A stretch of DNA of 64,000 nucleotides from assembly GCA_903904755.1 (NCBI GenBank), contig CAIVDV010000058.1, positions 59,684-123,683 of the forward strand. The letters are read 5' to 3'. The DNA comes from an uncultured Acidobacteriaceae bacterium (GTDB taxonomy: Bacteria; Acidobacteriota; Terriglobia; Terriglobales; Acidobacteriaceae). Shown here one piece after another: positions 1 through 64,000 of the stretch (its first letter is position 1; each line of letters opens with the position of its first letter). The notes below the pieces were generated by a model. The model did no database searches. It worked only from the letters and a program-made list of their open reading frames with translations, and was not told the origin of the DNA. The position numbers and the translations under genes were made by a program.

Positions 1-41
1 CCGGCCGGTGTTCCGGGAGCAGTCCCCGGCGGAGGAAACCG

Positions 42-2021
42 ATGTACCTTGCTTCAATTTCTCATTGCATCCCCGGCTTTCCCACCCCGAAAACTGGCAA
101 CCGGGCCGCTAACCGCGATAGCATCACTGGTAACGTGTCTACCATGCCTACCCTGAAGGAAATCTTCGGCGACCGCCCTGTGCTCTGTGATGGAGCCATG
201 GGAACCGTCCTGTATGCGCGCGGCGTCTTCATCAATCGCTGCTACGACGAACTCAATCTTTCTGACCCCGCACTGATCCTCTCCGTTCACGAGGAGTACC
301 TGCAGAGCGGCGCCGAAATCCTTGAGACCAACACCTTCGGGGCCAACCGCTTCCGCCTCTCGCGCCACGGATTGGCCGACAAAACCGCAGAAATCAATAT
401 TGCAGGGGTCCAGCTTGCCCGCCAGGCCGCCGACCACCTGAAGGAAAAGCAGGCGGGTGATGCCTGGGTTGCCGGCTCGATTGGCCCGCTGGGTGTTCGC
501 CTGGAGCCCCTGGGCAAGACCGGCCTGGACGAGGCGCGCGCGGCCTTTGCCGAGCAGATTGCCGCCCTGGCCTCTGCCGGGGTTGACCTGCTGATTGTGG
601 AGACCATGCCGGCGCTGAATGAGGCTCACCAGGCCCTGCTCGCGGCTCGGGAAACTGCGCCGGATCTGCCGGTACTGATCATGGTAACGGTGGACGACGA
701 CGGCAACTGCCTCGACGGCTCCTCGCCGGTGCAGGCCGCAGCACTGCTGACGGAGTGGGGCGCGGACGGTATCGGCTGCAACTGCTCCACTGGCCCCTCG
801 ACCGTACTCACCGCCATCGAAGCCATGCGTACCGCCACCCACCTGCCGCTGGTTGCCATGCCCAACGCCGGCATGCCCCGTGCCGTGGAAGGCCGCAATA
901 TCTACCTGGGCTCGCCGGAGTACATGGCCAGCTTTGCTCGCAAGGCAATCAAGGCGGGGGCACAGTTTGTGGGTGGCTGCTGCGGAACCACGCCGAACCA
1001 CACCCGCGCCATGCGTTCGGCCATCCGCGCGCTGGACGCCCAGACCCACGTTGCCGTGGAAGGCAAGTCCACCGTGACCGCCGGCAAGGAAATTCCGCCG
1101 CTGCCGATCGGCGAGCGCTCGAAGATTGGCTCCCTGCTGGCCGCCGGAACTTTTGTGACGTTGGTGGAGATTGTGCCGCCCAAGGGCATTGACTGCAGCA
1201 AGGAACTGGAAGGCGCCGGTCTGCTGGCCTCGCTGGGCGTCCATGCCATCAACGTACCGGATTCCCCCCGCGCCTCAGCCCGCATGAGCGCGCAGAGCCT
1301 GTGCATCCAGATTCAGCAGCAGATTGGCATTGAGACCATCCTGCACTACACCTGCCGCGACAGGAATGTGCTGAGCATTCAGTCGGATTTGATCGGCGCG
1401 TCTTCCATTGGCCTGCGCAATATTCTTTGCCTCACCGGCGATCCGCCGAAGCTGGGCAACTATCCGGATGCGACGGCGGTCTTTGACGTGGACGCCATTG
1501 GCCTGGTCAACGTTGTCCGCCGGCTGAATCACGGGCTCGACATTGGGTCCAACTCCATCGGCGGTTCGACCAACTTCACTATTGGCGTGGCAGCCAACCC
1601 AGGGGTGCCGGATATTGAGCACGAGCTGCGCCGGTTTGCGTGGAAGGTCGAGGCTGGTGCCGAGTACGCCATTACCCAGCCCGTCTTTGACCTGCGCCTT
1701 CTGGATGCCTTCCTGAAGCGGATTGAGCAGTTCCGGATTCCTGTGATTGCGGGAATCTGGCCGCTGACCAGCCTGCGCAATGCCGAGTTCATGCGCAACG
1801 ACCTGCGCGTTTCCATGCCGGAGAGCATTCTGCTGCGCATGGCCCAGGCGGACAGCCCGGAAGCCGCGCGCGAGGAAGGTATCCGCATTGCTCGGGAAAT
1901 GCTGGAGGAAACCCGGCCGATGGTGCAGGGTGTTCAGGTATCTGCGCCGTTTGGCCGCTACGCGCTGGCCGCCGATGTCATCTCCAGCGTACTGCCCAAA
2001 CCCACCCAGCCGGCCCGGTAG
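42..2021 (+). CDS. Bifunctional homocysteine S-methyltransferase / methylenetetrahydrofolate reductase
   Basis: The product would methylate homocysteine to methionine and reduce 5,10-methylene-THF to 5-methyl-THF in the cytoplasm. The N-terminal half starts DGAMGTVL. It carries the zinc-thiolate cysteines of the pterin/homocysteine methyltransferase fold: the NC cysteine near residue 248 (GCNCSTGP) and the GGCCGTT pair at 313-314. The C-terminal half, from about residue 370, is a MetF-like TIM barrel with VEIVPPKG and HYTCRDRN. The fused order and about 625-659 residues match the YitJ type. A GGAGG lies 6 bases before the ATG at 42. Homology suggests a start at the ATG at 144 (625 aa), but that codon has no visible ribosome site, so the start is unsettled. 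It probably heads an operon with xseB and the next gene. Confidence 0.9.
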   Translation: MYLASISHCIPGFPTPKTGNRAANRDSITGNVSTMPTLKEIFGDRPVLCDGAMGTVLYARGVFINRCYDELNLSDPALILSVHEEYLQSGAEILETNTFGANRFRLSRHGLADKTAEINIAGVQLARQAADHLKEKQAGDAWVAGSIGPLGVRLEPLGKTGLDEARAAFAEQIAALASAGVDLLIVETMPALNEAHQALLAARETAPDLPVLIMVTVDDDGNCLDGSSPVQAAALLTEWGADGIGCNCSTGPSTVLTAIEAMRTATHLPLVAMPNAGMPRAVEGRNIYLGSPEYMASFARKAIKAGAQFVGGCCGTTPNHTRAMRSAIRALDAQTHVAVEGKSTVTAGKEIPPLPIGERSKIGSLLAAGTFVTLVEIVPPKGIDCSKELEGAGLLASLGVHAINVPDSPRASARMSAQSLCIQIQQQIGIETILHYTCRDRNVLSIQSDLIGASSIGLRNILCLTGDPPKLGNYPDATAVFDVDAIGLVNVVRRLNHGLDIGSNSIGGSTNFTIGVAANPGVPDIEHELRRFAWKVEAGAEYAITQPVFDLRLLDAFLKRIEQFRIPVIAGIWPLTSLRNAEFMRNDLRVSMPESILLRMAQADSPEAAREEGIRIAREMLEETRPMVQGVQVSAPFGRYALAADVISSVLPKPTQPAR

Positions 2022-2044
2022 CCGAGCACCGAGGAGCAAGCCCC

Positions 2045-2272
2045 ATGGCCAATTTTGAAGAGTCCCTCCGCAAGCTCGAAACCATTGTCGGCCAGCTCGA
2101 ACAGGGCGACTTGGCGCTGGAGGAGTCGCTGAAGCTCTTTGAGCAGGGCGTCACGCTCTCCAGCGCGTGCAAGCAGGAGTTGGATGCTGCCGAGGGCAAG
2201 GTGCAGATGCTGGTGAAGCAGCGCGACGGTAGCATGAAGCCCGAGCCCTTCCTGACCGAGCCGCTGGGCTAA
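2045..2272 (+). CDS. xseB: Exodeoxyribonuclease VII small subunit
   Basis: This is the small subunit of exonuclease VII, which with XseA degrades single-stranded DNA to oligonucleotides. The 75-residue product has the family layout: an N-terminal FEESLRKLETIVGQLE helix, the GDLALEESLKLFEQG segment and a second helix ending in a short acidic/proline tail. GAGGAG lies about 8 bases before the ATG. It follows the methyltransferase gene by 23 bases and sits 3 bases before the next gene, so the three are probably co-transcribed. No xseA is in this window. Confidence 0.92.
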   Translation: MANFEESLRKLETIVGQLEQGDLALEESLKLFEQGVTLSSACKQELDAAEGKVQMLVKQRDGSMKPEPFLTEPLG

Positions 2273-2275
2273 GCG

Positions 2276-2695
2276 ATGGCAGGCCTTACGGATTTGAAGA
2301 CAATTCTGAGGGAACTGGAGCCCGAGTTGCAGCTGGGCCAGTTTGTGTTTGCCGGGCTCAGGGCGGGCGGACAGGCCGATTTGGGAGCGCTGGCACCGGT
2401 AGGGATTTTTCGCGAGCCGGAGGGCGCTACCTTCATCGTGCGCAGGGAGGTTGCGGAAAAGTACGGGCTGGTGTACGACCAGCCGCTGCGCTGGATTGTG
2501 CTGCGGGTACATTCTTCGCTGGCTGCGGTGGGGCTGACGGCTGCGGTGGCCACCCGGTTGGCAGGGGAAGGCATTGCCGCGAACATCGTGGCGGGTAGGC
2601 TGCACGACCATCTCTTCGTCCCCGCCGGCGATGCGGAGCGGGCCCTGGCTGCGCTGCGGGCGCTGCAGCAGGAATCGGCGGGCGGGAACCGCTGA
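2276..2695 (+). CDS. ACT-domain-like protein
   Basis: A 139-residue soluble protein. The central part (residues about 35-130) reads as a pair of ACT-like folds: ATFIVRREVAEKYGL, then WIVLRVHSSLAAVGLTAA followed by a helix and a second strand-rich stretch. Proteins of this length and pattern are annotated as ACT-domain proteins and are presumed to bind small molecules. No catalytic residue can be pointed to. It starts 3 bases after xseB and is probably the last gene of that operon. I infer the fold from the sequence pattern only, and the ligand is unknown. Confidence 0.6.
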   Translation: MAGLTDLKTILRELEPELQLGQFVFAGLRAGGQADLGALAPVGIFREPEGATFIVRREVAEKYGLVYDQPLRWIVLRVHSSLAAVGLTAAVATRLAGEGIAANIVAGRLHDHLFVPAGDAERALAALRALQQESAGGNR

Positions 2696-2771
2696 GGGCA
2701 AGCCTTTATGATGGTGTGTCCGGTGCGCGACGATTCCACGCCGAACTATTTCTGGGAAGTGAGCACCAATC

Positions 2772-3551
2772 ATGACAACGAAAGCTGACACCGCATTTTG
2801 CCTGAACGGACTGACCGCACTTGTGACGGGAGGTGCCAGCGGGATTGGCGAAGCCACCTGCCGCGAACTGGCCCGTGGCGGTGCAACGGTGTGGGTGGCG
2901 GACATCAACTTTCCGGCAGCGGAAGCGCTGGCGGCGGAGATTGTTGCGGCTGGGGGTTCGGCCAAGCCAGTAGCGATGGACGTGACCAACCCGGCCTCGA
3001 TTGATACCGCTGTGGCGCAGGTGGGCACGCTGGATGTGCTGGTGAACAACGCCGGAATCGGCCACGTTGGCTCCATTGCCACCACGGAGGCAGAGGACTT
3101 TGACCGGCTGATGAATGTGAACGTGCGCTCGGTGTACCTGGTGACACGCGCCTTTCTGCCGCAGCTGCTGGCCAGTGCGCGGAAGGGGTCAATCGTCAAT
3201 ATCGCTTCGGTTGCCGGGCTGGTGGGTATTCGGCAGCGCTTTGCCTACTGCACGACGAAGGGCGCGATTGTGGCGATGACGCGGCAGCTTGCTGTGGACT
3301 ACGCGAAGCAGCTGCGGGTGAACGCGATTTGCCCCGGCACTGTGCAGACCCCATTTGTGGAGGGCTACCTGGAGAAGTATCACAAGCACGAAAAGGAAAA
3401 AATTCGCGAAGAACTCAACGCGCGCCAACCGATTGGCCGCCTGGGCCAGCCGGAGGAGATTGCCTCGATGGTGCGGTACCTGGCGAGTCCGGAGGCTGCG
3501 TTCATCACCGGATCCCTGCTGAACATTGACGGTGGGTGGACGGCGGCCTGA
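2772..3551 (+). CDS. Short-chain dehydrogenase/reductase, possibly acting in L-fucose catabolism
   Basis: A classical NAD(P)-dependent SDR of 259 residues. It has the cofactor motif TGGASGIG (19-26), NNAG (92-95), and the catalytic Ser146, Tyr159 and Lys163 (YCTTK). It ends in the usual NIDGGW segment. It lies next to a FucP-type permease and a fuconolactonase-type hydrolase. In the non-phosphorylative fucose route the SDR partners are L-fucose dehydrogenase and 2-keto-3-deoxy-L-fuconate dehydrogenase, so either role is a reasonable inference. Sequence motifs alone do not fix the substrate. It converges on fucP across a terminator hairpin. Confidence 0.85.
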   Translation: MTTKADTAFCLNGLTALVTGGASGIGEATCRELARGGATVWVADINFPAAEALAAEIVAAGGSAKPVAMDVTNPASIDTAVAQVGTLDVLVNNAGIGHVGSIATTEAEDFDRLMNVNVRSVYLVTRAFLPQLLASARKGSIVNIASVAGLVGIRQRFAYCTTKGAIVAMTRQLAVDYAKQLRVNAICPGTVQTPFVEGYLEKYHKHEKEKIREELNARQPIGRLGQPEEIASMVRYLASPEAAFITGSLLNIDGGWTAA

Positions 3552-3578
3552 GGGCTGCGACACTCGGGCAAGAAAAAA

Positions 3579-3607
3579 TGGGCGTCCGGCAAGCCGTCGG
3601 ACGCCCA
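3579..3607 (-). terminator. Rho-independent terminator for the fucP operon
   Basis: A 10-bp stem TGGGCGTCCG / CGGACGCCCA encloses a 9-base loop. Read on the minus strand, the hairpin is followed by six T residues (the A-run at 3572-3577). It sits in the convergent gap after the permease gene. On the plus strand the T tract is weak, so it serves the SDR gene only partially. Confidence 0.8.
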
Positions 3608-3629
3608 TTCCTGCTTCTAAATCAAGCGT

Positions 3630-4958
3630 TCAGCCTTCGAGTTTGGCAGCCGCAGGGCGCGCCCCAAATTTGGCGTACAGTGCGATGCCAATGAAGCAGA
3701 CCAGAGGCACGGAATAAGCCCGGCTTACGTTGAAAGCATCGGATAGCTTGCCCATCAGCGGAGTCAGAGTTGCCCCGCCGATAATCGCCATCACCATCAG
3801 CGATCCTCCGGTCTTGGTTCTGGAGCCCAGCCCGTGCAGCCCCAGCGCAAAGATTGTGGGGAACATCATGGACATGAAGAAACTGCTGGCCAGCAGGCAG
3901 ATGACTCCCGCCCAGTTGGTTTCAGTAATCGCGACGGTTACCAGCACGATATTGCACGCGGCGAAGACTGCCAGCAAAGCATCAGCCTTTATAAACTTCA
4001 GCAGCCAGGCTGAGAGAAAGCGGCCCACGGCAAAGGCGGCCAGGGTGCCCGTCAACATGTACCCGGCGGTTCGCTCCGGCAAGCCGGCGTACTGCTGAAC
4101 GTACTGGATAAAGTAGCTCCAGGTACCCACCTGAGCGCCAACATAGAGGAACTGCGCGAGAACCCCGAGCACAAAATGCCGGTGGAAGAGGACTCCAAGG
4201 CTGTCACCCTGCCCCTCGTTCTCATGGCCTTCCTCGGAGTCAATCGAGGGGAAGTGCGTGCGGGCGATCATCAGAGCCAGCACGAGCGCGACTGCGCCAA
4301 GCACGAGATAGGGCGTGGTGACGCGAAGAATTTCGGAGTGCAGATAGGCGGTGTAGGTGCCGGCCTGCTTCTGTGCTTCCACCTGCGCTGCTGTCAGTTC
4401 GACGCCAGAGAAGATAAAGACAGTGCCCACCAGCACGGCGGTAATGGAGCCCAGCGGATTGAAGGCTTGGGAGAAATTCAAGCGCTGTTCCGCGTTCTCT
4501 GCTGAGCCCATGCGCACGATGATTGGGTTGGCGGCGGTCTCGAGGAAGGACAGCCCGGAGGCGATGACGAAGAGCGCCAGCAGGAAGAAGGCGTAACTGC
4601 CCGCATTGGCCGCCGGCCAGAAGAGAAAAGCCCCCGCAGCCAAAAGGCATAATCCGGTGAGAATGCCCCGCTTATACCCAAATCGGCGCATGATCATTCC
4701 GGCCGGAACGGCGAGCCCGAAATACCCCAGATAAAACGCGGTCTGCACAAATCCCGCTTCGAACCGGGAAAGTGCGAAGGACTTCTGGAACTGGCGAATC
4801 AGAATATCGTTCAGGTTATTGGGAATGGCCCACATGAAAAACAAGGCCGTTACCAGAACGAACGGGATAAGCCGGTCTTTGGGAACGAGTGGCAGGTCTC
4901 CGATGGCCCTTTCGGGTGGATGCGAGGGCTGTTTGCTGGCAGGGACTGAAATGCTCAA
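3630..4958 (-). CDS. fucP: FucP-type L-fucose:H+ symporter (MFS)
   Basis: A 442-residue major facilitator permease with about 12 hydrophobic segments. It keeps the two residues known to be essential in E. coli FucP: the Asp of NNLNDILI (Asp51 here) and the Glu of FLETAANPI (Glu140). These couple sugar and proton binding. An MRRFGYKRG loop follows the third segment, as in other MFS proteins. The gene lies 20 bases after the fuconolactonase gene on the same strand, so uptake and catabolism are co-expressed. Other FHS-family sugars such as glucose or galactose cannot be excluded. The genomic context favours fucose. Confidence 0.85.
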   Translation of the reverse strand: MSISVPASKQPSHPPERAIGDLPLVPKDRLIPFVLVTALFFMWAIPNNLNDILIRQFQKSFALSRFEAGFVQTAFYLGYFGLAVPAGMIMRRFGYKRGILTGLCLLAAGAFLFWPAANAGSYAFFLLALFVIASGLSFLETAANPIIVRMGSAENAEQRLNFSQAFNPLGSITAVLVGTVFIFSGVELTAAQVEAQKQAGTYTAYLHSEILRVTTPYLVLGAVALVLALMIARTHFPSIDSEEGHENEGQGDSLGVLFHRHFVLGVLAQFLYVGAQVGTWSYFIQYVQQYAGLPERTAGYMLTGTLAAFAVGRFLSAWLLKFIKADALLAVFAACNIVLVTVAITETNWAGVICLLASSFFMSMMFPTIFALGLHGLGSRTKTGGSLMVMAIIGGATLTPLMGKLSDAFNVSRAYSVPLVCFIGIALYAKFGARPAAAKLEG

Positions 4959-4978
4959 TGTTTTTCCGCCTTCTGGGT

Positions 4979-5812
4979 TCAGAACTTCAAATCATAGGCG
5001 GCACAGGCCGTGCCACCCAATAGCATCGCTTGTTCGTCCGCACTGAGGCGGGAGAGAAAGCTGCGCGCGACACCGAGCCAGCGGTCGTAACTGGCCGCCG
5101 CGGTGCAGACCGGCCAATCGGACCCAAACATCAACCGTGCCGGCCCGAAGGCTTCCAGGGTGATTTCGAGATACGGCTGCAAGTCTGCCTCGCTCCAGCC
5201 GCGGAGGTCGGCTTCCGTAACCATTCCGCTCAGCTTGCAGCAGACGTTGGGCCGGCGCGCCAGCTCACGCATGTTTGCGGCCCAGGGCTCCAGCAGGCCT
5301 TCGGCGATGCGGGGCTTGGCGATGTGGTCGAGAACGAATTTCTGGCCGGGGTGGCGGTCGACAAGGGCGATTGCCGCGGGCAACTGCCGCTCCACGACGA
5401 GAACATCGTAGACGAGATTCCGGCCGGCCAGGAACGAAAGGCCGCGGTGAAAGTCTTCGCAATAGAAGTACTCGTCCGGCTCGGCCTGCAGGACGTGGCG
5501 GACGCCGCGGAGTTTGGGGCGGCCGGCGTAGGTCTCCAGAATGTTCGCAACGTCCTCGGAGACAAGCGGTACCCAGCCGACCACGCCGGCAATCCAGGGG
5601 TTGGTGCCGGCAAGGGCCAGCAGCCAGTCGGTTTCCTCTGTGCTTTGGCGCGCCTGCACAGCCACGGTGGCGTCCACGCCGGCGGCATCGAGGAGCGGCT
5701 TCAGGTCGGCAGGGCCGAAATCGCGGCGAATCCCCGCCATGGCGTCGGGAATCCAGCCAAACTCCGCCTCAGTGTATTGCCAGAAGTGCTGGTGCGCATC
5801 GACTCGCTGCAT
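4979..5812 (-). CDS. Amidohydrolase family protein, probable L-fuconolactonase
   Basis: A 277-residue metal-dependent TIM-barrel hydrolase. It starts MQRVDAHQHFW, giving the metal-binding HxH at residues 7 and 9. It contains LDHIAKP in the middle and FGSDWPVC near the C terminus, whose Asp is the catalytic base in this family. These match the COG3618-type lactonases that open L-fucono-1,5-lactone. I chose the ATG at 5812 because the N-terminal HQHFW is at its conserved distance from the start. A much longer frame extends upstream but only covers the opposite-strand gene. It is the first gene of a two-gene operon with fucP. Confidence 0.8.
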   Translation of the reverse strand: MQRVDAHQHFWQYTEAEFGWIPDAMAGIRRDFGPADLKPLLDAAGVDATVAVQARQSTEETDWLLALAGTNPWIAGVVGWVPLVSEDVANILETYAGRPKLRGVRHVLQAEPDEYFYCEDFHRGLSFLAGRNLVYDVLVVERQLPAAIALVDRHPGQKFVLDHIAKPRIAEGLLEPWAANMRELARRPNVCCKLSGMVTEADLRGWSEADLQPYLEITLEAFGPARLMFGSDWPVCTAAASYDRWLGVARSFLSRLSADEQAMLLGGTACAAYDLKF

Positions 5813-5894
5813 CGCTCTCCACTCTTTACAGGATTTCCCACGCAATCCTACCCAATTGGCCCATGGGTTGGCTATGCTTGTGAACGCTGGCTGT

Positions 5895-5904
5895 GAAACG
5901 TTTC
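5895..5904. promoter_or_regulatory. Candidate LacI-family operator in a divergent promoter region
   Basis: A perfect 10-bp palindrome GAAACGTTTC with a central CG lies between the fuconolactonase gene (minus) and the glycosidase gene (plus). LacI-family operators typically have this form. A second symmetric stretch, CCCAATTGG, lies near 5850. No cognate regulator gene is adjacent. Confidence 0.4.
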
Positions 5905-5938
5905 CATTGTCGGCAAAAGTCAAAGGAGCCCCGTACCC

Positions 5939-7069
5939 ATGCAGTCCGTTTCCCTCCTCCGCCGAACCATTGCCATCGCCATTTTTGCTGCCTGTATCGC
6001 CCTGCTTCCCGCCTGCGCACGCGAACGCTGGACTCCCGAGCAGGCCAAGGCCTGGGCTGCCCAGCAGCCATACACGACCGGCGCAAACTTCCTGCCCTCG
6101 AACGCCATCAATCAACTGGAAATGTGGCAGGCTGACACCTTTGACCCCGTCACTATCGACCGCGAGCTGGGCTACGCCGATGGAGTCGGCATGAAGACGA
6201 TGCGCGTCTTCCTGCACGACCTGCTGTGGCAGCAGGATGCGGCGGGCTTTTCGGCACGCATCGACAAGTTCCTCGCTATTGCGGCGAAGCATCACATCAA
6301 GCCGGTCTTTGTGCTGTTTGATTCCTGCTGGGACCCCAACCCTAAGCTGGGCCCGCAGCACCCGCCGATTCCCGGCGTGCACAACTCCGGCTGGGTGCAG
6401 AGCCCTGGGCGCACAGCGCTGATGGACCCGGCGCAGGAGCCTCGCCTGCAGACCTTCGTCACCGGCGTTATCGCTAAGTTTGCCAACGACCCGCGCATCC
6501 TGGCCTGGGACCTGTGGAATGAGCCCGACAACGGCAACGGCAGCAGCTACCACCGGGAAGACCCGCCGCACAAGGCGGAGCGCGTGGCGCAACTGCTGCC
6601 GCAGGTTTTTGCCTGGGCGCGGAGTGTGAATCCCAGCCAGCCGCTGACCAGCGGCCTGTGGCAGAGCGACTGGTCTTCGCTCGACACCATGAACCCGGTC
6701 GCGCGCATCCAGGCGACGGAAAGCGACATCATGACCTTCCACAACTACGGCTGGCCCGAGGATTTTGAGGGTGCGGTGACCAAGCTGGAGAAGCTGGGCC
6801 GGCCGATTCTGTGTAGCGAGTACATGGCGCGCGGGGCGGGGTCGACCATCGATACGATTCTGCCGATTGCGTACAAGCATCACGTGGGCGTTATCAACTG
6901 GGGACTGGTGCAGGGCAAGGAACAGACCGACCTGCCCTGGGACAGTTGGGAGAAGCCCTATGTGAACGGGCCGCCGACAGTCTGGCACCACGACCTGTTC
7001 TACGCGGATGGCCGACCCTACCGCGAGCGGGAAGCCCAGCTTCTGCGGGAGTACAACAGCCGCCCGTAA
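5939..7069 (+). CDS. Secreted lipoprotein glycoside hydrolase, GH5-like TIM barrel
   Basis: A 376-residue exported enzyme. The N terminus has a hydrophobic signal ending in LLPAC, a lipobox, so it is probably a lipoprotein. The body is a clan GH-A barrel. The acid/base Glu is in DLWNEPD (Glu195) and the probable nucleophile Glu in LCSEYMARG (Glu294). A GGAG precedes the start. The substrate cannot be told from motifs; related proteins are annotated as mannanase, cellulase or xylanase-like. It begins a plus-strand run with the thiolase (25 bases on) and a second glycosidase. It faces the fucose genes, which hints at a shared sugar inducer. Confidence 0.78.
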   Translation: MQSVSLLRRTIAIAIFAACIALLPACARERWTPEQAKAWAAQQPYTTGANFLPSNAINQLEMWQADTFDPVTIDRELGYADGVGMKTMRVFLHDLLWQQDAAGFSARIDKFLAIAAKHHIKPVFVLFDSCWDPNPKLGPQHPPIPGVHNSGWVQSPGRTALMDPAQEPRLQTFVTGVIAKFANDPRILAWDLWNEPDNGNGSSYHREDPPHKAERVAQLLPQVFAWARSVNPSQPLTSGLWQSDWSSLDTMNPVARIQATESDIMTFHNYGWPEDFEGAVTKLEKLGRPILCSEYMARGAGSTIDTILPIAYKHHVGVINWGLVQGKEQTDLPWDSWEKPYVNGPPTVWHHDLFYADGRPYREREAQLLREYNSRP

Positions 7070-7094
7070 TTCCCTGCCCTTGAGGTTTGCCGCC

Positions 7095-8300
7095 ATGAAG
7101 CCGATTTACATTGCCGCCTACCACCAGTCGCACTTTGGCAGACTCGGGGCGCTGACCCAGGAGGAGATGCTGGCTGCGGCCACGGTGAACCTGTGCGCTG
7201 AGATTGGGGTGACGCCGGCGGTGATTGATTCAGCCTCGATTGCTGCGGTGTGTGCGGGTTCGCTGCACCAGCAGGGGTTGCTGGCGGGGTTATTGGCCGG
7301 CGTGCCGGGGATGGCAGGCAAGCCAATTGAGACGGTGGAGAATGCCTGCGCCTCAGGCGGGCAGGCGGTGCTGAACGGCATTGCGCGCCTGCAGGCGGGG
7401 ATGGGCGACATTGCGCTGGCTGTGGGAATTGAAAAGATGCGCGACAGCGATGGCCGCGCGGACGGCAAGCAGGTGGGCGAGGCGCTGGGATACTTCTCCC
7501 ATCCGGCGGAGCGGCCGGGAAAGACCTTCGTTTTCCCGCATATTTTTGCGGAGATTATGCAGCAGTACATGACCCGTTGGGGCGTGAGCGAGACGGATTT
7601 GGCGGCAATTGCGGCGCAGGAGTACGCCAACGCCCGGCATAATCCGCGCGCGCAGATGCACTCGAATGCGGTCACACGGGAACAGATAACCACCATGGCC
7701 GGAGCGAACCGGTACCTCATCGACGGCCTGCCGCTCAAGACCTTTGACTGCTCGCAGATTACTGACGGCTACGCAGCCCTGCTGCTGGCCACGCCGGAAG
7801 GGCTGTCGCGGCTTGGGATTTCGCCGCATGCAGGCGTCCGTATCACCGGCTGGGCATCGGCTGTTGACCCCCTGCAGCCTGACCTGCGCCAGGTGCTGGA
7901 GCCGCCGGGCGCGTACCACGCGATGGATGCCGCCTACCGGATGGCGGGGGTGACTCCGATGCAGATTCGCGTTGCCGAGGTGCATGATTGCTTCACCGTG
8001 ATGGGTGCGCTGGCCACGGAGATTCTGGGCAAGGCCCAGCCTGGGCAGGGCGCGGCGTACTGGGTTGAGGGAATGGCAAGACCAGCCGGCGACTGCGGCA
8101 TCAACACCAGCGGCGGGCTTATCGCCAAAGGGCACCCGGTGGGGGCGACGGGCATTGCCATGATTGGCTGGGCTGCGCTGCAGTTGCTGGGCCAGGCGCC
8201 GGCACCGCTGCAGGTGCGCGAGGCGGAGTTTGCCGCCACCTTCAACATCGGCGGCCCGGTCTGCGCCTCCGTTTCCACCGTGCTTCGGGCACCACAGTAG
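7095..8300 (+). CDS. Thiolase family protein (SCP-x type)
   Basis: A 401-residue thiolase. It has the acylated Cys85 in ENACASGGQAV, an HDCFT-like segment (EVHDCFTVMG), the GHPVGATG motif with its active-site His, and a C-terminal GGPVCASV stretch. The INTSGGLIAKGHPVGATG block is typical of SCP-x/acetyl-CoA acetyltransferase-like thiolases, which work on fatty or sterol acyl-CoA chains. I start it at MKPIYIAAYHQ (ATG at 7095), where family homology begins, not at an in-frame upstream ATG inside the glycosidase gene. Its place between two secreted glycosidases is odd and no other beta-oxidation gene is nearby. Confidence 0.85.
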   Translation: MKPIYIAAYHQSHFGRLGALTQEEMLAAATVNLCAEIGVTPAVIDSASIAAVCAGSLHQQGLLAGLLAGVPGMAGKPIETVENACASGGQAVLNGIARLQAGMGDIALAVGIEKMRDSDGRADGKQVGEALGYFSHPAERPGKTFVFPHIFAEIMQQYMTRWGVSETDLAAIAAQEYANARHNPRAQMHSNAVTREQITTMAGANRYLIDGLPLKTFDCSQITDGYAALLLATPEGLSRLGISPHAGVRITGWASAVDPLQPDLRQVLEPPGAYHAMDAAYRMAGVTPMQIRVAEVHDCFTVMGALATEILGKAQPGQGAAYWVEGMARPAGDCGINTSGGLIAKGHPVGATGIAMIGWAALQLLGQAPAPLQVREAEFAATFNIGGPVCASVSTVLRAPQ

Positions 8301-8317
8301 GTATTTTGAGGCTCGCC

Positions 8318-9643
8318 ATGCTCTCTCGCCGAACGCTACTTCGCAACGCATCCATCGCCGCAGCATCCGCCGTGAGTCCTGCGCTGCAACTGCTTGCCCA
8401 GGCCCAGCCGAGGCCGCTGCGCTTTGGCCTCAACTACACGCCGCGCAGCCGCTGGTGGTATTGCTGGCTCGACTGGAATCCGCAATCCCTCCAGGACGAC
8501 CTGACCGCCATTGCGGCGCTGGGCATGGACCATATCCGCATCCAGTTGCTGTGGTCGCTCTTCCAGCCGGGGATTGCCTCCGTCTCTGACCGGCTGATTG
8601 CCAACCTGCACAGCCTGCTGGATGCCGCCGACCGTGCCGGGCTGGATGTACAGGTGACGGTGCTGAATGGCTGGATGAGCGGGCTTTCCTTCCTGCCCGC
8701 GTGGGTTGCTCCGCTGGCCCGGCCAGAAAATGGCGACGACCACAACATCTTTACCTCGCGCGCAATCATCGATGCCGAAAAACTGCTGTTCTCGCGGCTT
8801 GCTGCGGCTATCGGGACACATCGGCGGTTCCTCGGCTTTGACCTGGGCAACGAGCTGGGCGTGCTGCAGGGCATCAACAACCCCTGCACCCCGCAGCAGG
8901 CCGATGCCTGGGCCACGGAGATGATGGCGCATTGCGACAAGATTGCGCCGGGGCGCTTCCACGTGAACGGGGTGGACCACTCGCACTGGTTCAACGACTT
9001 CGGCTTCACGCGGCAGGGTCTTGGCTCGACGGGCACTGCAACGGTCATCCACTCCTACGTGTACTTCGACGGCGTGCTGGAGCGCTTCCAATACAACGAC
9101 GCCGCCACGGTGCACTTGGCCGAATATGAAGTGCAACTGGCGGCCGCCTACTCCGCCGACCCGGCACGCCCGGTGTGGGTGGAAGAGACCGGGGTGGGCA
9201 ACAAGGAAATGCCGGAGGAGTTCAAGCCGCAGTTCATGGATCAGTCGGTGCGCGCAATTGCTTCGACCGGCCATGCCTGGGGCGTGACCTGGTGGTGCTC
9301 GCACGACATTGACCCGGCAATCCGTGACTTCAGCGACTACGAGTACGGGCTGGGGCTCCTGGACCTGAAGAACAAGCCCAAGCCGATGGGACAACAGTTT
9401 GCCGCGCTTGCGGCGGAGTTCCACCAGACGCCACCGGTCCCGCTGACGCGGCCGTTGGCGCTGGTGATTCCAGAGAGTGGACTCTCGACGAAACCATGGC
9501 CCACGGACTGGGCATGGGCCTCGCGCTGGATGGATCTGCTCAACCAGGGCAAGCGGCCTGCGATTGTTCTGGCCTCGCGGGCGAACGATGAGGCATATCT
9601 GCGGCAACGCGGCATTCGCGAGCTGGTGCATCTTCAGGGATAA
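8318..9643 (+). CDS. Tat-exported glycoside hydrolase, GH5/mannanase-like
   Basis: A 441-residue exported enzyme with a twin-arginine signal, SRRTLLRNASIAAASAV, at the N terminus. The barrel has WYCWLDWNP, the acid/base Glu179 in DLGNELGV, and an acidic pair at 289-290 in VWVEETGVG as the likely nucleophile. The length and the two Glu positions fit clan GH-A. The start is the ATG at 8318; an upstream TTG would add four residues. It begins 17 bases after the thiolase, so the three plus-strand genes are likely one transcript. The substrate is not determinable here. Confidence 0.75.
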   Translation: MLSRRTLLRNASIAAASAVSPALQLLAQAQPRPLRFGLNYTPRSRWWYCWLDWNPQSLQDDLTAIAALGMDHIRIQLLWSLFQPGIASVSDRLIANLHSLLDAADRAGLDVQVTVLNGWMSGLSFLPAWVAPLARPENGDDHNIFTSRAIIDAEKLLFSRLAAAIGTHRRFLGFDLGNELGVLQGINNPCTPQQADAWATEMMAHCDKIAPGRFHVNGVDHSHWFNDFGFTRQGLGSTGTATVIHSYVYFDGVLERFQYNDAATVHLAEYEVQLAAAYSADPARPVWVEETGVGNKEMPEEFKPQFMDQSVRAIASTGHAWGVTWWCSHDIDPAIRDFSDYEYGLGLLDLKNKPKPMGQQFAALAAEFHQTPPVPLTRPLALVIPESGLSTKPWPTDWAWASRWMDLLNQGKRPAIVLASRANDEAYLRQRGIRELVHLQG

Positions 9644-9663
9644 TGCCGGAGTACAGCGAAAAC

Positions 9664-9695
9664 AAAAGGGGCCTCGCCGTGGCGGAGCCCCTTTT
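9664..9695. terminator. Bidirectional terminator between glycosidase and nuoN
   Basis: The arms AAAAGGGGC and GCCCCTTTT enclose a partly paired GC-rich interior. The hairpin carries T residues on both strands and lies in the convergent gap between genes ending at 9643 (plus) and 9716 (minus). Confidence 0.8.
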
Positions 9696-9715
9696 CTGTG
9701 TACGTAAAGCTGCGG

Positions 9716-11173
9716 TTAGCCGAGCGGGATGAACTGCCCGAGCCAGCCGGGGAAAACTCCCAGCAGGACGACGGCGACGGCGATGGCAACCAGGGTGAGC
9801 AGTTCCAGCCAGTGCACCGGGATGGAGTCCTCGGTGGTTCCCTTCACGACGTAGACACGCTTGAGTACCTGCAGGTAGTAGTAGAGAGAGACGGCGCTCA
9901 TGCCGAGGGCAAGGATGACCATGCCCAGACTCCAGACCCCGGCCTGCGGGGCGCGCAGAACGGCGGCAAAGAGGTTGAACTTGGCCCAGAAGCCGACCAG
10001 CGGCGGAATGCCGGCGAGCGAGAGCAGGTAGACCAGCATGGTGCCGGCCAGGAGCGGGTTGCGCCGAGCGAGGCCGGAGAAGGACTCCAGGCGGTCGTTG
10101 CCGGTGGCGCGCTCCACGATGGCGACTGCGCCGAATGCTCCAACCGTGGTGAGCGAATAGGTGAGGGCGTAGTAGAGGACGGCACCTTGGCTGGCCGAGG
10201 TGTGCGCGGCGATGCCGAGCAGCATGTAGCCGGCGTGGGCAATGGCCGAGTAAGCCAGCAGCCGGCGGACGCTCGTCTGCACCAGTGCACCCAGGTTGCC
10301 GAGGATGATGGAGGCTCCGGCCATCCACAGCAGCAGGACGACCCAGGAAACGCCCTTCTGCTCATCGAGAGCCGGCACAACCGCGCCAGTAACGGAGACG
10401 AGAAGCGCAAAGCTCGCGACCTTGGAACCGGAGGCGATGAGTGCGGTGACCGGGGCCGGCGCGCCCTGGTAAGTGTCTGGTGCCCAAAGGTGGAAGGGAA
10501 CCGCGGCCACCTTGAAGCCGAGGCCCACTGCGACCAGAACCAGCGAAACAATCCAGAGCGGAGTGAGTGGGCCAGCCACGGCTGCCGCTGCGATTCCCGC
10601 CAGGCTGGTGGTGCCGGTCAAGCCATACAGGTAACTGAAGCCGAAGAGCAGGAACGCCGCCGACATGCCGCCGAAGAGGTAATACTTCAGCGCGGCCTCT
10701 GAGGATTCTGCCCGGTGTTTGTTGAACGCCGCCAGCACGTAGAGCGAGAGGCTCAACAGCTCCAGCGCGACAAAGATGACCAGCAGGTCGCGGGCGGCGG
10801 CTACCAGCATCATGCCGGTGGTGGCCAGCAGAACCAGAGCGACGAACTCACCGGGGTTGCGGGAGAACTCTTCGCGCATGGAGAGCAGCAGCACCAGGCC
10901 GGAGAGGATCAGAATGCCCGCCTGCGCGACGAAAACCGAGGGGTTGGAAACCAGCAGTTCGCCGAAGCTCGGCGCCAGCGGATGGCTGAGCAGCCAGCCC
11001 AGCGCCAGCAGGCATCCCATCACGCCGAAGGCCGCAGCAGCCACTGTGCGATAGGCAGCCGAACGGCGCCGCAGGATTCCAAGGTCGATGACGAGCACGA
11101 CCAGCGAGGCCACTTCCAGAATGGTTTCCGGAAAGGTGAGGTACAACAGGTTTGTCAAACTTGCGCCGTTCAT
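9716..11173 (-). CDS. nuoN: NADH-quinone oxidoreductase subunit N
   Basis: An antiporter-like membrane subunit of complex I, 485 residues and about 14 hydrophobic helices. It has the family signatures KVAAVPFHLWAPDTYQGAP, with the TM7 lysine, and a SVRRLLAYSAIAHAGYMLLG block. The N-terminal MNGASLTNLLYL start overlaps the end of the upstream nuoM by ATGA; a longer in-frame extension would run into that gene. It is the last gene of the nuo operon, before the terminator at 9664-9695. It should translocate protons at the distal part of the membrane arm. Confidence 0.95.
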   Translation of the reverse strand: MNGASLTNLLYLTFPETILEVASLVVLVIDLGILRRRSAAYRTVAAAAFGVMGCLLALGWLLSHPLAPSFGELLVSNPSVFVAQAGILILSGLVLLLSMREEFSRNPGEFVALVLLATTGMMLVAAARDLLVIFVALELLSLSLYVLAAFNKHRAESSEAALKYYLFGGMSAAFLLFGFSYLYGLTGTTSLAGIAAAAVAGPLTPLWIVSLVLVAVGLGFKVAAVPFHLWAPDTYQGAPAPVTALIASGSKVASFALLVSVTGAVVPALDEQKGVSWVVLLLWMAGASIILGNLGALVQTSVRRLLAYSAIAHAGYMLLGIAAHTSASQGAVLYYALTYSLTTVGAFGAVAIVERATGNDRLESFSGLARRNPLLAGTMLVYLLSLAGIPPLVGFWAKFNLFAAVLRAPQAGVWSLGMVILALGMSAVSLYYYLQVLKRVYVVKGTTEDSIPVHWLELLTLVAIAVAVVLLGVFPGWLGQFIPLG

Positions 11174-12681
11174 CCCCGGCCTCCCGCAACCAGAATGTGT
11201 GGCAGCGCCTGCACCGCCGGGGCAATCACGTCCAGCAGCAGGCGCGGCATCAGGCCAACCAGCAGGCTGGTTCCGGTCAGCAGCAGCACCCCGGCCCACT
11301 CTGCCCAGCTGATGGGCGCGTAGGGTGCGTGATCTTCCACCGGCTCCGTCACTGGCGTGTCATTGAGAAATACCCGTTGCAGCGCGCGCCAGGTGTAAGC
11401 CACGCCCACCACAATGCCGATGCCCGCCACCGCGGCGAACCACGGGAAAGCCTGCCAGGCTCCCATCAGCACCTGCATCTCAGCCACAAACCCCGAAAAG
11501 CCCGGCAGCCCCATGGAGGCCATGCCGGCAATGGCGAAGACGACAGCAGCAAACAGCATCGTCTTGCCCAGCTTCAGCTTGCCCAGAATTGCCAGGTCGC
11601 GGGTGTGGGTGCGCTCGTAAACAATGCAGCCAACCACGGCGAAGAGCAGCCCGGCGAGGACACCGTGCGAGAACATCTGCAGCACTGCGCCGTCGATGCC
11701 GACCTGGGTCAGGGTCATGAGGCCGAGAAGAACCAGGCCCATGTGGCTGACGCTGGAGTAGCCAATGACGAACTTGAAATCGTTCTGCACCAGCGCCACC
11801 GCCGCGCCATAGACGATGCCGATGACGGCCAACAGGGCGAAGACGGTCCGCCAGGAGCCGATGCCGAGGAACGACCATCCCCAGGGATCCATGCCGTGCG
11901 GGAAGACCGTCATGGCAACGCGAAGGCAGCCGTATGCTCCCAGCTTCATGACCACGCCGGCCAGCAGCATGGAGGCGGCGGTGGGGGCGGCGACGTGTCC
12001 GGTGGGCGCCCAGGTGTGGAAGGGCCACATGCCAGCCAGAATCGCAAAGCCGGTAAAGACCAGCGGGAAGGCCCAAAGCTGGAAGCTGACCGGATACTGG
12101 TAGGCGGCCAGCGTGTGCAGGTCCATGGAGTGCGCGCCGCTCATGACATAGGCGGCAAGCAGGCCGATAAGCACCATCGCCGAACCGAGGAAGGAGTAAA
12201 GCGCCAGCTTCATTGCGCCGTACTCACGTCGGGTGGAGCCCCAGATGGCGATGAGGAAGTACTTGGGGACGATGGCGATTTCGTAGAAGACGAACAGCAC
12301 GAAGAGGTCAACCGCGAGGAAGACACCGTACACGCCGCCAATCAGCGCAAGGAAGAAGGCGAAGAACTCGCTGGTGCGCTCTTTGACAGTCCAGGAGAAG
12401 AGGATGCCGGCGACTGCGGCGAGCCCGGTCAGCACCACCAGCACGCGGCTGATGCCGTCAGCGGCCAGCGTGTAGTGGATGCCCATGGCTGGAATCCAGG
12501 GGATATCGGCGATGAGGACAGGCCCGGAGGTGCCGGCCTGGATGAATCCGGTGAGGCCGACGGCCAGCCCGGCCACGGCGATGGCCAGCGCGAAGACCCG
12601 CGCGAACCCCGCCGCCACCCTGGGCAGCAACGCCAGAACCAACGCACCGGCAAACGATAGGTAGATGGTGTAAGCGAGCAT
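11170..12681 (-). CDS. nuoM: NADH-quinone oxidoreductase subunit M, second copy
   Basis: A 503-residue antiporter-like subunit and the second of two adjacent nuoM genes. It keeps the TM5 Glu (FYEIAIVP, Glu134), the TM8 Lys (MKLGAYG, Lys246) and the TM12 Glu (FVAEM, Glu401). Where NuoM normally has the TM7 lysine (AVKxP), this copy reads GFAILAGMWPFHTW, with Leu215 at that position. The start is the ATG at 12681, which overlaps the preceding stop as TAATG and has GGTGGAG upstream. Its 3' end overlaps nuoN by ATGA. The missing lysine raises the question of whether it pumps in the usual way. Confidence 0.93.
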   Translation of the reverse strand: MLAYTIYLSFAGALVLALLPRVAAGFARVFALAIAVAGLAVGLTGFIQAGTSGPVLIADIPWIPAMGIHYTLAADGISRVLVVLTGLAAVAGILFSWTVKERTSEFFAFFLALIGGVYGVFLAVDLFVLFVFYEIAIVPKYFLIAIWGSTRREYGAMKLALYSFLGSAMVLIGLLAAYVMSGAHSMDLHTLAAYQYPVSFQLWAFPLVFTGFAILAGMWPFHTWAPTGHVAAPTAASMLLAGVVMKLGAYGCLRVAMTVFPHGMDPWGWSFLGIGSWRTVFALLAVIGIVYGAAVALVQNDFKFVIGYSSVSHMGLVLLGLMTLTQVGIDGAVLQMFSHGVLAGLLFAVVGCIVYERTHTRDLAILGKLKLGKTMLFAAVVFAIAGMASMGLPGFSGFVAEMQVLMGAWQAFPWFAAVAGIGIVVGVAYTWRALQRVFLNDTPVTEPVEDHAPYAPISWAEWAGVLLLTGTSLLVGLMPRLLLDVIAPAVQALPHILVAGGRG

Positions 12682-14191
12682 TAGAATCTCCACCCCGCCA
12701 GCCAGTGAACCACTGTCGGATTCACCACGCTCAAAATCAGCTGGGGTCCAAGGCCAAGCATCAGCATCAGAGTCAGAATCGGTGCCAGGCCAAAGCGCTC
12801 AGCGCGGTTCATATCCGGAAAGGCGGCCCATTTTTCTGCCACCGGCCCGGCAAAGACTTTCTGGATGACCGTAAGGATGACGGCTGCGGTAATCAGCAGG
12901 CCGAGCACCGCGACGGTCGCCGCCTGCCAGGCAAGCGGGAAGATGCCGCGGAAGATGAGGAACTCGCTGACGAAGCCGTTCAGGCCCGGCAGACCGAGAG
13001 ACGAGAAGAGGGCGATGCCCATCATGCCGGCCAGAATCGGAGCCGGCTTGCGGAGACCGCCAAAACCGTCGATGGCGAGTGAGCCGCCGGAACGCTCCTG
13101 GATGAGAGCGAGGAACCAGAAGATGGCCGCAGCAGTGATGCCGTGGTTGAACATCTGCAGGACAACGCCGTCGAGAGCAGCCGCGCGGCTCAACGTTACC
13201 GCCGGGTCACCGGTTGCAGGGATGCAGACGGCAAAAATGGCCAGCAGGCAGTAGCCCAGGTGGTTGACCGAGGAGTAGGCAAAGACGCGTTTGAGGTCTT
13301 TCTGCACCACCGCAGCCCACGCGCCGGCAACGACTGTCAGGACGGCGAGGGTAAGCAGCACGCCACGCATCTGGGCCATCTGATGGCCGAAGATGGGCAA
13401 TGCAAGCCGCAGAATGCCGTAAACGCCCATCTTGGACATGGCGCCGGTGAGCAACATCGTGATGGCCGTCGGTGCCTCAGCGTAGGTATTCGGCAGCCAG
13501 GTGTGGAAGGGCATGAGCGGTACCTTCACCGCAAAGCCAAGCAGCACGCCCACCGCCAGCCACAGCGCCACCGGGCCGAGGTGCGCGGTAATCATGGGCT
13601 CCAGGGTGCCGAGGGAGGCCAACTGCGCCAGCGCCTCAAAGTCCATGGTGCCGGTGGAGACAAAAAGCGCCAGGAAGGCCAGCAGCAGCCCAACAGACCC
13701 GACCATGGTGTACACAAAAAACTGGGTTGCAGCCGGGCCGCGATTGGCCCCGCCCCACAATTTGATGAGGAAGAAGGCCGGAATCAGGCTCAGCTCCCAG
13801 TACAGGAACCAGTGGAAGAAGTTGAGCGCCGTGAAGGTGCCCATCAGGCCGGACTCAAGCAATAGCACCAGGGCGAAGTAAAGCCCGGGATTGGTGGTCA
13901 CCTTGCGCGAGGCAGCCACGGCCATCAGGGTGACCAGTGCCGAAAGAATCAGCATCAGCGCGCCCAGGCCGTCGACGCCCAAGTGATACTCGATGCCCAG
14001 GGTGGGGACCCATGGGCTGCGCTCCACCAGGGACATCTTCCCGTCGAAGTCCAGCAGGAACCAGATCCGCATGGCCAGGGCCAGACTGGCGAGCGAGAAG
14101 ACTGAGGCAGTGCGGATGGCACGCTTGCCGGACAGCAGCGCCACCAGCGCACCAATGGCAGGCAGAACAGTAATGGTTGTGAGCAGATTGG

Positions 14192-14195
<4 letters not shown>
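12681..14195 (-). CDS. nuoM: NADH-quinone oxidoreductase subunit M, first copy
   Basis: A 504-residue antiporter-like subunit that keeps every residue expected of a pumping NuoM: Glu134 (YWELSLIP), Lys224 (FAVKVPLMPFHTWLP), Lys255 (SKMGVYG) and Glu411 (FVSEF). The start is ATG at 14195, overlapping the nuoL stop by ATGA; an in-frame extension upstream lies inside nuoL. It is clearly diverged from the second copy, so this is not a recent tandem duplication. Together with nuoL, nuoN and the second nuoM it gives four antiporter-like subunits in one operon. Confidence 0.95.
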
Positions 14196-16336
<2,141 letters not shown>

Positions 16337-16343
16337 CACTCGT

Positions 16344-16655
16344 TCATCCCTTCATCCGCGTCATGGCGTCGAGGTCGGTGGTTTTGGCATGCCGGTGATA
16401 GGCAATCACCAGACCAAGACCGACCGCCGCCTCAGCAGCGGCGACGGCAATGGAGAAAATGGCGAACATCATGCCGGTGAGCGCCTCAGGATGGGGCCCG
16501 AAACGCCAGAAGGCGATGAGATTCAGGTTGGCGGCGTTCAGCATGAGTTCAATGCCGATGAGCACCAGAATGGCAACGCGGCGGGTGAGCGCAATGCCCA
16601 GGCCGAGCGCGAAGATCATCGCTGCCAGCAGCAGGTATGCGGTAAGTGGCGTCAT
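16344..16655 (-). CDS. nuoK: NADH-quinone oxidoreductase subunit K
   Basis: A 103-residue, three-helix membrane subunit of complex I. It has the family-typical ILVLIGIELMLNAANLN segment and the FSIAVAAAEAAVGLGLVIAY segment, which together hold the two conserved membrane glutamates. It starts with ATG at 16655, overlapping the nuoJ stop by ATGA, and ends 7 bases before nuoL. It links the proton path from NuoH/J to the antiporter subunits. Confidence 0.96.
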   Translation of the reverse strand: MTPLTAYLLLAAMIFALGLGIALTRRVAILVLIGIELMLNAANLNLIAFWRFGPHPEALTGMMFAIFSIAVAAAEAAVGLGLVIAYHRHAKTTDLDAMTRMKG

Positions 16656-17170
16656 TCGGCACCGCCGTTCTTCTTGAATTCCGGCATGGCCACGATGACC
16701 GCGCCAATCAGCGCGACGGTGAGCAGCACCGCGGTAATTTCCAGCGGCAGCACGTAGTCATACATCAGCGACTGGCCGATAGCCAGCACGGTGGGCACGG
16801 CAATGGCCGGGGCCGCAACACGGGGAATGCTGGTGAGAACGGCCCAGCCCAGCAGCGCGAAGACCCCGGCCGCCAGCAGCAGGCCGAGAACCCACTTTTG
16901 CGCGTAGACATGGATGAGCGTGGTTCCGACGCCGCGGGTGAGCAAGATAGCGAAGACCACCAGAATGGCTACCGCGCCGATGTAGACCAGAATCTGCGCG
17001 AAGCCGGCAAACTGCGCATCAAGCTGCAGATAGATGAGCGCCAGGCCGCCAAAGGCCACCGTGAGGCTGAGCGCGCAGTGCACCAGGTTGCGCATGGTGG
17101 CCGCAGCCAGCGCCCCAATTAACGTTATCATTGCCGCCAGAAAAAAAGGCAGGCCAACTCCGAAAATCAT
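16652..17170 (-). CDS. nuoJ: NADH-quinone oxidoreductase subunit J
   Basis: A 172-residue membrane subunit with five predicted helices. The family motif MRNLVHCALSL leads into ALIYLQLDAQFAGFAQILVYIGAVAIL, where the TM3 pi-bulge tyrosine region lies. It begins 36 bases after nuoH and overlaps nuoK by ATGA. Confidence 0.95.
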   Translation of the reverse strand: MIFGVGLPFFLAAMITLIGALAAATMRNLVHCALSLTVAFGGLALIYLQLDAQFAGFAQILVYIGAVAILVVFAILLTRGVGTTLIHVYAQKWVLGLLLAAGVFALLGWAVLTSIPRVAAPAIAVPTVLAIGQSLMYDYVLPLEITAVLLTVALIGAVIVAMPEFKKNGGAE

Positions 17171-17206
17171 CGCGCCCCCTCGTCATACCGGCTGGTTCGC
17201 CTAAAG

Positions 17207-18400
17207 TTATTCCGCATATCGATAGCTCCGTGGCCCAAGGCCCTGCCGCCGCATCAGGATGCGGCCAAGCAGCACATAGGCACAGCCCAAAATCCCAGCC
17301 GAAACCACCCAGCGCAGCCAGGTGTCGGGCATAAATCGCCAGGCTCCGGCCACCACCAGGTTCAGCAGGGACATGGGCAAAACAAACTTCCATGCAAAGT
17401 TCATCAACTGGTCCTGGCGCAGGCGCGGCATGGTTCCGCGCAGCCAGATAAAGAAGAGGATGCCCGCCGCCAGCTTGACAAAGAACCAGGCCCACGAGGG
17501 GACAAAGCCCAGCACCGAAAGCGGCGCGCCCCATCCGCCCAGAAAGAGCGTGATGGCAAAACCGGCGATCGAGAGCATACCCAGATACTCGCCCAGGAAG
17601 AAGAGCGCGAACTTGAAGCCCGAGTACTCCGTGAAGTATCCGGCGACCAGTTCCGATTCGCCTTCCGGCAGGTCGAAGGGAGAGCGGTTGGTCTCAGCCA
17701 GCGCCGCAATCACAAACAGGATGAAGCCCAGGAAGCCCCACGGCGTAAAAACATACCAGTGCGGGAAGATGCCGGTGAAGCCGGACTGCGCTTCCACAAT
17801 CTTCACGGTGGACAGCGACCCGGTCATCATCACGGCGACAACGGCCGAAAGCAGCAGCGGCACTTCGTAGCTGATCATCTGGGCCACGGCTCGCATTGCG
17901 CCCAGCAGCGAATACTTGTTGCGGCTCGACCAGCCGGCCATGAAGATGGAGAGTTCAGTGGATGCGCCAATGGCGAAGAAGAAGAAGATGCCGCAGTCCA
18001 TATTCAGCAGCACCATGTTCCGCCCGACAGGCAGCACGGCGTAGCCCAGGAATGTGACAACTACCAGGATGACCGGGGCCAGAAAGTGCACCAAGGCATC
18101 CGCGCTCAGCGGCACAATATCTTCCTTCGTCAGCGACTTGATGGCGTCGGCAATTGGCTGCAGAAGCCCGAAGGGACCAACGCGGTTGGGGCCGAGACGA
18201 TTCTGGATGCGGCCAAGCGCCTTGCGCTCAAGCCACACGGAGAGCGCGAAGCAGAGCGGGAAGGTAAGCACAATGGCCACCACCGCCAGCGCCGCCATCA
18301 CAATCGGCTGCAGCCACACCGGGAAATACCCAGCCACAAGATGCTGCAGGGTGACAAAAATCTGGTCGGCCTGTTCAACGATTCCGGAAGGAACGATCAT
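17207..18400 (-). CDS. nuoH: NADH-quinone oxidoreductase subunit H
   Basis: The quinone-site membrane subunit, 397 residues and about eight helices. It has the strongly conserved ERKALGRIQNRLGPNRVGP loop, then DAIKSLTKED, and the ETNRSPFDLPEGESELVAGY loop that borders the quinone chamber. It starts by ATGA overlap with nuoI. In the E. coli order nuoH precedes nuoI; here nuoI comes first. Confidence 0.97.
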   Translation of the reverse strand: MIVPSGIVEQADQIFVTLQHLVAGYFPVWLQPIVMAALAVVAIVLTFPLCFALSVWLERKALGRIQNRLGPNRVGPFGLLQPIADAIKSLTKEDIVPLSADALVHFLAPVILVVVTFLGYAVLPVGRNMVLLNMDCGIFFFFAIGASTELSIFMAGWSSRNKYSLLGAMRAVAQMISYEVPLLLSAVVAVMMTGSLSTVKIVEAQSGFTGIFPHWYVFTPWGFLGFILFVIAALAETNRSPFDLPEGESELVAGYFTEYSGFKFALFFLGEYLGMLSIAGFAITLFLGGWGAPLSVLGFVPSWAWFFVKLAAGILFFIWLRGTMPRLRQDQLMNFAWKFVLPMSLLNLVVAGAWRFMPDTWLRWVVSAGILGCAYVLLGRILMRRQGLGPRSYRYAE

Positions 18401-19047
18401 GCTCCCTGCTCCTTTCCGCCCTCGGCAGGCGCCGCCGACTTGGCAGCCGCAGCGGCTGCTGCCTCGGCTGCCGCTTTTGCCTTGGCCGCTGCCGCCTCTG
18501 CCGCAGCCTTGGCCTTGGCTTCTGCCGCGGCCCTGTCTGCTGCCAGGCGAGCATCCACTTCCGCGGCCTCTATGGGATGCACGCTGTGGTAATACTCGTT
18601 CGACTTCGACAGCTCGGCGCGGTCGTGAATCAACCCACCGAAGCGGTCCGTCGTAGACAGCTCAAACTCGTTGTCCATCTTGATTGCGTCAAAGGGGCAA
18701 ACCTCGACGCAGATCTGGCAGCTCATGCAGACAGACAGATCGATGTCAAAGCGGGTCGGGTAGAACTGCGGCTTGCCAACCGCGTCCACCTTCTTGTCCG
18801 CGCTCTTGGTGATGTAAATGCACTTGGGCGGGCACTCCTTTTCGCAGATCTGGCAGCTTACGCAACGCAGGCCGGCAAAAGCATCTTCCCCGTCGTAAAC
18901 CAGAAACGGAAACGTGCGCGCGTTCTCGACCTGCGGAACCCGCTCTTCCGGGTATTGCACGGTTGTCATCCGCTCCTTGGAGACATAGCTGCCGAGGAAA
19001 TTCCTCCCGGTCTCAGCCAGTCCTTTCAGCAATCCTTCGCCTAGCAT
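18397..19047 (-). CDS. nuoI: NADH-quinone oxidoreductase subunit I with Ala/Lys-rich tail
   Basis: The TYKY-type subunit that carries iron-sulfur clusters N6a and N6b. Two ferredoxin motifs are present, CVSCQICEKECP and CMSCQICVEVCP, giving eight cluster cysteines. The 216-residue product is longer than usual because of a low-complexity tail of roughly 50 residues, rich in Ala, Lys and Glu (repeats like AKAKAAAEAAAA). I chose the ATG at 19047 (MLGEGLLKGL), 25 bases after nuoD; the frame is open further upstream. It ends in an ATGA overlap with nuoH. Confidence 0.95.
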   Translation of the reverse strand: MLGEGLLKGLAETGRNFLGSYVSKERMTTVQYPEERVPQVENARTFPFLVYDGEDAFAGLRCVSCQICEKECPPKCIYITKSADKKVDAVGKPQFYPTRFDIDLSVCMSCQICVEVCPFDAIKMDNEFELSTTDRFGGLIHDRAELSKSNEYYHSVHPIEAAEVDARLAADRAAAEAKAKAAAEAAAAKAKAAAEAAAAAAAKSAAPAEGGKEQGA

Positions 19048-19072
19048 CGGGCCTCCGTCATCGCCATAGCCA

Positions 19073-20230
19073 TTAGCGGTCCACCTCGCCCAGCACAATG
19101 TCCACGCTGCCAAAAATCAGCACCACATCGGCCACGTTGTGACCCAGGCACATATCTTCCAAAACTGTCAGGTTGATCAGCGAGGGGGGCCGCACACGGT
19201 ACCGGTACGGCGACGCTCCGCCATCTGAAATCAGGTAGAAGCCCAGTTCGCCCTTGGGCGCTTCAATGCGGCCGTAGGCCTCGCCGGGCTTGGGCTTGAA
19301 GATGCGCCCCGGTGCCTTGGGATCCTTGATGGGGCCGCCCGGAATATCCCTGAGCGCCTGTTCCAGAATCTTGATCGACTCGCGCGCTTCCAGAATGCGA
19401 ACCATGTAGCGGTCGTAGATGTCGCCGTGGTCGCCCAGGGGAACACGGAAGCTGAAGCGGTCGTAGATGCCGTAGTGGTCAACCTTGCGCAGGTCATAGT
19501 TCACGCCTGCCGCGCGCAGCATCGGCCCGGTAATGCCGGCGTTAATGGCCAGATCTGCGGGCAGAATTCCCATGCCCTGGGTGCGGGCCATCAGGATTTC
19601 GTTACCGCCGAGGAGCGCCTCAAACTCATCCAGGAACTTTGGCGCGCCGGCGACAAACTTCTTAGCGGACTCAATCCACTCGGGCGAAACATCCACGCGG
19701 CATCCGCCAAAGCGCATGTAGTTGCCCATCATGCGTGCGCCGGTCAGCCACTCAAAGAGGTCCAGAATCTTCTCGCGTTCGCGGAAGGCGTACATCAGGG
19801 GCGTGCCGCTGGCACCCATTTCCTGGATAAGGAAGCCGATGGCGCTGGCATGGTTCTGGATTCGGGTGAGCTCGGCCAGAATGACGCGGATGTACTCGGC
19901 GCGCTCCGGAACGAGAGTGCCGGTGAGCTTTTCGACGGCGAGGGCGTAGGCCCAGTTGTTGGTGAGCGGGCAAATGTAGTCGAGCCGGTCGGTAAAGGGC
20001 ATCATCCCCAGGTAGCTGGTGCTTTCGCCAATCTTCTCGTGGTTGCGGTGCAGGTAGCCAAAGACCGGCTTCAGCTTGATGACCCGCTCGCCGTCCAGTT
20101 CCAAATCCATTCGGAAGACGCCGTGCGTCGAGGGATGGTGCGGCCCCATGGCCACTTCCAGCAGCGAACCGTCGCCATCAGGCTCAATTACAGGGGGCAG
20201 AAAGCTCTTGAACTCGGCTGATGTTGTCAT
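19073..20230 (-). CDS. nuoD: NADH-quinone oxidoreductase subunit D
   Basis: The 49-kDa-type subunit, 385 residues, forming the quinone pocket with NuoB and NuoH. Signatures include [13 protein letters not shown] with the quinone-side His, [25 protein letters not shown], and the C-terminal LGEVDR. It starts at ATG 20230 in an ATGA overlap with nuoC and is a separate gene, not fused to nuoC. No nuoE, nuoF or nuoG follows, as would be expected in the classical 14-gene order. Confidence 0.97.
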
Positions 20231-20865
20231 TCCGCCACCCCCGCTGCCTGGGCCTGGGCCCGCTTCAGCACTTCGTCGTGTGCGGTCGGCTCCCATTCGT
20301 AATCGTCCGGATCCACGTAATCGCGACGCATCGGATGGTCTTCAAACTCATCCCACATCAGCAGGCGCCGCAGGTCGTGGTGGCCTTCAAAAACAATTCC
20401 AAAGAGGTCGAAAACCTCGCGCTCCTGAAAGTCGGCCGAGCGCCACACCGGGGTCAGCGACGGCACCTTCACGTCGTCGGTCCGGTTGCCGGTGCGCTGG
20501 CGCAGCACAATCGGGGTCTGCGCGCCTTCCTTGGAGTTCCGCATGGAGAAGAGGTGATACACCGCTTCCAGACAACCCGGCTCGCGACGCTTGACCGTCT
20601 CTTCCACTTCGGTCTCGACGCCTGCTACCAGCTTGGTGACCTTCACCTTCTCGGCAATTTCCTTGCCCGGCCAGTCCACGCCGGTCACGTTGGAACAATA
20701 GTCCAGCCCTTCGACCTCGCGCAGGTAAACCGCAACCTGCAGCGCATCGGCCGGCGCCACCACGATGGAGTGCTGGGCGCTGACGCTGGGGTTCAGCAGC
20801 AGCTCAACCCGCGCATCCGGTAACGCTGCTTGAATGGCAACCAGAAGCTCTTCGGCAGTTTTCAT
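20227..20865 (-). CDS. nuoC: NADH-quinone oxidoreductase subunit C
   Basis: The 30-kDa-type subunit, 212 residues. It has the Complex1_30kDa block: [20 protein letters not shown], then [18 protein letters not shown] and [16 protein letters not shown]. The start MKTAEELL overlaps the nuoB stop by ATGA. It acts in the peripheral arm next to NuoB and NuoD. Confidence 0.96.
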
Positions 20866-21509
20866 CCCTCGGCTCCTGTCTTCGGCGCGGCTTCCGCCAC
20901 GGGCGGGGCGGGCAGCGGCCACACCAACTTGTTTGCTGAGGGCTCCAGGTCGTGCGCACCCTGCACCGGCACAGGAAACTCTGCCATGCCCTCTTCATCG
21001 AGGTGACGGGGGCGGCCTTCGCCAGTCAGCGGCTGCGCGGCAATCCGCTTCTGCAGTTCCATAAACCCGTGCAGCAGCGCTTCCGGCCGCGGCGGGCATC
21101 CGGGAATGTGCACATCCACAGGAATGTAGCGGTCGATTCCCTTCAATACGTTGTAGCCCTGCTTGAAGGGGCCGCCGGAAATGGCACAGGCTCCCATGGC
21201 AATCACGTAGCGGGGCTCGGCCATCTGGTTGTAGAGGCGCACGACCTGCGGGGCCATCTTCTTGGTGACGGTTCCGCTGATAATCATCAGGTCCGCCTGG
21301 CGCGGCGAGGGGCGAAAGACCTCGGCGCCGAAGCGGGCCAGATCGTAGCGAGCCATGGTGGTCGCAATCATCTCAATGGCGCAACAGGCAAGCCCGAACT
21401 GCATCGGCCACACCGAGTTCTTGCGGCCCCAGTTGTAGAGCTCGTTGAAGGAGGTGACGAAAACCCCCTGCTTGCCCAGCTCGATATTCAATTTCGGCTC
21501 AACAGCCAT
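20862..21509 (-). CDS. nuoB: NADH-quinone oxidoreductase subunit B
   Basis: The subunit that holds the terminal iron-sulfur cluster N2, which reduces quinone. The 215-residue product has the adjacent cysteines in [10 protein letters not shown], then MGACAISGG and PGCPPRPE, so all four N2 ligands are present. The C-terminal extension after about residue 165 is proline- and alanine-rich and variable in this family. It lies 45 bases after nuoA, the largest gap inside the operon. Confidence 0.97.
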
Positions 21510-21554
21510 CCCAAACTCCCCGCACCTTCCGGTAAACGTCTACCATGCCGAAGG

Positions 21555-21926
21555 CTAGCTCCAGGTCAGCACGCCCTTGGCCCAGGCCCAAACCAGGCCT
21601 TCCACCAGCAGCAGCACAAAAATAAGCATCGACAGGCATGCCCCAGCCGTAAGCCCCGTAAAGGCCACCGCAAAAGGCAGCAGAAATATCGCTTCCACGT
21701 CAAAAATCAGAAAGATGATCGCGTACAGGTAGTACGCCGACCGAAATTGCACCCAGGCATCCCCTCTCGACTCCAGGCCGCACTCATAGATGGCATTCTT
21801 GATGCGGTTCGGCTTGGGGGGCGACACGAGATGGGCCCACAGCCAGGCCAGCCCAAGAGGGGCCAAACCGAAACCAAGAGCTGCAAGGAAAAGAACCAGC
21901 AGTGGCAGATAGCTCGTCGAGACCAT
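21555..21926 (-). CDS. nuoA: NADH-quinone oxidoreductase subunit A
   Basis: A 123-residue membrane subunit with three helices. The conserved loop reads YECGLESRGDAWVQFRSAYYLYAIIF, followed by FDVEAIFLLPFA. I chose the ATG at 21926 (MVSTSYLPLL) because GGGA lies 8 bases upstream; an in-frame ATG at 21962 has no ribosome site. It is the first gene of the operon, and its promoter must lie in the divergent spacer shared with the multihaem cytochrome gene. Confidence 0.93.
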   Translation of the reverse strand: MVSTSYLPLLVLFLAALGFGLAPLGLAWLWAHLVSPPKPNRIKNAIYECGLESRGDAWVQFRSAYYLYAIIFLIFDVEAIFLLPFAVAFTGLTAGACLSMLIFVLLLVEGLVWAWAKGVLTWS

Positions 21927-22239
21927 AGGATTCCCGAAAATGACTTCCTTCTTGAAGTACATCAATAAAGTATCAGGCCCGGGCCTTCTCTGGACACTCC
22001 AGAAAACTGCCCCATCACAATCCGGGACGCCCCTGATTCGGTGCCCCAAAACCCACCCTGTTCATATGCCGAACACTGCCGGCAGCCCACTCCAACCTAG
22101 GGTGGAAGACACGTGTCATGGGCCGCTTGCTACTCTCCACATGGAAGCAGTCACTGGATGTGGTCTGCGTCACACCACAGGTGTATCCGACGCCTTCCCG
22201 TCCCGCATTCTGGTGATATGGTCCATTCCTGGGGGTTTC
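21927..22239. promoter_or_regulatory. Divergent nuo / multihaem-cytochrome control region rich in palindromes
   Basis: This 313-base spacer has no convincing gene. It holds several perfect or near-perfect palindromes: AGGCCCGGGCCT (21975-21986), TCTGGA-cac-TCCAGA (21989-22003), CTGCCGGCAG (22076-22085), a 16-bp one-mismatch element TCCAaCCTAGGgTGGA (22091-22106), GACACGTGTC (22108-22117) and ACACC-aca-GGTGT (22172-22184). Any could be a regulator site for either direction. I could not assign clear -35/-10 boxes. Confidence 0.5.
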
Positions 22240-24660
22240 ATGCTGTCCTTTTTCCGCCGCCGGACGAGCCGGCACCGCTTTGCCGCCCTGCCGCCTGCGC
22301 TTCGAATTGCCGCTTTGTCAGCTCCTGTCGCGCTTGCCGCAATGGCCCTGCCGCTCTTCCCGGGCATGGCGGGCCCGGTGCTGGCATTCCAGCAGCCGGC
22401 ACCCGCCCAGCCGGCAGCCACAACGCAACAGCCCTCCACCTCGACAACGGAAGATGGGACTTTCGGCGCACCCGCAGGCGCGGCTCCCGCAGTTGCCCCC
22501 TGGCAGGAGGTTGCCCCCACCGAGTTCCAGCAGCACATTTCCGGCAAGTACAACTACGCCTTTGGCAAGGAGACCCCCTTTCTGCCCTCCAACGCCACCG
22601 CGGCAAACGGGCAGTTTTTGAACCCGAAAAATGTGCTGACCGCCGAGTACTGCGGCCACTGCCACAAGGAGAGCTATCACCAGTGGCGCGAATCGGCCCA
22701 CTCCAACTCCTTCCGCGCTCCCTGGTACCTCAAGAACGTGAACATGCTCATCGACGAGAAAGGCGTACAGTTCAGCCGCCACTGCGAAGGCTGCCACAAC
22801 CCCGTCGCGCTTCTCTCCGGCGGACTTTCCCAGGGGATGCCGAAGAAGCGGCCGTTTGCCGATGAAGGCGTGACCTGCGAGACCTGCCACGCCATCCAGT
22901 CCACCACCACGCTCGGAACCGGCAGCTACGTAATGGGCATCCCCGCCGTCATGGTCGATGAAAACGACAAGCCCATCACCACTCCGGTTTCCGACTCTGA
23001 GATCCGCGCCCACCTCGACCGCCATTCCAAAGCCGTGATGCGCCCCCTGCTCCAGACTCCAGAGTTCTGCGCCGCCTGCCACAAGGCGGCCATCCCTCGC
23101 ACGCTGGACGACTACAAGTGGCTCCGCGCTTTTACCCCCTACGACGAGTGGCAGCAGTCAAGCTGGAGCAAGCAGTCTCCCCTGCCCTTCTATCGCAAGG
23201 AGGCCGCCTCCACCTGCCAAACCTGCCACATGCCCAAGGAAGATCTGCCGGAGACGAGTTCGGACTACGGCGCCAAGGACAACAAGCTGGCCAGCCATCG
23301 CTGGGTGGGCGCGAACACGCTGATTCCCACCTACTTCAAGTATCCCGACCAGGCGGCGAAGGTGGTGGAGTTCCTGCGCAAGCAGGTCTTCAACGTGGAT
23401 ATCTTCGCGCTGGAAAAGGAATCTGCCGGCGCAACTCCGGCAGACCCGGTGCTGGTTGCCCCGCTGGGCCTGACCAGCTTCTCCCTGATGCCAGGGGAAG
23501 CCGTCACGGCGGATATGGTCATCCAGAACAAAGGCATCGGCCACTCGCACGTGCCGGAACTGCGCGACTTTTACGAGTCGTGGGTCAACTTCACTGTCAA
23601 GGACTCGACCGGGAAGGTCATCACCGAGTCCGGCTTCCTGAAGCCGGACGGCAACCTCGACCCCGCAGCCCACTCCTTTACCAACCGCATCATCAATAAA
23701 GAGGGCGAATTCAACGACCTCCACCAGATTTGGCATAACCGCGTGCTGGCCTACAACAATGCCCTGCAGTCGGGACGCAGCCAGGTGGTGCGCTACCGTT
23801 TCCGCATTCCCAAGGACGCCACCGGAGCAATTACGCTGACCGCCACCGTGAAATACCGCCGCTTTGACCAGCACTTTATCGACTACGCAATGAACCAGAA
23901 GCACTATCCCGAGCCGGTCGTCGAGATGGCCTCGCAATCGCGAACCCTCACCCTGGGCGAAAACTCGCCGGTTGAGCCGGGCGCCGATGAGAACAAGGAG
24001 TGGATGCGCTGGAACAACTTCGGCGTTGCCCTCCTGGACGCGCAGCAGTATGCCGCCAGCGTGCACGCTTTTGAGCGGGTTGCGGCCCTGCGGCCAGATT
24101 ACGCCGATGCCTTCACCAATATGGCGGTCGTCGAGATTCTCTGGGAAAAGTACAACGACGCCCGGCCCAACCTGGCCAAGGCGCTTGACCTCCTGCCCGG
24201 CGACCCGCGCGCCCTCTACTACCGCGCCCTGGTCGAACGCAACGGCGGGCAGGTTGCGGAGGCCATCCACGACCTGGAAGCGGTCCTGGTCAAATTCCCG
24301 CGCTCCCGCGATGCGCTGCGCGAGTTGGGCTTCAGCTACTACCAGCAGCATGATTACCCCCACGCCCGCGACGCCTACGAGCGGCTGCAGGGGGTTGACC
24401 CGGACGACCTGGCCGCCCACTACAACCTCGCCATCCTGTACAGGCGACTGGGGCAGAAGGACAAGGCAACCTACGAGGCCGGCCGTTTTGCCGACGAAAA
24501 AGATGACCCGACCGCGTCGGTCTTCGCGCTCAAGTTCCTCCGCAACAACCCTGAGGTCACCAGCGAGTCCGTCAACTGGCACGCCCACGACCTCACCGGC
24601 GACCCGGTGAAGAAGTCGGAGAAGATTGAGTACACGTATATCCCGGGGGGCGGGGCGTAG
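22240..24660 (+). CDS. Multihaem cytochrome c with C-terminal TPR repeats
   Basis: An exported 806-residue protein. After a basic start and hydrophobic signal, residues about 100-340 carry five CxxCH haem motifs at 138 (CGHCH), 182 (CEGCH), 213 (CETCH), 277 (CAACH) and 326 (CQTCH), in the spacing of the cytochrome c554 family. The middle is beta-rich. From about residue 590 there are four or five TPR-like helical pairs (for example EWMRWNNFGVALLDAQQY). GGGGG lies about 5 bases before the ATG at 22240; longer in-frame starts lie in the spacer. It should act in periplasmic electron transfer. Its redox partner is unknown, but divergence from nuo suggests a respiratory role. Confidence 0.88.
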   Translation: MLSFFRRRTSRHRFAALPPALRIAALSAPVALAAMALPLFPGMAGPVLAFQQPAPAQPAATTQQPSTSTTEDGTFGAPAGAAPAVAPWQEVAPTEFQQHISGKYNYAFGKETPFLPSNATAANGQFLNPKNVLTAEYCGHCHKESYHQWRESAHSNSFRAPWYLKNVNMLIDEKGVQFSRHCEGCHNPVALLSGGLSQGMPKKRPFADEGVTCETCHAIQSTTTLGTGSYVMGIPAVMVDENDKPITTPVSDSEIRAHLDRHSKAVMRPLLQTPEFCAACHKAAIPRTLDDYKWLRAFTPYDEWQQSSWSKQSPLPFYRKEAASTCQTCHMPKEDLPETSSDYGAKDNKLASHRWVGANTLIPTYFKYPDQAAKVVEFLRKQVFNVDIFALEKESAGATPADPVLVAPLGLTSFSLMPGEAVTADMVIQNKGIGHSHVPELRDFYESWVNFTVKDSTGKVITESGFLKPDGNLDPAAHSFTNRIINKEGEFNDLHQIWHNRVLAYNNALQSGRSQVVRYRFRIPKDATGAITLTATVKYRRFDQHFIDYAMNQKHYPEPVVEMASQSRTLTLGENSPVEPGADENKEWMRWNNFGVALLDAQQYAASVHAFERVAALRPDYADAFTNMAVVEILWEKYNDARPNLAKALDLLPGDPRALYYRALVERNGGQVAEAIHDLEAVLVKFPRSRDALRELGFSYYQQHDYPHARDAYERLQGVDPDDLAAHYNLAILYRRLGQKDKATYEAGRFADEKDDPTASVFALKFLRNNPEVTSESVNWHAHDLTGDPVKKSEKIEYTYIPGGGA

Positions 24661-24669
24661 GCGCGGGAT

Positions 24670-25674
24670 TCATTCGGCGGCTGAAATCCCGTATTTGTCC
24701 CGCAGAAATTCTTCCACCCCGGCCGGCACCAATCCCGCCAACTCCTGCCAGGTGAGCACCTTGCAGCGGACGCGCATCTCAGCAACCTTGACGGCTGCCA
24801 TCACGTCATACCACTGTTCGCGCAGGTCAGGCCGGCGCGCATCGTGCAGCACGCAAAAGCTCGCGCCCGTTGCATAGGCCGCCAGCACGTTCCGAATCAG
24901 CTGATATCCCCGGTAACCGGGCTCGGCGGGCTCTGCTTGGCGGGCCTGCGCAACGAGGCCGGCCTGGAACCCCTGCGCGATGCTGTCGTCAGCAGCCGGC
25001 TCCTCCCACTCCTGCGTGAACTCCTCGGCAAACTCGACCGCTGCCCGCCGACGCGCCGTGCGAATCTCAGCTCGGGGCAGCCGGTCGCGGTCAAAGACCA
25101 CATCAAAGTCCCGATACCCCTCGACAACCTTCGCCGCACGGGTCTGGAAATCCGCCTCGGTAAGCTTTGACTCAACCAGCAGATTGCCCCAGCGCATATC
25201 CACTTCGGTTCGGTCAACCCGACCATTGGCCAGCGGAACCCGCGCCTTCCAGCCGAAAATCGGGAGATCCTGCCCGCCCCAGCCAACATCGACCGCCAAC
25301 CCACCCCGCACCCCGGCCGACTGCGCCACCCCTGGCGCGCAGAAGATATTCATGAGCAAGGCGTCGGAGCTCATCGAGGAGTCCAGCTCCCGCCACTTGC
25401 GCGGCTGCCCGTCGCTTCCACACAGAGTTGGCCGGGGCAGGGCACGGCCATGCGAGTGGATCTTGTCAAAGCGCCGGAACCACTCCGGCTGGGCGGCAAT
25501 CGCCACGTAGGATTCTTCGAGGAAATTCCCGTGCCGCCCATCTTCCGGCGCAAAGACAATCACCCCAGGCTGGCCGTAGCTCTCCACGTGGGCACGCCCC
25601 TGCGCCCATGTCCGGCTGCGCTCCCCGAGTTCCCGGCGCAGTTCGCTTGCATCGCCCGCCGCCTGCCGTTCCAT
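24670..25674 (-). CDS. Putative PD-(D/E)XK nuclease-like protein (PGN_0703-type)
   Basis: A 334-residue soluble protein of uncertain role. Residues 157-172 read EVDMRWGNLLVESKLT, giving Asp159 and the E-x-K pair Glu168/Lys170. That is the D...ExK geometry of PD-(D/E)XK nucleases, and ESKLTE recalls proteins annotated as PGN_0703-family restriction endonucleases. No methyltransferase or other restriction or defence gene lies nearby. I start it at ATG 25674 with GGAGGG upstream; a TTG 18 bases further out is possible. It converges on the cytochrome gene with a 9-base gap. Confidence 0.5.
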   Translation of the reverse strand: MERQAAGDASELRRELGERSRTWAQGRAHVESYGQPGVIVFAPEDGRHGNFLEESYVAIAAQPEWFRRFDKIHSHGRALPRPTLCGSDGQPRKWRELDSSMSSDALLMNIFCAPGVAQSAGVRGGLAVDVGWGGQDLPIFGWKARVPLANGRVDRTEVDMRWGNLLVESKLTEADFQTRAAKVVEGYRDFDVVFDRDRLPRAEIRTARRRAAVEFAEEFTQEWEEPAADDSIAQGFQAGLVAQARQAEPAEPGYRGYQLIRNVLAAYATGASFCVLHDARRPDLREQWYDVMAAVKVAEMRVRCKVLTWQELAGLVPAGVEEFLRDKYGISAAE

Positions 25675-25851
25675 GGCCACCCAGCCCTCCAATCAACCGC
25701 CGTCCTCCAACCGCAGCGCAGCACATGACCCGCAAATCGAAGGTTCCCTCAGAGTAGCCCGCACGCGGCAATGCTGGCCAACGCCGGGGTTGAATGGCAC
25801 TCTGCTTCCCTGTCCAATCAGGCTTTTGAGCCCGCGCTTCCCCATTTCCGC

Positions 25852-25857
25852 TACAAT
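25852..25857 (+). promoter_or_regulatory. Candidate -10 element (TACAAT) for the GH51 gene
   Basis: TACAAT ends 11 bases before the GH51 ATG, which has no Shine-Dalgarno sequence. If used, the transcript would start about 5 bases before the start codon. No good -35 box is seen, so this is tentative. Confidence 0.3.
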
Positions 25858-25868
25858 TACGGGCGACC

Positions 25869-27863
25869 ATGAAAAGCCTCAGAAATCGTTTTCTAACTGC
25901 CGCCGCCCTCGCCTCAACCCTGACTTTGGCCCCGTTTCCCGTGCACGCACAGGCACCCGCCGCACCCGTGCAGATTCACGTGGACGCCACCCATCCGGGC
26001 GCGCAAATTTCCCCGCAGGAGTTCGGTATCTTCTTTGAAGACATCAACTTCGGCGCCGACGGCGGGTTGTATCCCGAGCTGATCAAGAACCGGTCATTCG
26101 AGTTTGCCGATTCCCTGACGGGATGGAAAGTGATTTACAACATCGTCCACATGGGGCTGGGCGCGCCCAAGGGCGAGGTCGCCGTACACACGGAAGATCC
26201 GCTCAATCCCCAGAACCCCCACTACCTGCACATCCACGCCTACCAGGCCGGTTATGGGCTCACCAACTCCGGCTTCCGCGGCATTGGCGTGGAGCAGGGC
26301 AAGGACTACCGCTTCTCGGCTTATGTCCGGACCAAAGGCCCCAAGGCGGTGCGCGCCACGCTTACCGACGACCATGGCCGCGAGATTGGCACCGCAGCCC
26401 TGACCGGCTTCACCGGCACCGGCTGGGCCCATTATGAGGCGCTGCTGCACGCAACAGCTACGGTGGAGCGAGCCACATTCAACCTCACGCTGGACGAGCC
26501 CGGCACGGTTGACCTGGACATGGTTTCGCTGTACCCGACGGATACCTGGGGTGGGCGGCCCAACGGCTTGCGCAAGGATCTGGTGCAGTTGCTGCACGAC
26601 ATGCACCCCGGCTTTCTGCGCTTCCCCGGCGGCTGCATTGTGGAAGGTCGCCAGTTGGCTACCCGCTACCGCTGGAAGACGACGGTAGGCGACCTCAGCA
26701 AGCGGGAGACGCTCATCAACCGATGGAACAACGAGTTTGACCACCGGCCCACGCCGGACTACTTCCAGTCCTTTGGCCTCGGCTTTTACGAGTACTTCCA
26801 ACTGGCTGAGGACATTGGCGCGCGCCCGCTGCCAATCCTGAACTGCGGCATGGCCTGCGAGTTCAACTCCGGCGAAACCGCGAAGCTGGAAGACCTGCAC
26901 GAGTACATCCAGGACGCGCTGGACCTCATCGATTTTGCCAACGGCCCGGTAACCAGCCCCTGGGGAAGGCTGCGTGCCGATATGGGCCATCCGGAGTCCT
27001 TCCACCTGACCATGATTGGTGTCGGCAACGAGCAGTGGGGCCCGCACTACGTGGAGCGCTACAAGCTATTTGCCGCCGCGCTGAAGGCTCAGTACCCGGA
27101 GATTCAGTTGGTGGTAGCCGCCGGCCCCTCGCCTGATGGAGATGAATTTGAAAGCCTGTGGGCCACCTGGCGCACCGAGCATGCCGACATCGTGGACGAG
27201 CACTACTACCAGAGCCCCGATTGGTTCTTAAAGAACACAAGCCGGTACGACAAATATGACCGCAACGGCCCCAAAGTCTTCGCCGGCGAGTACGCCGCGC
27301 AGACCACCGGCGCAGCCCGGCCCGACAACCACAACAACTGGCTGGCGGCTATCAGCGAAGCGGCCTTCATGACCGGCCTTGAGCGCAACGGCGATGTGGT
27401 GCGCATGGCTTCCTACGCGCCGCTGCTGGCCCACAAGGACGCTTGGCAGTGGGTGCCGGATGCCATCTGGTTCGATAATCTTCACTCGTACGGCACGCCG
27501 AACTACCAGGTGCAGCGGCTGTATGGGTCGAACAGCGGCAATCGCACCTTGCCCGCGACACCGCAGGCGACGGACAACCTGTACACCTCGGCGGTGCTCG
27601 ACGACAAGACCCACTCGCTGGTGCTGAAGGTAATCTCAAATTCGGAGACTGCGCGGCAGGCCACCATCCGGCTGGACGGGTTGACCACCAGCGCGACCGC
27701 CAAAGTGACCACACTGGCCAGTGCCGACCTGACTGCCGAAAACTCCTTTGACCATCCGGACACCATTGCCCCGGTGGACTCAACCACGCCGGTCAACTCG
27801 GGCACTCTGAACGTCACCCTGCCCGCTTATTCGGTCACGGTCTACCGCGTGCCGCTGCCCTGA
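25869..27863 (+). CDS. Secreted alpha-L-arabinofuranosidase, GH51
   Basis: A 664-residue exported enzyme that releases terminal arabinofuranose from arabinan or arabinoxylan side chains. The signal peptide ends near VHAQA (about residue 28). A CBM-like beta region follows (NRSFEFADSLTGWKV). The catalytic barrel has FLRFPGGC, the acid/base Glu388 in GVGNEQWG, VDEHYYQSP, and the nucleophile Glu474 in FAGEYAA. A beta-sandwich domain closes the protein. Motifs and length fit GH51. An AraR-type regulator is encoded about 0.5 kb downstream on the other strand and may control it. Confidence 0.92.
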   Translation: MKSLRNRFLTAAALASTLTLAPFPVHAQAPAAPVQIHVDATHPGAQISPQEFGIFFEDINFGADGGLYPELIKNRSFEFADSLTGWKVIYNIVHMGLGAPKGEVAVHTEDPLNPQNPHYLHIHAYQAGYGLTNSGFRGIGVEQGKDYRFSAYVRTKGPKAVRATLTDDHGREIGTAALTGFTGTGWAHYEALLHATATVERATFNLTLDEPGTVDLDMVSLYPTDTWGGRPNGLRKDLVQLLHDMHPGFLRFPGGCIVEGRQLATRYRWKTTVGDLSKRETLINRWNNEFDHRPTPDYFQSFGLGFYEYFQLAEDIGARPLPILNCGMACEFNSGETAKLEDLHEYIQDALDLIDFANGPVTSPWGRLRADMGHPESFHLTMIGVGNEQWGPHYVERYKLFAAALKAQYPEIQLVVAAGPSPDGDEFESLWATWRTEHADIVDEHYYQSPDWFLKNTSRYDKYDRNGPKVFAGEYAAQTTGAARPDNHNNWLAAISEAAFMTGLERNGDVVRMASYAPLLAHKDAWQWVPDAIWFDNLHSYGTPNYQVQRLYGSNSGNRTLPATPQATDNLYTSAVLDDKTHSLVLKVISNSETARQATIRLDGLTTSATAKVTTLASADLTAENSFDHPDTIAPVDSTTPVNSGTLNVTLPAYSVTVYRVPLP

Positions 27864-27951
27864 TTGCCTGACCTGTTTCCAGCCCTGGCCTGCGCCGGCT
27901 CCACCCAAAGTTGGGGAGCCCGGCGCCGCCCACCAGCTAAACTGAAAGGGC

Positions 27952-28344
27952 ATGGTTTCCTTCCGTCTTCCCCGCCGTCTGGCGCTTCTGGCAATTCTCA
28001 TTCCGGCATTCGGGCTCGCCCCGGCCCACGCGCTCGGCCACAAAAAGGCTGAGCAGGCGGGCGCCAACCTTTTCCGCGACAAGGGCTGTCCCTACTGCCA
28101 CGGCGTGAATACCGAAGGCACCAAAAAGGGCCCCGCCCTGCTTGACCTGCGCAAGACCAAAAAAGCGGCGGAAATCACAAAGCAGATTGTGGACGGTGGC
28201 AGGAAGATGCCGGCCTTTGGCGATGACATTCCCAAGGACCAGATTGCCCAGATTGTGGCCTGGCTCCGCGCCAAACACCGCCCAGCGCCAACCCCGTTAC
28301 CGGCCAACGCACAGCCGGCTCCGCAGCCGAAGCCGCAGAACTAA
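27952..28344 (+). CDS. Exported monohaem cytochrome c
   Basis: A 130-residue protein with a signal peptide (hydrophobic to about residue 27). It has one haem motif, CPYCH, at residues 46-50 and a probable Met86 axial ligand in RKMPAFGDD, as in class I cytochromes c. The C terminus is proline-rich (PTPLPANAQPAPQPKPQ). It is a small periplasmic electron carrier. Between GH51 and this gene, a GC hairpin with an 11-bp bulged stem lies at 27892-27926 without a T tract. The stop overlaps the end of the convergent regulator gene by 4 bases. Confidence 0.88.
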   Translation: MVSFRLPRRLALLAILIPAFGLAPAHALGHKKAEQAGANLFRDKGCPYCHGVNTEGTKKGPALLDLRKTKKAAEITKQIVDGGRKMPAFGDDIPKDQIAQIVAWLRAKHRPAPTPLPANAQPAPQPKPQN

Positions 28345-29516
28345 ACCGCCGCCGATGCCGGTTCCGCCCCGCAACTGCGCCGGACAACCAGGCGCGTCGG
28401 CAGCATGATCTCCCGCGTGGGCAGCTCAGGATACTCCAGCCGCTCCAGCATGGTTGCCATCGCGATAACGCCAATGGCCGGGCAGTTCTGGTGCATGGTG
28501 GTCAGGGGAACCGGCAGCAGATTCGCGTATTTCACGTCGTCAATGCCCACAATCCGCACTTCCTCCGGAATTCGCACACCCAGTGCCAACAGCGACTGCA
28601 TCAGCCGCGCGGCCGTCACGTCGTTGGCACAGACAATTCCCTCGGGCCGCACCTTGTCCATCAACCGCTTCACAAACATCAGGTCCTGGGGACTCCCGCG
28701 CCATGCCGGATCGTACTCCGGGTGGATCCCGTTCATCCGCAGCGCCTCGTAGAAACCCGTAATGCGGGCGTCCACGGTGGAGGCGGCGTGCGCCTCAGCC
28801 ACCATCGCCAGCCGGCTCACGCCCAACTTGATTAGGTGTTCGGTAGCCAGGTACCCGGTGCGCCGGTTGTCAATGCCAACCAGGTCATGCTCACACCTCT
28901 CAGGATATGGCAAATAGCAGCGATCCAGCAGAACCGTGGGAATTTTGGCGCGCTCCAGCGCCCGCATCACACGCCGGTTCGCCGCGTCCTTGTCTGGAAT
29001 CAGCTCAATCGGAGCAAAAAACACGCCCGAAACCCGCTGCCCGATAAAGTAGTGCGCCAGTTGCTCGGCTTCCTCTGCCGGATCGCGGCCTGACGCGCCA
29101 GTTGTGCCGGCAATCGAGGCATTGCCCCAAAGCAGAGAATCCGGCCGCGCAAACGGCGACCGCATCATTCCGTGGCAGATTGGCTCAAAAATCTCGGTCA
29201 GCCCAAGCTCTGGAATCAGCAGGCCAAAGTTGTGCCCTTCCACCTTCTGCCGCATCTGCACATGGGTTCCGGCACCAGGCCGACGGGTCACCAGGCTCAT
29301 CCGCTGCAGTTCCAGAACAGCCTTGGCCACTGTAATCCGCGAGGCATCAAACATCTTGCCCAGTTCAGCCTCGCTGGGCAACCGGTCGCCCGGCTTGAAC
29401 GCGCCCGATTGGATGCTGGAGTGAAGATAGTCAAACACTACCTGGTGCTTGGGCATCTTCCGCCCAGTCTCCCCTGCTCCGCTCCGGTTTTCCGCTGCCT
29501 TCCTTGGCCTGCCCAT
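28341..29516 (-). CDS. GntR/LacI hybrid transcriptional regulator, AraR-like
   Basis: A 391-residue DNA-binding regulator. After a basic leader, residues about 20-90 form a GntR-type winged helix (FDYLHSSIQSGAFKPGDRLP, then SRITVAKAVLELQ). The rest is a LacI-type periplasmic-binding fold for a sugar ligand (VSGVFFAPIEL, GIDNRRTGYLATEHL, GIVCANDVTAARLM, VRIVGIDDVKYANLLPVPLTTM). This architecture is that of AraR, the arabinose repressor of Bacillus. The GH51 arabinofuranosidase nearby makes arabinose the favoured ligand, by inference. The start is ATG at 29516; another Met lies at about residue 21. Confidence 0.85.
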   Translation of the reverse strand: MGRPRKAAENRSGAGETGRKMPKHQVVFDYLHSSIQSGAFKPGDRLPSEAELGKMFDASRITVAKAVLELQRMSLVTRRPGAGTHVQMRQKVEGHNFGLLIPELGLTEIFEPICHGMMRSPFARPDSLLWGNASIAGTTGASGRDPAEEAEQLAHYFIGQRVSGVFFAPIELIPDKDAANRRVMRALERAKIPTVLLDRCYLPYPERCEHDLVGIDNRRTGYLATEHLIKLGVSRLAMVAEAHAASTVDARITGFYEALRMNGIHPEYDPAWRGSPQDLMFVKRLMDKVRPEGIVCANDVTAARLMQSLLALGVRIPEEVRIVGIDDVKYANLLPVPLTTMHQNCPAIGVIAMATMLERLEYPELPTREIMLPTRLVVRRSCGAEPASAAV

Positions 29517-29601
29517 TTGTATGCCTCAGTCCGCTGGAAGGTTCATCTCCGCGCTCACTCACGGGTGGCAAACGTGACGCTTCCAGCTCGTTCAAACGCT
29601 A

Positions 29602-29616
29602 CACGAATGTCTCGTG
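29602..29616. promoter_or_regulatory. Inverted repeat between regulator and aldo/keto reductase genes
   Basis: CACGA-atgtc-TCGTG lies in the 238-base divergent spacer between the AraR-like regulator and the aldo/keto reductase. A small symmetric element in this place could be an autoregulatory operator. Nothing else recognisable is in the spacer. Confidence 0.3.
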
Positions 29617-29754
29617 CTTTGTCGATACATTTCCGGAGACACCCCATCTCAGGCACGCATGGCTCCAGCAGCCTTGCATCCATCTGCCCGTTGAGCGCAT
29701 CCTTACCATCGGCATACGCAATCCAAAATCCGCACGTTTCCGGAGGCTTCATCG

Positions 29755-30741
29755 ATGGAATCTCGCAAGTTTTCATTTACCGGCATCGCCGTTTCACGCC
29801 TGGGTTTGGGCTGCATGGGCATGAGCGACTTCTACGCTCCCGGCGACCCGGCCGAGTCCATCGCCGTCATCCACCGCGCCCTTGAACTCGGCATTAACTT
29901 CCTTGACACGGCCGACATGTATGGCGTGGGCCGCAACGAGGAGCTCGTCGGTCAGGCCATCCGCGACAGGCGCAACCAGGTCTTCCTCGCCACCAAGTTC
30001 GGCAACGTGCGCGCGGCCAATGGCGATTATCTCGGCGTCAGCGGCCGGCCGGAGTATGTCCGCCAGGCCTGCGATGCCAGCCTGAAGCGCCTCGGCGTCG
30101 AGGTCATCGACCTCTACTACCAGCACCGCGTTGACCCGGCCACGCCAATTGAGGAGACGGTTGCCGCAATGGCCGAGCTGGTCGCCGCCGGAAAGGTGCG
30201 TTTTCTGGGACTCTCTGAGGCGGCCCCGGCCACCATCCGGCGGGCACACGCCGTTCACCCCATTGCCGCGCTCCAGACCGAGTACTCGCTCTGGTCCCGT
30301 GAGCCGGAAGGCGAGCTGCTGGCAACCACGCGCCAGCTGGGCATCGCCTTTGTACCCTACAGTCCGCTGGGCCGCGGCTTCCTGACCGGCCGCTTCCGCA
30401 CGCTGGCGGATCTGGACCCCGCCGACTGGCGCCGCCACAATCCGCGATTCACCGAAGAGAACTTCCGCCAGAATCTGGCGCTGGCCGACCACATCCAGCA
30501 ACTCGCTGCCAACAAGGGCTGCACACCGGCACAGCTCGCGCTGGGCTGGCTGCTGGCCCAGGGCCAGGACATCTTCCCCATCCCAGGCACCAAGAAGATC
30601 AAATATCTTGAGGACAACGCGGGTGCCGTCGCCGTCACGCTTACTGCTGAGGAACTGGCTGAGATTGACCGCATCCTGCCCGCCGGCTCAGCTTCGGGCA
30701 ACCGCTATCCCGACCAGGCCATGCGCTACGTCAACGGCTGA
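29755..30741 (+). CDS. Aldo/keto reductase
   Basis: A 328-residue NADPH-dependent oxidoreductase of the AKR13/YakC-like type. The catalytic tetrad is visible: Asp51 (FLDTADMYG), Tyr56, Lys81 (ATKFG) and His124 (YYQHRVD). The cofactor region includes [13 protein letters not shown] and [14 protein letters not shown]. It probably reduces aldehydes or sugar-derived carbonyls. It is divergent from the AraR-like regulator, so a sugar-linked role is possible but unproven. Confidence 0.92.
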
Positions 30742-30770
30742 GAACAACAGCTTGCTCACGATGCGAAAAA

Positions 30771-30798
30771 GCCCTTGCCGGATCTTCCTCGCAAGGGC
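30771..30798 (-). terminator. Terminator of the PfkB kinase gene
   Basis: The 8-bp stem GCCCTTGC / GCAAGGGC, read on the minus strand, is followed by five T residues. It lies in the convergent gap between the aldo/keto reductase and the kinase. Confidence 0.75.
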
Positions 30799-30822
30799 CT
30801 TCGGCTGCTCTGGGGCCTCTGC

Positions 30823-31734
30823 TTACCCTTCAATCTCGTCCGTAATCCGCTTCAGGGTTTCCGCAGGAATCGGAGGCATGGCGCCAGACTGCGAAGCGAT
30901 GTATCCGCCCCAGCGATTTCCGGCCTCGTTGAGCACGCTCAGTGGAGCGCCACGCAGCAGGTAGTGCGTCATGGCCGCCGTAAAAGCGTCGCCGGCGCCA
31001 ATGGTGTCCGCCACCCTGATTTTGATGCCCGGGTGCTCATCCCACTCGCTTTGGCCCACCAGCAGGCTGCCCTGGCCGCCGCGCGTAATTGCCGCCAGCT
31101 TCAGGTTCGGGAACTCGCCCAGCAGCAGTTCCGCACCTTCGCGCAGTCCCACTTCCTGGTTGGCCCATGCCAGGCCCATCAGGCGCGTCACCACCGGTAC
31201 CTCGGCATCGTTCATCTTCACCACGCTGGCCAGCTTCAGCGACTCGCGCAAAATCTCGGCGTTGTAATACGGCTCGCGCAGGTTCACGTCAAAAATCCGT
31301 TCGCATTCCGGCTTGGTCGCCTGCACCAGCGCGTGAATCGTCTTCCGCGTCTGCTCGTCCCGCTGCGCCAGCGATCCAAAACAAATCGCGTCCGCCGACG
31401 ACGCAGCACGAAGCAACGCATCGGTTACCGTCAGGAAGTCCCATGCCACGGGGTGATGAATGGTGTAGCTGGGCTGCCCTGCCTCCAGCACCACCGTCAC
31501 CTTGCCGGTCTCCTGCACCGGGTCCACCTGAATCAGCGCGGTATCCACCGGAAACGGCGTCAGCATTTCAAGCGCCTGCCTGCCCAGCTCATCCTTGCCA
31601 ATCCGGCTCACCACCGCTGCACGATTGCCCAGACGTGATGCCATCACGCTGTAGTTGGCCGGCGCCCCGCCCAACTGTGGCCCTGCGGGCAACATATCCC
31701 ACAACAACTCGCCAATCCCTAAAATCTGATACAC
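30823..31734 (-). CDS. PfkB-family carbohydrate kinase, fructokinase-like
   Basis: A 303-residue ribokinase-fold kinase that phosphorylates a sugar with ATP. It begins ILGIGELLWDMLP with the GGAPANYSVMASRLG substrate motif. It has the anion-hole motif DTIGAGDAF with the catalytic base Asp249. The GELLWD and GGAPAN features are those of bacterial fructokinases. Five bases of symmetric 5' flank follow an inverted repeat at 31749-31767 upstream of the start. No sugar transporter adjoins it. Confidence 0.87.
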   Translation of the reverse strand: MYQILGIGELLWDMLPAGPQLGGAPANYSVMASRLGNRAAVVSRIGKDELGRQALEMLTPFPVDTALIQVDPVQETGKVTVVLEAGQPSYTIHHPVAWDFLTVTDALLRAASSADAICFGSLAQRDEQTRKTIHALVQATKPECERIFDVNLREPYYNAEILRESLKLASVVKMNDAEVPVVTRLMGLAWANQEVGLREGAELLLGEFPNLKLAAITRGGQGSLLVGQSEWDEHPGIKIRVADTIGAGDAFTAAMTHYLLRGAPLSVLNEAGNRWGGYIASQSGAMPPIPAETLKRITDEIEG

Positions 31735-32104
31735 CGGAAATACCTCAGACGCCTGTTTCTCAGGCGTTCTACTTTTCCATCGATTCTATCCGGCCCGCTT
31801 CACTTGCGGAATCACGAATTTCCTCATTCCTCGCGCCTGCCTGCTCAGTTTTCCAGGCAAATCGACTTCGTCGAAGTCAGCGCATAAACCCGGAACAGAT
31901 CTAAACACCTCGTGTGAGACCCGCAAACAATGCGGGGCTCAAGAACTCCCGCGAAACTGGGATGCCATATATCAGAGAACTTCCGGTCCCGCGCTTCCCC
32001 ATTTGACTTCCTGCACACCCCATACCGCTTCCTTTCGTGACATCCCCTCCCCTTTGGCGTTACCCTAAGCCTTATCGAGTGAGAGCCACAGGAGTCTCTG
32101 AATC
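31735..32104. promoter_or_regulatory. Divergent spacer kinase / ilvE with inverted repeats
   Basis: No gene is visible in these 370 bases. Three symmetric elements stand out: ACGCCTG-tttct-CAGGCGT (31749-31767), directly in front of the kinase start; GACTTCG-t-CGAAGTC (31864-31878), a perfect palindrome; and CCCGCA-aacaa-TGCGGG (31920-31936), with flanking GAG/CTC. None is followed by a T tract, so they look more like operators or leader hairpins than terminators. AGGAG lies 12 bases before the ilvE ATG. Confidence 0.4.
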
Positions 32105-33046
32105 ATGCCTATCCATCCCACGGAAAAGATCTGGCACAATGGCAGTCTGATTGACTGGAAAGATGCCACGATCCACGTGATGAGCCACGTCGTCCACTAT
32201 GGCTCCAGTGTTTTTGAAGGAATTCGCTGCTACGGCCAGCCCTCTGGCGCCGCCGTTTTCCGCCTCCCCGAGCATATGCAGCGCCTGCTCGACTCAGCCA
32301 AGATTTACCGCATGGACCTGCCCTACACCCTGGACGAGCTGTGCGCAGCCGTTGTGGATGTCATTGAGGCCAACCAGGTGGCTCCCTGCTACATTCGCCC
32401 CATCGCCCTGCGCGGTTACGGCGAAATCGGCGTCAGCCCCAAGGGCTCCCCGATTGAGGTCTACATCGCCAACTTCCCGTGGGGCAAGTACATGCCCGGC
32501 CACGGCGGCGCGGATGTCTGCGTCTCCAGTTGGAATCGCATGGCGCCCAACACCCTGCCAGCCCTGGCCAAAGCCGGCGCCAACTACATGAACTCGCAGC
32601 TGATTCGCATGGAAGCCGACATCAATGGCTATGCCGAGGGCATCGCGCTCGACGTGAACGGCCTGGTCTCGGAAGGCTCGGGCGAGAACATCTTTGTCGT
32701 CCGCAACGGCGTGCTGTACACCACGCCGCTGGCCAACTCTGCTCTCTCCGGCATCACCCGCGACTCCATCATCACCATCGCGCGCCACCTCGGCTTGCCC
32801 GTCATTGAGCAGGCCATGCCCCGCGAACTTCTCTACATCGCCGACGAAGTCTTCTTCACCGGCACCGCAGCGGAAGTGTCGCCAATCCGTTCCATCGACC
32901 GCATCCTCATTGCCGACGGCGAAACCGGCCCGCTGACCAAGCAACTGGCAGACGAGTACTTTGGCATTGCCAACGGACTCAAACCCGACCGCTTCGGATG
33001 GCTTACCCCGGTCAAGGTTCCCGCAGCGGAGCCTGTCTCCGCCTGA
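32105..33046 (+). CDS. ilvE: Branched-chain amino acid aminotransferase
   Basis: A 313-residue PLP enzyme of fold type IV that interconverts Leu, Ile and Val with their 2-oxo acids. The PLP lysine is Lys156 in ALAKAGANYMNSQL. The phosphate loop GLVSEGSGENIFVV and the DEVFFTGTAAEVSPI block are typical of IlvE rather than D-amino acid transaminases. It is a single-gene unit, with its own ribosome site upstream and a strong terminator after it. There are no other branched-chain genes in the window. Confidence 0.94.
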   Translation: MPIHPTEKIWHNGSLIDWKDATIHVMSHVVHYGSSVFEGIRCYGQPSGAAVFRLPEHMQRLLDSAKIYRMDLPYTLDELCAAVVDVIEANQVAPCYIRPIALRGYGEIGVSPKGSPIEVYIANFPWGKYMPGHGGADVCVSSWNRMAPNTLPALAKAGANYMNSQLIRMEADINGYAEGIALDVNGLVSEGSGENIFVVRNGVLYTTPLANSALSGITRDSIITIARHLGLPVIEQAMPRELLYIADEVFFTGTAAEVSPIRSIDRILIADGETGPLTKQLADEYFGIANGLKPDRFGWLTPVKVPAAEPVSA

Positions 33047-33070
33047 TTCCTTTCGCCCTCCACAACAAAG

Positions 33071-33097
33071 ACGGGATGAGCGCATCGCTCATCCCGT
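33071..33097 (+). terminator. Terminator of ilvE
   Basis: A 12-bp perfect stem ACGGGATGAGCG / CGCTCATCCCGT with a CAT loop is followed by TTTCTCTTTT. It is in the convergent gap before the BON-domain gene. Confidence 0.9.
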
Positions 33098-33131
33098 TTC
33101 TCTTTTGACTCTTGCATCCGTGTACCGCCGC

Positions 33132-34373
33132 TTAGTACTGGTTCGGCGGAGGCGGGGGTGGCGGATATCCGTAAGGATTTGAGCGCCGATACAGAGTCGG
33201 TTCTGGCCGCGCCGCGGGGATCAGTCCCGTCGCAAGCCGTTGCGCCTCTGCCGCGCTGACCGGGCTCACCGTCAGCGGCGAGTTCAGGTGGAAGACGACC
33301 AGCGACTCTGCAGGAATCCAGACCTGGGCATCGCCGGATGCGGCTGAAGCAACCGTGCCGCCTGCTCCACCCGCGGCTGCGCCAATCGCAGCGCCCCGGC
33401 CACCACCAACAGCACCGCCAATCAACGCACCCATCAGCGCACCGCCCAGAGCGTTCGAGACGGTATGCCCAGCCTTGTTCGGCCCCTTGACGCTGAACTG
33501 GTCGGCATCGAGCGGATAGCTGCGGCCCTCGAGTTCGAGAGTCGAGAGTGTAAGCGCCAGCTCCGCACTGCCGGCCAGGGCCCCACCCTTCTTAACGTCC
33601 AACACCTGCCCGCGAATGGTTGCACCGCGCGGAATCGCCAGTATCCCGGCCGAATACACATCGCGGACCACGGTAAACTCAACAACCTCCCCATCCTTGG
33701 CGCGTTTGGAATTCAGCGACGCTGCCGTCCGCAACTTCAGAAGCTGCCCGGCAGCCACCGTCACCGGCGTTCCAGGCCGCTCCTGCTCATAGGGCGCCAG
33801 CTGCGCATACTGCCCGCCCGGCGCAGGGCGCGGATGCGGCTGATACAGCGGCCGCTGCCCATTCGGCAGCACGGGCGCAGGCGAACTGCCTGCTTGTCCG
33901 ACTTGTCCGGCTTGTCCGACTTGCCCTGAGGGCTCCGGCGCAACTTGTGGCTCCGCAGCATGTGGGGGGGGCACTTCAGGGGCCCCCGGTGCCATGGCAG
34001 GCTGCTCCGGTTGCTGCCCTGCGGCCAGCTGCCCGACAGTGTCCTGCTGCGTTGCCTGGGCACTGCCGACCTGGAGGTTGTTTACCACCTTGCTCACGCC
34101 CCCCACCTGGGCCGCCGTCTGCTCGGCCAGCGTGCGGTTCTCCTGGCTCGCCGAAGTTCCACTCAGGGTCACCACGGCGCCTACTGTTCCGGCCGTAATC
34201 CAGTCATCCTTCAGTTGCGGAACCGCATCCAAAGCATGAACCACATCCATCTCAATCTGGCCATCGGTGCGGGTGGCAGACTGCCCCGCACCCTGCGCCC
34301 AGCTGCCAGTCGACAGCGCCAGGGCCACACTCAGCACACCGGCGGCTATCCAGCGAATTCGAAGATTGCTCAT
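33132..34373 (-). CDS. Exported BON-domain protein with glycine-zipper segment
   Basis: A 413-residue envelope protein. It has a signal peptide cleaved near SWAQG, and a BON domain at residues about 37-105 (VVTLSGTSASQENRTLAEQ, GGVSKVVNNLQV). BON domains are linked to membrane or phospholipid binding. A Pro/Gln/Gly-rich linker includes a GQVGQAG repeat. A beta-rich region follows, then a glycine zipper (GGALMGALIGGAVGGG) and a C-terminal polyproline run. The function is unknown; an envelope-stress or barrier role is plausible from the domains. It stands alone, convergent with ilvE. Confidence 0.75.
   Translation of the reverse strand: MSNLRIRWIAAGVLSVALALSTGSWAQGAGQSATRTDGQIEMDVVHALDAVPQLKDDWITAGTVGAVVTLSGTSASQENRTLAEQTAAQVGGVSKVVNNLQVGSAQATQQDTVGQLAAGQQPEQPAMAPGAPEVPPPHAAEPQVAPEPSGQVGQAGQVGQAGSSPAPVLPNGQRPLYQPHPRPAPGGQYAQLAPYEQERPGTPVTVAAGQLLKLRTAASLNSKRAKDGEVVEFTVVRDVYSAGILAIPRGATIRGQVLDVKKGGALAGSAELALTLSTLELEGRSYPLDADQFSVKGPNKAGHTVSNALGGALMGALIGGAVGGGRGAAIGAAAGGAGGTVASAASGDAQVWIPAESLVVFHLNSPLTVSPVSAAEAQRLATGLIPAARPEPTLYRRSNPYGYPPPPPPPNQY
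33893..33928 (-). repeat. Short tandem 9-bp repeat inside the BON-domain gene
   Basis: About four copies of a CTTGTCCGA-like unit encode the GQVGQAGQVGQAG stretch on the minus strand. Repeat number could vary by slippage without a frameshift because the unit is 9 bp. Confidence 0.7.
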
Positions 34374-34513
34374 AATTCCCTCAATTCCTGATGCAAGGAT
34401 TCTAGAGCCGGCACAGCACCGGCGCGCACTGGGTTAGACCCCTGCTGCCGGAAAAAGTTCCGCAACCCTCGCAGGATTTCCTCGCCGCCCGCACTTCCCG
34501 CACCCAAAAAAAA

Positions 34514-34534
34514 GGACCAGCGCCTGGCTGGTCC
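34514..34534 (-). terminator. Terminator of the glycosyltransferase operon
   Basis: The 7-bp stem GGACCAG / CTGGTCC is followed on the minus strand by eight T residues (A-run at 34506-34513). It lies 25 bases after the WecG/TagA gene. Confidence 0.82.
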
Positions 34535-34558
34535 CCCTGTTGTTTGTTTTCGCTCTGC

Positions 34559-35311
34559 CTAGCTGCTCACCGGAAGCTGATCCCGGTACTTCAGCAGAAT
34601 CGGCACCAGGTGGCGTGCATCCCAATACCGGGGCAGGAAGCGCTTCGGATCGGACCAGGTACGCAACAGCCAGCCCATACCCAGCGCATCCACCCACATC
34701 GGGATGTGCACCTGGTCGCCACTCAGAAAGGCGATTGCGGCACCGATGCAGTGAATGGCCGGCCGATAGCTGAGATTCTTCTTCAGATACAGCCCGAGCC
34801 GCTCCTGGGTGCCGCCACCGATTCCAAGAACGATGTGCTGCGGCTTGCGCTCTTCCAGTTGCCGCAACAACGCCTCGTCGCTGATCACTGGTCCGTACAA
34901 CGGTGCCAGGTAGGTATCCTGAGCCCCCACCGCAACGCCATGAGAACGCAGCCAATTCAGATTCCGCTCAGCAGCCTTGGGAGTCGGCATAACCCAGAAG
35001 CTCTTGCCTTCCTCCTGCATCTCCGGTCGTTTCAGAATCATGGTCAGGTACTTCAGTCCCGAAAACTTCGGAATGCTGCGTCGATGAATCAGGTTCCACA
35101 GCAACACCATCATCACGCTGTCGGTAATCGCGAAATCCGCTCCCAGCAGCGCCTCACGGTATCCGTGATCCACCGGCAGGTTCTTCAGTGCGGGCGCCGC
35201 GGGTACAACAACCAGGCCACCCTCCTCCGAAACCATGTCGACGGCTGCTTGCGAGTCGCCGACATAGAATCGAACTCCCAGAATCTGCTCGTAGTCTGAG
35301 CCCTGACTCAT
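34559..35311 (-). CDS. WecG/TagA/CpsF family glycosyltransferase
   Basis: A 250-residue GT26-type enzyme that adds a sugar (often N-acetylmannosamine or its uronic acid) to a lipid-linked intermediate at the membrane. Family landmarks are the early ADFAITDS segment, FSGLKYLTMIL, VLGIGGGTQERLG and IGAAIAFLSGDQ, ending in the PKRFLPRYW region. The order and length fit WecG/TagA. It follows the epimerase gene by 9 bases on the same strand and precedes a terminator, giving a two-gene surface-glycan operon. Confidence 0.85.
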   Translation of the reverse strand: MSQGSDYEQILGVRFYVGDSQAAVDMVSEEGGLVVVPAAPALKNLPVDHGYREALLGADFAITDSVMMVLLWNLIHRRSIPKFSGLKYLTMILKRPEMQEEGKSFWVMPTPKAAERNLNWLRSHGVAVGAQDTYLAPLYGPVISDEALLRQLEERKPQHIVLGIGGGTQERLGLYLKKNLSYRPAIHCIGAAIAFLSGDQVHIPMWVDALGMGWLLRTWSDPKRFLPRYWDARHLVPILLKYRDQLPVSS

Positions 35312-35320
35312 CCAGTCTCC

Positions 35321-36316
35321 CTACTTGACAGTGACCCCTGCCAGCATCTGTTGTTCAATCCAGTTCATCGTTTTGGCCAGGCCGTCGCGCAACTTGATAT
35401 TCGGCTCCCAGCCCAGATACTTCTGGATCAGCGTGTTGTCGCTGTTGCGCCCGTTCACGCCCTTGGGCGCGCTCAGGTTGTAGTTCCGCTTCAGCTTCAC
35501 ACCGGCCAGGTCTTCCGCGATATCCACCAGCTGATTGATGGTGACCAGTTCGCTCGATCCCAGGTTGATGGGCTCCAGAATGTCGCTGGAGAAGATGTCC
35601 AGAATTCCCTTGGTGCAATCGTCGACGTACATGAAGCTGCGGGTCTGGTGCCCGTCGCCCCAAATCTCAATCTCGTGCTTGCCCGAGTGCTTGGCTTCCA
35701 GAACCTTGCGGCAAACCGCTGCCGGAGCCTTCTCTCGGCCACCCTGCCACGTTCCCTCGGGACCATAGACGTTGTGGAAGCGGGCCACACGAGTCTCCAG
35801 GCCGTAATCCTCACGGAAATGCCGGCACATGCGCTCGCTGAAAAGCTTCTCCCAGCCGTAGCCATCTTCAGGCAGCGCCGGGTAGGCATCCTCTTCCTTC
35901 AGCGCAACCACATCCGGGTTGGTCTGCTTGTCGCCGTTATAGACGCAGGCGGAAGATGAATAGAAGAACCGGCCCACCTTGTTGGCCCGCGCAGCCATCA
36001 GCATGTGGGTATTGGTCAGCACGCTCAGCATGCACAGAGCCTTGTTGTTCTCAATAAAGCCCATGCCGCCCATGTCGGCGGCCAACTGGAAAACCGCATC
36101 AATGCCTTCCGTGGCCTGGAAGCAGGCATCCTTATCCTGCAGGTCAAGAACCAGGTTCTCAGTCTCTCCGTGCACCTGGTACCAGTCGGACTGGGGCTTG
36201 ATGTCGACCACACGAACGCTGGCCGCCCCTGCATCAAGCAGGCGCTTTGCCAGGTGACCACCGATAAATCCGCCGCCGCCGCATACCAGCGCGCGCGCTC
36301 CCTTGACTCCCATCAT
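35321..36316 (-). CDS. NAD-dependent epimerase, GDP-mannose 3,5-epimerase-like
   Basis: A 331-residue extended SDR. It has the Rossmann motif CGGGGFIGGH and the SSSACVYNG strand with the catalytic Ser. YGWEK supplies the Tyr and Lys, and LAADMGGMGFI is close to the plant GDP-mannose 3,5-epimerase signature (GDP-mannose to GDP-L-galactose or GDP-L-gulose). I start at ATG 36316; the adjacent ATG at 36313 has better spacing from AGGGG. With the glycosyltransferase after it, the likely use is in polysaccharide or glycoconjugate synthesis. The exact sugar is inferred. Confidence 0.8.
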   Translation of the reverse strand: MMGVKGARALVCGGGGFIGGHLAKRLLDAGAASVRVVDIKPQSDWYQVHGETENLVLDLQDKDACFQATEGIDAVFQLAADMGGMGFIENNKALCMLSVLTNTHMLMAARANKVGRFFYSSSACVYNGDKQTNPDVVALKEEDAYPALPEDGYGWEKLFSERMCRHFREDYGLETRVARFHNVYGPEGTWQGGREKAPAAVCRKVLEAKHSGKHEIEIWGDGHQTRSFMYVDDCTKGILDIFSSDILEPINLGSSELVTINQLVDIAEDLAGVKLKRNYNLSAPKGVNGRNSDNTLIQKYLGWEPNIKLRDGLAKTMNWIEQQMLAGVTVK

Positions 36317-36328
36317 GTACCCCTTTTC

Positions 36329-36357
36329 TTTGTGACAATTCGATTTCGTTTGTGACA
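36329..36357. promoter_or_regulatory. Direct repeats TTTGTGACA, 20-bp period, upstream of the epimerase
   Basis: TTTGTGACA occurs at 36329-36337 and again at 36349-36357, just upstream of the epimerase start. The two-turn spacing suggests a dimeric regulator or tandem half-sites; TGTGA resembles a CRP half-site. Further into the 275-base spacer an 8-bp stem (36476-36509) may terminate the outer-membrane gene. Confidence 0.35.
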
Positions 36358-36591
36358 CTGCAGCCAGGCCCACCTGCGCCGCTACCGTAAAAACATCACG
36401 CATTTCGTGAAATACAAATCATGAATAGCGACATAAGCCACCATTACCCGAAATCCGCTGATTTTCCAAGGAAGAACACCGGCGGCTTGCCGCAGTTTCT
36501 TGCCGGTGTGGAAATTCAAAAAATCCAAACAGGAGATTCGTCCGGTTCGGCGGCTGACCCATGCTGCTCTCGAAATCAGCCAACCCAATCG

Positions 36592-37167
36592 CTAGTTGTG
36601 GCGAAACCTGGGTGCACGCAGGTAGTACGTGGCGCCAACAGTCACGCCATTCGGGTTCAGCGAATTTGCACTCAGGTAATTCGTCAGATACTGGTACTCG
36701 TAGTCAACCCGGACGAATACATTTCGCCATGCCTTGTATTCCACGCCGGCACCAACGGCGTAGGTCGTGAAGTCATCCACCGTATAAAACGGATTCGCAA
36801 TCTTGAACTCCGCCTGCGTCACACCCATCAGACCCTTCACGTACGGATGGAAACCGCGGTAAACGGGCGTGTGGTAAATCAGCCCGCCCTTGATCGACCG
36901 CTGCGCATACCGCTTCACCGACGAGGGCCGCGCAAAGAACAGATCGGAAGCCTCAGCCTCAATGCCGAGGCCATGAAATACCTTGTAGTCGGCCCAGGTG
37001 GAAATTCCCATAATCCTGCGCCCCGGACCGTAGTCCATGCTGAAATCCATCAGGCCACCACCCACAGCCAGCGGTATCCCGCTCACTTTGGCTGCCGGCG
37101 CTACCTGCGAAAACGCTGGAAGTGCTGCTAGAAGAAGTAGAACTGCCAGGACAAGCTTCGATCGCAT
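36592..37167 (-). CDS. Outer-membrane beta-barrel protein
   Basis: A 191-residue exported protein. It has a signal peptide (LVLAVLLLLAALPAFSQ), then alternating aromatic/polar strands ending TVGATYYLRAPRF. This fits a small OmpA- or opacity-type eight-stranded barrel. AGGAG lies before the ATG. No ligand or enzyme motif is seen. Position between polysaccharide genes makes a surface role likely. It is an independent unit with 156 bases of non-coding sequence upstream. Confidence 0.72.
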   Translation of the reverse strand: MRSKLVLAVLLLLAALPAFSQVAPAAKVSGIPLAVGGGLMDFSMDYGPGRRIMGISTWADYKVFHGLGIEAEASDLFFARPSSVKRYAQRSIKGGLIYHTPVYRGFHPYVKGLMGVTQAEFKIANPFYTVDDFTTYAVGAGVEYKAWRNVFVRVDYEYQYLTNYLSANSLNPNGVTVGATYYLRAPRFRHN

Positions 37168-37323
37168 CCGATTTCTCCTTGTGATTGCAGACCTCCTCCC
37201 CCGAGGGCGATCCCAATCTGAGTGTATATGGTTGCTTATCAGAGTGGAAGTGAAAAGAATGTGAGTTATTTTTCGGGGAACTCCAAAGTAATGACTCGAA
37301 ACACCTTAGATTCGCCCCGGCTT

Positions 37324-37944
37324 TCAGTAAAGTGATCCGCCCGCCTCGTCGCCCAGCCCTTTCAGAAAGATCTCCACTATCGAAATGCGGGCCCGTGCCA
37401 GCTCCCGCGTGCGTCCCAGCCGCAGCCGCCCAGGCAGTTCCCTCTGCGCCCGCTCCGCCACCGGAACCACATCTGTAAACCTTGAAAACCGTGTATCCCG
37501 GCCAACCTTGGTAAACGCCCGCAGCAGGCCGATTGCCCCCAACTGCTCCAGCATGTCGGCATCCCGCACCACCACAGCTTCCGGAATCCGGGGCTCATCC
37601 TGCGGCTGGTGGGTCTCAATCACCTCACCCACCTTGTCCAGCTTTTCGGCTGGGAACCCCCACTCCAGCAGCAAATCCCGGCTCTTTGCAACGGTGTACG
37701 GAACATGATTCCAGCGAGCCAACTCCTCGGGATTCGCCGGCCTGTGCCCGGTAAACACCCCCAAATCGTGCATCCATGCGGCAGCAAACACCACGTCGTC
37801 GTCGCACTGGCCGGCAATCTCCGGGTCCCCTGCGATCTCGCACGCCAGCGCATACAGCCGGGGCTGATGCCCATACTTGTCCACAGGCCTGGCCGCATCC
37901 TCAATATAGGCCTTCACCCGCTCCCGCCAGTTTGCCAACTCCAT
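37324..37944 (-). CDS. HD-domain phosphohydrolase-like protein
   Basis: A 206-residue soluble metal-dependent protein. The HD motif is His59-Asp60 in WMHDLGV. An upstream His26 (YGHQPRLY) and an Asp in VRDADMLEQLG complete the usual HD metal site. Such proteins hydrolyse nucleotide or other phosphate esters; the substrate is not evident. I start it at MELANWRERV (ATG 37944), which has GGAG 7 bases upstream, rather than further out in the frame. Confidence 0.75.
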   Translation of the reverse strand: MELANWRERVKAYIEDAARPVDKYGHQPRLYALACEIAGDPEIAGQCDDDVVFAAAWMHDLGVFTGHRPANPEELARWNHVPYTVAKSRDLLLEWGFPAEKLDKVGEVIETHQPQDEPRIPEAVVVRDADMLEQLGAIGLLRAFTKVGRDTRFSRFTDVVPVAERAQRELPGRLRLGRTRELARARISIVEIFLKGLGDEAGGSLY

Positions 37945-38274
37945 TCTCCAGCCCTTTCGGGTCAACTTTCCCCTCACTCTATCAGACCCTCTGCAATCCC
38001 TGAGACACATTTCCCGCACTCGTCCGTATCACGTTTCGGAACGGCTTCTCCCACACTTTCCCAATTCCCCATTGCCACCCCATCATCCAAACGGATACCC
38101 TGTAATGGCATAGAAGGGCGAAACCCTGCAATCTGCAGTGTGTCGCCTATGCGGGTGGAGCACTCCGAACTCACACAAGACCACCCGCCCAGACTCCAGC
38201 TTCCCGTACTTGGTTTTTCCAAAACAACACTTGTGGCGGCGGCATCTCCCACCCCACACAGGAGAACGTACCTG
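37945..38274. other. Non-coding spacer between HD gene and ugd
   Basis: These 330 bases carry no supported gene. A CTGCA-atc-TGCAG inverted repeat lies at 38126-38138 and a short hairpin CGTT-tcgg-AACG at 38032-38043. The ugd promoter must lie here, but I could not identify boxes with confidence. Confidence 0.4.
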
Positions 38275-39693
38275 ATGTCCAGGCAAGTTTCCATCTGCGT
38301 CATTGGTTCCGGTTACGTCGGCCTTGTTGCCGCCGTCTGTTTTGCTGAAGTCGGCCACAAGGTCATCTGCGTCGATAACAACGAAGCCAAAGTCAACATG
38401 CTCCAGCAGGGCATCGCTCCCATTTATGAAGAGCACCTGCCAGAGATGCTCGCCCGCCACCTCAACAAGGGCGTCACGTTTACCACCGATCTGGGCCCGG
38501 CCATTGAAGCCTGCGAAGCCGTATTCATCGCCGTCGGAACCCCCCAGGGCAGTTCCGGCTCTGCCGACCTTTCCTATGTTGAGGCCGTCGTCAGCGAAAT
38601 CGCCCGCTACGTCACCAGCTACAAGGTGCTGGTCGAAAAAAGCACGGTGCCGGTCTACACCAATGAATGGGTGAGTCGCTGCATGCACCGCCACGGCGTT
38701 GAACCCGAGTTGTTTGACGTCGTCTCCAATCCCGAATTCCTCCGCGAAGGCACAGCGATTGAGGACTTCCTGCACCCGGACCGCATCGTCGTCGGTGCCA
38801 ACAATGACCGCTCCGCCCAACTGCTTCGCGACATCTACGCCCCGCTCACCGAAGGCACCTATTACACCCAGCCCGAGGCTTTGCCCGGCATGTGCTCGCC
38901 AGCCAACCCTGCCAAATTGCTGGTCACATCGGCCCAGAGCGCGGAAATCATCAAGCATTCCTCCAACGCCTTCCTGGCGCTGAAGATCTCCTTTATCAAC
39001 GCCGTAGCAAACCTGGCCGAGTCAGTGGATGCCGATATCGAAGACATCGCCACCGGCATGGGACTCGATTCGCGCATCGGCACGCGCTTCCTCCGCGCCG
39101 GCATCGGCTACGGCGGCTCCTGCTTCCCCAAGGATGTGGCAGCCTTCTACTGGGTCGCCCAGCAGCAGGGCATCGACTTCCAGATTCTCGACGAAGTCCG
39201 CAAGATCAACGCCCACCAGCAGGAAATCTTCTTCAACAAGGTGCGCGCCGCTCTGTGGACCCTGCGCGGCAAGAAGCTCGCTGCTCTCGGCCTTGCCTTC
39301 AAGGCAGATACCGACGACATCCGCGACTCTCCCGCCATCGACATCATACGCAAGCTCATCGACGCAGGCGTTTCCATCACCGCCTACGACCCGGCTGCAA
39401 TCGAAAAGACCAAGGCCGTGCTGCCTCCGTCGGATTCGATGCAGTATGCCGAAGACCCCTATTCCGCAGCCGAGGGTGCTGATGCTGTCATCATCCTGAC
39501 AGAGTGGAAGGAGTTCGGGAAGCTCGACCTGCACCGGCTCAACCACGCGCTCAAGTTCCCCATCATCATCGATGGCCGCAACCTCTACAAGCCCGCGTTT
39601 ATGCAGGAGCAGGGCTTCACCTACGTCTCCGTTGGCCGCCCGGCTGTCTATTCAGCACAGCAGGGCAAGCCCCGCAAAATCGTGCTTTCCTGA
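38275..39693 (+). CDS. ugd: UDP-glucose 6-dehydrogenase
   Basis: A 472-residue NAD-dependent enzyme that oxidises UDP-glucose twice to UDP-glucuronate. It has ICVIGSGYVGL for NAD, VAVGTP-like FIAVGTPQG, SNPEFLREG, and the catalytic Cys283 in YGGSCFPKD. FKADTDDIRDSPA follows in the C-terminal domain. The start is ATG 38275, with AGGAG 10 bases upstream; a longer open frame to the left is only overhang into the spacer and the HD gene. It precedes uxs by 21 bases, and the pair would make UDP-xylose. Confidence 0.96.
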   Translation: MSRQVSICVIGSGYVGLVAAVCFAEVGHKVICVDNNEAKVNMLQQGIAPIYEEHLPEMLARHLNKGVTFTTDLGPAIEACEAVFIAVGTPQGSSGSADLSYVEAVVSEIARYVTSYKVLVEKSTVPVYTNEWVSRCMHRHGVEPELFDVVSNPEFLREGTAIEDFLHPDRIVVGANNDRSAQLLRDIYAPLTEGTYYTQPEALPGMCSPANPAKLLVTSAQSAEIIKHSSNAFLALKISFINAVANLAESVDADIEDIATGMGLDSRIGTRFLRAGIGYGGSCFPKDVAAFYWVAQQQGIDFQILDEVRKINAHQQEIFFNKVRAALWTLRGKKLAALGLAFKADTDDIRDSPAIDIIRKLIDAGVSITAYDPAAIEKTKAVLPPSDSMQYAEDPYSAAEGADAVIILTEWKEFGKLDLHRLNHALKFPIIIDGRNLYKPAFMQEQGFTYVSVGRPAVYSAQQGKPRKIVLS

Positions 39694-39714
39694 CCCCACT
39701 GGACATGCTCAACT

Positions 39715-40641
39715 ATGCAAATTCTTGTTACCGGCGCTGCCGGCTTCCTTGGTTCTCACCTTACGGATCGTCTCCTTGCCGAGGGCCACAGCGTCCTCGG
39801 CGTCGATAACCTTTCGACTGGAAATTTGGGAAATATCGCCCACCTGGCCGGTAATTCCCGCTTTGCTTTTCTTCAGCAGGACATCTGCCAGCCCTTCGAT
39901 CCGGGGCCGGTGGACTTTGTCTTCAACATGGCCTCCCCCGCCTCTCCCCCGGAGTACCTGCGGCTGGCCATTGAAACCCTCAACGTCGGCTCCGTCGGCA
40001 CGGAAAACATGCTGAAAATCGCCGAAAAGTACTCGGCAGGCTTTCTGCACGCCAGCACCAGCGAGTGCTACGGCGACCCTCTGGAGCATCCCCAGCCGGA
40101 GTCCTACTGGGGCAACGTCAACCCCGTCGGACCGCGCTCCGTCTACGACGAGGCCAAGCGCTTTTCCGAATCCCTCACCATGGCCTACCACCGCTATCGC
40201 GGCGTGAACACCCACCTGGTGCGCATTTTCAACACCTACGGACCCCGGCTCCACCCCGGCGATGGCCGCGTCATCTCCAACTTCGTCATGCAGGCACTCC
40301 GCAACGAGCCGCTGACCGTCTACGGCAACGGCGAGCAGACCCGCAGCTTCTGTTATGTCAGTGACCTCATTGACGGCATCGTCCGCCTGGCCTGGTCAGA
40401 CGAGCACATGCCCACCAACATCGGCAATCCGGGCGAGTTCACCATTCTGGAGTGCGCGCAGGCCATCCTCGAAGTCACCGGCTCAAAGAGCGAGCTCATT
40501 TTCAAGCCGCTGCCGCAGGATGACCCCACCCGCCGCCGTCCCAACATCGCCAAGGCGAAGGAAGTACTCGGCTGGGAGCCAAAAATCAGCCTCCGCGAAG
40601 GCCTGAATCTCTCGCTCGACTACTTCCGCGCCCAACTCTAG
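39715..40641 (+). CDS. uxs: UDP-glucuronate decarboxylase (UDP-xylose synthase)
   Basis: A 308-residue extended SDR that converts UDP-glucuronate to UDP-xylose, the second step after Ugd. It has [11 protein letters not shown] for [12 protein letters not shown], and [19 protein letters not shown] with catalytic Tyr144 and Lys148. The UXS-specific GNVNPxGxRSxYDE block separates it from UDP-glucose epimerases. It is co-directional with ugd at 21 bases and ends at a terminator. The product feeds xylose-containing surface glycans. Confidence 0.93.
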
Positions 40642-40664
40642 GTGAATTCGGCCAGACAGCTTTT

Positions 40665-40692
40665 GGCCCTTCTGCCACCTGGCAGAGGGGCC
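40665..40692 (+). terminator. Terminator of the ugd-uxs operon
   Basis: GGCCCTTCTGCCA pairs with TGGCAGAGGGGCC (one wobble) with a 2-base centre and is followed by CTTTTTG at 40696-40702. Confidence 0.8.
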
Positions 40693-40740
40693 ATGCTTTT
40701 TGCAGGGCAGGCTCCCCCGTTTATGCGAAGCCTGTTCCGC

Positions 40741-40746
40741 TATACT
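40741..40746 (+). promoter_or_regulatory. Candidate -10 element (TATACT) for a leaderless transcript
   Basis: TATACT ends 7 bases before the ATG of the propeller protein, which lacks a ribosome site. A transcript from here would begin at or next to the A of ATG. The -35 is weak. Confidence 0.4.
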
Positions 40747-40753
40747 CCTGCCA

Positions 40754-41812
40754 ATGAACATCCTGCCATTTTCCCTGTTGCTTGCCCTGGTACTGCCCCT
40801 TGCGACGGTGGCCCAAACGCCGAGTTTGAGCTGGACGATGCAGGGGTCGGGCACCACGGCTGGCCTCCGGGGGATTAACTCCGTCGATGGGCAAGTGGCC
40901 TGGGCCTCTGGTACGGAAGGCACAATCCTGCGGACGACCGACGGCGGAGAGCACTGGAGCCGCTGTGCCACACCCGACGCCGCCAGCGATGGCGCAACCC
41001 TCGACTTCCGCGGCATCCAGGCCTTCGACGCCAACACAGCAATAGCCATGTCCTCCGGCCCTGGCGACAAGTCCCGCCTCTACAAAACCACCGACGCCTG
41101 CAAAACCTGGGCCCTGCTGCGTAAGAACACAGACAAGGACGGTTTCTGGGATGCCATTTCCGCCGCCGATATCAACACTCTCATCCTCTTGGGAGACCCT
41201 GTTGACGGATATTTCTTTCTCTCCAATTCAGACGATGGCGGCAACACTTGGACGCGCGACAGTGACAAGTCTCTGACAAGCAATCCCGCCGAGGGCGGAT
41301 TCGCCGCTAGCAACTCGTCCATACTCGTGAACTGGGTAGATGGACCGTTGATCTTTGCCACTGGAAGTCCAGCGGGAGCCCGACTCTTTCGTGCTTGTGA
41401 CACATGCAGTTCCACCCGTACCTGGACGGCAGAGTCGATGCCAGCATTCCCCGAGTCACAATCGGCAGGCATTTTCTCTCTCGCCTTCAAGGACTGGAAA
41501 GCCATAATCGCCGCAGGCGGCGACTACACCAAGCCCAACGAAGCCACTGGCACCGCTGCGTGGTCGGCTGACGGCGGCCTCCACTGGACCGCCTCCAGGA
41601 CCCCGCCCCACGGCTACCGCTCGACCGTGCAATACTCTGCCGACCTGAAGGCCTGGGTTACCGCAGGCACCAATGGCTCCGACATCAGCCGGGATGACGG
41701 CAAGACCTGGCAGCCAATCGACAACGGCAACTGGAATGCCCTCTCCCTTCCCTTCCTCGTCGGGCCCAAAGGCCGCATCGCCCGGCTGAGTGTCGCGTCG
41801 GCCGCCCACTAG
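40754..41812 (+). CDS. Exported Ycf48/BNR-like beta-propeller protein
   Basis: A 352-residue protein with an N-terminal signal (ILPFSLLLALVLPLATVAQ). Repeats of the BNR/Ycf48 type follow: WASGTEGTILRTTDGGEHW, then LYKTTDACKTW, SNSDDGGNTW, WSADGGLHW and SRDDGKTW. Five Asp-box-like turns suggest a six- or seven-bladed propeller. The function is unknown; related proteins are annotated as photosystem II assembly-factor-like or as oxidoreductases. A start at 40700 exists in frame but the signal peptide begins at 40754. Confidence 0.75.
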   Translation: MNILPFSLLLALVLPLATVAQTPSLSWTMQGSGTTAGLRGINSVDGQVAWASGTEGTILRTTDGGEHWSRCATPDAASDGATLDFRGIQAFDANTAIAMSSGPGDKSRLYKTTDACKTWALLRKNTDKDGFWDAISAADINTLILLGDPVDGYFFLSNSDDGGNTWTRDSDKSLTSNPAEGGFAASNSSILVNWVDGPLIFATGSPAGARLFRACDTCSSTRTWTAESMPAFPESQSAGIFSLAFKDWKAIIAAGGDYTKPNEATGTAAWSADGGLHWTASRTPPHGYRSTVQYSADLKAWVTAGTNGSDISRDDGKTWQPIDNGNWNALSLPFLVGPKGRIARLSVASAAH

Positions 41813-41957
41813 TTCCGCAAGCGCCGCCGTCTCGGCCCGGTCTGATCGCCGGTGAATCCAAATCCTCTTCGACCGCGTCAAATAGCAAGCCCACCATCGC
41901 TCCCTTTCCACCCCGAAACCCCTGCTTCCCCACCCCGGCACGATACCATTAAGGCAA

Positions 41958-42710
41958 ATGATGCAGGCGACCCTCTCCAGCGCGCAGATGCCCAGCGGAG
42001 CGGCCCCGGCCCCCGCACAGCCCCTCGTGCGCGTTAGCGGCCTCGCCAAGCGCTACCAGACTCCCCGCGGGGAGCTCGCCCTTTTCCAGGACCTTGACCT
42101 CGAAATCCATGCCGGCGAGCTGGTTGCCATCACCGGCGCTTCCGGTAGCGGGAAGAGCACGCTTTTGCACATGCTGGGCGCGCTTGATGCACCCTCCGCA
42201 GGGGAGATATACTGCGCCTCAACCCAGGTAACTGCGCTCAGCCCCCAGGCGGCTTCCCGCTTCCGCAACGCGCAGGTTGGATACGTTTGGCAATTTCACT
42301 ATCTGCTGCCGGAGTTTACGGCGCTGGAGAACGTTGCGCTGCCCTTGATGGCCCGCGACCTGCCCCGCCGCCAGGCTGAGGCTGAGGCTGCCCACTGGCT
42401 GGCAGAGGTTGGCTTGGCAGACCGCGCCAGCCACCGGCCCGGCGAACTGAGCGGCGGCGAACAGCAGCGCGTCTCGCTGGCCCGGGCCCTGGTTACCCGT
42501 CCGGCCCTGCTGCTGGCCGACGAACCCACCGGCGACCTCGACGCAGTAACCGCCGACCTTGTTTTTGATTTGATTCAACGCCTGCACCAGGCTCACGGAC
42601 TGACCTCCGTGCTGGTCACGCACAATTTGGAATTGGCCGGGCGATGTACCCGGATTCTGCAACTCCACGGAGGCCGTTTTACGGAAGTCTCCACCGACCA
42701 TCGACTGTAA
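41958..42710 (+). CDS. ABC transporter ATP-binding protein, LolD/MacB type
   Basis: A 250-residue ATPase with all ABC signatures: Walker A GASGSGKST, a Q-loop in WQFHYLLPEFTALENV, the signature LSGGEQQR, Walker B LLLADEPTGDLD and the VTHN switch. The ExTALENV..PLM pattern is that of LolD (lipoprotein release) and related MacB-type ATPases. The first 25 residues are a Pro/Ala-rich leader; the start may be the ATG at 41958 or 41961. No permease (LolC/LolE or FtsX-like) gene lies beside it, so its partner is encoded elsewhere. Confidence 0.87.
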   Translation: MMQATLSSAQMPSGAAPAPAQPLVRVSGLAKRYQTPRGELALFQDLDLEIHAGELVAITGASGSGKSTLLHMLGALDAPSAGEIYCASTQVTALSPQAASRFRNAQVGYVWQFHYLLPEFTALENVALPLMARDLPRRQAEAEAAHWLAEVGLADRASHRPGELSGGEQQRVSLARALVTRPALLLADEPTGDLDAVTADLVFDLIQRLHQAHGLTSVLVTHNLELAGRCTRILQLHGGRFTEVSTDHRL

Positions 42711-42790
42711 CCCGACTTCACCCCAATCTGTTCTGGCGCTTCCTCTCAGAACAGCCACCGCAGCCGATAGTCATTCAGAAAGGGAACCCC

Positions 42791-45268
42791 ATGTTCGAAC
42801 GCTATACGGAGAAAGCGCGGCGCGTCATCTTCTTCGCCCGGTATGAGGCAAGCCAGTTTGGCTCGCCTTACATCGAGACCGAGCACCTGCTGCTCGGCCT
42901 CCTCCGCGAAGACAAGGCCCTCACCAACCGATTCCTGCGCTCTCACGCTTCCGTCGAGTCCATCCGAAAGCAGATTGAGGCGCACACCACGATTCGCGAA
43001 AAGGTCTCCACGTCCGTTGATCTGCCGCTCTCCAACGAGTGCAAACGCGTCCTCGCCTACGCCGCGGAAGAGGCCGAGCGCCTCAGCCACAAGCACATCG
43101 GCACCGAGCATCTGCTGCTTGGCCTGCTGCGCGAAGAAAAGTCCTTTGCCGCAGAGATTCTGCAGGAGCGCGGGCTGAAGCTGGCCGGCATCCGCGAAGA
43201 GCTTTCGCGTGTAACCCAGGACAAGCCTGCCGCCGTGCCCCAGCAACAGCAACAGGGCCGCCAGCGCGAGACCAGCCTGCTCAACGAGTTCAGCCGCGAC
43301 CTGACCCAGGCCGCAGCCGATGGCCAGCTTGACCCGCTGGTGGGCCGCGATACGGAACTGGAGCGCGTCATCCAGATTCTGTGCCGCCGCACCAAGAACA
43401 ACCCGGTGCTGATTGGCGAACCAGGCGTGGGCAAGACCGCAATTGTGGAAGGCCTGGCGCAGAAGATCGCCGATGGCGAAGTCCCCAGCTTCCTTGCCGA
43501 AAAGCGGGTGCTCGCGCTCGACCTGTCGCTCATCGTCGCAGGAACCAAGTACCGCGGCCAGTTTGAAGAGCGCCTGAAAACCATCATGAAGGAGTTGATG
43601 GAAAACCAGAACTCCATCGTCTTCATCGATGAGTTGCACACGCTGGTTGGCGCCGGCTCGGCTGAAGGCTCGCTCGATGCGGCCAACATCCTGAAGCCGG
43701 CCCTCTCCCGTGGCGAGGTGCAGTGCATTGGCGCAACCACACCGGCGGAGTTCCGCAAGTCGATTGAGAAGGACCGCTCGCTGGAGCGCCGCTTCCAGGC
43801 CGTCAAAGTTCCTCCGCCGAACGAAGCCGATGCCATCAAGATCATCATGGGCATCAAGGACCGCTACGAAAAGTTCCACGCCGTCAGCTATACCGACGAC
43901 GCGATTGAGTTCGCGGTCTCGCATTCCAACCGGTACATCCCCGACCGCTTCCTGCCCGACAAGGCAATCGACCTTATCGACGAAGCCGGCGCCCGGGTCA
44001 AACTGCGCCAAACCTCGCTGCCCGAAGAGATTACCGAAGTCCAGAAGCGCATCAAGTTCATCGTGCACCGCATGGAAAACGCCATCGCGAATCACGAGTT
44101 TGAGAAGGCGCGTTTCTACAGTGACGAAGAGCGCAAGGAGCGTGAAAACCTGCGCGCCCTGCGCGAAAAGTACAACCTGGATGACTCCGCCGCCGGCATC
44201 GTCGGCCGCGAAGACATTGAGGATGTCGTCAGCCGATGGACCGGCGTGCCGGTGAACAGCATCAAGGAAGAAGAGACGCAGAAACTGCTGCGCGTGGAAG
44301 GCGAACTGCACAAGCGCGTGATCTCGCAGGAGAAGGCCATCAGCGCCCTCGCCCGCGCCATTCGTCGCTCCCGTGCGGGGCTCAAGTCGCCACTGCGTCC
44401 CATTGGCAGCTTCCTCTTCCTGGGTCCGACCGGTGTGGGCAAAACGGAAGTGGCGCGCACCTTGGCGCAGTTCCTCTTTGGCAGCGAGAAGTCTCTGATC
44501 CGCTTCGATATGTCGGAGTACATGGAGAAGCATTCCGTGGCCAAGTTGATTGGTTCGCCTCCGGGATATGTGGGCTATGAGGAGGGTGGCCAGCTTACCG
44601 AGCGTGTCAAGCGTTCGCCGTACTCTGTCGTCCTGCTGGACGAAGTGGAGAAGGCGCACCCCGATGTCTTCAATCTGCTGCTGCAGGTCTTTGAAGATGG
44701 TCAACTGACCGACGGTCTGGGCAACACCGTCGACTTCAAGAACACCATCATCATCATGACCTCCAATATCGGCTCCAAGTACCTGATCAAGGAGAAGAAA
44801 TCACTTGGCTTCCACAGCGACGTTGAAGACCAGATCAACGAAACCGTGGAAAAGAATGTGATGGCCGAGGTCAAGAAGGCATTCAATCCGGAGTTCCTGA
44901 ACCGTATCGACGAGGTCATCCTATTCCAGGCGCTCACGGATACCGACCTGATCCAGATTGTCGATCTGCTGGTGAACCAGTTGAACGCCAACCTGTCGCA
45001 GAAGGCCATCACCATTTCTGTCGATGCCGATGCGAAGAAGTGGATTCTCGACAAGACCCTTGGCGACCGCACCTATGGCGCTCGTCCCCTGCGTCGCGGC
45101 TTGCAGCGCTACATTGAGGACCCGCTCTCTGAGGCGCTCATCGCCGGCCAAATCACCGACCGCCCGGCCTTCCTCGAGGTCTACCTCACCAACAACCAGC
45201 TCTTCTACCGCTCCGTCAAACCAGAGAGCGAAGAGAAGCCGGATGGCATCCTGCTGTACCAGGCGTAA
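42791..45268 (+). CDS. clpC: ATP-dependent Clp protease ATP-binding subunit ClpC
   Basis: An 825-residue AAA+ unfoldase that feeds ClpP or acts as a disaggregase. Two Clp-N repeats cover residues 3-145 ([11 protein letters not shown] twice). NBD1 has Walker A GEPGVGKT (209-216) and Walker B VFIDELH. The middle domain is short, of ClpC rather than ClpB length, and contains an [14 protein letters not shown] (UVR-like) segment. NBD2 has GPTGVGKTE (545-553) and LLDEVEKAH. The start is ATG 42791 with AGGGA before it. A strong terminator follows. It would act in protein quality control in the cytoplasm. Confidence 0.96.
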
Positions 45269-45288
45269 GCAGGCTCAACCCAAACCGC

Positions 45289-45316
45289 AAAGGCCCCGGA
45301 AGGTTCCGGGGCCTTT
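45289..45316 (+). terminator. Terminator of clpC
   Basis: The 11-bp stem AAAGGCCCCGG / CCGGGGCCTTT with loop AAGGTT is followed by GTTTTC, 20 bases after the clpC stop. Confidence 0.92.
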
Positions 45317-45468
45317 GTTTTCAGCTACTTGTTGCTTTTCTGTCTCAAATCTCGCGATTTCTGTATGAAACTTTATGCGAAGCCCTGTAAACTCTGGATA
45401 ATTTAGTCACCCGCAATCAGACTATCCATCGAACACCTTCCCGGCTAATCCAACTGAGGACTTTGACC

Positions 45469-46443
45469 ATGTCGACGGATTTCTCGTATCTTCTGAAAAA
45501 AATCGAGCAGACTGACTTCTCGACGACTCCCTTCAAACACCTGGAGATTGCCGACTTTCTGGCGCCTGAGCACTTTGATGCTATCGTCCGGACGCCCCAA
45601 ATCAAGCTGGACGGATACCAGACAACCGAAGCGTTGCTGGATGGACTTGAGGCAAATGGCTATGTCATCATCCCCTTCCCCGGATGCGTGACCAACAAGA
45701 AGGAATACCTCACTTGGTTTCATGGCCACTCCCACAAGAAGGTTCATGAAGCAACTGAGAGTTTTGGCATCGTTCTGCGGCTTGCCAAGTACCAGACTGC
45801 GATTTTGGAAGACCTGAACAAGTTCTTCGAATCACCGGAGCTGGTTTCGGTTCTTTGCAGGAAATTTGGGATTGACGGCAAACTCACGGTGGATGCAGGA
45901 CTCCAAAAGTACCTGCACGGCTACGAAATCAGCCCGCACCCGGACATTCGCCGCAAGGCCCTGACCTGGATGCTGAACATCAATCCGGGCACCAATCCGG
46001 AAGAGGCCGAGTTTCATACGCACTATCTGCAGTTCAAGCCGGAGTTCCGCTTTATCACGGAGTTTTGGAAGGGCAATACCGGCTTTGACCGCGAGTGGGT
46101 TCCCTGGGGTTGGTGCGAAACCGCAAAGCGCCAGCGGGCGAACAACAGTATCGTCTTCTTCTCGCCTTCGAACGACACCATGCACGCTGTGAAGGCCGAC
46201 TACGACCACCTGAAGACGCAGCGGACCCAGTTTTACGGCAACCTCTGGTATCCAAACATTCCGATCAAGAAGATCAGTTTCAAGGCTTTTGACATAGCCG
46301 CGAATCAGGAGCGGGTGGAGGCATCTTTGCCCCTGCACAAGAAGGTTCGCGCCAACCTCAAGAACACCAAGCTCGGCGACACCTACAGGGCAATCAAGAA
46401 GACTCTAACCGGAGAAAATAACGAGAAGATCCGCAAGGTCTGA
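45469..46443 (+). CDS. 2OG-Fe(II) oxygenase superfamily protein
   Basis: A 324-residue protein with a probable jelly-roll oxygenase core. The iron triad is visible as His157 and Asp159 (SPHPDIRRK) and His239 (TMHAVK). Arg252 (QRTQFYGNLW) is suited to bind 2-oxoglutarate. These give the HxD...H...R pattern. Substrates of such enzymes near glycan genes are often sugars or modified peptides; none can be assigned. The start is ATG 45469 with GAGGA upstream (a TTG two codons earlier is possible). It is its own unit between two terminators. Confidence 0.72.
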   Translation: MSTDFSYLLKKIEQTDFSTTPFKHLEIADFLAPEHFDAIVRTPQIKLDGYQTTEALLDGLEANGYVIIPFPGCVTNKKEYLTWFHGHSHKKVHEATESFGIVLRLAKYQTAILEDLNKFFESPELVSVLCRKFGIDGKLTVDAGLQKYLHGYEISPHPDIRRKALTWMLNINPGTNPEEAEFHTHYLQFKPEFRFITEFWKGNTGFDREWVPWGWCETAKRQRANNSIVFFSPSNDTMHAVKADYDHLKTQRTQFYGNLWYPNIPIKKISFKAFDIAANQERVEASLPLHKKVRANLKNTKLGDTYRAIKKTLTGENNEKIRKV

Positions 46444-46470
46444 ACCTTTTCTCCACTGCCCCGAACAGTA

Positions 46471-46504
46471 AAACGCTCAGAGCACTTGCTTCCTCTGAGC
46501 GTTT
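46471..46504 (+). terminator. Terminator of the oxygenase gene
   Basis: The 12-bp stem AAACGCTCAGAG / CTCTGAGCGTTT has a 10-base loop and is followed by GCTCTTT, about 30 bases after the stop. Confidence 0.85.
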
Positions 46505-46826
46505 GCTCTTTACCCCGGTTTTCACCAGGGATACGCCGTGAAAATCCGCCCGGACTACGGCCGCTCACCCTCGCCGAACGCATTCTCATGCGCCGCTACC
46601 GTGCCCATCTGTTTCGCCTCCGTGACACGCACCCCCACCTTGTGTGACACGCTCCGTTGCACGATTCCGCCGCTTGCGTTACATTGTTTTCGTCCTCGAT
46701 TTAGGTTCAAAGTCGCTCTATGCAAGCAACTTGGCCTGAATTGTGTTGCTTTCGGGTACTGTCTTTGCGCCGCGCCCGGCAGCGCCACAGCAAATCCATC
46801 TGTTTCGACTTACGAAGGAGTCCAGA
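46505..46826. other. Non-coding leader with direct repeats before the lipoprotein gene
   Basis: No gene is supported in this 322-base region, although a short open frame begins at 46743 in the lipoprotein frame. The 9-bp repeat GTGACACGC occurs at 46622-46630 and 46644-46652, a 22-base period, and could be a regulator site. AAGGAG lies before the lipoprotein ATG. Confidence 0.45.
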
Positions 46827-47345
46827 ATGTCCGTTCGCAATACCGCCGTCACCGCCTCCATTGTTCTTGCACTTGCCGCCTCTCTCAGCCTTGTTTCCGG
46901 CTGCAAGAGCGAGCCCGCCCCCGCTACCTCCACCGCCGCTGCCGCACAGCCTGAGGCTGCTCCGGCTCCCCTCAGCCCTGAAGAGAAGAAGGCCCAGGAC
47001 GACCGTGACAAGTTCGCCGTCGCGGTTGCGGAAGAACTGCACGCCAAGGTTCCTGCCTTCAAGAACGTGAAGATCTACGCGGACAACTACGTGGGCGCCA
47101 AGGCACCTTCCAAGACCCCGCAGACCGACCCCAAAACCCGCAAGGGCGATAACCTGAACCTGGTCTTCGTCTCTGCCGAAGCCGGCACCGCCAACGGCCT
47201 TGCTGACTTTGCCAAGACCCCAGCCGCCAAGCGCGCTGCTGAAGCCGGTTTCAACGAGTTCCAGTTCGTCGATCCGGGCAGCTTCTGCTACACCATCGTC
47301 GACTCCACGAATGGCGCCGGCCCGGTCAAGTGCGGCATCCGCTAA
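46827..47345 (+). CDS. Putative lipoprotein of unknown function
   Basis: A 172-residue exported protein with a lipobox LVSGC (Cys at about residue 26), followed by an Ala/Pro-rich linker and a compact mixed alpha/beta part. No known domain is recognised. Two further Cys near the C terminus (SFCYTI and VKCGIR) could form a disulfide. A GGAG ribosome site supports the ATG at 46827. It is followed directly by a strong terminator, so it is a single-gene unit. Confidence 0.72.
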   Translation: MSVRNTAVTASIVLALAASLSLVSGCKSEPAPATSTAAAAQPEAAPAPLSPEEKKAQDDRDKFAVAVAEELHAKVPAFKNVKIYADNYVGAKAPSKTPQTDPKTRKGDNLNLVFVSAEAGTANGLADFAKTPAAKRAAEAGFNEFQFVDPGSFCYTIVDSTNGAGPVKCGIR

Positions 47346-47365
47346 GCTCACAGTCCACCGAAACC

Positions 47366-47398
47366 AAAGCGGCCTTCCCACCTCGGGAAGGCCGCTTT
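47366..47398. terminator. Strong terminator between lipoprotein and phosphatase genes
   Basis: A perfect 14-bp stem AAAGCGGCCTTCCC / GGGAAGGCCGCTTT with loop ACCTC lies in the convergent gap. T residues follow on the plus strand (CATTT). Confidence 0.88.
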
Positions 47399-47418
47399 CA
47401 TTTGCCCGCTCTGAGCGC

Positions 47419-49353
47419 TTAACCGGCCAACGCCACGGTCAGCACGGTGATGTCGTCTTCCTGCCCAAAGCGTTGAGCCACCTCCGCCAACTCCCTGGCG
47501 CTTCCCTTTGCGGCTTCTGCCGTCCTGGCAAAGCCGAATAACTCGCCGCCCGCATTGCGCGCTTCCACCACGCCATCGGAGAGCAGGGTAATCGTCTGGC
47601 CGGGCTCCAGTTGCAGCTCGGTAACTTCGTATTGCTCAGCTTCCGTAATGCCCACGGGCAGGCCGCCGGCGACCGTCACTTCGTGTCCATCGACGTAGGG
47701 AGACAGGTGGCCGGCGTTGGCGATTTGCACCCTGCCATCGGGCCGAATCCGCGCCACCTGACAGGTGGCAAACCCGCCGATTCCGCTGCGGCAAAAGGCC
47801 CGGTTCAACTGCGCGAGAAGCACTGTCGGCGAATCTTCTTCATGGCCTTCGCTGGCCCCCAGCAGCATGGCGCCGGCGATGGCGGCTGCAGCACCCTTGC
47901 CGCTGACGTCGCCAATCAGAATCCACTGCGATCCATCCGGCAGCACCCGGCAGCGGTAAAAATCTCCGCCGACTTCCTTCGCCGGTAAAAAGACCGCCTC
48001 AATCGCAAGCCCGCTCGCCACGCCCTGCACCTCGGGAACCAGCAGCCGCTGCATTTCGCGAGCGGCGGCCATTTCGCCAGCAAGGGCGGCTTTCTCCTGG
48101 TTGTTGTTCCGGATGCGGGCCATGAGCAGGAGGGTCATGACGATGACGACGGTGGTAATGGCGATGGCGCGCGGAGCCTGAAGGCGCAGGAAGATAAAGG
48201 GATCCATCCCCAGTGGGGGAAACTGGATGCCGAGATACATGATTTCCATCATGCCCCAGAAGAAGCAGGCGATGTAGATGGGCATCATGCGGCGAGCGAT
48301 GGTCTGGAGTGGCCAGAAGGCAGTGATGAGAGCAGTGGAAGTGAGGACGAAGACGGGAATCTGCGTGCTGAGCAGCGTGGGGCTGGAGTCACAGTACCAG
48401 CGCAGCGCAAATGAGATTTGATTCGGCAGCAGGGCTGCAAGAAGGACGCCAAATGTGATCATTGCGTTGAGGAAAATTGGAATGCGATAGAACCAGGGAA
48501 CGCGGCGACCAACCAGAGCGAACGAAAAGAGCGGGGCGAAAACTCCATTGAAGTTGCCGATGGCATAGAGAAGCAATACCAGGCGGGAAGGGATGGGAAT
48601 GGAGGCAGCGAGGAGGAAGTCATCGAGCCGAATCAGGGCGACTGTTGCCCAGGCGATCCCGACCCAGAGGATAGCGGTCTGGGAGCGGTCGAACTGGTAA
48701 AGGGTGAGGAAAAAGAGGCCGGCCAGGCCGATGAGGGCAAAGCCTAACCAGATAATCCAGCGAGAGCGGACAGCTTGATCGATGGCGGCGGAGCGGGAGT
48801 CGGCGAGATAGGTGGCATCGCCCAGGGTGACGTCGAATGTGGGCTGCGCCGAGTAGATGGTTGGGGTTTCCGTGAGGCGGAGTGCCAAGAGAAAAGGTTT
48901 GGTGCGGTCGGCGAAGCGGGGATTGCTGTACTGCGTGGCGATGCCGACGGTGTGGCTGCCGGTGACAAGGTTGCCGAAGGTGCCGAGGAGTTGGCCATCG
49001 AGGAAAAGCTGGTAGGCGGAGTCGAGGTCGACCTGAAGGACGGGGTTGACGGTAGGGGCGAGGCTGGCGGGCGTGAGGCGGCAGCGGAACCAGACTCGAG
49101 GCTCGAAGTGCTGTTTTTCGGGAAGCTGGGCGGTGGGTAGCCAGGTGCGGTCGTCGAGGTCAGGGGCGGCCCAGGCGGGGTTGTCGCCAAAGTGGAAGAG
49201 GCAGGTTTCAGCGGTGATGGAGAGAGCCGCCTGCGCCTGGCAGGCAGGGTTCCATGCCAACCAGGCCATCGCCAGGGCTAGCCACAGGCCGGTCGTCCAG
49301 CATCGCGATCGAATCAAGCGTTCCTCACGGGTTGAAGGAGCAAACCCAGCCAT
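47419..49353 (-). CDS. Membrane-anchored SpoIIE-type PP2C phosphatase
   Basis: A 644-residue sensor-effector. A signal and an extracytoplasmic beta-rich domain (residues about 40-190) precede seven or eight membrane helices (7TM-type sensor). A short coiled coil (NNNQEKAALAGEMAAAREMQ) leads to a SpoIIE/PP2C catalytic domain at the C terminus. Metal-binding motifs are visible: VGGDFY, LIGDVSGKG, ANAGHLSP and LSDGVVEA. It would dephosphorylate a serine/threonine-phosphorylated partner such as an anti-sigma antagonist. The start is ATG 49353 with GGAG upstream. No anti-sigma gene lies nearby. Confidence 0.85.
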   Translation of the reverse strand: MAGFAPSTREERLIRSRCWTTGLWLALAMAWLAWNPACQAQAALSITAETCLFHFGDNPAWAAPDLDDRTWLPTAQLPEKQHFEPRVWFRCRLTPASLAPTVNPVLQVDLDSAYQLFLDGQLLGTFGNLVTGSHTVGIATQYSNPRFADRTKPFLLALRLTETPTIYSAQPTFDVTLGDATYLADSRSAAIDQAVRSRWIIWLGFALIGLAGLFFLTLYQFDRSQTAILWVGIAWATVALIRLDDFLLAASIPIPSRLVLLLYAIGNFNGVFAPLFSFALVGRRVPWFYRIPIFLNAMITFGVLLAALLPNQISFALRWYCDSSPTLLSTQIPVFVLTSTALITAFWPLQTIARRMMPIYIACFFWGMMEIMYLGIQFPPLGMDPFIFLRLQAPRAIAITTVVIVMTLLLMARIRNNNQEKAALAGEMAAAREMQRLLVPEVQGVASGLAIEAVFLPAKEVGGDFYRCRVLPDGSQWILIGDVSGKGAAAAIAGAMLLGASEGHEEDSPTVLLAQLNRAFCRSGIGGFATCQVARIRPDGRVQIANAGHLSPYVDGHEVTVAGGLPVGITEAEQYEVTELQLEPGQTITLLSDGVVEARNAGGELFGFARTAEAAKGSARELAEVAQRFGQEDDITVLTVALAG

Positions 49354-49404
49354 TCTATCTCCTCGCCAATTGTTTTCCATCAACATCCGCATCCGCCCGC
49401 TGCA

Positions 49405-50661
49405 ATGCGCCCGGCGTGGCTGCCGTTACACTGGATTTTGGCAGACTCGCCCCAGGAAAACGTCACCATCACCGCCACTGAACCCATCACGCACGGCCTC
49501 TCCGGCGAACTCGTCGCACCCGACTGGCCACCGCTCACCCTCGACGAGGCTGACCGGGTCATGCGCCACTTTCCCGCGGCCGGCACAGCTACTTCCCTGC
49601 TCACCATCAGCCCGCGTCCCTTTTCGGCTGCCAGCGTCGTCGCCACACCCCGCGAACCGGTCTTCCTCAAGCGCCACGCCCTCGCCGTGCGCACCCCGCA
49701 GAGCCTTGCCGAAGAGCACGCATTCCTCGCCCACCTCGCCGCCAACACCCCTCTCGTCCGGCCCGCCTTCACCACGGCTTCCGGCGTATCGGCAGTTGTT
49801 CAAGGCCCCTGGTGCTACGAGCTTCACCCCGTAGCTCCCGGCATCGACGCATACCGGGATGCCCTCTCCTGGACTCCGTTTTTCTCCTCCGGTCACGCGC
49901 ACGCCGCCGGCCGCGCCATGGCGCAATTGCACAACGCCGCAGAGGGTTACGCCGCGCCGGCCCGCGGCCGTGCGCAACTGGTCACCAGCTTCACCATCCT
50001 GCCCGCGCCCAATCCCTACAAGGCGATTGAGCACTACCTGGCCGCCCGCCCCCGATTGCAGGCATGGCTGGGCCCTCGCCACTGGCGCGCCGCCGTGGAA
50101 GAGACCCTGTCTCCGTCCTTCCAGACCATTGCGGAAACGCCCTTTGCCGCGTGGTTCGCCGGGCGCGGCAGCCACCCCATGAGCCGCCACTTTGCCCCGC
50201 TGTGGACGCACAACGACCTGCACGCCTCCAACCTGACCTGGACCTCCGCCGGCCCGGATGCCAAGGTTGCCGCCGTCATCGACTTCGGCCTGGCCGACCG
50301 CACCTGCGCCCTCCACGACCTCGCCACAGCCATCGAGCGAAACATTGTCGAGTGGCTGCGTCTCGACGAGCCAGCTGCCACCCGTGGCCCGTTGACCCAT
50401 CCGGACCAGCTCGATGCCCTGATTGCCGGATACCACGAGATACGGCCACTGGACCCGGCAGCGCTTACCACTCTGGCAGCAATCCTGCCCATCGTACACC
50501 TCGAATTCGCCCTCTCTGAGGCCGACTACTTCCTCACCGTCCTCAACTCGCCGGAAAAGACCGCAATCGCCTGGGACGGATACTTCCTCGACCACGCCCG
50601 CTGGTTCTCCTCGCTTGAGGGTCAATCCCTCCTCGACCAGATTCGGAGTTTTCGCCCATGA
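49405..50661 (+). CDS. APH-fold phosphotransferase (small-molecule kinase)
   Basis: A 418-residue kinase-like protein of the aminoglycoside phosphotransferase/choline-kinase fold. The catalytic loop is WTHNDLHASN with base Asp271, and the metal-binding DFG-equivalent is VIDFGLAD with Asp293. Its stop overlaps the start of the PnuC-family transporter gene by ATGA. In known vitamin salvage systems a PnuC-type facilitator works with a kinase that traps the vitamin inside, and thiamine kinase is of this fold. I infer that role; the substrate (thiamine, nicotinamide riboside or another) is unproven. Confidence 0.75.
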   Translation: MRPAWLPLHWILADSPQENVTITATEPITHGLSGELVAPDWPPLTLDEADRVMRHFPAAGTATSLLTISPRPFSAASVVATPREPVFLKRHALAVRTPQSLAEEHAFLAHLAANTPLVRPAFTTASGVSAVVQGPWCYELHPVAPGIDAYRDALSWTPFFSSGHAHAAGRAMAQLHNAAEGYAAPARGRAQLVTSFTILPAPNPYKAIEHYLAARPRLQAWLGPRHWRAAVEETLSPSFQTIAETPFAAWFAGRGSHPMSRHFAPLWTHNDLHASNLTWTSAGPDAKVAAVIDFGLADRTCALHDLATAIERNIVEWLRLDEPAATRGPLTHPDQLDALIAGYHEIRPLDPAALTTLAAILPIVHLEFALSEADYFLTVLNSPEKTAIAWDGYFLDHARWFSSLEGQSLLDQIRSFRP

Positions 50662-51281
50662 CGGCTGCCCTTCTTCCATGGTTCTCCGAGCACTGGTTTG
50701 AGCTGGTCGCCGCGCTCGTCAGCGCTGTCGACGTCTACCTCTCCACCCGCCGCAGCATGATCTCCTGGCCCATCACCATCCTCGCCAGCCTGCTCTACGC
50801 GGAGCAGTTCCGCGAGTCACGCCTCTACTCTGACATGCTGCTGCAGGGCATCTTCATCCTCTTTGCTATCTATGGCTGGTACTACTGGTACCGCGGGCTG
50901 AAGGCTGAGGGCTCGGTGCGCGTCGTCAGCCCTTCGTCACTCCTCCTCATTCGCGACATCCTCATCGGCTGCCTTCTCAGCGTGGCTCTGGGCTTTTGGA
51001 TGCACGCCCACACCGATGCTTCCCTTCCCTTCTTTGATGCCGCTCTCACCGCCTTCTCCCTGGTCGGCACCTGGTGGGGAGCGCGCAAGTACATCGCCAA
51101 CTGGTGGCTCTGGATTGTCGTTGACCTGCTGTACATCGGCGAGTACGTGGTGAAGCAACTGGAGTTGACTGCGATTCTCTACGCCGTCTTCGTGCTGCTC
51201 GCCATCCTGGGCCTGCAGGGCTGGCGGCGGGCACTCCGCAGCCAGCAGGCCGGAGGGACAGAGACTGGGCAGGCCGCATGA
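50658..51281 (+). CDS. pnuC: PnuC-family vitamin transporter
   Basis: A 207-residue membrane protein of about seven helices. It has the family motifs TWWGARKY and NWWLWIVVDLLYIGEYVVKQ, matching the W-x-x-D-x-x-Y substrate region of PnuC proteins. These facilitate uptake of nicotinamide riboside (PnuC), thiamine (PnuT) or riboflavin (PnuX). It overlaps both neighbours by 4 bases, so translation is coupled to the kinase-like gene. No TPP, FMN or NiaR-type control element is seen in the short upstream gap. Confidence 0.88.
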   Translation: MTAALLPWFSEHWFELVAALVSAVDVYLSTRRSMISWPITILASLLYAEQFRESRLYSDMLLQGIFILFAIYGWYYWYRGLKAEGSVRVVSPSSLLLIRDILIGCLLSVALGFWMHAHTDASLPFFDAALTAFSLVGTWWGARKYIANWWLWIVVDLLYIGEYVVKQLELTAILYAVFVLLAILGLQGWRRALRSQQAGGTETGQAA

Positions 51282-52138
51282 CCCCAGCCAGCTTCCGGGT
51301 TCGCCTCTACCCAATCCACTTTGCCCGCACCTTTTCGCTGCAGTCGCTGGGCTCCTACGACCCCACCGCCAGCCGCACCCGCGACAGCTTTGCCAAGGCC
51401 TTCCACTACCGCGACGCCCCGGCCGCGCTGCTGTACGCGCGCCACGGGGCCGAGGAGCTGGAGGTGACCGCCTATGGCCCTCACGCCGCTGACCTGACGG
51501 AACTGACCCGCGCCTGCCTCGCGCAGGACGACCAGTACCACGACTTCCTCACTCCTGACACCGGCATCCAGCGCCTTCACTTCCGCCAGCCCGGCCTGCG
51601 GATTCTTCGTTTTCCCTGGCTCTGGGATTCCGTCATCTCGGCCATCCTGCAGCAGCGCATCCGCACGGTGGACGCCATGCGCGGCTGGCGGCAGATTGCC
51701 CGCAAGTGGGGCTCGCCTGCGCCGCTCGGCCTCACCGCGTTTCCCCAGCCGTCAGTCGTTGCACAGTTCCCGGAGTTTGAGCTGCGCGCTCTCGACATTG
51801 ACCACCAGCGTGCCCAGACCCTGCTGCGTTTTGCGCGGGAATCCCGCTTCCACGCGACCGAACCCACGATGACCTTTGCCGCCCTGCGCGCGCACCTGCT
51901 GCGCCAGCCCGGCATTGGTCCCTGGACGGCGGAAACCGTCCTCGGCTACGGCGCGGGCGACATTGACGCCGCCATCCCCGGCGACCTGCATCTGCCGCAC
52001 CTGGTCTGCTACGCGCTGGCAGGCGAGCCGGAAGGGTCAGACGAGCGCATGATGGAGCTGCTTGCCCCCTTTGCCGGCCACCGCTTCCGCATCATCCGGC
52101 TGCTCTACGACAGCGGCCTGCAACGCCCCCGCAAGTAG
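51278..52138 (+). CDS. HhH-GPD DNA glycosylase, AlkA-like
   Basis: A 286-residue base-excision repair enzyme. The helix-hairpin-helix reads LLRQPGIGPWTAET (residues 207-220). It is followed by the catalytic Asp236 in AAIPGDLHLP, the pattern of 3-methyladenine DNA glycosylase II. The N-terminal beta domain is of AlkA type. It starts within the end of pnuC (4-base overlap), so it is the third gene of the operon. The functional link to the transporter is not evident; it may just be operon co-membership. Confidence 0.83.
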   Translation: MTPASFRVRLYPIHFARTFSLQSLGSYDPTASRTRDSFAKAFHYRDAPAALLYARHGAEELEVTAYGPHAADLTELTRACLAQDDQYHDFLTPDTGIQRLHFRQPGLRILRFPWLWDSVISAILQQRIRTVDAMRGWRQIARKWGSPAPLGLTAFPQPSVVAQFPEFELRALDIDHQRAQTLLRFARESRFHATEPTMTFAALRAHLLRQPGIGPWTAETVLGYGAGDIDAAIPGDLHLPHLVCYALAGEPEGSDERMMELLAPFAGHRFRIIRLLYDSGLQRPRK

Positions 52139-52176
52139 CCCCTGGCCCGCCCAAAAGGCCATGGCATCAACGCCAA

Positions 52177-52185
52177 TGTGATAAT
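52177..52185 (+). promoter_or_regulatory. Extended -10 element upstream of the deoxyhypusine-synthase-like gene
   Basis: TGTGATAAT gives a TG-n plus GATAAT extended -10, about 40 bases before the ATG. AAGGAG at the usual distance serves translation. No convincing -35 box is seen, which extended -10 promoters can tolerate. Confidence 0.35.
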
Positions 52186-52225
52186 TTCGAGGATGGCGCA
52201 GTTCGCGTGAAGGAGTGTTTTTCCC

Positions 52226-53194
52226 ATGGCTATCAAGGAATTCATCAAACATCATTACCGGCATTTCAACGCGGCAGCGCTCATTGACGCTGCGGAAGGC
52301 TACGTCCAGTTGCTCGACAAGGGCGGCAAAATGTTCCTGACCCTGGGCGGCGCCATGTCCACCGCGGAGCTCGGTCTCTCACTGGCCGAAATGATTCGCC
52401 AGGGCAAGGTCCACGCCATCACCTGCACCGGTGCCAACCTGGAAGAGGATGTCTTCAACCTCGTCGCCCACGACTTTTACGAGCGCGTGCCGCACTACCG
52501 CGACCTGACCCCCGAAGACGAGGAAAAACTCCTCGCCCGTCACATGAACCGCGTCACCGACACCTGCATCCCCGAGATGGAAGCGATGCGCCGCATTGAG
52601 GCTGCCGTGCTGGCCGAGTGGGTTCGCGCCGACCAGGCTGGCGAGCGCTACTTCCCCCACGAGTTCATGTACAAGATTCTTCTCTCCGGAGTCCTCAAGG
52701 AGAGCTACCAGATCGACCCAAAGAACAGTTGGCTGCTGGCCGCCGCCGAGCGCAACCTTCCCATCTTCGTCCCCGGATGGGAAGACTCCACCCTGGGCAA
52801 CATGTACGCCGGCCACTGCATCACCGCCGACGTCAAAAACGTCCACACCGTCCGCACCGGCATTGAATACATGCAGGTTCTGGCCGAGTGGTACACCAAC
52901 ACCACCGCAACCACCCCGGTTGGCTTCTTCCAGATTGCTGGCGGCATCGCCGGCGACTTCCCCATCTGCGTCGTCCCCATGCTCCACCAGGACCTCCAGC
53001 GCAGCCACGTTCCCCTCTGGGCATACTTCTGCCAAATCTCCGACTCCACCACCAGCTACGGCTCCTACTCCGGCGCTGTCCCCAACGAGAAAATCACCTG
53101 GGGCAAGCTCGGCAAAGACACGCCGAAGTTCATCATCGAGTCCGACGCCACCATCGTCGCACCGCTGGTGTTTGCCTACGTGCTGGGCTGGTAA
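52226..53194 (+). CDS. Deoxyhypusine synthase-like protein
   Basis: A 322-residue NAD-dependent enzyme of the deoxyhypusine synthase family. It has FLTLGGAMST, the CTGANLEEDVFNL block, FFQIAGGIAGDFPIC, and a SGAVPNEKITWGK segment whose Lys294 matches the catalytic lysine of eukaryotic DHS (WGK). True deoxyhypusine (on eIF5A) does not occur in bacteria, so these bacterial homologues are thought to act on polyamines, for example as homospermidine-synthase-like or agmatine-related enzymes. That substrate assignment is not shown here. It stands alone. Confidence 0.85.
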   Translation: MAIKEFIKHHYRHFNAAALIDAAEGYVQLLDKGGKMFLTLGGAMSTAELGLSLAEMIRQGKVHAITCTGANLEEDVFNLVAHDFYERVPHYRDLTPEDEEKLLARHMNRVTDTCIPEMEAMRRIEAAVLAEWVRADQAGERYFPHEFMYKILLSGVLKESYQIDPKNSWLLAAAERNLPIFVPGWEDSTLGNMYAGHCITADVKNVHTVRTGIEYMQVLAEWYTNTTATTPVGFFQIAGGIAGDFPICVVPMLHQDLQRSHVPLWAYFCQISDSTTSYGSYSGAVPNEKITWGKLGKDTPKFIIESDATIVAPLVFAYVLGW

Positions 53195-53200
53195 ACTTTT

Positions 53201-53250
53201 CCAATACAAAGGGGCACAGAGCGATAAAGCTCCGTGCCCCTTTGTATTGG
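53201..53250. terminator. Long inverted repeat after the deoxyhypusine-synthase-like gene
   Basis: Two 22-base arms with a single mismatch (outer arm CCAATACAAAGGGGCAC, inner GAGC/GCTC) enclose a 6-base loop. The stem begins 6 bases after the stop codon and includes CCCCTTTG, a usual terminator core. It is in the convergent gap before fucU and may serve both strands. Confidence 0.7.
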
Positions 53251-53270
53251 CGTCCGTGGGCGGTCGCCGC

Positions 53271-53699
53271 TTACCCCCGCACCACACCCTTTTTCAGGAT
53301 CAGATTCCCGTAAGCCCGCGTCTCGCCGGTCATCACAATGGCATAAGCCTGCTTCGCCCGCTCATAGAAGGCGTGCCGCTCCACACGGACCGGAGCAGGA
53401 GAACCCGGTTCGTGGTGTACGCTCACCTCCATGTAGTCGGCCTCCACGGCTCGGTCCAGCGGGTCGCCCGGCACCACGGCCATCATGATTAGCGAGGCGT
53501 CGTAGGTGTCCAGCGGAAACAGCGGCAGGATGCCGTCCAGCAGTGCGGCAATGGGTATACCGTCCGCCCGCAGAAGCCGCTTTGCCAGCCCCGGCCCCGG
53601 AAAATTCGTGTCCGCCAGCACAATCTCGTCCCCGTGCCCCATCGCACTCAGCGTCTGCAGCAACTCCGGACTCAGCAACGGCGAAATCCCCTTCAGCAT
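53271..53699 (-). CDS. fucU: RbsD/FucU sugar mutarotase, probable L-fucose mutarotase
   Basis: A 142-residue protein that would interconvert sugar anomers. The family residues are present: His22 and Asp30 (MGHGDEIVLADTNFPG), and the C-terminal GETRAYGNLILKKGV that closes the pocket. The start is ATG 53699 with GAGGAG upstream. FucU and RbsD are hard to separate by motif alone, but the GNLILKKGVV tail is FucU-like. It follows the NtrC-type regulator by 26 bases on the same strand and is about 50 kb from the fucose genes at 3-6 kb. Confidence 0.8.
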   Translation of the reverse strand: MLKGISPLLSPELLQTLSAMGHGDEIVLADTNFPGPGLAKRLLRADGIPIAALLDGILPLFPLDTYDASLIMMAVVPGDPLDRAVEADYMEVSVHHEPGSPAPVRVERHAFYERAKQAYAIVMTGETRAYGNLILKKGVVRG

Positions 53700-53725
53700 A
53701 AAAATCTCCTCTTCATCACCTGCAA

Positions 53726-55066
53726 CTACAAGCCCAGTTGCTTGATCTTTGCGTACAGGGAACTTCGCGGAATCCCCAGCCTGGCAGCAGCTTTCACCAC
53801 GTTCCCCTCTTCCTCTTCCAGACATTGTCGGATATAGGCTTCCTCCATCTCCGCCAGCGTCCCCTGCAAGACAACCTTGAGCGTCCCGGGCGACCCCGGA
53901 GGCGCTCCCTCCAGTTCCAACCCCGTGCGATGAATCTCGCCATCGTCCGAGAGCAGCGCTGCCCGTTCCAGCACATTCCGCAGTTCGCGGATGTTTCCCG
54001 GCCACGAGTAATTCTGGATCACCCTGCGCGCGCTATCTGAGATTCGCAGCGGTCCCCGCCGCATCTCGCCGCCCAACTGGTCCAGCAGACGGTCGGTAAT
54101 CAGCGGAATATCCTCGGGCCGATCCCGCAAGGCCGGAATCACCAGCCGTAATGTACTGATTCTGAAATACAAATCGCTGCGGAACTTGTCTTCCTGTGCC
54201 AGTTTCTTCAGATCCCGGTGGGTCGCCGCCAGAATCTGCACATCCACCTTGCGCTCCAGCACATCGCCCAGTCGGTGGAACCGCTTCTCCTCCACCACCT
54301 TCAGAATCTTGGGCTGAACCGAACCATCCATATCCCCGATTTCGTCCAGAAAGAGCGTTCCGTGATTTGCCGCTTCCAGAAATCCGATCTTGTTGTTGAC
54401 AGCCCCGGTAAACGCGCCCTTCTGGTATCCGAACAGCTCCGACTCCAGCAACTCCCGCGACAAACCCGCGCAGTTCAAATCCACAAACGGCCGCTCCGAC
54501 CGCTGCCCCATCTTGTAAATCCAGCGCGCCAGCACGCCCTTGCCGGTTCCGGTTTCTCCTTGAATCAGCACCGGGCTGTTTGCCTCGGCCAGTCGCAACG
54601 CCGCATGTTTCAGATCCTGAATGGCCTTGCTCTTGCCCAGAAACGGATCGCGTTCATTCCGCGTCTGCTCCATCTTGCTGGCCAGGTAACGCTGCTGGTT
54701 GCGGTTGTTCTCAATCGTCCGCCGCAGTACCGTCGTCAGCACTTCCAGCTTGATGGGCTTGGGGACAAACTGGTCCGCCCCATTCTTCACCGCCTGCACC
54801 GCCAGGTCGATGCTCGCGTACCCGGTCAACACAATCAGCGGCACCCGCACATCGTTCGATTTCATCCAGTCAAGCAGCGTAAATGCCGTTCCGTCCCGAA
54901 GTTGATAGTCCGACAGGATGACATCCGGCGTGGAAGTCTGCATCTCTCGAAATGCCGCCGAAACGCTCTCGGCCTGGACGACCTCGTAACCCTCGGCTCC
55001 TAGGCCGTCCACCAGAAAATCCAGCATCAAGGCATCATCATCGACTACCAGTACACGTTCTTTCAT
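53726..55066 (-). CDS. NtrC-type sigma-54-dependent response regulator
   Basis: A 446-residue transcription activator. The receiver domain has VVDDDA and phosphoacceptor Asp53 (SDYQLRDG). The AAA+ domain has Walker A GETGTGKG (170-177), the sigma-54 contact loop GAFTGA (217-222) and Walker B TLFLDEIGD. A Fis-type helix-turn-helix closes the protein (EGNVVKAAARLGIPRSSLY). It should open sigma-54 promoters when phosphorylated. Its kinase is not adjacent; candidates are the hybrid kinase downstream or an unlinked one. The next gene on its strand is fucU. Confidence 0.93.
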   Translation of the reverse strand: MKERVLVVDDDALMLDFLVDGLGAEGYEVVQAESVSAAFREMQTSTPDVILSDYQLRDGTAFTLLDWMKSNDVRVPLIVLTGYASIDLAVQAVKNGADQFVPKPIKLEVLTTVLRRTIENNRNQQRYLASKMEQTRNERDPFLGKSKAIQDLKHAALRLAEANSPVLIQGETGTGKGVLARWIYKMGQRSERPFVDLNCAGLSRELLESELFGYQKGAFTGAVNNKIGFLEAANHGTLFLDEIGDMDGSVQPKILKVVEEKRFHRLGDVLERKVDVQILAATHRDLKKLAQEDKFRSDLYFRISTLRLVIPALRDRPEDIPLITDRLLDQLGGEMRRGPLRISDSARRVIQNYSWPGNIRELRNVLERAALLSDDGEIHRTGLELEGAPPGSPGTLKVVLQGTLAEMEEAYIRQCLEEEEGNVVKAAARLGIPRSSLYAKIKQLGL

Positions 55067-55641
55067 GCATCCTCTTTACGCTCATACTCTTCCCCCCCCC
55101 AAATCCCGCCTGGTTTCAACGTCAGGTTGAGGGCTGTACTCTTCACTAGAAAACTAGCACGACGCATCAGTTCCTTACGAATCCCGATTCGAATTCCGTA
55201 TCTTTCGCTGGATCCGCTGACCCACCCAACACCACCCCCGGCACCCCGGCTGGCAACCTGCAGCGCTGTTCACAACATCCAATCGGCAGGAGAATCTCCC
55301 GTCCCGGTTGGCCCCCCAGTGGTACCGTCCTGTGCTAGCCTAAGGTTCCCCTAGCTATTTCGACGTCGCTGCATCGGGTTGTCGCCAGCTCATGATTTGC
55401 GCCCAGTTCTCGCGTAAATCGCGACCCTTTGCCACGCCAATGTTGCTCACAAAGTTACTCCTGTGGGATTCCGTCTTGTTGAAATCGACTATCCCTTCCC
55501 GGATGTATATTCTGTTTTAAGCAGGTGTTTGCTACCGTGATTGAGTTTGCTCTTCCACCGCGACAGGCGCAGCCCTCAGCTGACGAGGGTGATGCTTTTG
55601 CGACCGCCACAAATTCCGGGGTTCTTGTTTTGCCGGAAGCG
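55067..55641. other. Non-coding spacer between the NtrC-type regulator and the first REC-EAL gene
   Basis: No gene is supported here. It has a run of nine C (55092-55100), a CGAAT-cccg-ATTCG inverted repeat (55178-55191), and CTAG-aaaa-CTAG (55146-55157). I looked for a sigma-54 promoter (TGGCAC-N5-TTGC) but did not find a clear one. The last 117 bases are open in the REC-EAL frame but have a lower GC content at third positions than the gene. Confidence 0.4.
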
Positions 55642-56889
55642 ATGCACTCGCTTCACACACTCATCGCAGATGACGACAGCATCATGCTCGACATCATCGA
55701 AGAAATCCTTACTACCTTCGGCATCGGTCACGTCCAGCGCGCAAAAACCGGCGAATCTGTCCTCCGCATCATGGATGATCCTGCCCAGGATGTTCAGTTG
55801 CTCATCTACGACCTGAATATGGCCGGGTTGGATGGAGTCGAAATCCTCCGCCACCTCGCTGACCGCGAATTCCTGGGCGCAATCATCGTTATCTCCGGCA
55901 GTGACCACAGGATTCTCGACTCCGTGACCAACCTGGCGCGCGAGCACAGCCTCAACCTTCTCGGAGTCCTCGCCAAGCCGCTCGATATCACAAAGCTCCA
56001 CGGTACGCTGCTGCGCTACTCCCTGACCAAGTTCCCCGCGCCCACCTCACAGGGCGAAAGCTCCTCCCTGCGCTCCCTCACCTTCGACGAGGTCTACAAC
56101 GGCATCCTCTCCGGCTGTGTTCAGGTGGCCTTCCAGCCCAAAATCTCCCTCCGCGACCGACAGGTCATTGGTGCCGAGTGCCTGCTTCGCTGGAACGACC
56201 CGCGCCACGGCTTTCTCCCCCCCGGTATCGTCATCACCTCAGCCGAGCGTTACGGGCTCATCACGCCACTCACTGAGCAAATCCTCCGTCTCGCTGTGGA
56301 AGCTGTCGCCGAATGGACCCGGCAGGGAGTCTCCATCGCTGTCGCCGTCAACATCTCCAGCCGCAGCCTCAACACTCTGAACCTGCCCGATCTCCTTTCC
56401 AACATCGTCCGCCAGGGCAGTGTGGATGCAAGTTCCATCACTCTCGAAATCACCGAAACTGGCCTCATGGCAGACCAGGTTGCCAGCCTTGAAGTGATGA
56501 ACCGGCTCCGCCTAAAAGGCTTCAAGCTCTCCATTGACGACTTCGGTATCGGCTACTCCAGCATGGAGAAGCTCAAAAACATGCCCTTCAATGAGCTCAA
56601 GGTCGACCGCAGTTTCGTCGTGGGAGCCCGCGAGCACGCCATCGCCAAGGCTATCGTCGAATCCAGCGTCAAGCTCGCCCATGCCATCCAGATGCGGGTT
56701 GTCGCCGAGGGTGCCGAAGATCAGGACGATCTCGACTTCGTCATCAGTGCAGGTTGCGACGACGTGCAGGGCGATGTCATCGCAAAGCCCATGCCTTCCT
56801 CGGAGTTCATTGCCTGGAAGCATACCTGGGACTTTGGGACAAACCCGCTCCGGATTGGACGGAATTCGGCCTTCGGGATCCTGAGCTGA
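55642..56889 (+). CDS. REC-EAL response regulator, c-di-GMP phosphodiesterase
   Basis: A 415-residue two-domain protein. The receiver has ADDDS and phosphoacceptor Asp57 (IYDLNMAG). The EAL domain has Glu179 in ECLLRW (an EAL variant) plus NISSRSL, LEITETG, IDDFGIGYSS, KVDRSFV, VAEGAED and QGDVIAKP. All metal and substrate residues are thus kept, so it is probably active and hydrolyses c-di-GMP to pGpG. I start at ATG 55642; a GTG at 55525 would add 39 residues of weak coding character. A hybrid histidine kinase is encoded 1.7 kb further on. Confidence 0.85.
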   Translation: MHSLHTLIADDDSIMLDIIEEILTTFGIGHVQRAKTGESVLRIMDDPAQDVQLLIYDLNMAGLDGVEILRHLADREFLGAIIVISGSDHRILDSVTNLAREHSLNLLGVLAKPLDITKLHGTLLRYSLTKFPAPTSQGESSSLRSLTFDEVYNGILSGCVQVAFQPKISLRDRQVIGAECLLRWNDPRHGFLPPGIVITSAERYGLITPLTEQILRLAVEAVAEWTRQGVSIAVAVNISSRSLNTLNLPDLLSNIVRQGSVDASSITLEITETGLMADQVASLEVMNRLRLKGFKLSIDDFGIGYSSMEKLKNMPFNELKVDRSFVVGAREHAIAKAIVESSVKLAHAIQMRVVAEGAEDQDDLDFVISAGCDDVQGDVIAKPMPSSEFIAWKHTWDFGTNPLRIGRNSAFGILS

Positions 56890-57206
56890 CCGGTTGCATC
56901 GGATTCCTCTAAAAACCAGACGAACGGTTTCCAGCGTCTGACTTTCAGACACTGCGCCATCTCCGTCCCCGCCCTGTCTCCCCGTAAATACATTTCCTTG
57001 CAATAACTTATAGAATGCAACCCCAAGATCATCGTTTGGCCTTCAAATTGCATATCCCGTCGAGGAGTGCCTTGAACTCTCCTGACGCGGATTCCCCCCT
57101 GGACGCAGTAGGGGTTCCCTGTCAGATTGCCTCAAGCTTCTTCGTGCGATTGGAGAGACATCTCCAGTGCGGCAAACGGGGATACTTCCCTGTCGGAAGT
57201 CAAACG
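56890..57206. other. Non-coding spacer before a small secreted ORF
   Basis: No gene is supported in 317 bases. An ACTTCC-ctgtc-GGAAGT inverted repeat lies at 57184-57200, just before the next start. I compared the region with the c-di-GMP riboswitch core by eye and did not find it. Confidence 0.4.
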
Positions 57207-57356
57207 ATGCGATTCAGGCTGATTCTCACAACTCTTGCTCTTGCTGCCACACTCATGGCCCTGGTTGCACGCCAGGCCCAGCAGCACGCAAACGCACGCC
57301 TGCCTGTGGCAGGAGAGCAATTCCTCTCCATCAGATACGATTTCCACCCTTGCTGA
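57207..57356 (+). CDS. Small secreted or membrane peptide ORF
   Basis: A 49-residue ORF starting MRFRLILTTLALAATLMALVAR, a clean signal-peptide or anchor sequence, with a short tail (QHANARLPVAGEQFLSIRY). GGAAG precedes the ATG. It ends 7 bases before the chaperone start, and the chaperone's ribosome site overlaps its stop, so the two may be translationally coupled. It is unrecognised; it could be a real small protein, or a leader peptide. Confidence 0.45.
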   Translation: MRFRLILTTLALAATLMALVARQAQQHANARLPVAGEQFLSIRYDFHPC

Positions 57357-57363
57357 GGGTACT

Positions 57364-58119
57364 GTGATTTTGCTGCTCGCGCTCTGCCTGCTCCGGCTGG
57401 GCGGCAGCCTTGGCTCCTGCTCCTCGCGCAAGCCCCAACAAGCCGAACGGTTCTCCAGCGGGTCCATCACCATCACCAACCCCGCAGACTATCCCGTCAA
57501 CGTTCTCCTTCGGCCAATGTCGTTCACCTGCGACGGGGCCGGCAGGCAGAAGATGCTCCCCCTCGACAACAGCGTGCGCATCGTAGTCACCGAATCGGTC
57601 CTCTGGATTCCCGCCCACCAGACCCGGCACGTCTCGTACCGAATCCGCTCCCAAAAGTCTCCCGCCTGGGTTGCTCTGCACGCCCGCTTTGTTCCGGTCA
57701 ATTTATCCATCACCGACGAGCAGGAAGCCAACTACTGCATTTACATCGATGACAGTCAACCCGAGCGGTCCGAGCTTGAACTTGCCGCCAACTACCACCC
57801 TGGCGACCACGTTCTCTCACTGCGATTGCAGAACACCAGTGCGCACCTCGCCCGCGTTCACCGGGTTGCCTGCAAGACGGATGAGGAATCCTTCACGCTG
57901 CCCGGTTTTGCGGTTCTCCCCGGGAAATGCATCGTGCGCGAAGTTCCCTGGACCAGGGAAAGCGTTCCCGATTTGGTCAGCATTCTGCTGGACAGCTTTG
58001 AAATGGAATCGGAAGTCACTTTGCAAGCCACAGAGTTGGTCCACGCTCCTTCCCTTACCCCCAACATATCTCATGAATTTCACGTTTTCCCAGCGGCACC
58101 ATCCAAAGCCCCGGCATGA
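57364..58119 (+). CDS. Periplasmic pilus-chaperone-like (PapD-fold) protein
   Basis: A 251-residue exported protein starting at GTG 57364 with GAGGG 4 bases upstream. The N terminus is a hydrophobic signal ending near GGSLGSCSS. Two beta-sandwich halves follow: SGSITITNPADYPVNVLLRP, SVLWIPAHQTRHVSYRI, then LSLRLQNTSAHLARV and LPGFAVLPGKCIVREVP. This is the pattern of the PapD-type chaperones of fimbrial systems. No usher or fimbrial subunit lies beside it, so the partner set is elsewhere or lost. The assignment is by pattern only. Confidence 0.5.
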   Translation: MILLLALCLLRLGGSLGSCSSRKPQQAERFSSGSITITNPADYPVNVLLRPMSFTCDGAGRQKMLPLDNSVRIVVTESVLWIPAHQTRHVSYRIRSQKSPAWVALHARFVPVNLSITDEQEANYCIYIDDSQPERSELELAANYHPGDHVLSLRLQNTSAHLARVHRVACKTDEESFTLPGFAVLPGKCIVREVPWTRESVPDLVSILLDSFEMESEVTLQATELVHAPSLTPNISHEFHVFPAAPSKAPA

Positions 58120-58195
58120 TTCCGGGGCTCAGGCAAGGCAATCATGCCGCTGAATTCTGCCAGCTCGTTATTCACAGCAAAGGAACACCCCGGCT

Positions 58196-58405
58196 ATGTC
58201 AACCACTCTCCCAAACACCTTCACCGCTGAGTCTTTTTCACGCTCTACCCCAACCTCTGCAACCGGCTCACGAAACCTGGCCTTGCAGCCTGCCATCCCG
58301 GATACGGGCTTTGATATCTTCCGCGGCTTCCTCTGGGCCATGGCCTTTGAGCTCTCGGCGGCGGCTATCATCGTGGGCATGTGGTACTTCCTCCACGTCC
58401 GCTAG
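58196..58405 (+). CDS. Small single-helix membrane protein
   Basis: A 69-residue protein with a Ser/Thr-rich N terminus. One C-terminal membrane helix (AMAFELSAAAIIVGMWYFL) is followed by HVR. AGGA lies 10 bases before the ATG. It is unrecognised. Its place between the chaperone and the hybrid kinase gives no clear function. Confidence 0.5.
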   Translation: MSTTLPNTFTAESFSRSTPTSATGSRNLALQPAIPDTGFDIFRGFLWAMAFELSAAAIIVGMWYFLHVR

Positions 58406-58591
58406 CAATTCATCGATTGCCCAGCTTCCACAGGGATTCGGCAACGTTCACCTCGCAGTTCTTCCGCCCCCCTCCAGAAATCCCAGCCCATCACCGGCAC
58501 ATCATGCCCATGTCTGGAGTTCCGTGATAGGCTGATTTGTCGAGTGGACTCACCATCGGTCCATCTGCCTACTGTAGGCGCGGCGGTATGC

Positions 58592-61500
58592 ATGCATGAG
58601 TTAGAGCGTTTCGAGCGATACAAGGACGAACTCAACCGGCTCAACCGCCTTTATGAAGCCCTTCGCCTCATCAATCAGGCCATCGTCCATCAGAAATCCA
58701 AAGATCCCCTCTTCCGTGAGATATGTCGCATCATCGTCAGCTACGGTGGCTTTGTCCTGGCCTGGGTAGGGGAAATTGACCAGGAGTCCCATCAGGTCAT
58801 TGCCGTTGCCAGCGCCGGCGAACATACCAGCTATCTTGACGAAGCCCCCATGTACGCCGATGACCGTCCTCTTGGACGGGGACCGACCGGATTGGCTATC
58901 CGCTCCGGCAAGCCTTACGTCTGCAATGACTACCATCACGACCCAACCACCGCTCCCTGGCGGCCGATGGCGCTTCGCCATGGGTTCGGCGCGTCCGGCT
59001 CGTTTCCCATCCACGTCGGCGGTCGCGTCCTCGCCTGCCTTGGTATCTACGCAGCTGAGCCTGGCTACTTCCAGCCCCGCGAAATAGCGCTCTTCAAGGA
59101 AGCCGTGGGAGATATCTCCTACGCACTGGAAAACTTCGACACCCAGCGCCGAAACCGCGAGGCCGAGAAGGAACTCCGCCGCCTCGCGGCCATCGTCGAG
59201 TCCACTGAGGATGCCATCCTCAGCAAGGACCTGCATGGCATTGTGCAGACCTGGAACCCCGCCGCAGAGCGCATCTTCGGCTCCACGGCTGAAGAGATGG
59301 TCGGCCAGAGTATCTCTCAGATCATCCCCGCAGAACTCGCTGAAGAAGAGGCAACCCTGCTCACCCGAATCCGGTCGGGTGAGCGAATCATCGACCACGA
59401 AACAACCCGAATCCGCAAATCCGGAGAGCCCTTTCCCGTCTCGCTCACACTCTCTCCCTTTTTTTCCGAAGACGGCATCGTCATCGGCGCATCTAAAATC
59501 TGCCGCGACATTACCGAGCGCGTACGCAGCAAGGCCGCGCTCCGTGCCAAGGATGCCGCCCTCGTCGCGGCACAGCAGTTAGCCAGCCTTGGAAGTTGTG
59601 AAGTGGAATACCCGGCCGACCGTTGGGAGTGCTCGGAAAACCTGTATCAAATCCTTGGAATTCCAATTGGGGAAAAGGTCAATGGTGCTATCGCTAGCCA
59701 ACTGATTGTCTCCGAAGATCGGCCGTGGGTCGATGCATACCTTCAGGAGAAGGTCAGGAATCGCGACGAAAACTTCTCTCTTGAGTTCAGGATTCAACGG
59801 CAAAACGACGGCGCGGTGCGATGGGTACGCAACAACGGGCGCGTCCATTTCTCCCCATCCGGCTCCCTCAGCCGCATGCAGGGCGCTTTCCTCGACATTA
59901 CTGCCCAAAAAGAAGCCGAAGATGCTATCCGGGAAAACCGCGAAATCCTGGAAATCCTCATTGAAAACACTCCCGTGGCAATCGCCATGTTCGATACCAA
60001 ACTCCACTACCTGGTCGCGAACGCAGCCTGGATTCGGGATACCAGCCCCGGCGGAAATTTACGCGGGCACCATCGCTACGAGGTCTCACCAGACCTTGCC
60101 GAACACTGGAAGGAGGCAGACCAACGCGCCCTCGCTGGAGAAACCGTCCAGGTCGAGGAGGAGCTGTGGAAGCGTCCCGCTGACGGGGCGGAATTCTGGC
60201 TGCGCTGGTCGGTCCGCCCATGGCACACCGGCAAAGGTGCCATCGGTGGCATCTTTGTTCTTTCGGAAAACATCACAACCCGCAAACTCGCTGAGATCGC
60301 AAACCTGCGGGATGCCGAGCGTATTCGGCTCCTCTTTGAGCAGGCCACAGACGGCATCCTCACTCTCGACCAGGACCTCAAGGTGGTCTCCGCCAATCCA
60401 AGCTTTGCCACCATGATTGGCCGAACCGCGCGCGAAGTGATCGGCCTCCACCCCTGGGAGTGGTCCGTCGAATACTCCACGCCTGAGACCTTCAACGCCA
60501 GCTTCCCGCGCCGCAACCCCAGCGTACCCCGCACCCTGGAAACACAAATCCAGAATCCTGCCGGACGCGTCCTGGATGTGGACGTCACAATCACCCCTAC
60601 CGAGTGGGAGGGCAGGCAGGTTGACTTCCTGGTGGTTCGCGACGTCACCGACCGGAAGCGCGCGGAAGCCGCCCTCTTTGAAGCCCAGAGTCAGCTCAGG
60701 GTCGTCGTCGACCACCTGGAAGAAGGCCTGGTCGTCGCGGACTCCGCCGGACATATCTTCATGTCGAACCCGGCGCTGGAAGCAATGATGAGCCCTCCCC
60801 ATCCTTCCGCCGACTCCGGCCACTACGCCCGCTATGGCGGAGTGCTCGAATTCTGCACCCTCGACAATCAGGTCATCCCCAGAGATCAATCTCCCATGTC
60901 CCGCGTCCTGCGCGGTGAAGCACTGCATAACCTCGAACTGAAGATTCGCCGCAATGACTTTCCGCATGAGCGCTTTATCAGCTTCTCCGGATCACGCGTT
61001 CACTACGGCGAAGGCCGTAGCCTTTCCTTCCTGCGCCTCCAGGACATTACCGACCGCAGGCTCGCCGAAGAGCGTTTGCGGGAAGCCCAGGCGCAGTTGC
61101 TGCAATCCCAGAAAATGGAAGCAGTCGGCCTGCTGGCCGGCGGCATCGCCCACGACTTCAACAACGCGCTCGGTGTCATCCTCGGCTACAGCGAACTGCT
61201 TGAGGAACATCTGGCTTCCGACCCCATCGCCCTCAAATACGTCCACCAGGTGCTGCAGGCAGAGGAACGCGGCGCAAAGCTCACCCGACAACTGCTCGCC
61301 TTCAGCCGCAAGCAGTTGCTGAAGCCGGAAGTCCTGAACCTGAATTCCATCGTTCAGGGAATGCAGGAAATGCTCCACCGCCTGCTCGGTGCCGACATCA
61401 CCATGGAGATTCATTGCGAACCAGCCCTCCACCCCATCAAGGCCGACCACGGCCAGGTGGAGCAGGTGCTCATGAATCTCGCCGTAAACGCCCGCGACGC

Positions 61501-62281
61501 CATGCCCGCCGGCGGCTCGCTCACCATCCGCACCGCCAATGTGACGCTCGACGAACCGGCCATTCAAGCTTACGGAAATGCCGGAAATGATGGCCTCAAG
61601 CCCGGCGACTGGGTTTGCCTCACCGTTGCCGACACCGGGTACGGCATGGACGAAGCTACTCTGAAACGCATCTTCGAACCCTTCTTCACCACCAAAGAGC
61701 CCGGCAAGGGAACCGGGCTCGGCCTCTCCACCAGCTACGGCATCATTCAGCAGAGCGGCGGCTTCTTTGGCGTGCAGAGCCTGCCGGGCGAGGGTTCCGC
61801 CTTCCACATCTTCTTTCCTCAAGCTGTCCCGGAGACGGAATCCCCGCGACCCACCATTGCAGCTCCCATCCCTCGGACAGCCGGCTCTGACCACATCCTG
61901 CTCGTGGACGATGAAGTGGCCCTGCGCAACTACCTTGCCAAAACCCTTCGCAGCCGCGGCTACAACGTCATCGACGTCGCAACTGGCGCTGAGGCCATTG
62001 AGCTGGTTCGCCGCGACAATCCGCCCATTGACCTGCTCATTACCGATGTCATCATGCCCGGCATCAGCGGGCCGCAAATCGTCGAAGAACTCCTCACCAC
62101 CCATCCGGCGCTCAAGGTGATCTTCATCAGCGGATACACCGATGACTTTCTCAATCGCTACGGCTCCCTCGGCCCGGATACCTCGCTTATCGCCAAACCT
62201 TTCCACGCAGAAACCCTGGTAGACGCCGTACACAAGTCTCTCCGAGAGACCAACACTTCTACCCAAACCGAATCCATATGA
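58592..62281 (+). CDS. Hybrid histidine kinase with GAF and multiple PAS domains
   Basis: A 1229-residue cytoplasmic sensor kinase with no membrane helix. In order it has an N-terminal GAF domain (residues about 20-190) and four or five PAS/PAC units (about 205-820) with the [32 protein letters not shown] and ITDRRLAE linkers. HisKA carries His854 ([12 protein letters not shown]), followed by an ATPase domain ([30 protein letters not shown]). A C-terminal receiver has Asp1152 (LITDVIMPG). I start at ATG 58592; a GTG at 58544 is possible. It probably senses a redox or small-molecule signal and passes phosphate to the neighbouring receivers. Confidence 0.9.
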
Positions 62282-62360
62282 ATCAGTGGCCGGAAGTGGC
62301 CCTAAGTGAATCCAGTCCCGGTAACAGTAAACTTGCTGGAACAATCTTTCGAGTCGCGCC

Positions 62361-63605
62361 ATGAACGAGACAAGGCTTCTTATCCTCGATGACGACGTTG
62401 CTGTTGGGCAGATGATGCAGGACGTCGCCACCACAGCCGGCATGATGGCCCGGTATACCTCTGAGCCTGCGGAATTTTTTGAAGCCGTCGAGCGATGGGA
62501 TCCCACGCATCTCGTCATTGATTTGCGAATGCCGCAGATGGACGGAGTGGAAGTAATGGTGCGGCTCGCAGAAAAGGGCTGCGCCGCTACCATCATCATC
62601 TCCAGCGGCGTCGGCGACCGTGTGCTCGACGCGGCTGCCCGCTCCGCGCAGGATCATGGCCTCCGCATCGCCGGCATACTCCCAAAGCCGTTTAGCCCCA
62701 AGGCGCTTCGCACCCTGCTCACCAGCTCTCCGGCAGGCGCTGATCTCGACCCCGGCTCCCAAAAATCGTCCCGCGCGACCTTCGTCGCAACCCCTGAGAA
62801 CCTCGCGGAAGCCCTTCGCTCCGAGCAGATCATCGTCTACTACCAGCCCAAGGTCGAGTGCCTCACCGGCCGCGTCACCGGCTTTGAAGCCCTGGCCCGC
62901 TGGTTGCACCCCGAGTTCGGCCTCATCACTCCCGACAAGTTCATTCCCCTGGCGGAAAGCAGCGGCCTCATGGGCGACCTCACTTACCGGGTGCTTGACC
63001 TCTCGCTCGGCTTTCTTGCCCGCCACTTCAATGGCAATGCCAGCAGCCTCGGCACAAAGAGCCTGACCTCTGTCACTTCCCGTCTCAAGGTCGCCATCAA
63101 CATGTCTCCCCAGGTTCTGCGACCCCAGGACTTTGTCGAACACCTGGTGGATGCCTGCGCGGAAAGGCACATTGAGACCTACCAGCTCATTCTGGAACTC
63201 ACGGAAAGCAGCGCCATGGAAAACCCGGTCGAATCCCTCGCGATGCTCACCCGGCTTCGGGTCCGCGGCTTCCACCTCTCCCTCGACGACTTCGGCACCG
63301 GCTACTCCTCAATGCTGCAACTGGTGCAACTGCCCTTCTCTGAAATCAAGATCGACAAATCCTTCGTCATGACCCTGAACCACTCCTCGGAATCGCGAAG
63401 CGTGGTGCGCTCCATCGTCAGCCTTGGGCAAAGTCTGGGCCTGCAGACAACTGCGGAAGGCGTGGAAGAGATTGAGACGCTGGAATACCTGAAGCAGATT
63501 GGATGCGACATCGCCCAGGGATACAAGATTTCCCGGCCGCTGCCCGAGGCGGAGATAGTCTCCTGGTTCAAAACGCACTGCAGAAACGGCTACTGGAAGG
63601 GCTGA
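62361..63605 (+). CDS. REC-EAL response regulator, second copy
   Basis: A 414-residue protein of the same layout as the REC-EAL protein at 55.6 kb. The receiver has ILDDDV and Asp54 (VIDLRMPQMDG). The EAL domain has Glu176 in FEALARWLHP, NMSPQVL, LELTESSA, LDDFGTGYSS, KIDKSFV, TAEGVEE and QGYKISRP, so it should be a c-di-GMP phosphodiesterase. It lies 79 bases after the hybrid kinase and is a likely direct phosphate acceptor of it. No GGDEF partner is in the window. Confidence 0.88.
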   Translation: MNETRLLILDDDVAVGQMMQDVATTAGMMARYTSEPAEFFEAVERWDPTHLVIDLRMPQMDGVEVMVRLAEKGCAATIIISSGVGDRVLDAAARSAQDHGLRIAGILPKPFSPKALRTLLTSSPAGADLDPGSQKSSRATFVATPENLAEALRSEQIIVYYQPKVECLTGRVTGFEALARWLHPEFGLITPDKFIPLAESSGLMGDLTYRVLDLSLGFLARHFNGNASSLGTKSLTSVTSRLKVAINMSPQVLRPQDFVEHLVDACAERHIETYQLILELTESSAMENPVESLAMLTRLRVRGFHLSLDDFGTGYSSMLQLVQLPFSEIKIDKSFVMTLNHSSESRSVVRSIVSLGQSLGLQTTAEGVEEIETLEYLKQIGCDIAQGYKISRPLPEAEIVSWFKTHCRNGYWKG

Positions 63606-63631
63606 GTTTCCGCCGCCGCCAAACGGAAAAC

Positions 63632-63661
63632 GAAGGGCCTGCCAATATCAGCAAGCCCTTC
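63632..63661 (+). terminator. Terminator of the hybrid kinase / REC-EAL unit
   Basis: The arms GAAGGGC and GCCCTTC with an inner TGC/GCA pair enclose a partly unpaired loop and are followed by CTTGTCCTTCC. The T tract is imperfect, so this is a moderate candidate. From here to 63798 nothing further is recognised. Confidence 0.5.
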
Positions 63662-63798
63662 CTTGTCCTTCCTTCCATTCGACTTAGAGTATTTTAGGAA
63701 AAGCCGTAGACCGACCGGCAGAAGTTCGCGTGGACTTTCCATCAAAGTAAGCCCACACCGAACCGATGCTGCGAGACCACAGTATTTCCTGAAATGCG

Positions 63799-63873
63799 TT
63801 AGTGAATCGTGTATGCCGCCGAAGCCACTGCACTGTTGATTCCGCCAGTGACCACTGCAAATGCCTGGATTGT
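63799..63873 (-). pseudogene. 3' end of a chitobiase-C-domain (CHB_HEX) protein gene, cut by an insertion
   Basis: Read on the minus strand the frame gives TTIQAFAVVTGGINSAVA then SAAYTIH and a TAA stop. This is the end signature of the CHB_HEX_C-type repeat (TIQAxAVxxG...NSAVASAAYTI) found at the C terminus of many acidobacterial secreted proteins. The rest of the protein is not upstream: at 63871-63876 the sequence passes into what looks like an IS21-type terminus. The frame stays open through it to the right. Identification is by recalled pattern and the frame is short. Confidence 0.45.
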
Positions 63874-64000
63874 TGTCAAGGGCGGCGTAAAAGGGAACCA
63901 CTGTGGCGGAGTAAAAGGGAGCCAGTAGAGGGTTGAGTCGGGCATTTCGGGGGAGGAGGGGCGCCGGAGCGTAGCGGAGGCGGCCCTCCTCCCCCGAGGC
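63871..64000. mobile_element. Terminus of an IS21-family-like insertion sequence (partial, runs off the window)
   Basis: The sequence TGTTGTCAAGG begins at 63871 and is followed by two 24-base direct repeats. Unit 1 is GGCGGCGTAAAAGGGAACCA (63881 on) and unit 2 is GGCGGAGTAAAAGGGAGCCA (63905 on). A TGTTGTCA-like tip and subterminal repeats containing GTAAAA..GGxCCA are the arrangement of IS21-family ends. The transposase genes (istA/istB) would lie to the right, outside the window. Confidence 0.5.
63948..63996. repeat. Large GC-rich hairpin at the right edge
   Basis: A perfect 13-bp inverted repeat CGGGGGAGGAGGG / CCCTCCTCCCCCG encloses a 23-base interior, in which CGCC/GGCG can extend the stem. 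It lies 20 bases inside the presumed element end. It may shield the element from read-through or be a transposase-associated structure. Confidence 0.6.

Follow-up and report, generated by a model that had tools for sequence, protein, structure and literature searches.

Complex I with two NuoM subunits, the 2M class, reportedly has its founding description in the work of Chadwick and coworkers, published in 2018 in ISME J. In the available parts of later sources (PMC6606698, PMC9040806, PMC7117926, PMC11636273), this class is described by the gene order nuoL-nuoM-nuoM-nuoN and an insertion of about 26 residues in the lateral helix (HL) of NuoL, and an extra proton per cycle has been proposed. 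According to the same partial sources, the "clade 3" operon of N. moscoviensis is devoid of nuoE, nuoF, and nuoH and carries an enlarged nuoG (PMC6606698), while the Chloroflexi 2M operon reads nuoLM1M2N, with M1 and M2 falling in separate clades and nuoBCDI located apart (PMC7117926). Acidobacterium capsulatum possesses a second, transcribed complex I with a duplicated nuoM beside its nuoA-N operon, and the four-antiporter 2M class itself is already known, this organism included (PMC11636273, available part, in which the sequences of the two NuoM are not analysed). What the locus described here adds is that its two NuoM proteins belong to different classes, one of which is devoid of the TM7 lysine.

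The window analysed, a 64,000-nucleotide stretch from an uncultured Acidobacteriaceae bacterium, carries on its minus strand a single operon, nuoABCDIHJKL-M1-M2-N, which extends from the nuoA ATG at 21926 to the nuoN stop at 9716:

21555..21926, minus strand: nuoA (Pfam Oxidored_q4; ATG read from sequence)
20862..21509, minus strand: nuoB (Pfam Oxidored_q6)
20227..20865, minus strand: nuoC (Pfam Complex1_30kDa; ATGA junction with nuoB)
19073..20230, minus strand: nuoD (Pfam Complex1_49kDa; NCBIfam NuoD models)
18397..19047, minus strand: nuoI, diverged (TIGR01971, 77 bits, below the cut-off of 113)
17207..18400, minus strand: nuoH (PRK06076.1-2, 343 bits)
16652..17170, minus strand: nuoJ (at most 96 bits with NCBIfam NuoJ models, all under cut-off)
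16344..16655, minus strand: nuoK (PRK05715.1-2, 95 bits)
14192..16336, minus strand: nuoL, distal antiporter-like subunit (PRK06590, 623 bits, passes)
12681..14195, minus strand: nuoM1 (TIGR01972, 427 bits)
11170..12681, minus strand: nuoM2, second NuoM class without TM7 lysine (TIGR01972, 419 bits; tree)
9716..11173, minus strand: nuoN (TIGR01770, 369 bits, passes)

The 11-subunit complex I core (A, B, C, D, H, I, J, K, L, M, N) is complete in this operon. NuoI, NuoC, and NuoJ score below curated NCBIfam cut-offs; in NuoI, both CxxCxxCxxxCP iron-sulfur motifs can be read from the sequence, along with an Ala-rich tail. ATGA or TAATG overlaps join the genes at seven of the 11 junctions (B/C, C/D, I/H, J/K, L/M1, M1/M2, and M2/N), with short gaps at A/B, D/I, H/J, and K/L. 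A sequence-only reading of this DNA had placed nuoL, two nuoM genes, and nuoN in one operon with such overlaps at most junctions, and both points are borne out, the former by open frames and family models.

Like A. capsulatum, then, this acidobacterium has a second complex I in which nuoM occurs twice (PMC11636273, available part). M1 and M2 fall in separate clades, as described for the Chloroflexi in the accessible portion of PMC7117926, but nuoBCDI lies within the operon instead of apart from it. The locus also differs from N. moscoviensis clade 3, to which we do not assign it: nuoH is present, nuoG is absent, and there is no nuoE or nuoF.

The arrangement recurs. M1 is followed by M2 in 57 other fetched loci, which rules out chance as the origin of the gene pair. 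All 57 are consistent with the order L-M1-M2-N, which is seen in full in 47; in the remaining 10, L or N is missing from the fetched stretch. An odd gene order in one of the loci examined (L129) proved to be an artefact of open-frame starts and is regular when judged by gene ends.

The possibility, raised beforehand, that one M copy belongs to an MRP or hydrogenase unit was checked with family models and can be dismissed. Both M1 (427 bits) and M2 (419 bits) exceed the 263.8 bits set as curated cut-off for NCBIfam NDH_I_M (TIGR01972), while among the 25 models listed the best Mrp-type matches (M1, 167 bits; M2, 156 bits) fall far below the cut-offs of those models, and hydrogenase-4 models reach at most 142 bits for either protein, again below cut-off. 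We therefore rule out membership of M1 or M2 in the MrpA/MrpD or hydrogenase-4 families. The M2 structure model (mean pLDDT 91.9) matches NuoM of E. coli (3RKO) and Paracoccus (8qby) with TM-scores of 0.91 to 0.92, at 32% and 35% identity, respectively, and no match among the best 50 listed exceeds 35%. Likewise, only NuoL/ND5-type chains appear among the best 50 structure matches listed for the NuoL model.

The two nuoM copies had been called clearly diverged, and phylogeny goes further: M1 and M2 represent different NuoM classes and are not duplicates. Their adjacency, and the fact that TIGR01972 matches both, might suggest that nuoM was duplicated in tandem within the operon to give M2, but forcing M1 and M2 into one clade costs 148 log units even in the best such tree (p-AU 3.7e-54 under the model used); we reject this origin and give it next to no credence. 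M2 instead groups with a class of NuoM from single-M complexes (SH-aLRT 95); in many loci, the fetched cluster contains no NuoM other than that of this class. Phocaeicola massiliensis (L167) and Salegentibacter sediminis (L168) have such complexes, with a NuoM of the M2 class that is devoid of LysTM7, but they differ from the window in having one NuoM in the fetched cluster, an HL of 51 residues, and a histidine on TM8 (His type) rather than a lysine on TM5. When a His-type NuoM was searched against the PDB, 8qby_M and 6hum_D ranked first.

M1 groups with canonical NuoM at a support of only 56, which leaves its branch point unsettled, and monophyly of all M2 has a p-AU of 0.217. In FastTree phylogenies with midpoint rooting, NuoL of the four-antiporter complexes falls with the canonical proteins, NuoD and NuoH with some of the single-M His-type complexes, and NuoN shows no resolved grouping. 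These trees suggest that a distal pair, L plus M1, may have joined a proximal part bearing the M2 class, with no copying of nuoM in place; the four-antiporter complex would then be of hybrid origin.

The second hallmark of the 2M class lies in NuoL:

14300..14527, minus strand: NuoL HL stretch of 76 residues, beginning with YFDELYEA and ending directly ahead of QAGRAPGY (measured between fixed motifs)

This spacing compares with 52 residues in the canonical NuoL of the same genome and exceeds that of the short-HL NuoL proteins compared by 24 to 26 residues. It amounts to 76 to 80 residues in all 52 four-antiporter NuoL measured (51 loci plus the window). Among single-M relatives of the M2 class, the 32 that could be measured all have 50 or 51. 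In the NuoL model (mean pLDDT 87.6), the HL is predicted as a single helix, residues 602 to 677, and is weak at its far end, where blocks have a pLDDT of 43 to 57. Of 23 canonical acidobacterial loci with a single M, however, 14 have an equally long insertion, so that by itself it is no proof of a fourth pump, and we dropped it as a sufficient mark. Six genomes were searched for antiporter-family genes. Five (G010, G277, G041, G289, and G216) combine the insertion with one M in the fetched cluster, and the sixth (G125) has a cluster with a short HL; all six carry further antiporter-family genes elsewhere, known from their positions only, and a second M may be among them. The window has both features of the 2M class, a pair of NuoM placed between NuoL and NuoN and the NuoL HL insertion of ~26 residues, and gene order and HL together support its earlier placement in the four-antiporter class.

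Being distinct NuoM classes, M1 and M2 could conceivably be alternatives, with one M or the other present among three antiporter-like subunits per complex. There is precedent in cyanobacterial complexes with exchangeable subunits. We nevertheless consider such an exchange quite improbable, given that the M1, M2, and N genes overlap and that the long NuoL strap accompanies every four-antiporter NuoL measured but none of the 32 single-M relatives. An assembly containing both M1 and M2 remains our preferred reading.

How M2 might work is best seen from its charged sites. NuoL keeps Glu on TM5, Lys on TM7, His on TM8, and Lys on TM12, M1 has Glu134, Lys224 (TM7), Lys255 (TM8), and Glu411 (TM12), and NuoN has Glu138, Lys221, and Lys398. 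L, M1, and N thus all contain the pair of GluTM5 and LysTM7, whereas in M2 only Glu134 is kept and a leucine occupies the TM7 column. Three M2 codons are of interest here:

12262..12264, minus strand: Lys140 of M2 (TM5, six residues past Glu134), which defines the Lys type
12037..12039, minus strand: Leu215 of M2 (column of LysTM7 in L, M1, and N)
11962..11964, minus strand: Leu240 of M2 (TM8; His in the sister type)

In the M2 model, Leu215 is the last residue of a TM7 half-helix (198 to 215) before the break. The E. coli (3RKO) and Paracoccus (8qby) NuoM share the fold of M2 but have a lysine in this column.

One might conclude that M2 is a passive spacer, so that three of four subunits pump. 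A review describes LysTM7 as the partner of GluTM5 in each antiporter-like subunit (PMC10212512), and the available part of PMC7419157 reports that LysTMH7 of MrpA and MrpD is absolutely conserved and essential. We regard a passive M2 as unlikely. The loss of LysTM7 is no oddity of the window but common to the M2 class, which retains GluTM5 (95 to 100%) as well as Lys on TM8 and Glu on TM12 (both about 100%) and, as noted, serves as sole NuoM of the fetched cluster in many loci. Instead of the TM7 lysine, this class has a His on TM8 or, as in the window, a Lys on TM5; in the Chloroflexota, M2 has the TM8 His and not the TM5 Lys in 13 of 14 fetched loci. In an alignment of 535 NuoM (near copies are numerous, and Nitrospira 2M sequences are not included), 533 sequences show a single base across the TM5 site (six residues past the Glu), the TM7 site, and the TM8 site, and among those devoid of LysTM7, 451 of 453 have a base at one of the two other sites; P0337 and P0339 have none of the three. 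A single origin of the Lys type is rejected (p-AU 2e-70), a grouping tested only after the first tree had been inspected. At least three K/H changes map to the tree, and both sites change every time; with three events, a sign test is unable to reach 0.05. Loci L099 to L178 are biased at the TM5 site, as they were fetched with two patterns, one of which named Lys or Met there. The TMH7 and TMH8 breaks are in contact in an Mrp structure (PMC7419157, available part). We take the pattern as an apparent relocation of charge within one proton channel. Our literature search, whose reach did not extend to the founding 2018 2M paper, found no earlier report of a shifted lysine.

The altered sites could also mean that M2 transports another cation (Na+ or K+), antiporter-like subunits being homologous to Mrp cation/proton antiporters (PMC7419157, in the part available). 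There is no positive sign of this, and the TM12 Glu of M2 is typical of NuoM; we consider this reading highly improbable.

As to electron input, the operon contains none of nuoE, nuoF, and nuoG, the genes that would mark a 14-subunit NADH-type complex I, a point on which the sequence-only reading is silent. No match to them was found in the fetched stretches of any of the 57 four-antiporter loci, many of which are cut by contig ends. Frames in the other nuo operon of this genome read as nuoE, nuoF, and nuoG, and there are two NuoF matches in the genome overall; of the 13 four-antiporter genomes searched, 12 have NuoF, the exception being G301, whose completeness is not established. Matches to POR-type ferredoxin enzymes occur at four sites in the genome of the window. 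Since the operon itself is devoid of nuoE, nuoF, and nuoG, electrons would enter via NuoI, B, C, and D from ferredoxin or a borrowed NADH module.

Overall, we think that four antiporter-like subunits probably reside in one complex I, with M2 pumping by means of a TM5 lysine instead of the TM7 lysine. The membrane arm would line up all four, instead of the usual three, in gene order (L-M1-M2-N), with the NuoL lateral helix as their likely strap. In M2, Lys140 would pair with Glu134 and replace LysTM7 as the coupling point to the neighbouring subunit. Quinone reduction would then move one proton per subunit and another via the E-channel, for a total near five for every two electrons. As M2 lacks the TM7 lysine, an additional working pump is a prediction. 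For the broader proposal, namely that a large natural NuoM class (the second M of four-pump and sole M of many three-pump complexes) pumps without a TM7 lysine, its charge having moved to TM8 (His) or TM5 (Lys) with at least three switches between them, we see the chances as evenly balanced.

The mechanism by which complex I links quinone chemistry to the movement of protons along the membrane arm is still disputed. Models assign LysTM7 a fixed role in every pumping subunit, and natural subunits with the charge elsewhere make that role testable; four-pump arms, in turn, offer a test of whether the proton yield of each cycle rises in step with the count of antiporter-like subunits. If our reading is true, an experiment in charge relocation has already been run by nature on complex I, and an ordinary NuoM would stand next to a relocated one in four-pump arms.

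The four-antiporter complex I operon studied here is real and belongs to an already known class; its genes and divergent neighbor are arranged as follows.

21926 to 9716, minus strand: nuoA, B, C, D, I, H, J, K, L, M, M and N, in this order
21940-24660, plus strand: frame adjacent to and divergent from nuoA; it has a cytochrome c554 domain, and its C-terminal part holds TPR repeats

As the sequence-only reading had it, two nuoM genes lie in tandem inside one overlapped operon. ATGA or TAATG overlaps occur at 7 of the 11 gene junctions. The operon contains no nuoE, nuoF or nuoG, and its NuoI is diverged yet keeps two CxxCxxCxxxCP motifs. With the gene order written as L-M1-M2-N, the closest named homologues of M2 are found in Acidicapsa and Terracidiphilus, which points to an acidobacterial genome.

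According to excerpts of two earlier studies, 2M complex I combines a second NuoM with a lengthened NuoL carrying ∼26 extra residues in its lateral helix HL (PMC9040806, PMC6606698). Counting residues from YFDELYEA to QAGRAPGY, we obtained an HL length of 76 for the window NuoL versus 52 for the NuoL of the same genome's other complex I, encoded on contig C19; in the NuoL model, HL is a single predicted helix (residues 602-677), the last part of low confidence. Judged from sequence, gene order and HL insertion firmly place the operon in the 2M class, upholding the proposal that it fits the four-antiporter complex I described before. Passages of the literature already report this class in Acidobacterium capsulatum (PMC11636273), Chloroflexi (PMC7117926) and Nitrospira (PMC6606698).

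Among loci with a measurable NuoL, HL length was 76-80 in all 51 four-pump loci and 50-51 in all 32 loci with a single NuoM of the M2 class, that is, the class without a TM7 lysine. The 23 canonical single-M acidobacterial loci split into 9 with 51-52 residues and 14 with 76-78. Thus, the insertion always goes with two NuoM in our sample, but is also present where one NuoM was found. Nine acidobacterial complex I clusters (L061, L065, L067, L069, L074, L075, L076, L078 and L080) have an HL of 76-78 and one nuoM in the fetched stretch, the L076 cluster consisting of J-K-L-M only; part of PMC9040806 describes something similar in Manganitrophaceae. Five further loci (L066, L071, L072, L077 and L081) are nuoL-nuoM pairs with the insertion and no membrane-arm complex I neighbors found in the fetched stretch, L081 having E, F and G matches ∼4 kb downstream.

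The phylogeny of both NuoM copies that the sequence-only reading had called for (41 rows, IQ-TREE quick search, LG+C20) confirmed their divergence into separate groups. Ten M1 proteins formed one clade (SH-aLRT 99), and ten M2 proteins grouped with ten single-M proteins (SH-aLRT 95); a tree constrained to join M1 with M2 in a single clade was 148 log units worse and was rejected (p-AU 3.7e-54). The position of M1 beside canonical NuoM had a support of only 56, and a clade of all M2 was neither recovered nor rejected (p-AU 0.217). Five single-M His-type NuoM of Acidobacteriota (L054, L055, L058, L063 and L082) carry a ∼20-residue loop insertion between the WGS motif and EYAAMK/EYGAMK.

We then compared six site columns, with M1 as the reference: Glu TM5, the position six residues further on (TM5 site), Lys TM7, the position on TM8 that precedes Lys TM8 by six residues (TM8 site), Lys TM8 and Glu TM12. 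In the window M2 these are Glu134, Lys140, Leu215, Leu240, Lys246 and Glu401. The three middle sites follow distinct patterns.

M1 and canonical NuoM: Ala or Met (rarely Val or Ser), Lys, Leu (once Val)
M2 of Acidobacteriaceae and Verrucomicrobiota: Lys, Leu (once Met), Leu
M2 of Chloroflexota (13/14) and most single-M of the M2 class: Met, Leu or Ile, His

Across 535 aligned NuoM rows, many of them near copies and 360 of them added homologues, a single base occupied one of the three sites as Lys at the TM5 site (388/535), Lys TM7 (82/535) or His at the TM8 site (63/535); one of the two locus-fetch patterns had [KM] at the TM5 site, and the searches for added homologues fixed no residue there but used only Lys-type queries. 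In the two rows with none of the three bases (P0337 and P0339), the TM5 site is Glu and a new Lys lies just beyond the TM7 His. In both Lys and His types of the M2 class, Glu TM5 is 95-100% and Lys TM8 and Glu TM12 are ∼100% conserved. In the M2 model (mean pLDDT 91.9), a predicted TM7 half-helix (198-215) is followed by a break (216-220), which would therefore put Leu215 at the break, where an excerpt of PMC10212512 describes LysTM7; the best solved structural matches, among those listed, are NuoM-type chains of at most 35% identity. At the level of sequence the relocation pattern is firm, and the second NuoM falls into a class whose charge has been relocated.

In trees made without the three site columns, the Lys type fell into three separate clades.

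Clade 1: M2 of Acidobacteriaceae and Verrucomicrobiota
Clade 2: Leptolinea/Bellilinea group inside Chloroflexota M2
Clade 3: Spirochaetota/Clostridia group of single-M proteins

A single clade of all Lys types, a grouping named after sight of the first tree, was rejected (p-AU 2e-70). Three changes between Lys and His types are required, and in 3/3 independent pairs the TM5 Lys is present where the TM8 His is absent and vice versa, a number of events too few for a sign test to reach significance and a count that does not separate gain from loss.

Among the matches listed, in sorted order, M2 matches of at least 63% identity occurred in 8 of 297 genomes of the phylum, the window genome counted. 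All 8 belong to the same family, represented by 31 genomes, and the matches listed after them, from other families, had E 1e-99 and 46-47% identity. A contig scan of relatives, using the best 80 of 581, yielded 50 loci with two NuoM, and a separate search added 7. These 57 comprise 7 from the same family and, going by record titles, 12 other acidobacterial, 14 chloroflexotal and 21 verrucomicrobial loci, plus 3 titled Proteobacteria, Klebsiella or plain bacterium. With genes placed by their end positions, 47/57 read L-M1-M2-N and the other 10 the same minus L or N. In a separate tree, the NuoM of L110 (labelled Proteobacteria) and L114 (Klebsiella pneumoniae) fall among verrucomicrobial sequences, and these may be mislabelled assemblies. 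In L125 and L131, nuoN follows a Lys-type M2, and neither nuoL nor M1 was found in the 10 kb upstream.

In the 83-contig assembly of the window's genome, BLAST against the window set found A, C, D, H, J, K, L, M and N of the second, canonical complex I on C19, where further frames read as E, F and G, F with Pfam support too. The nuoB and nuoI families had no full-gene match on C19, their matches sitting on other contigs (C19, C47 and C53 correspond to L009, L087 and L091); the antiporter family had one further, partial match on C73. The electron donor of the window complex may be ferredoxin, proposed for Nitrospira in an excerpt of PMC6606698, or a shared NADH module.

What the relocated charge means for function we infer from known antiporter-like subunits, each of which pairs LysTM7 with GluTM5 according to part of a review (PMC10212512). 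In Mrp, an excerpt of PMC7419157 has the TMH7 break touching the TMH8 break, and in our alignment the M2-class His site lies at most one residue from the NuoL TM8 histidine, a proposed switch in passages of PMC13358369. The base of M2 may have moved to a neighboring place in the same chamber, where it would let M2 still charge and discharge beside GluTM5 and hand the signal on. An L-M1-M2-N arm working in this way would move about five protons per two electrons.
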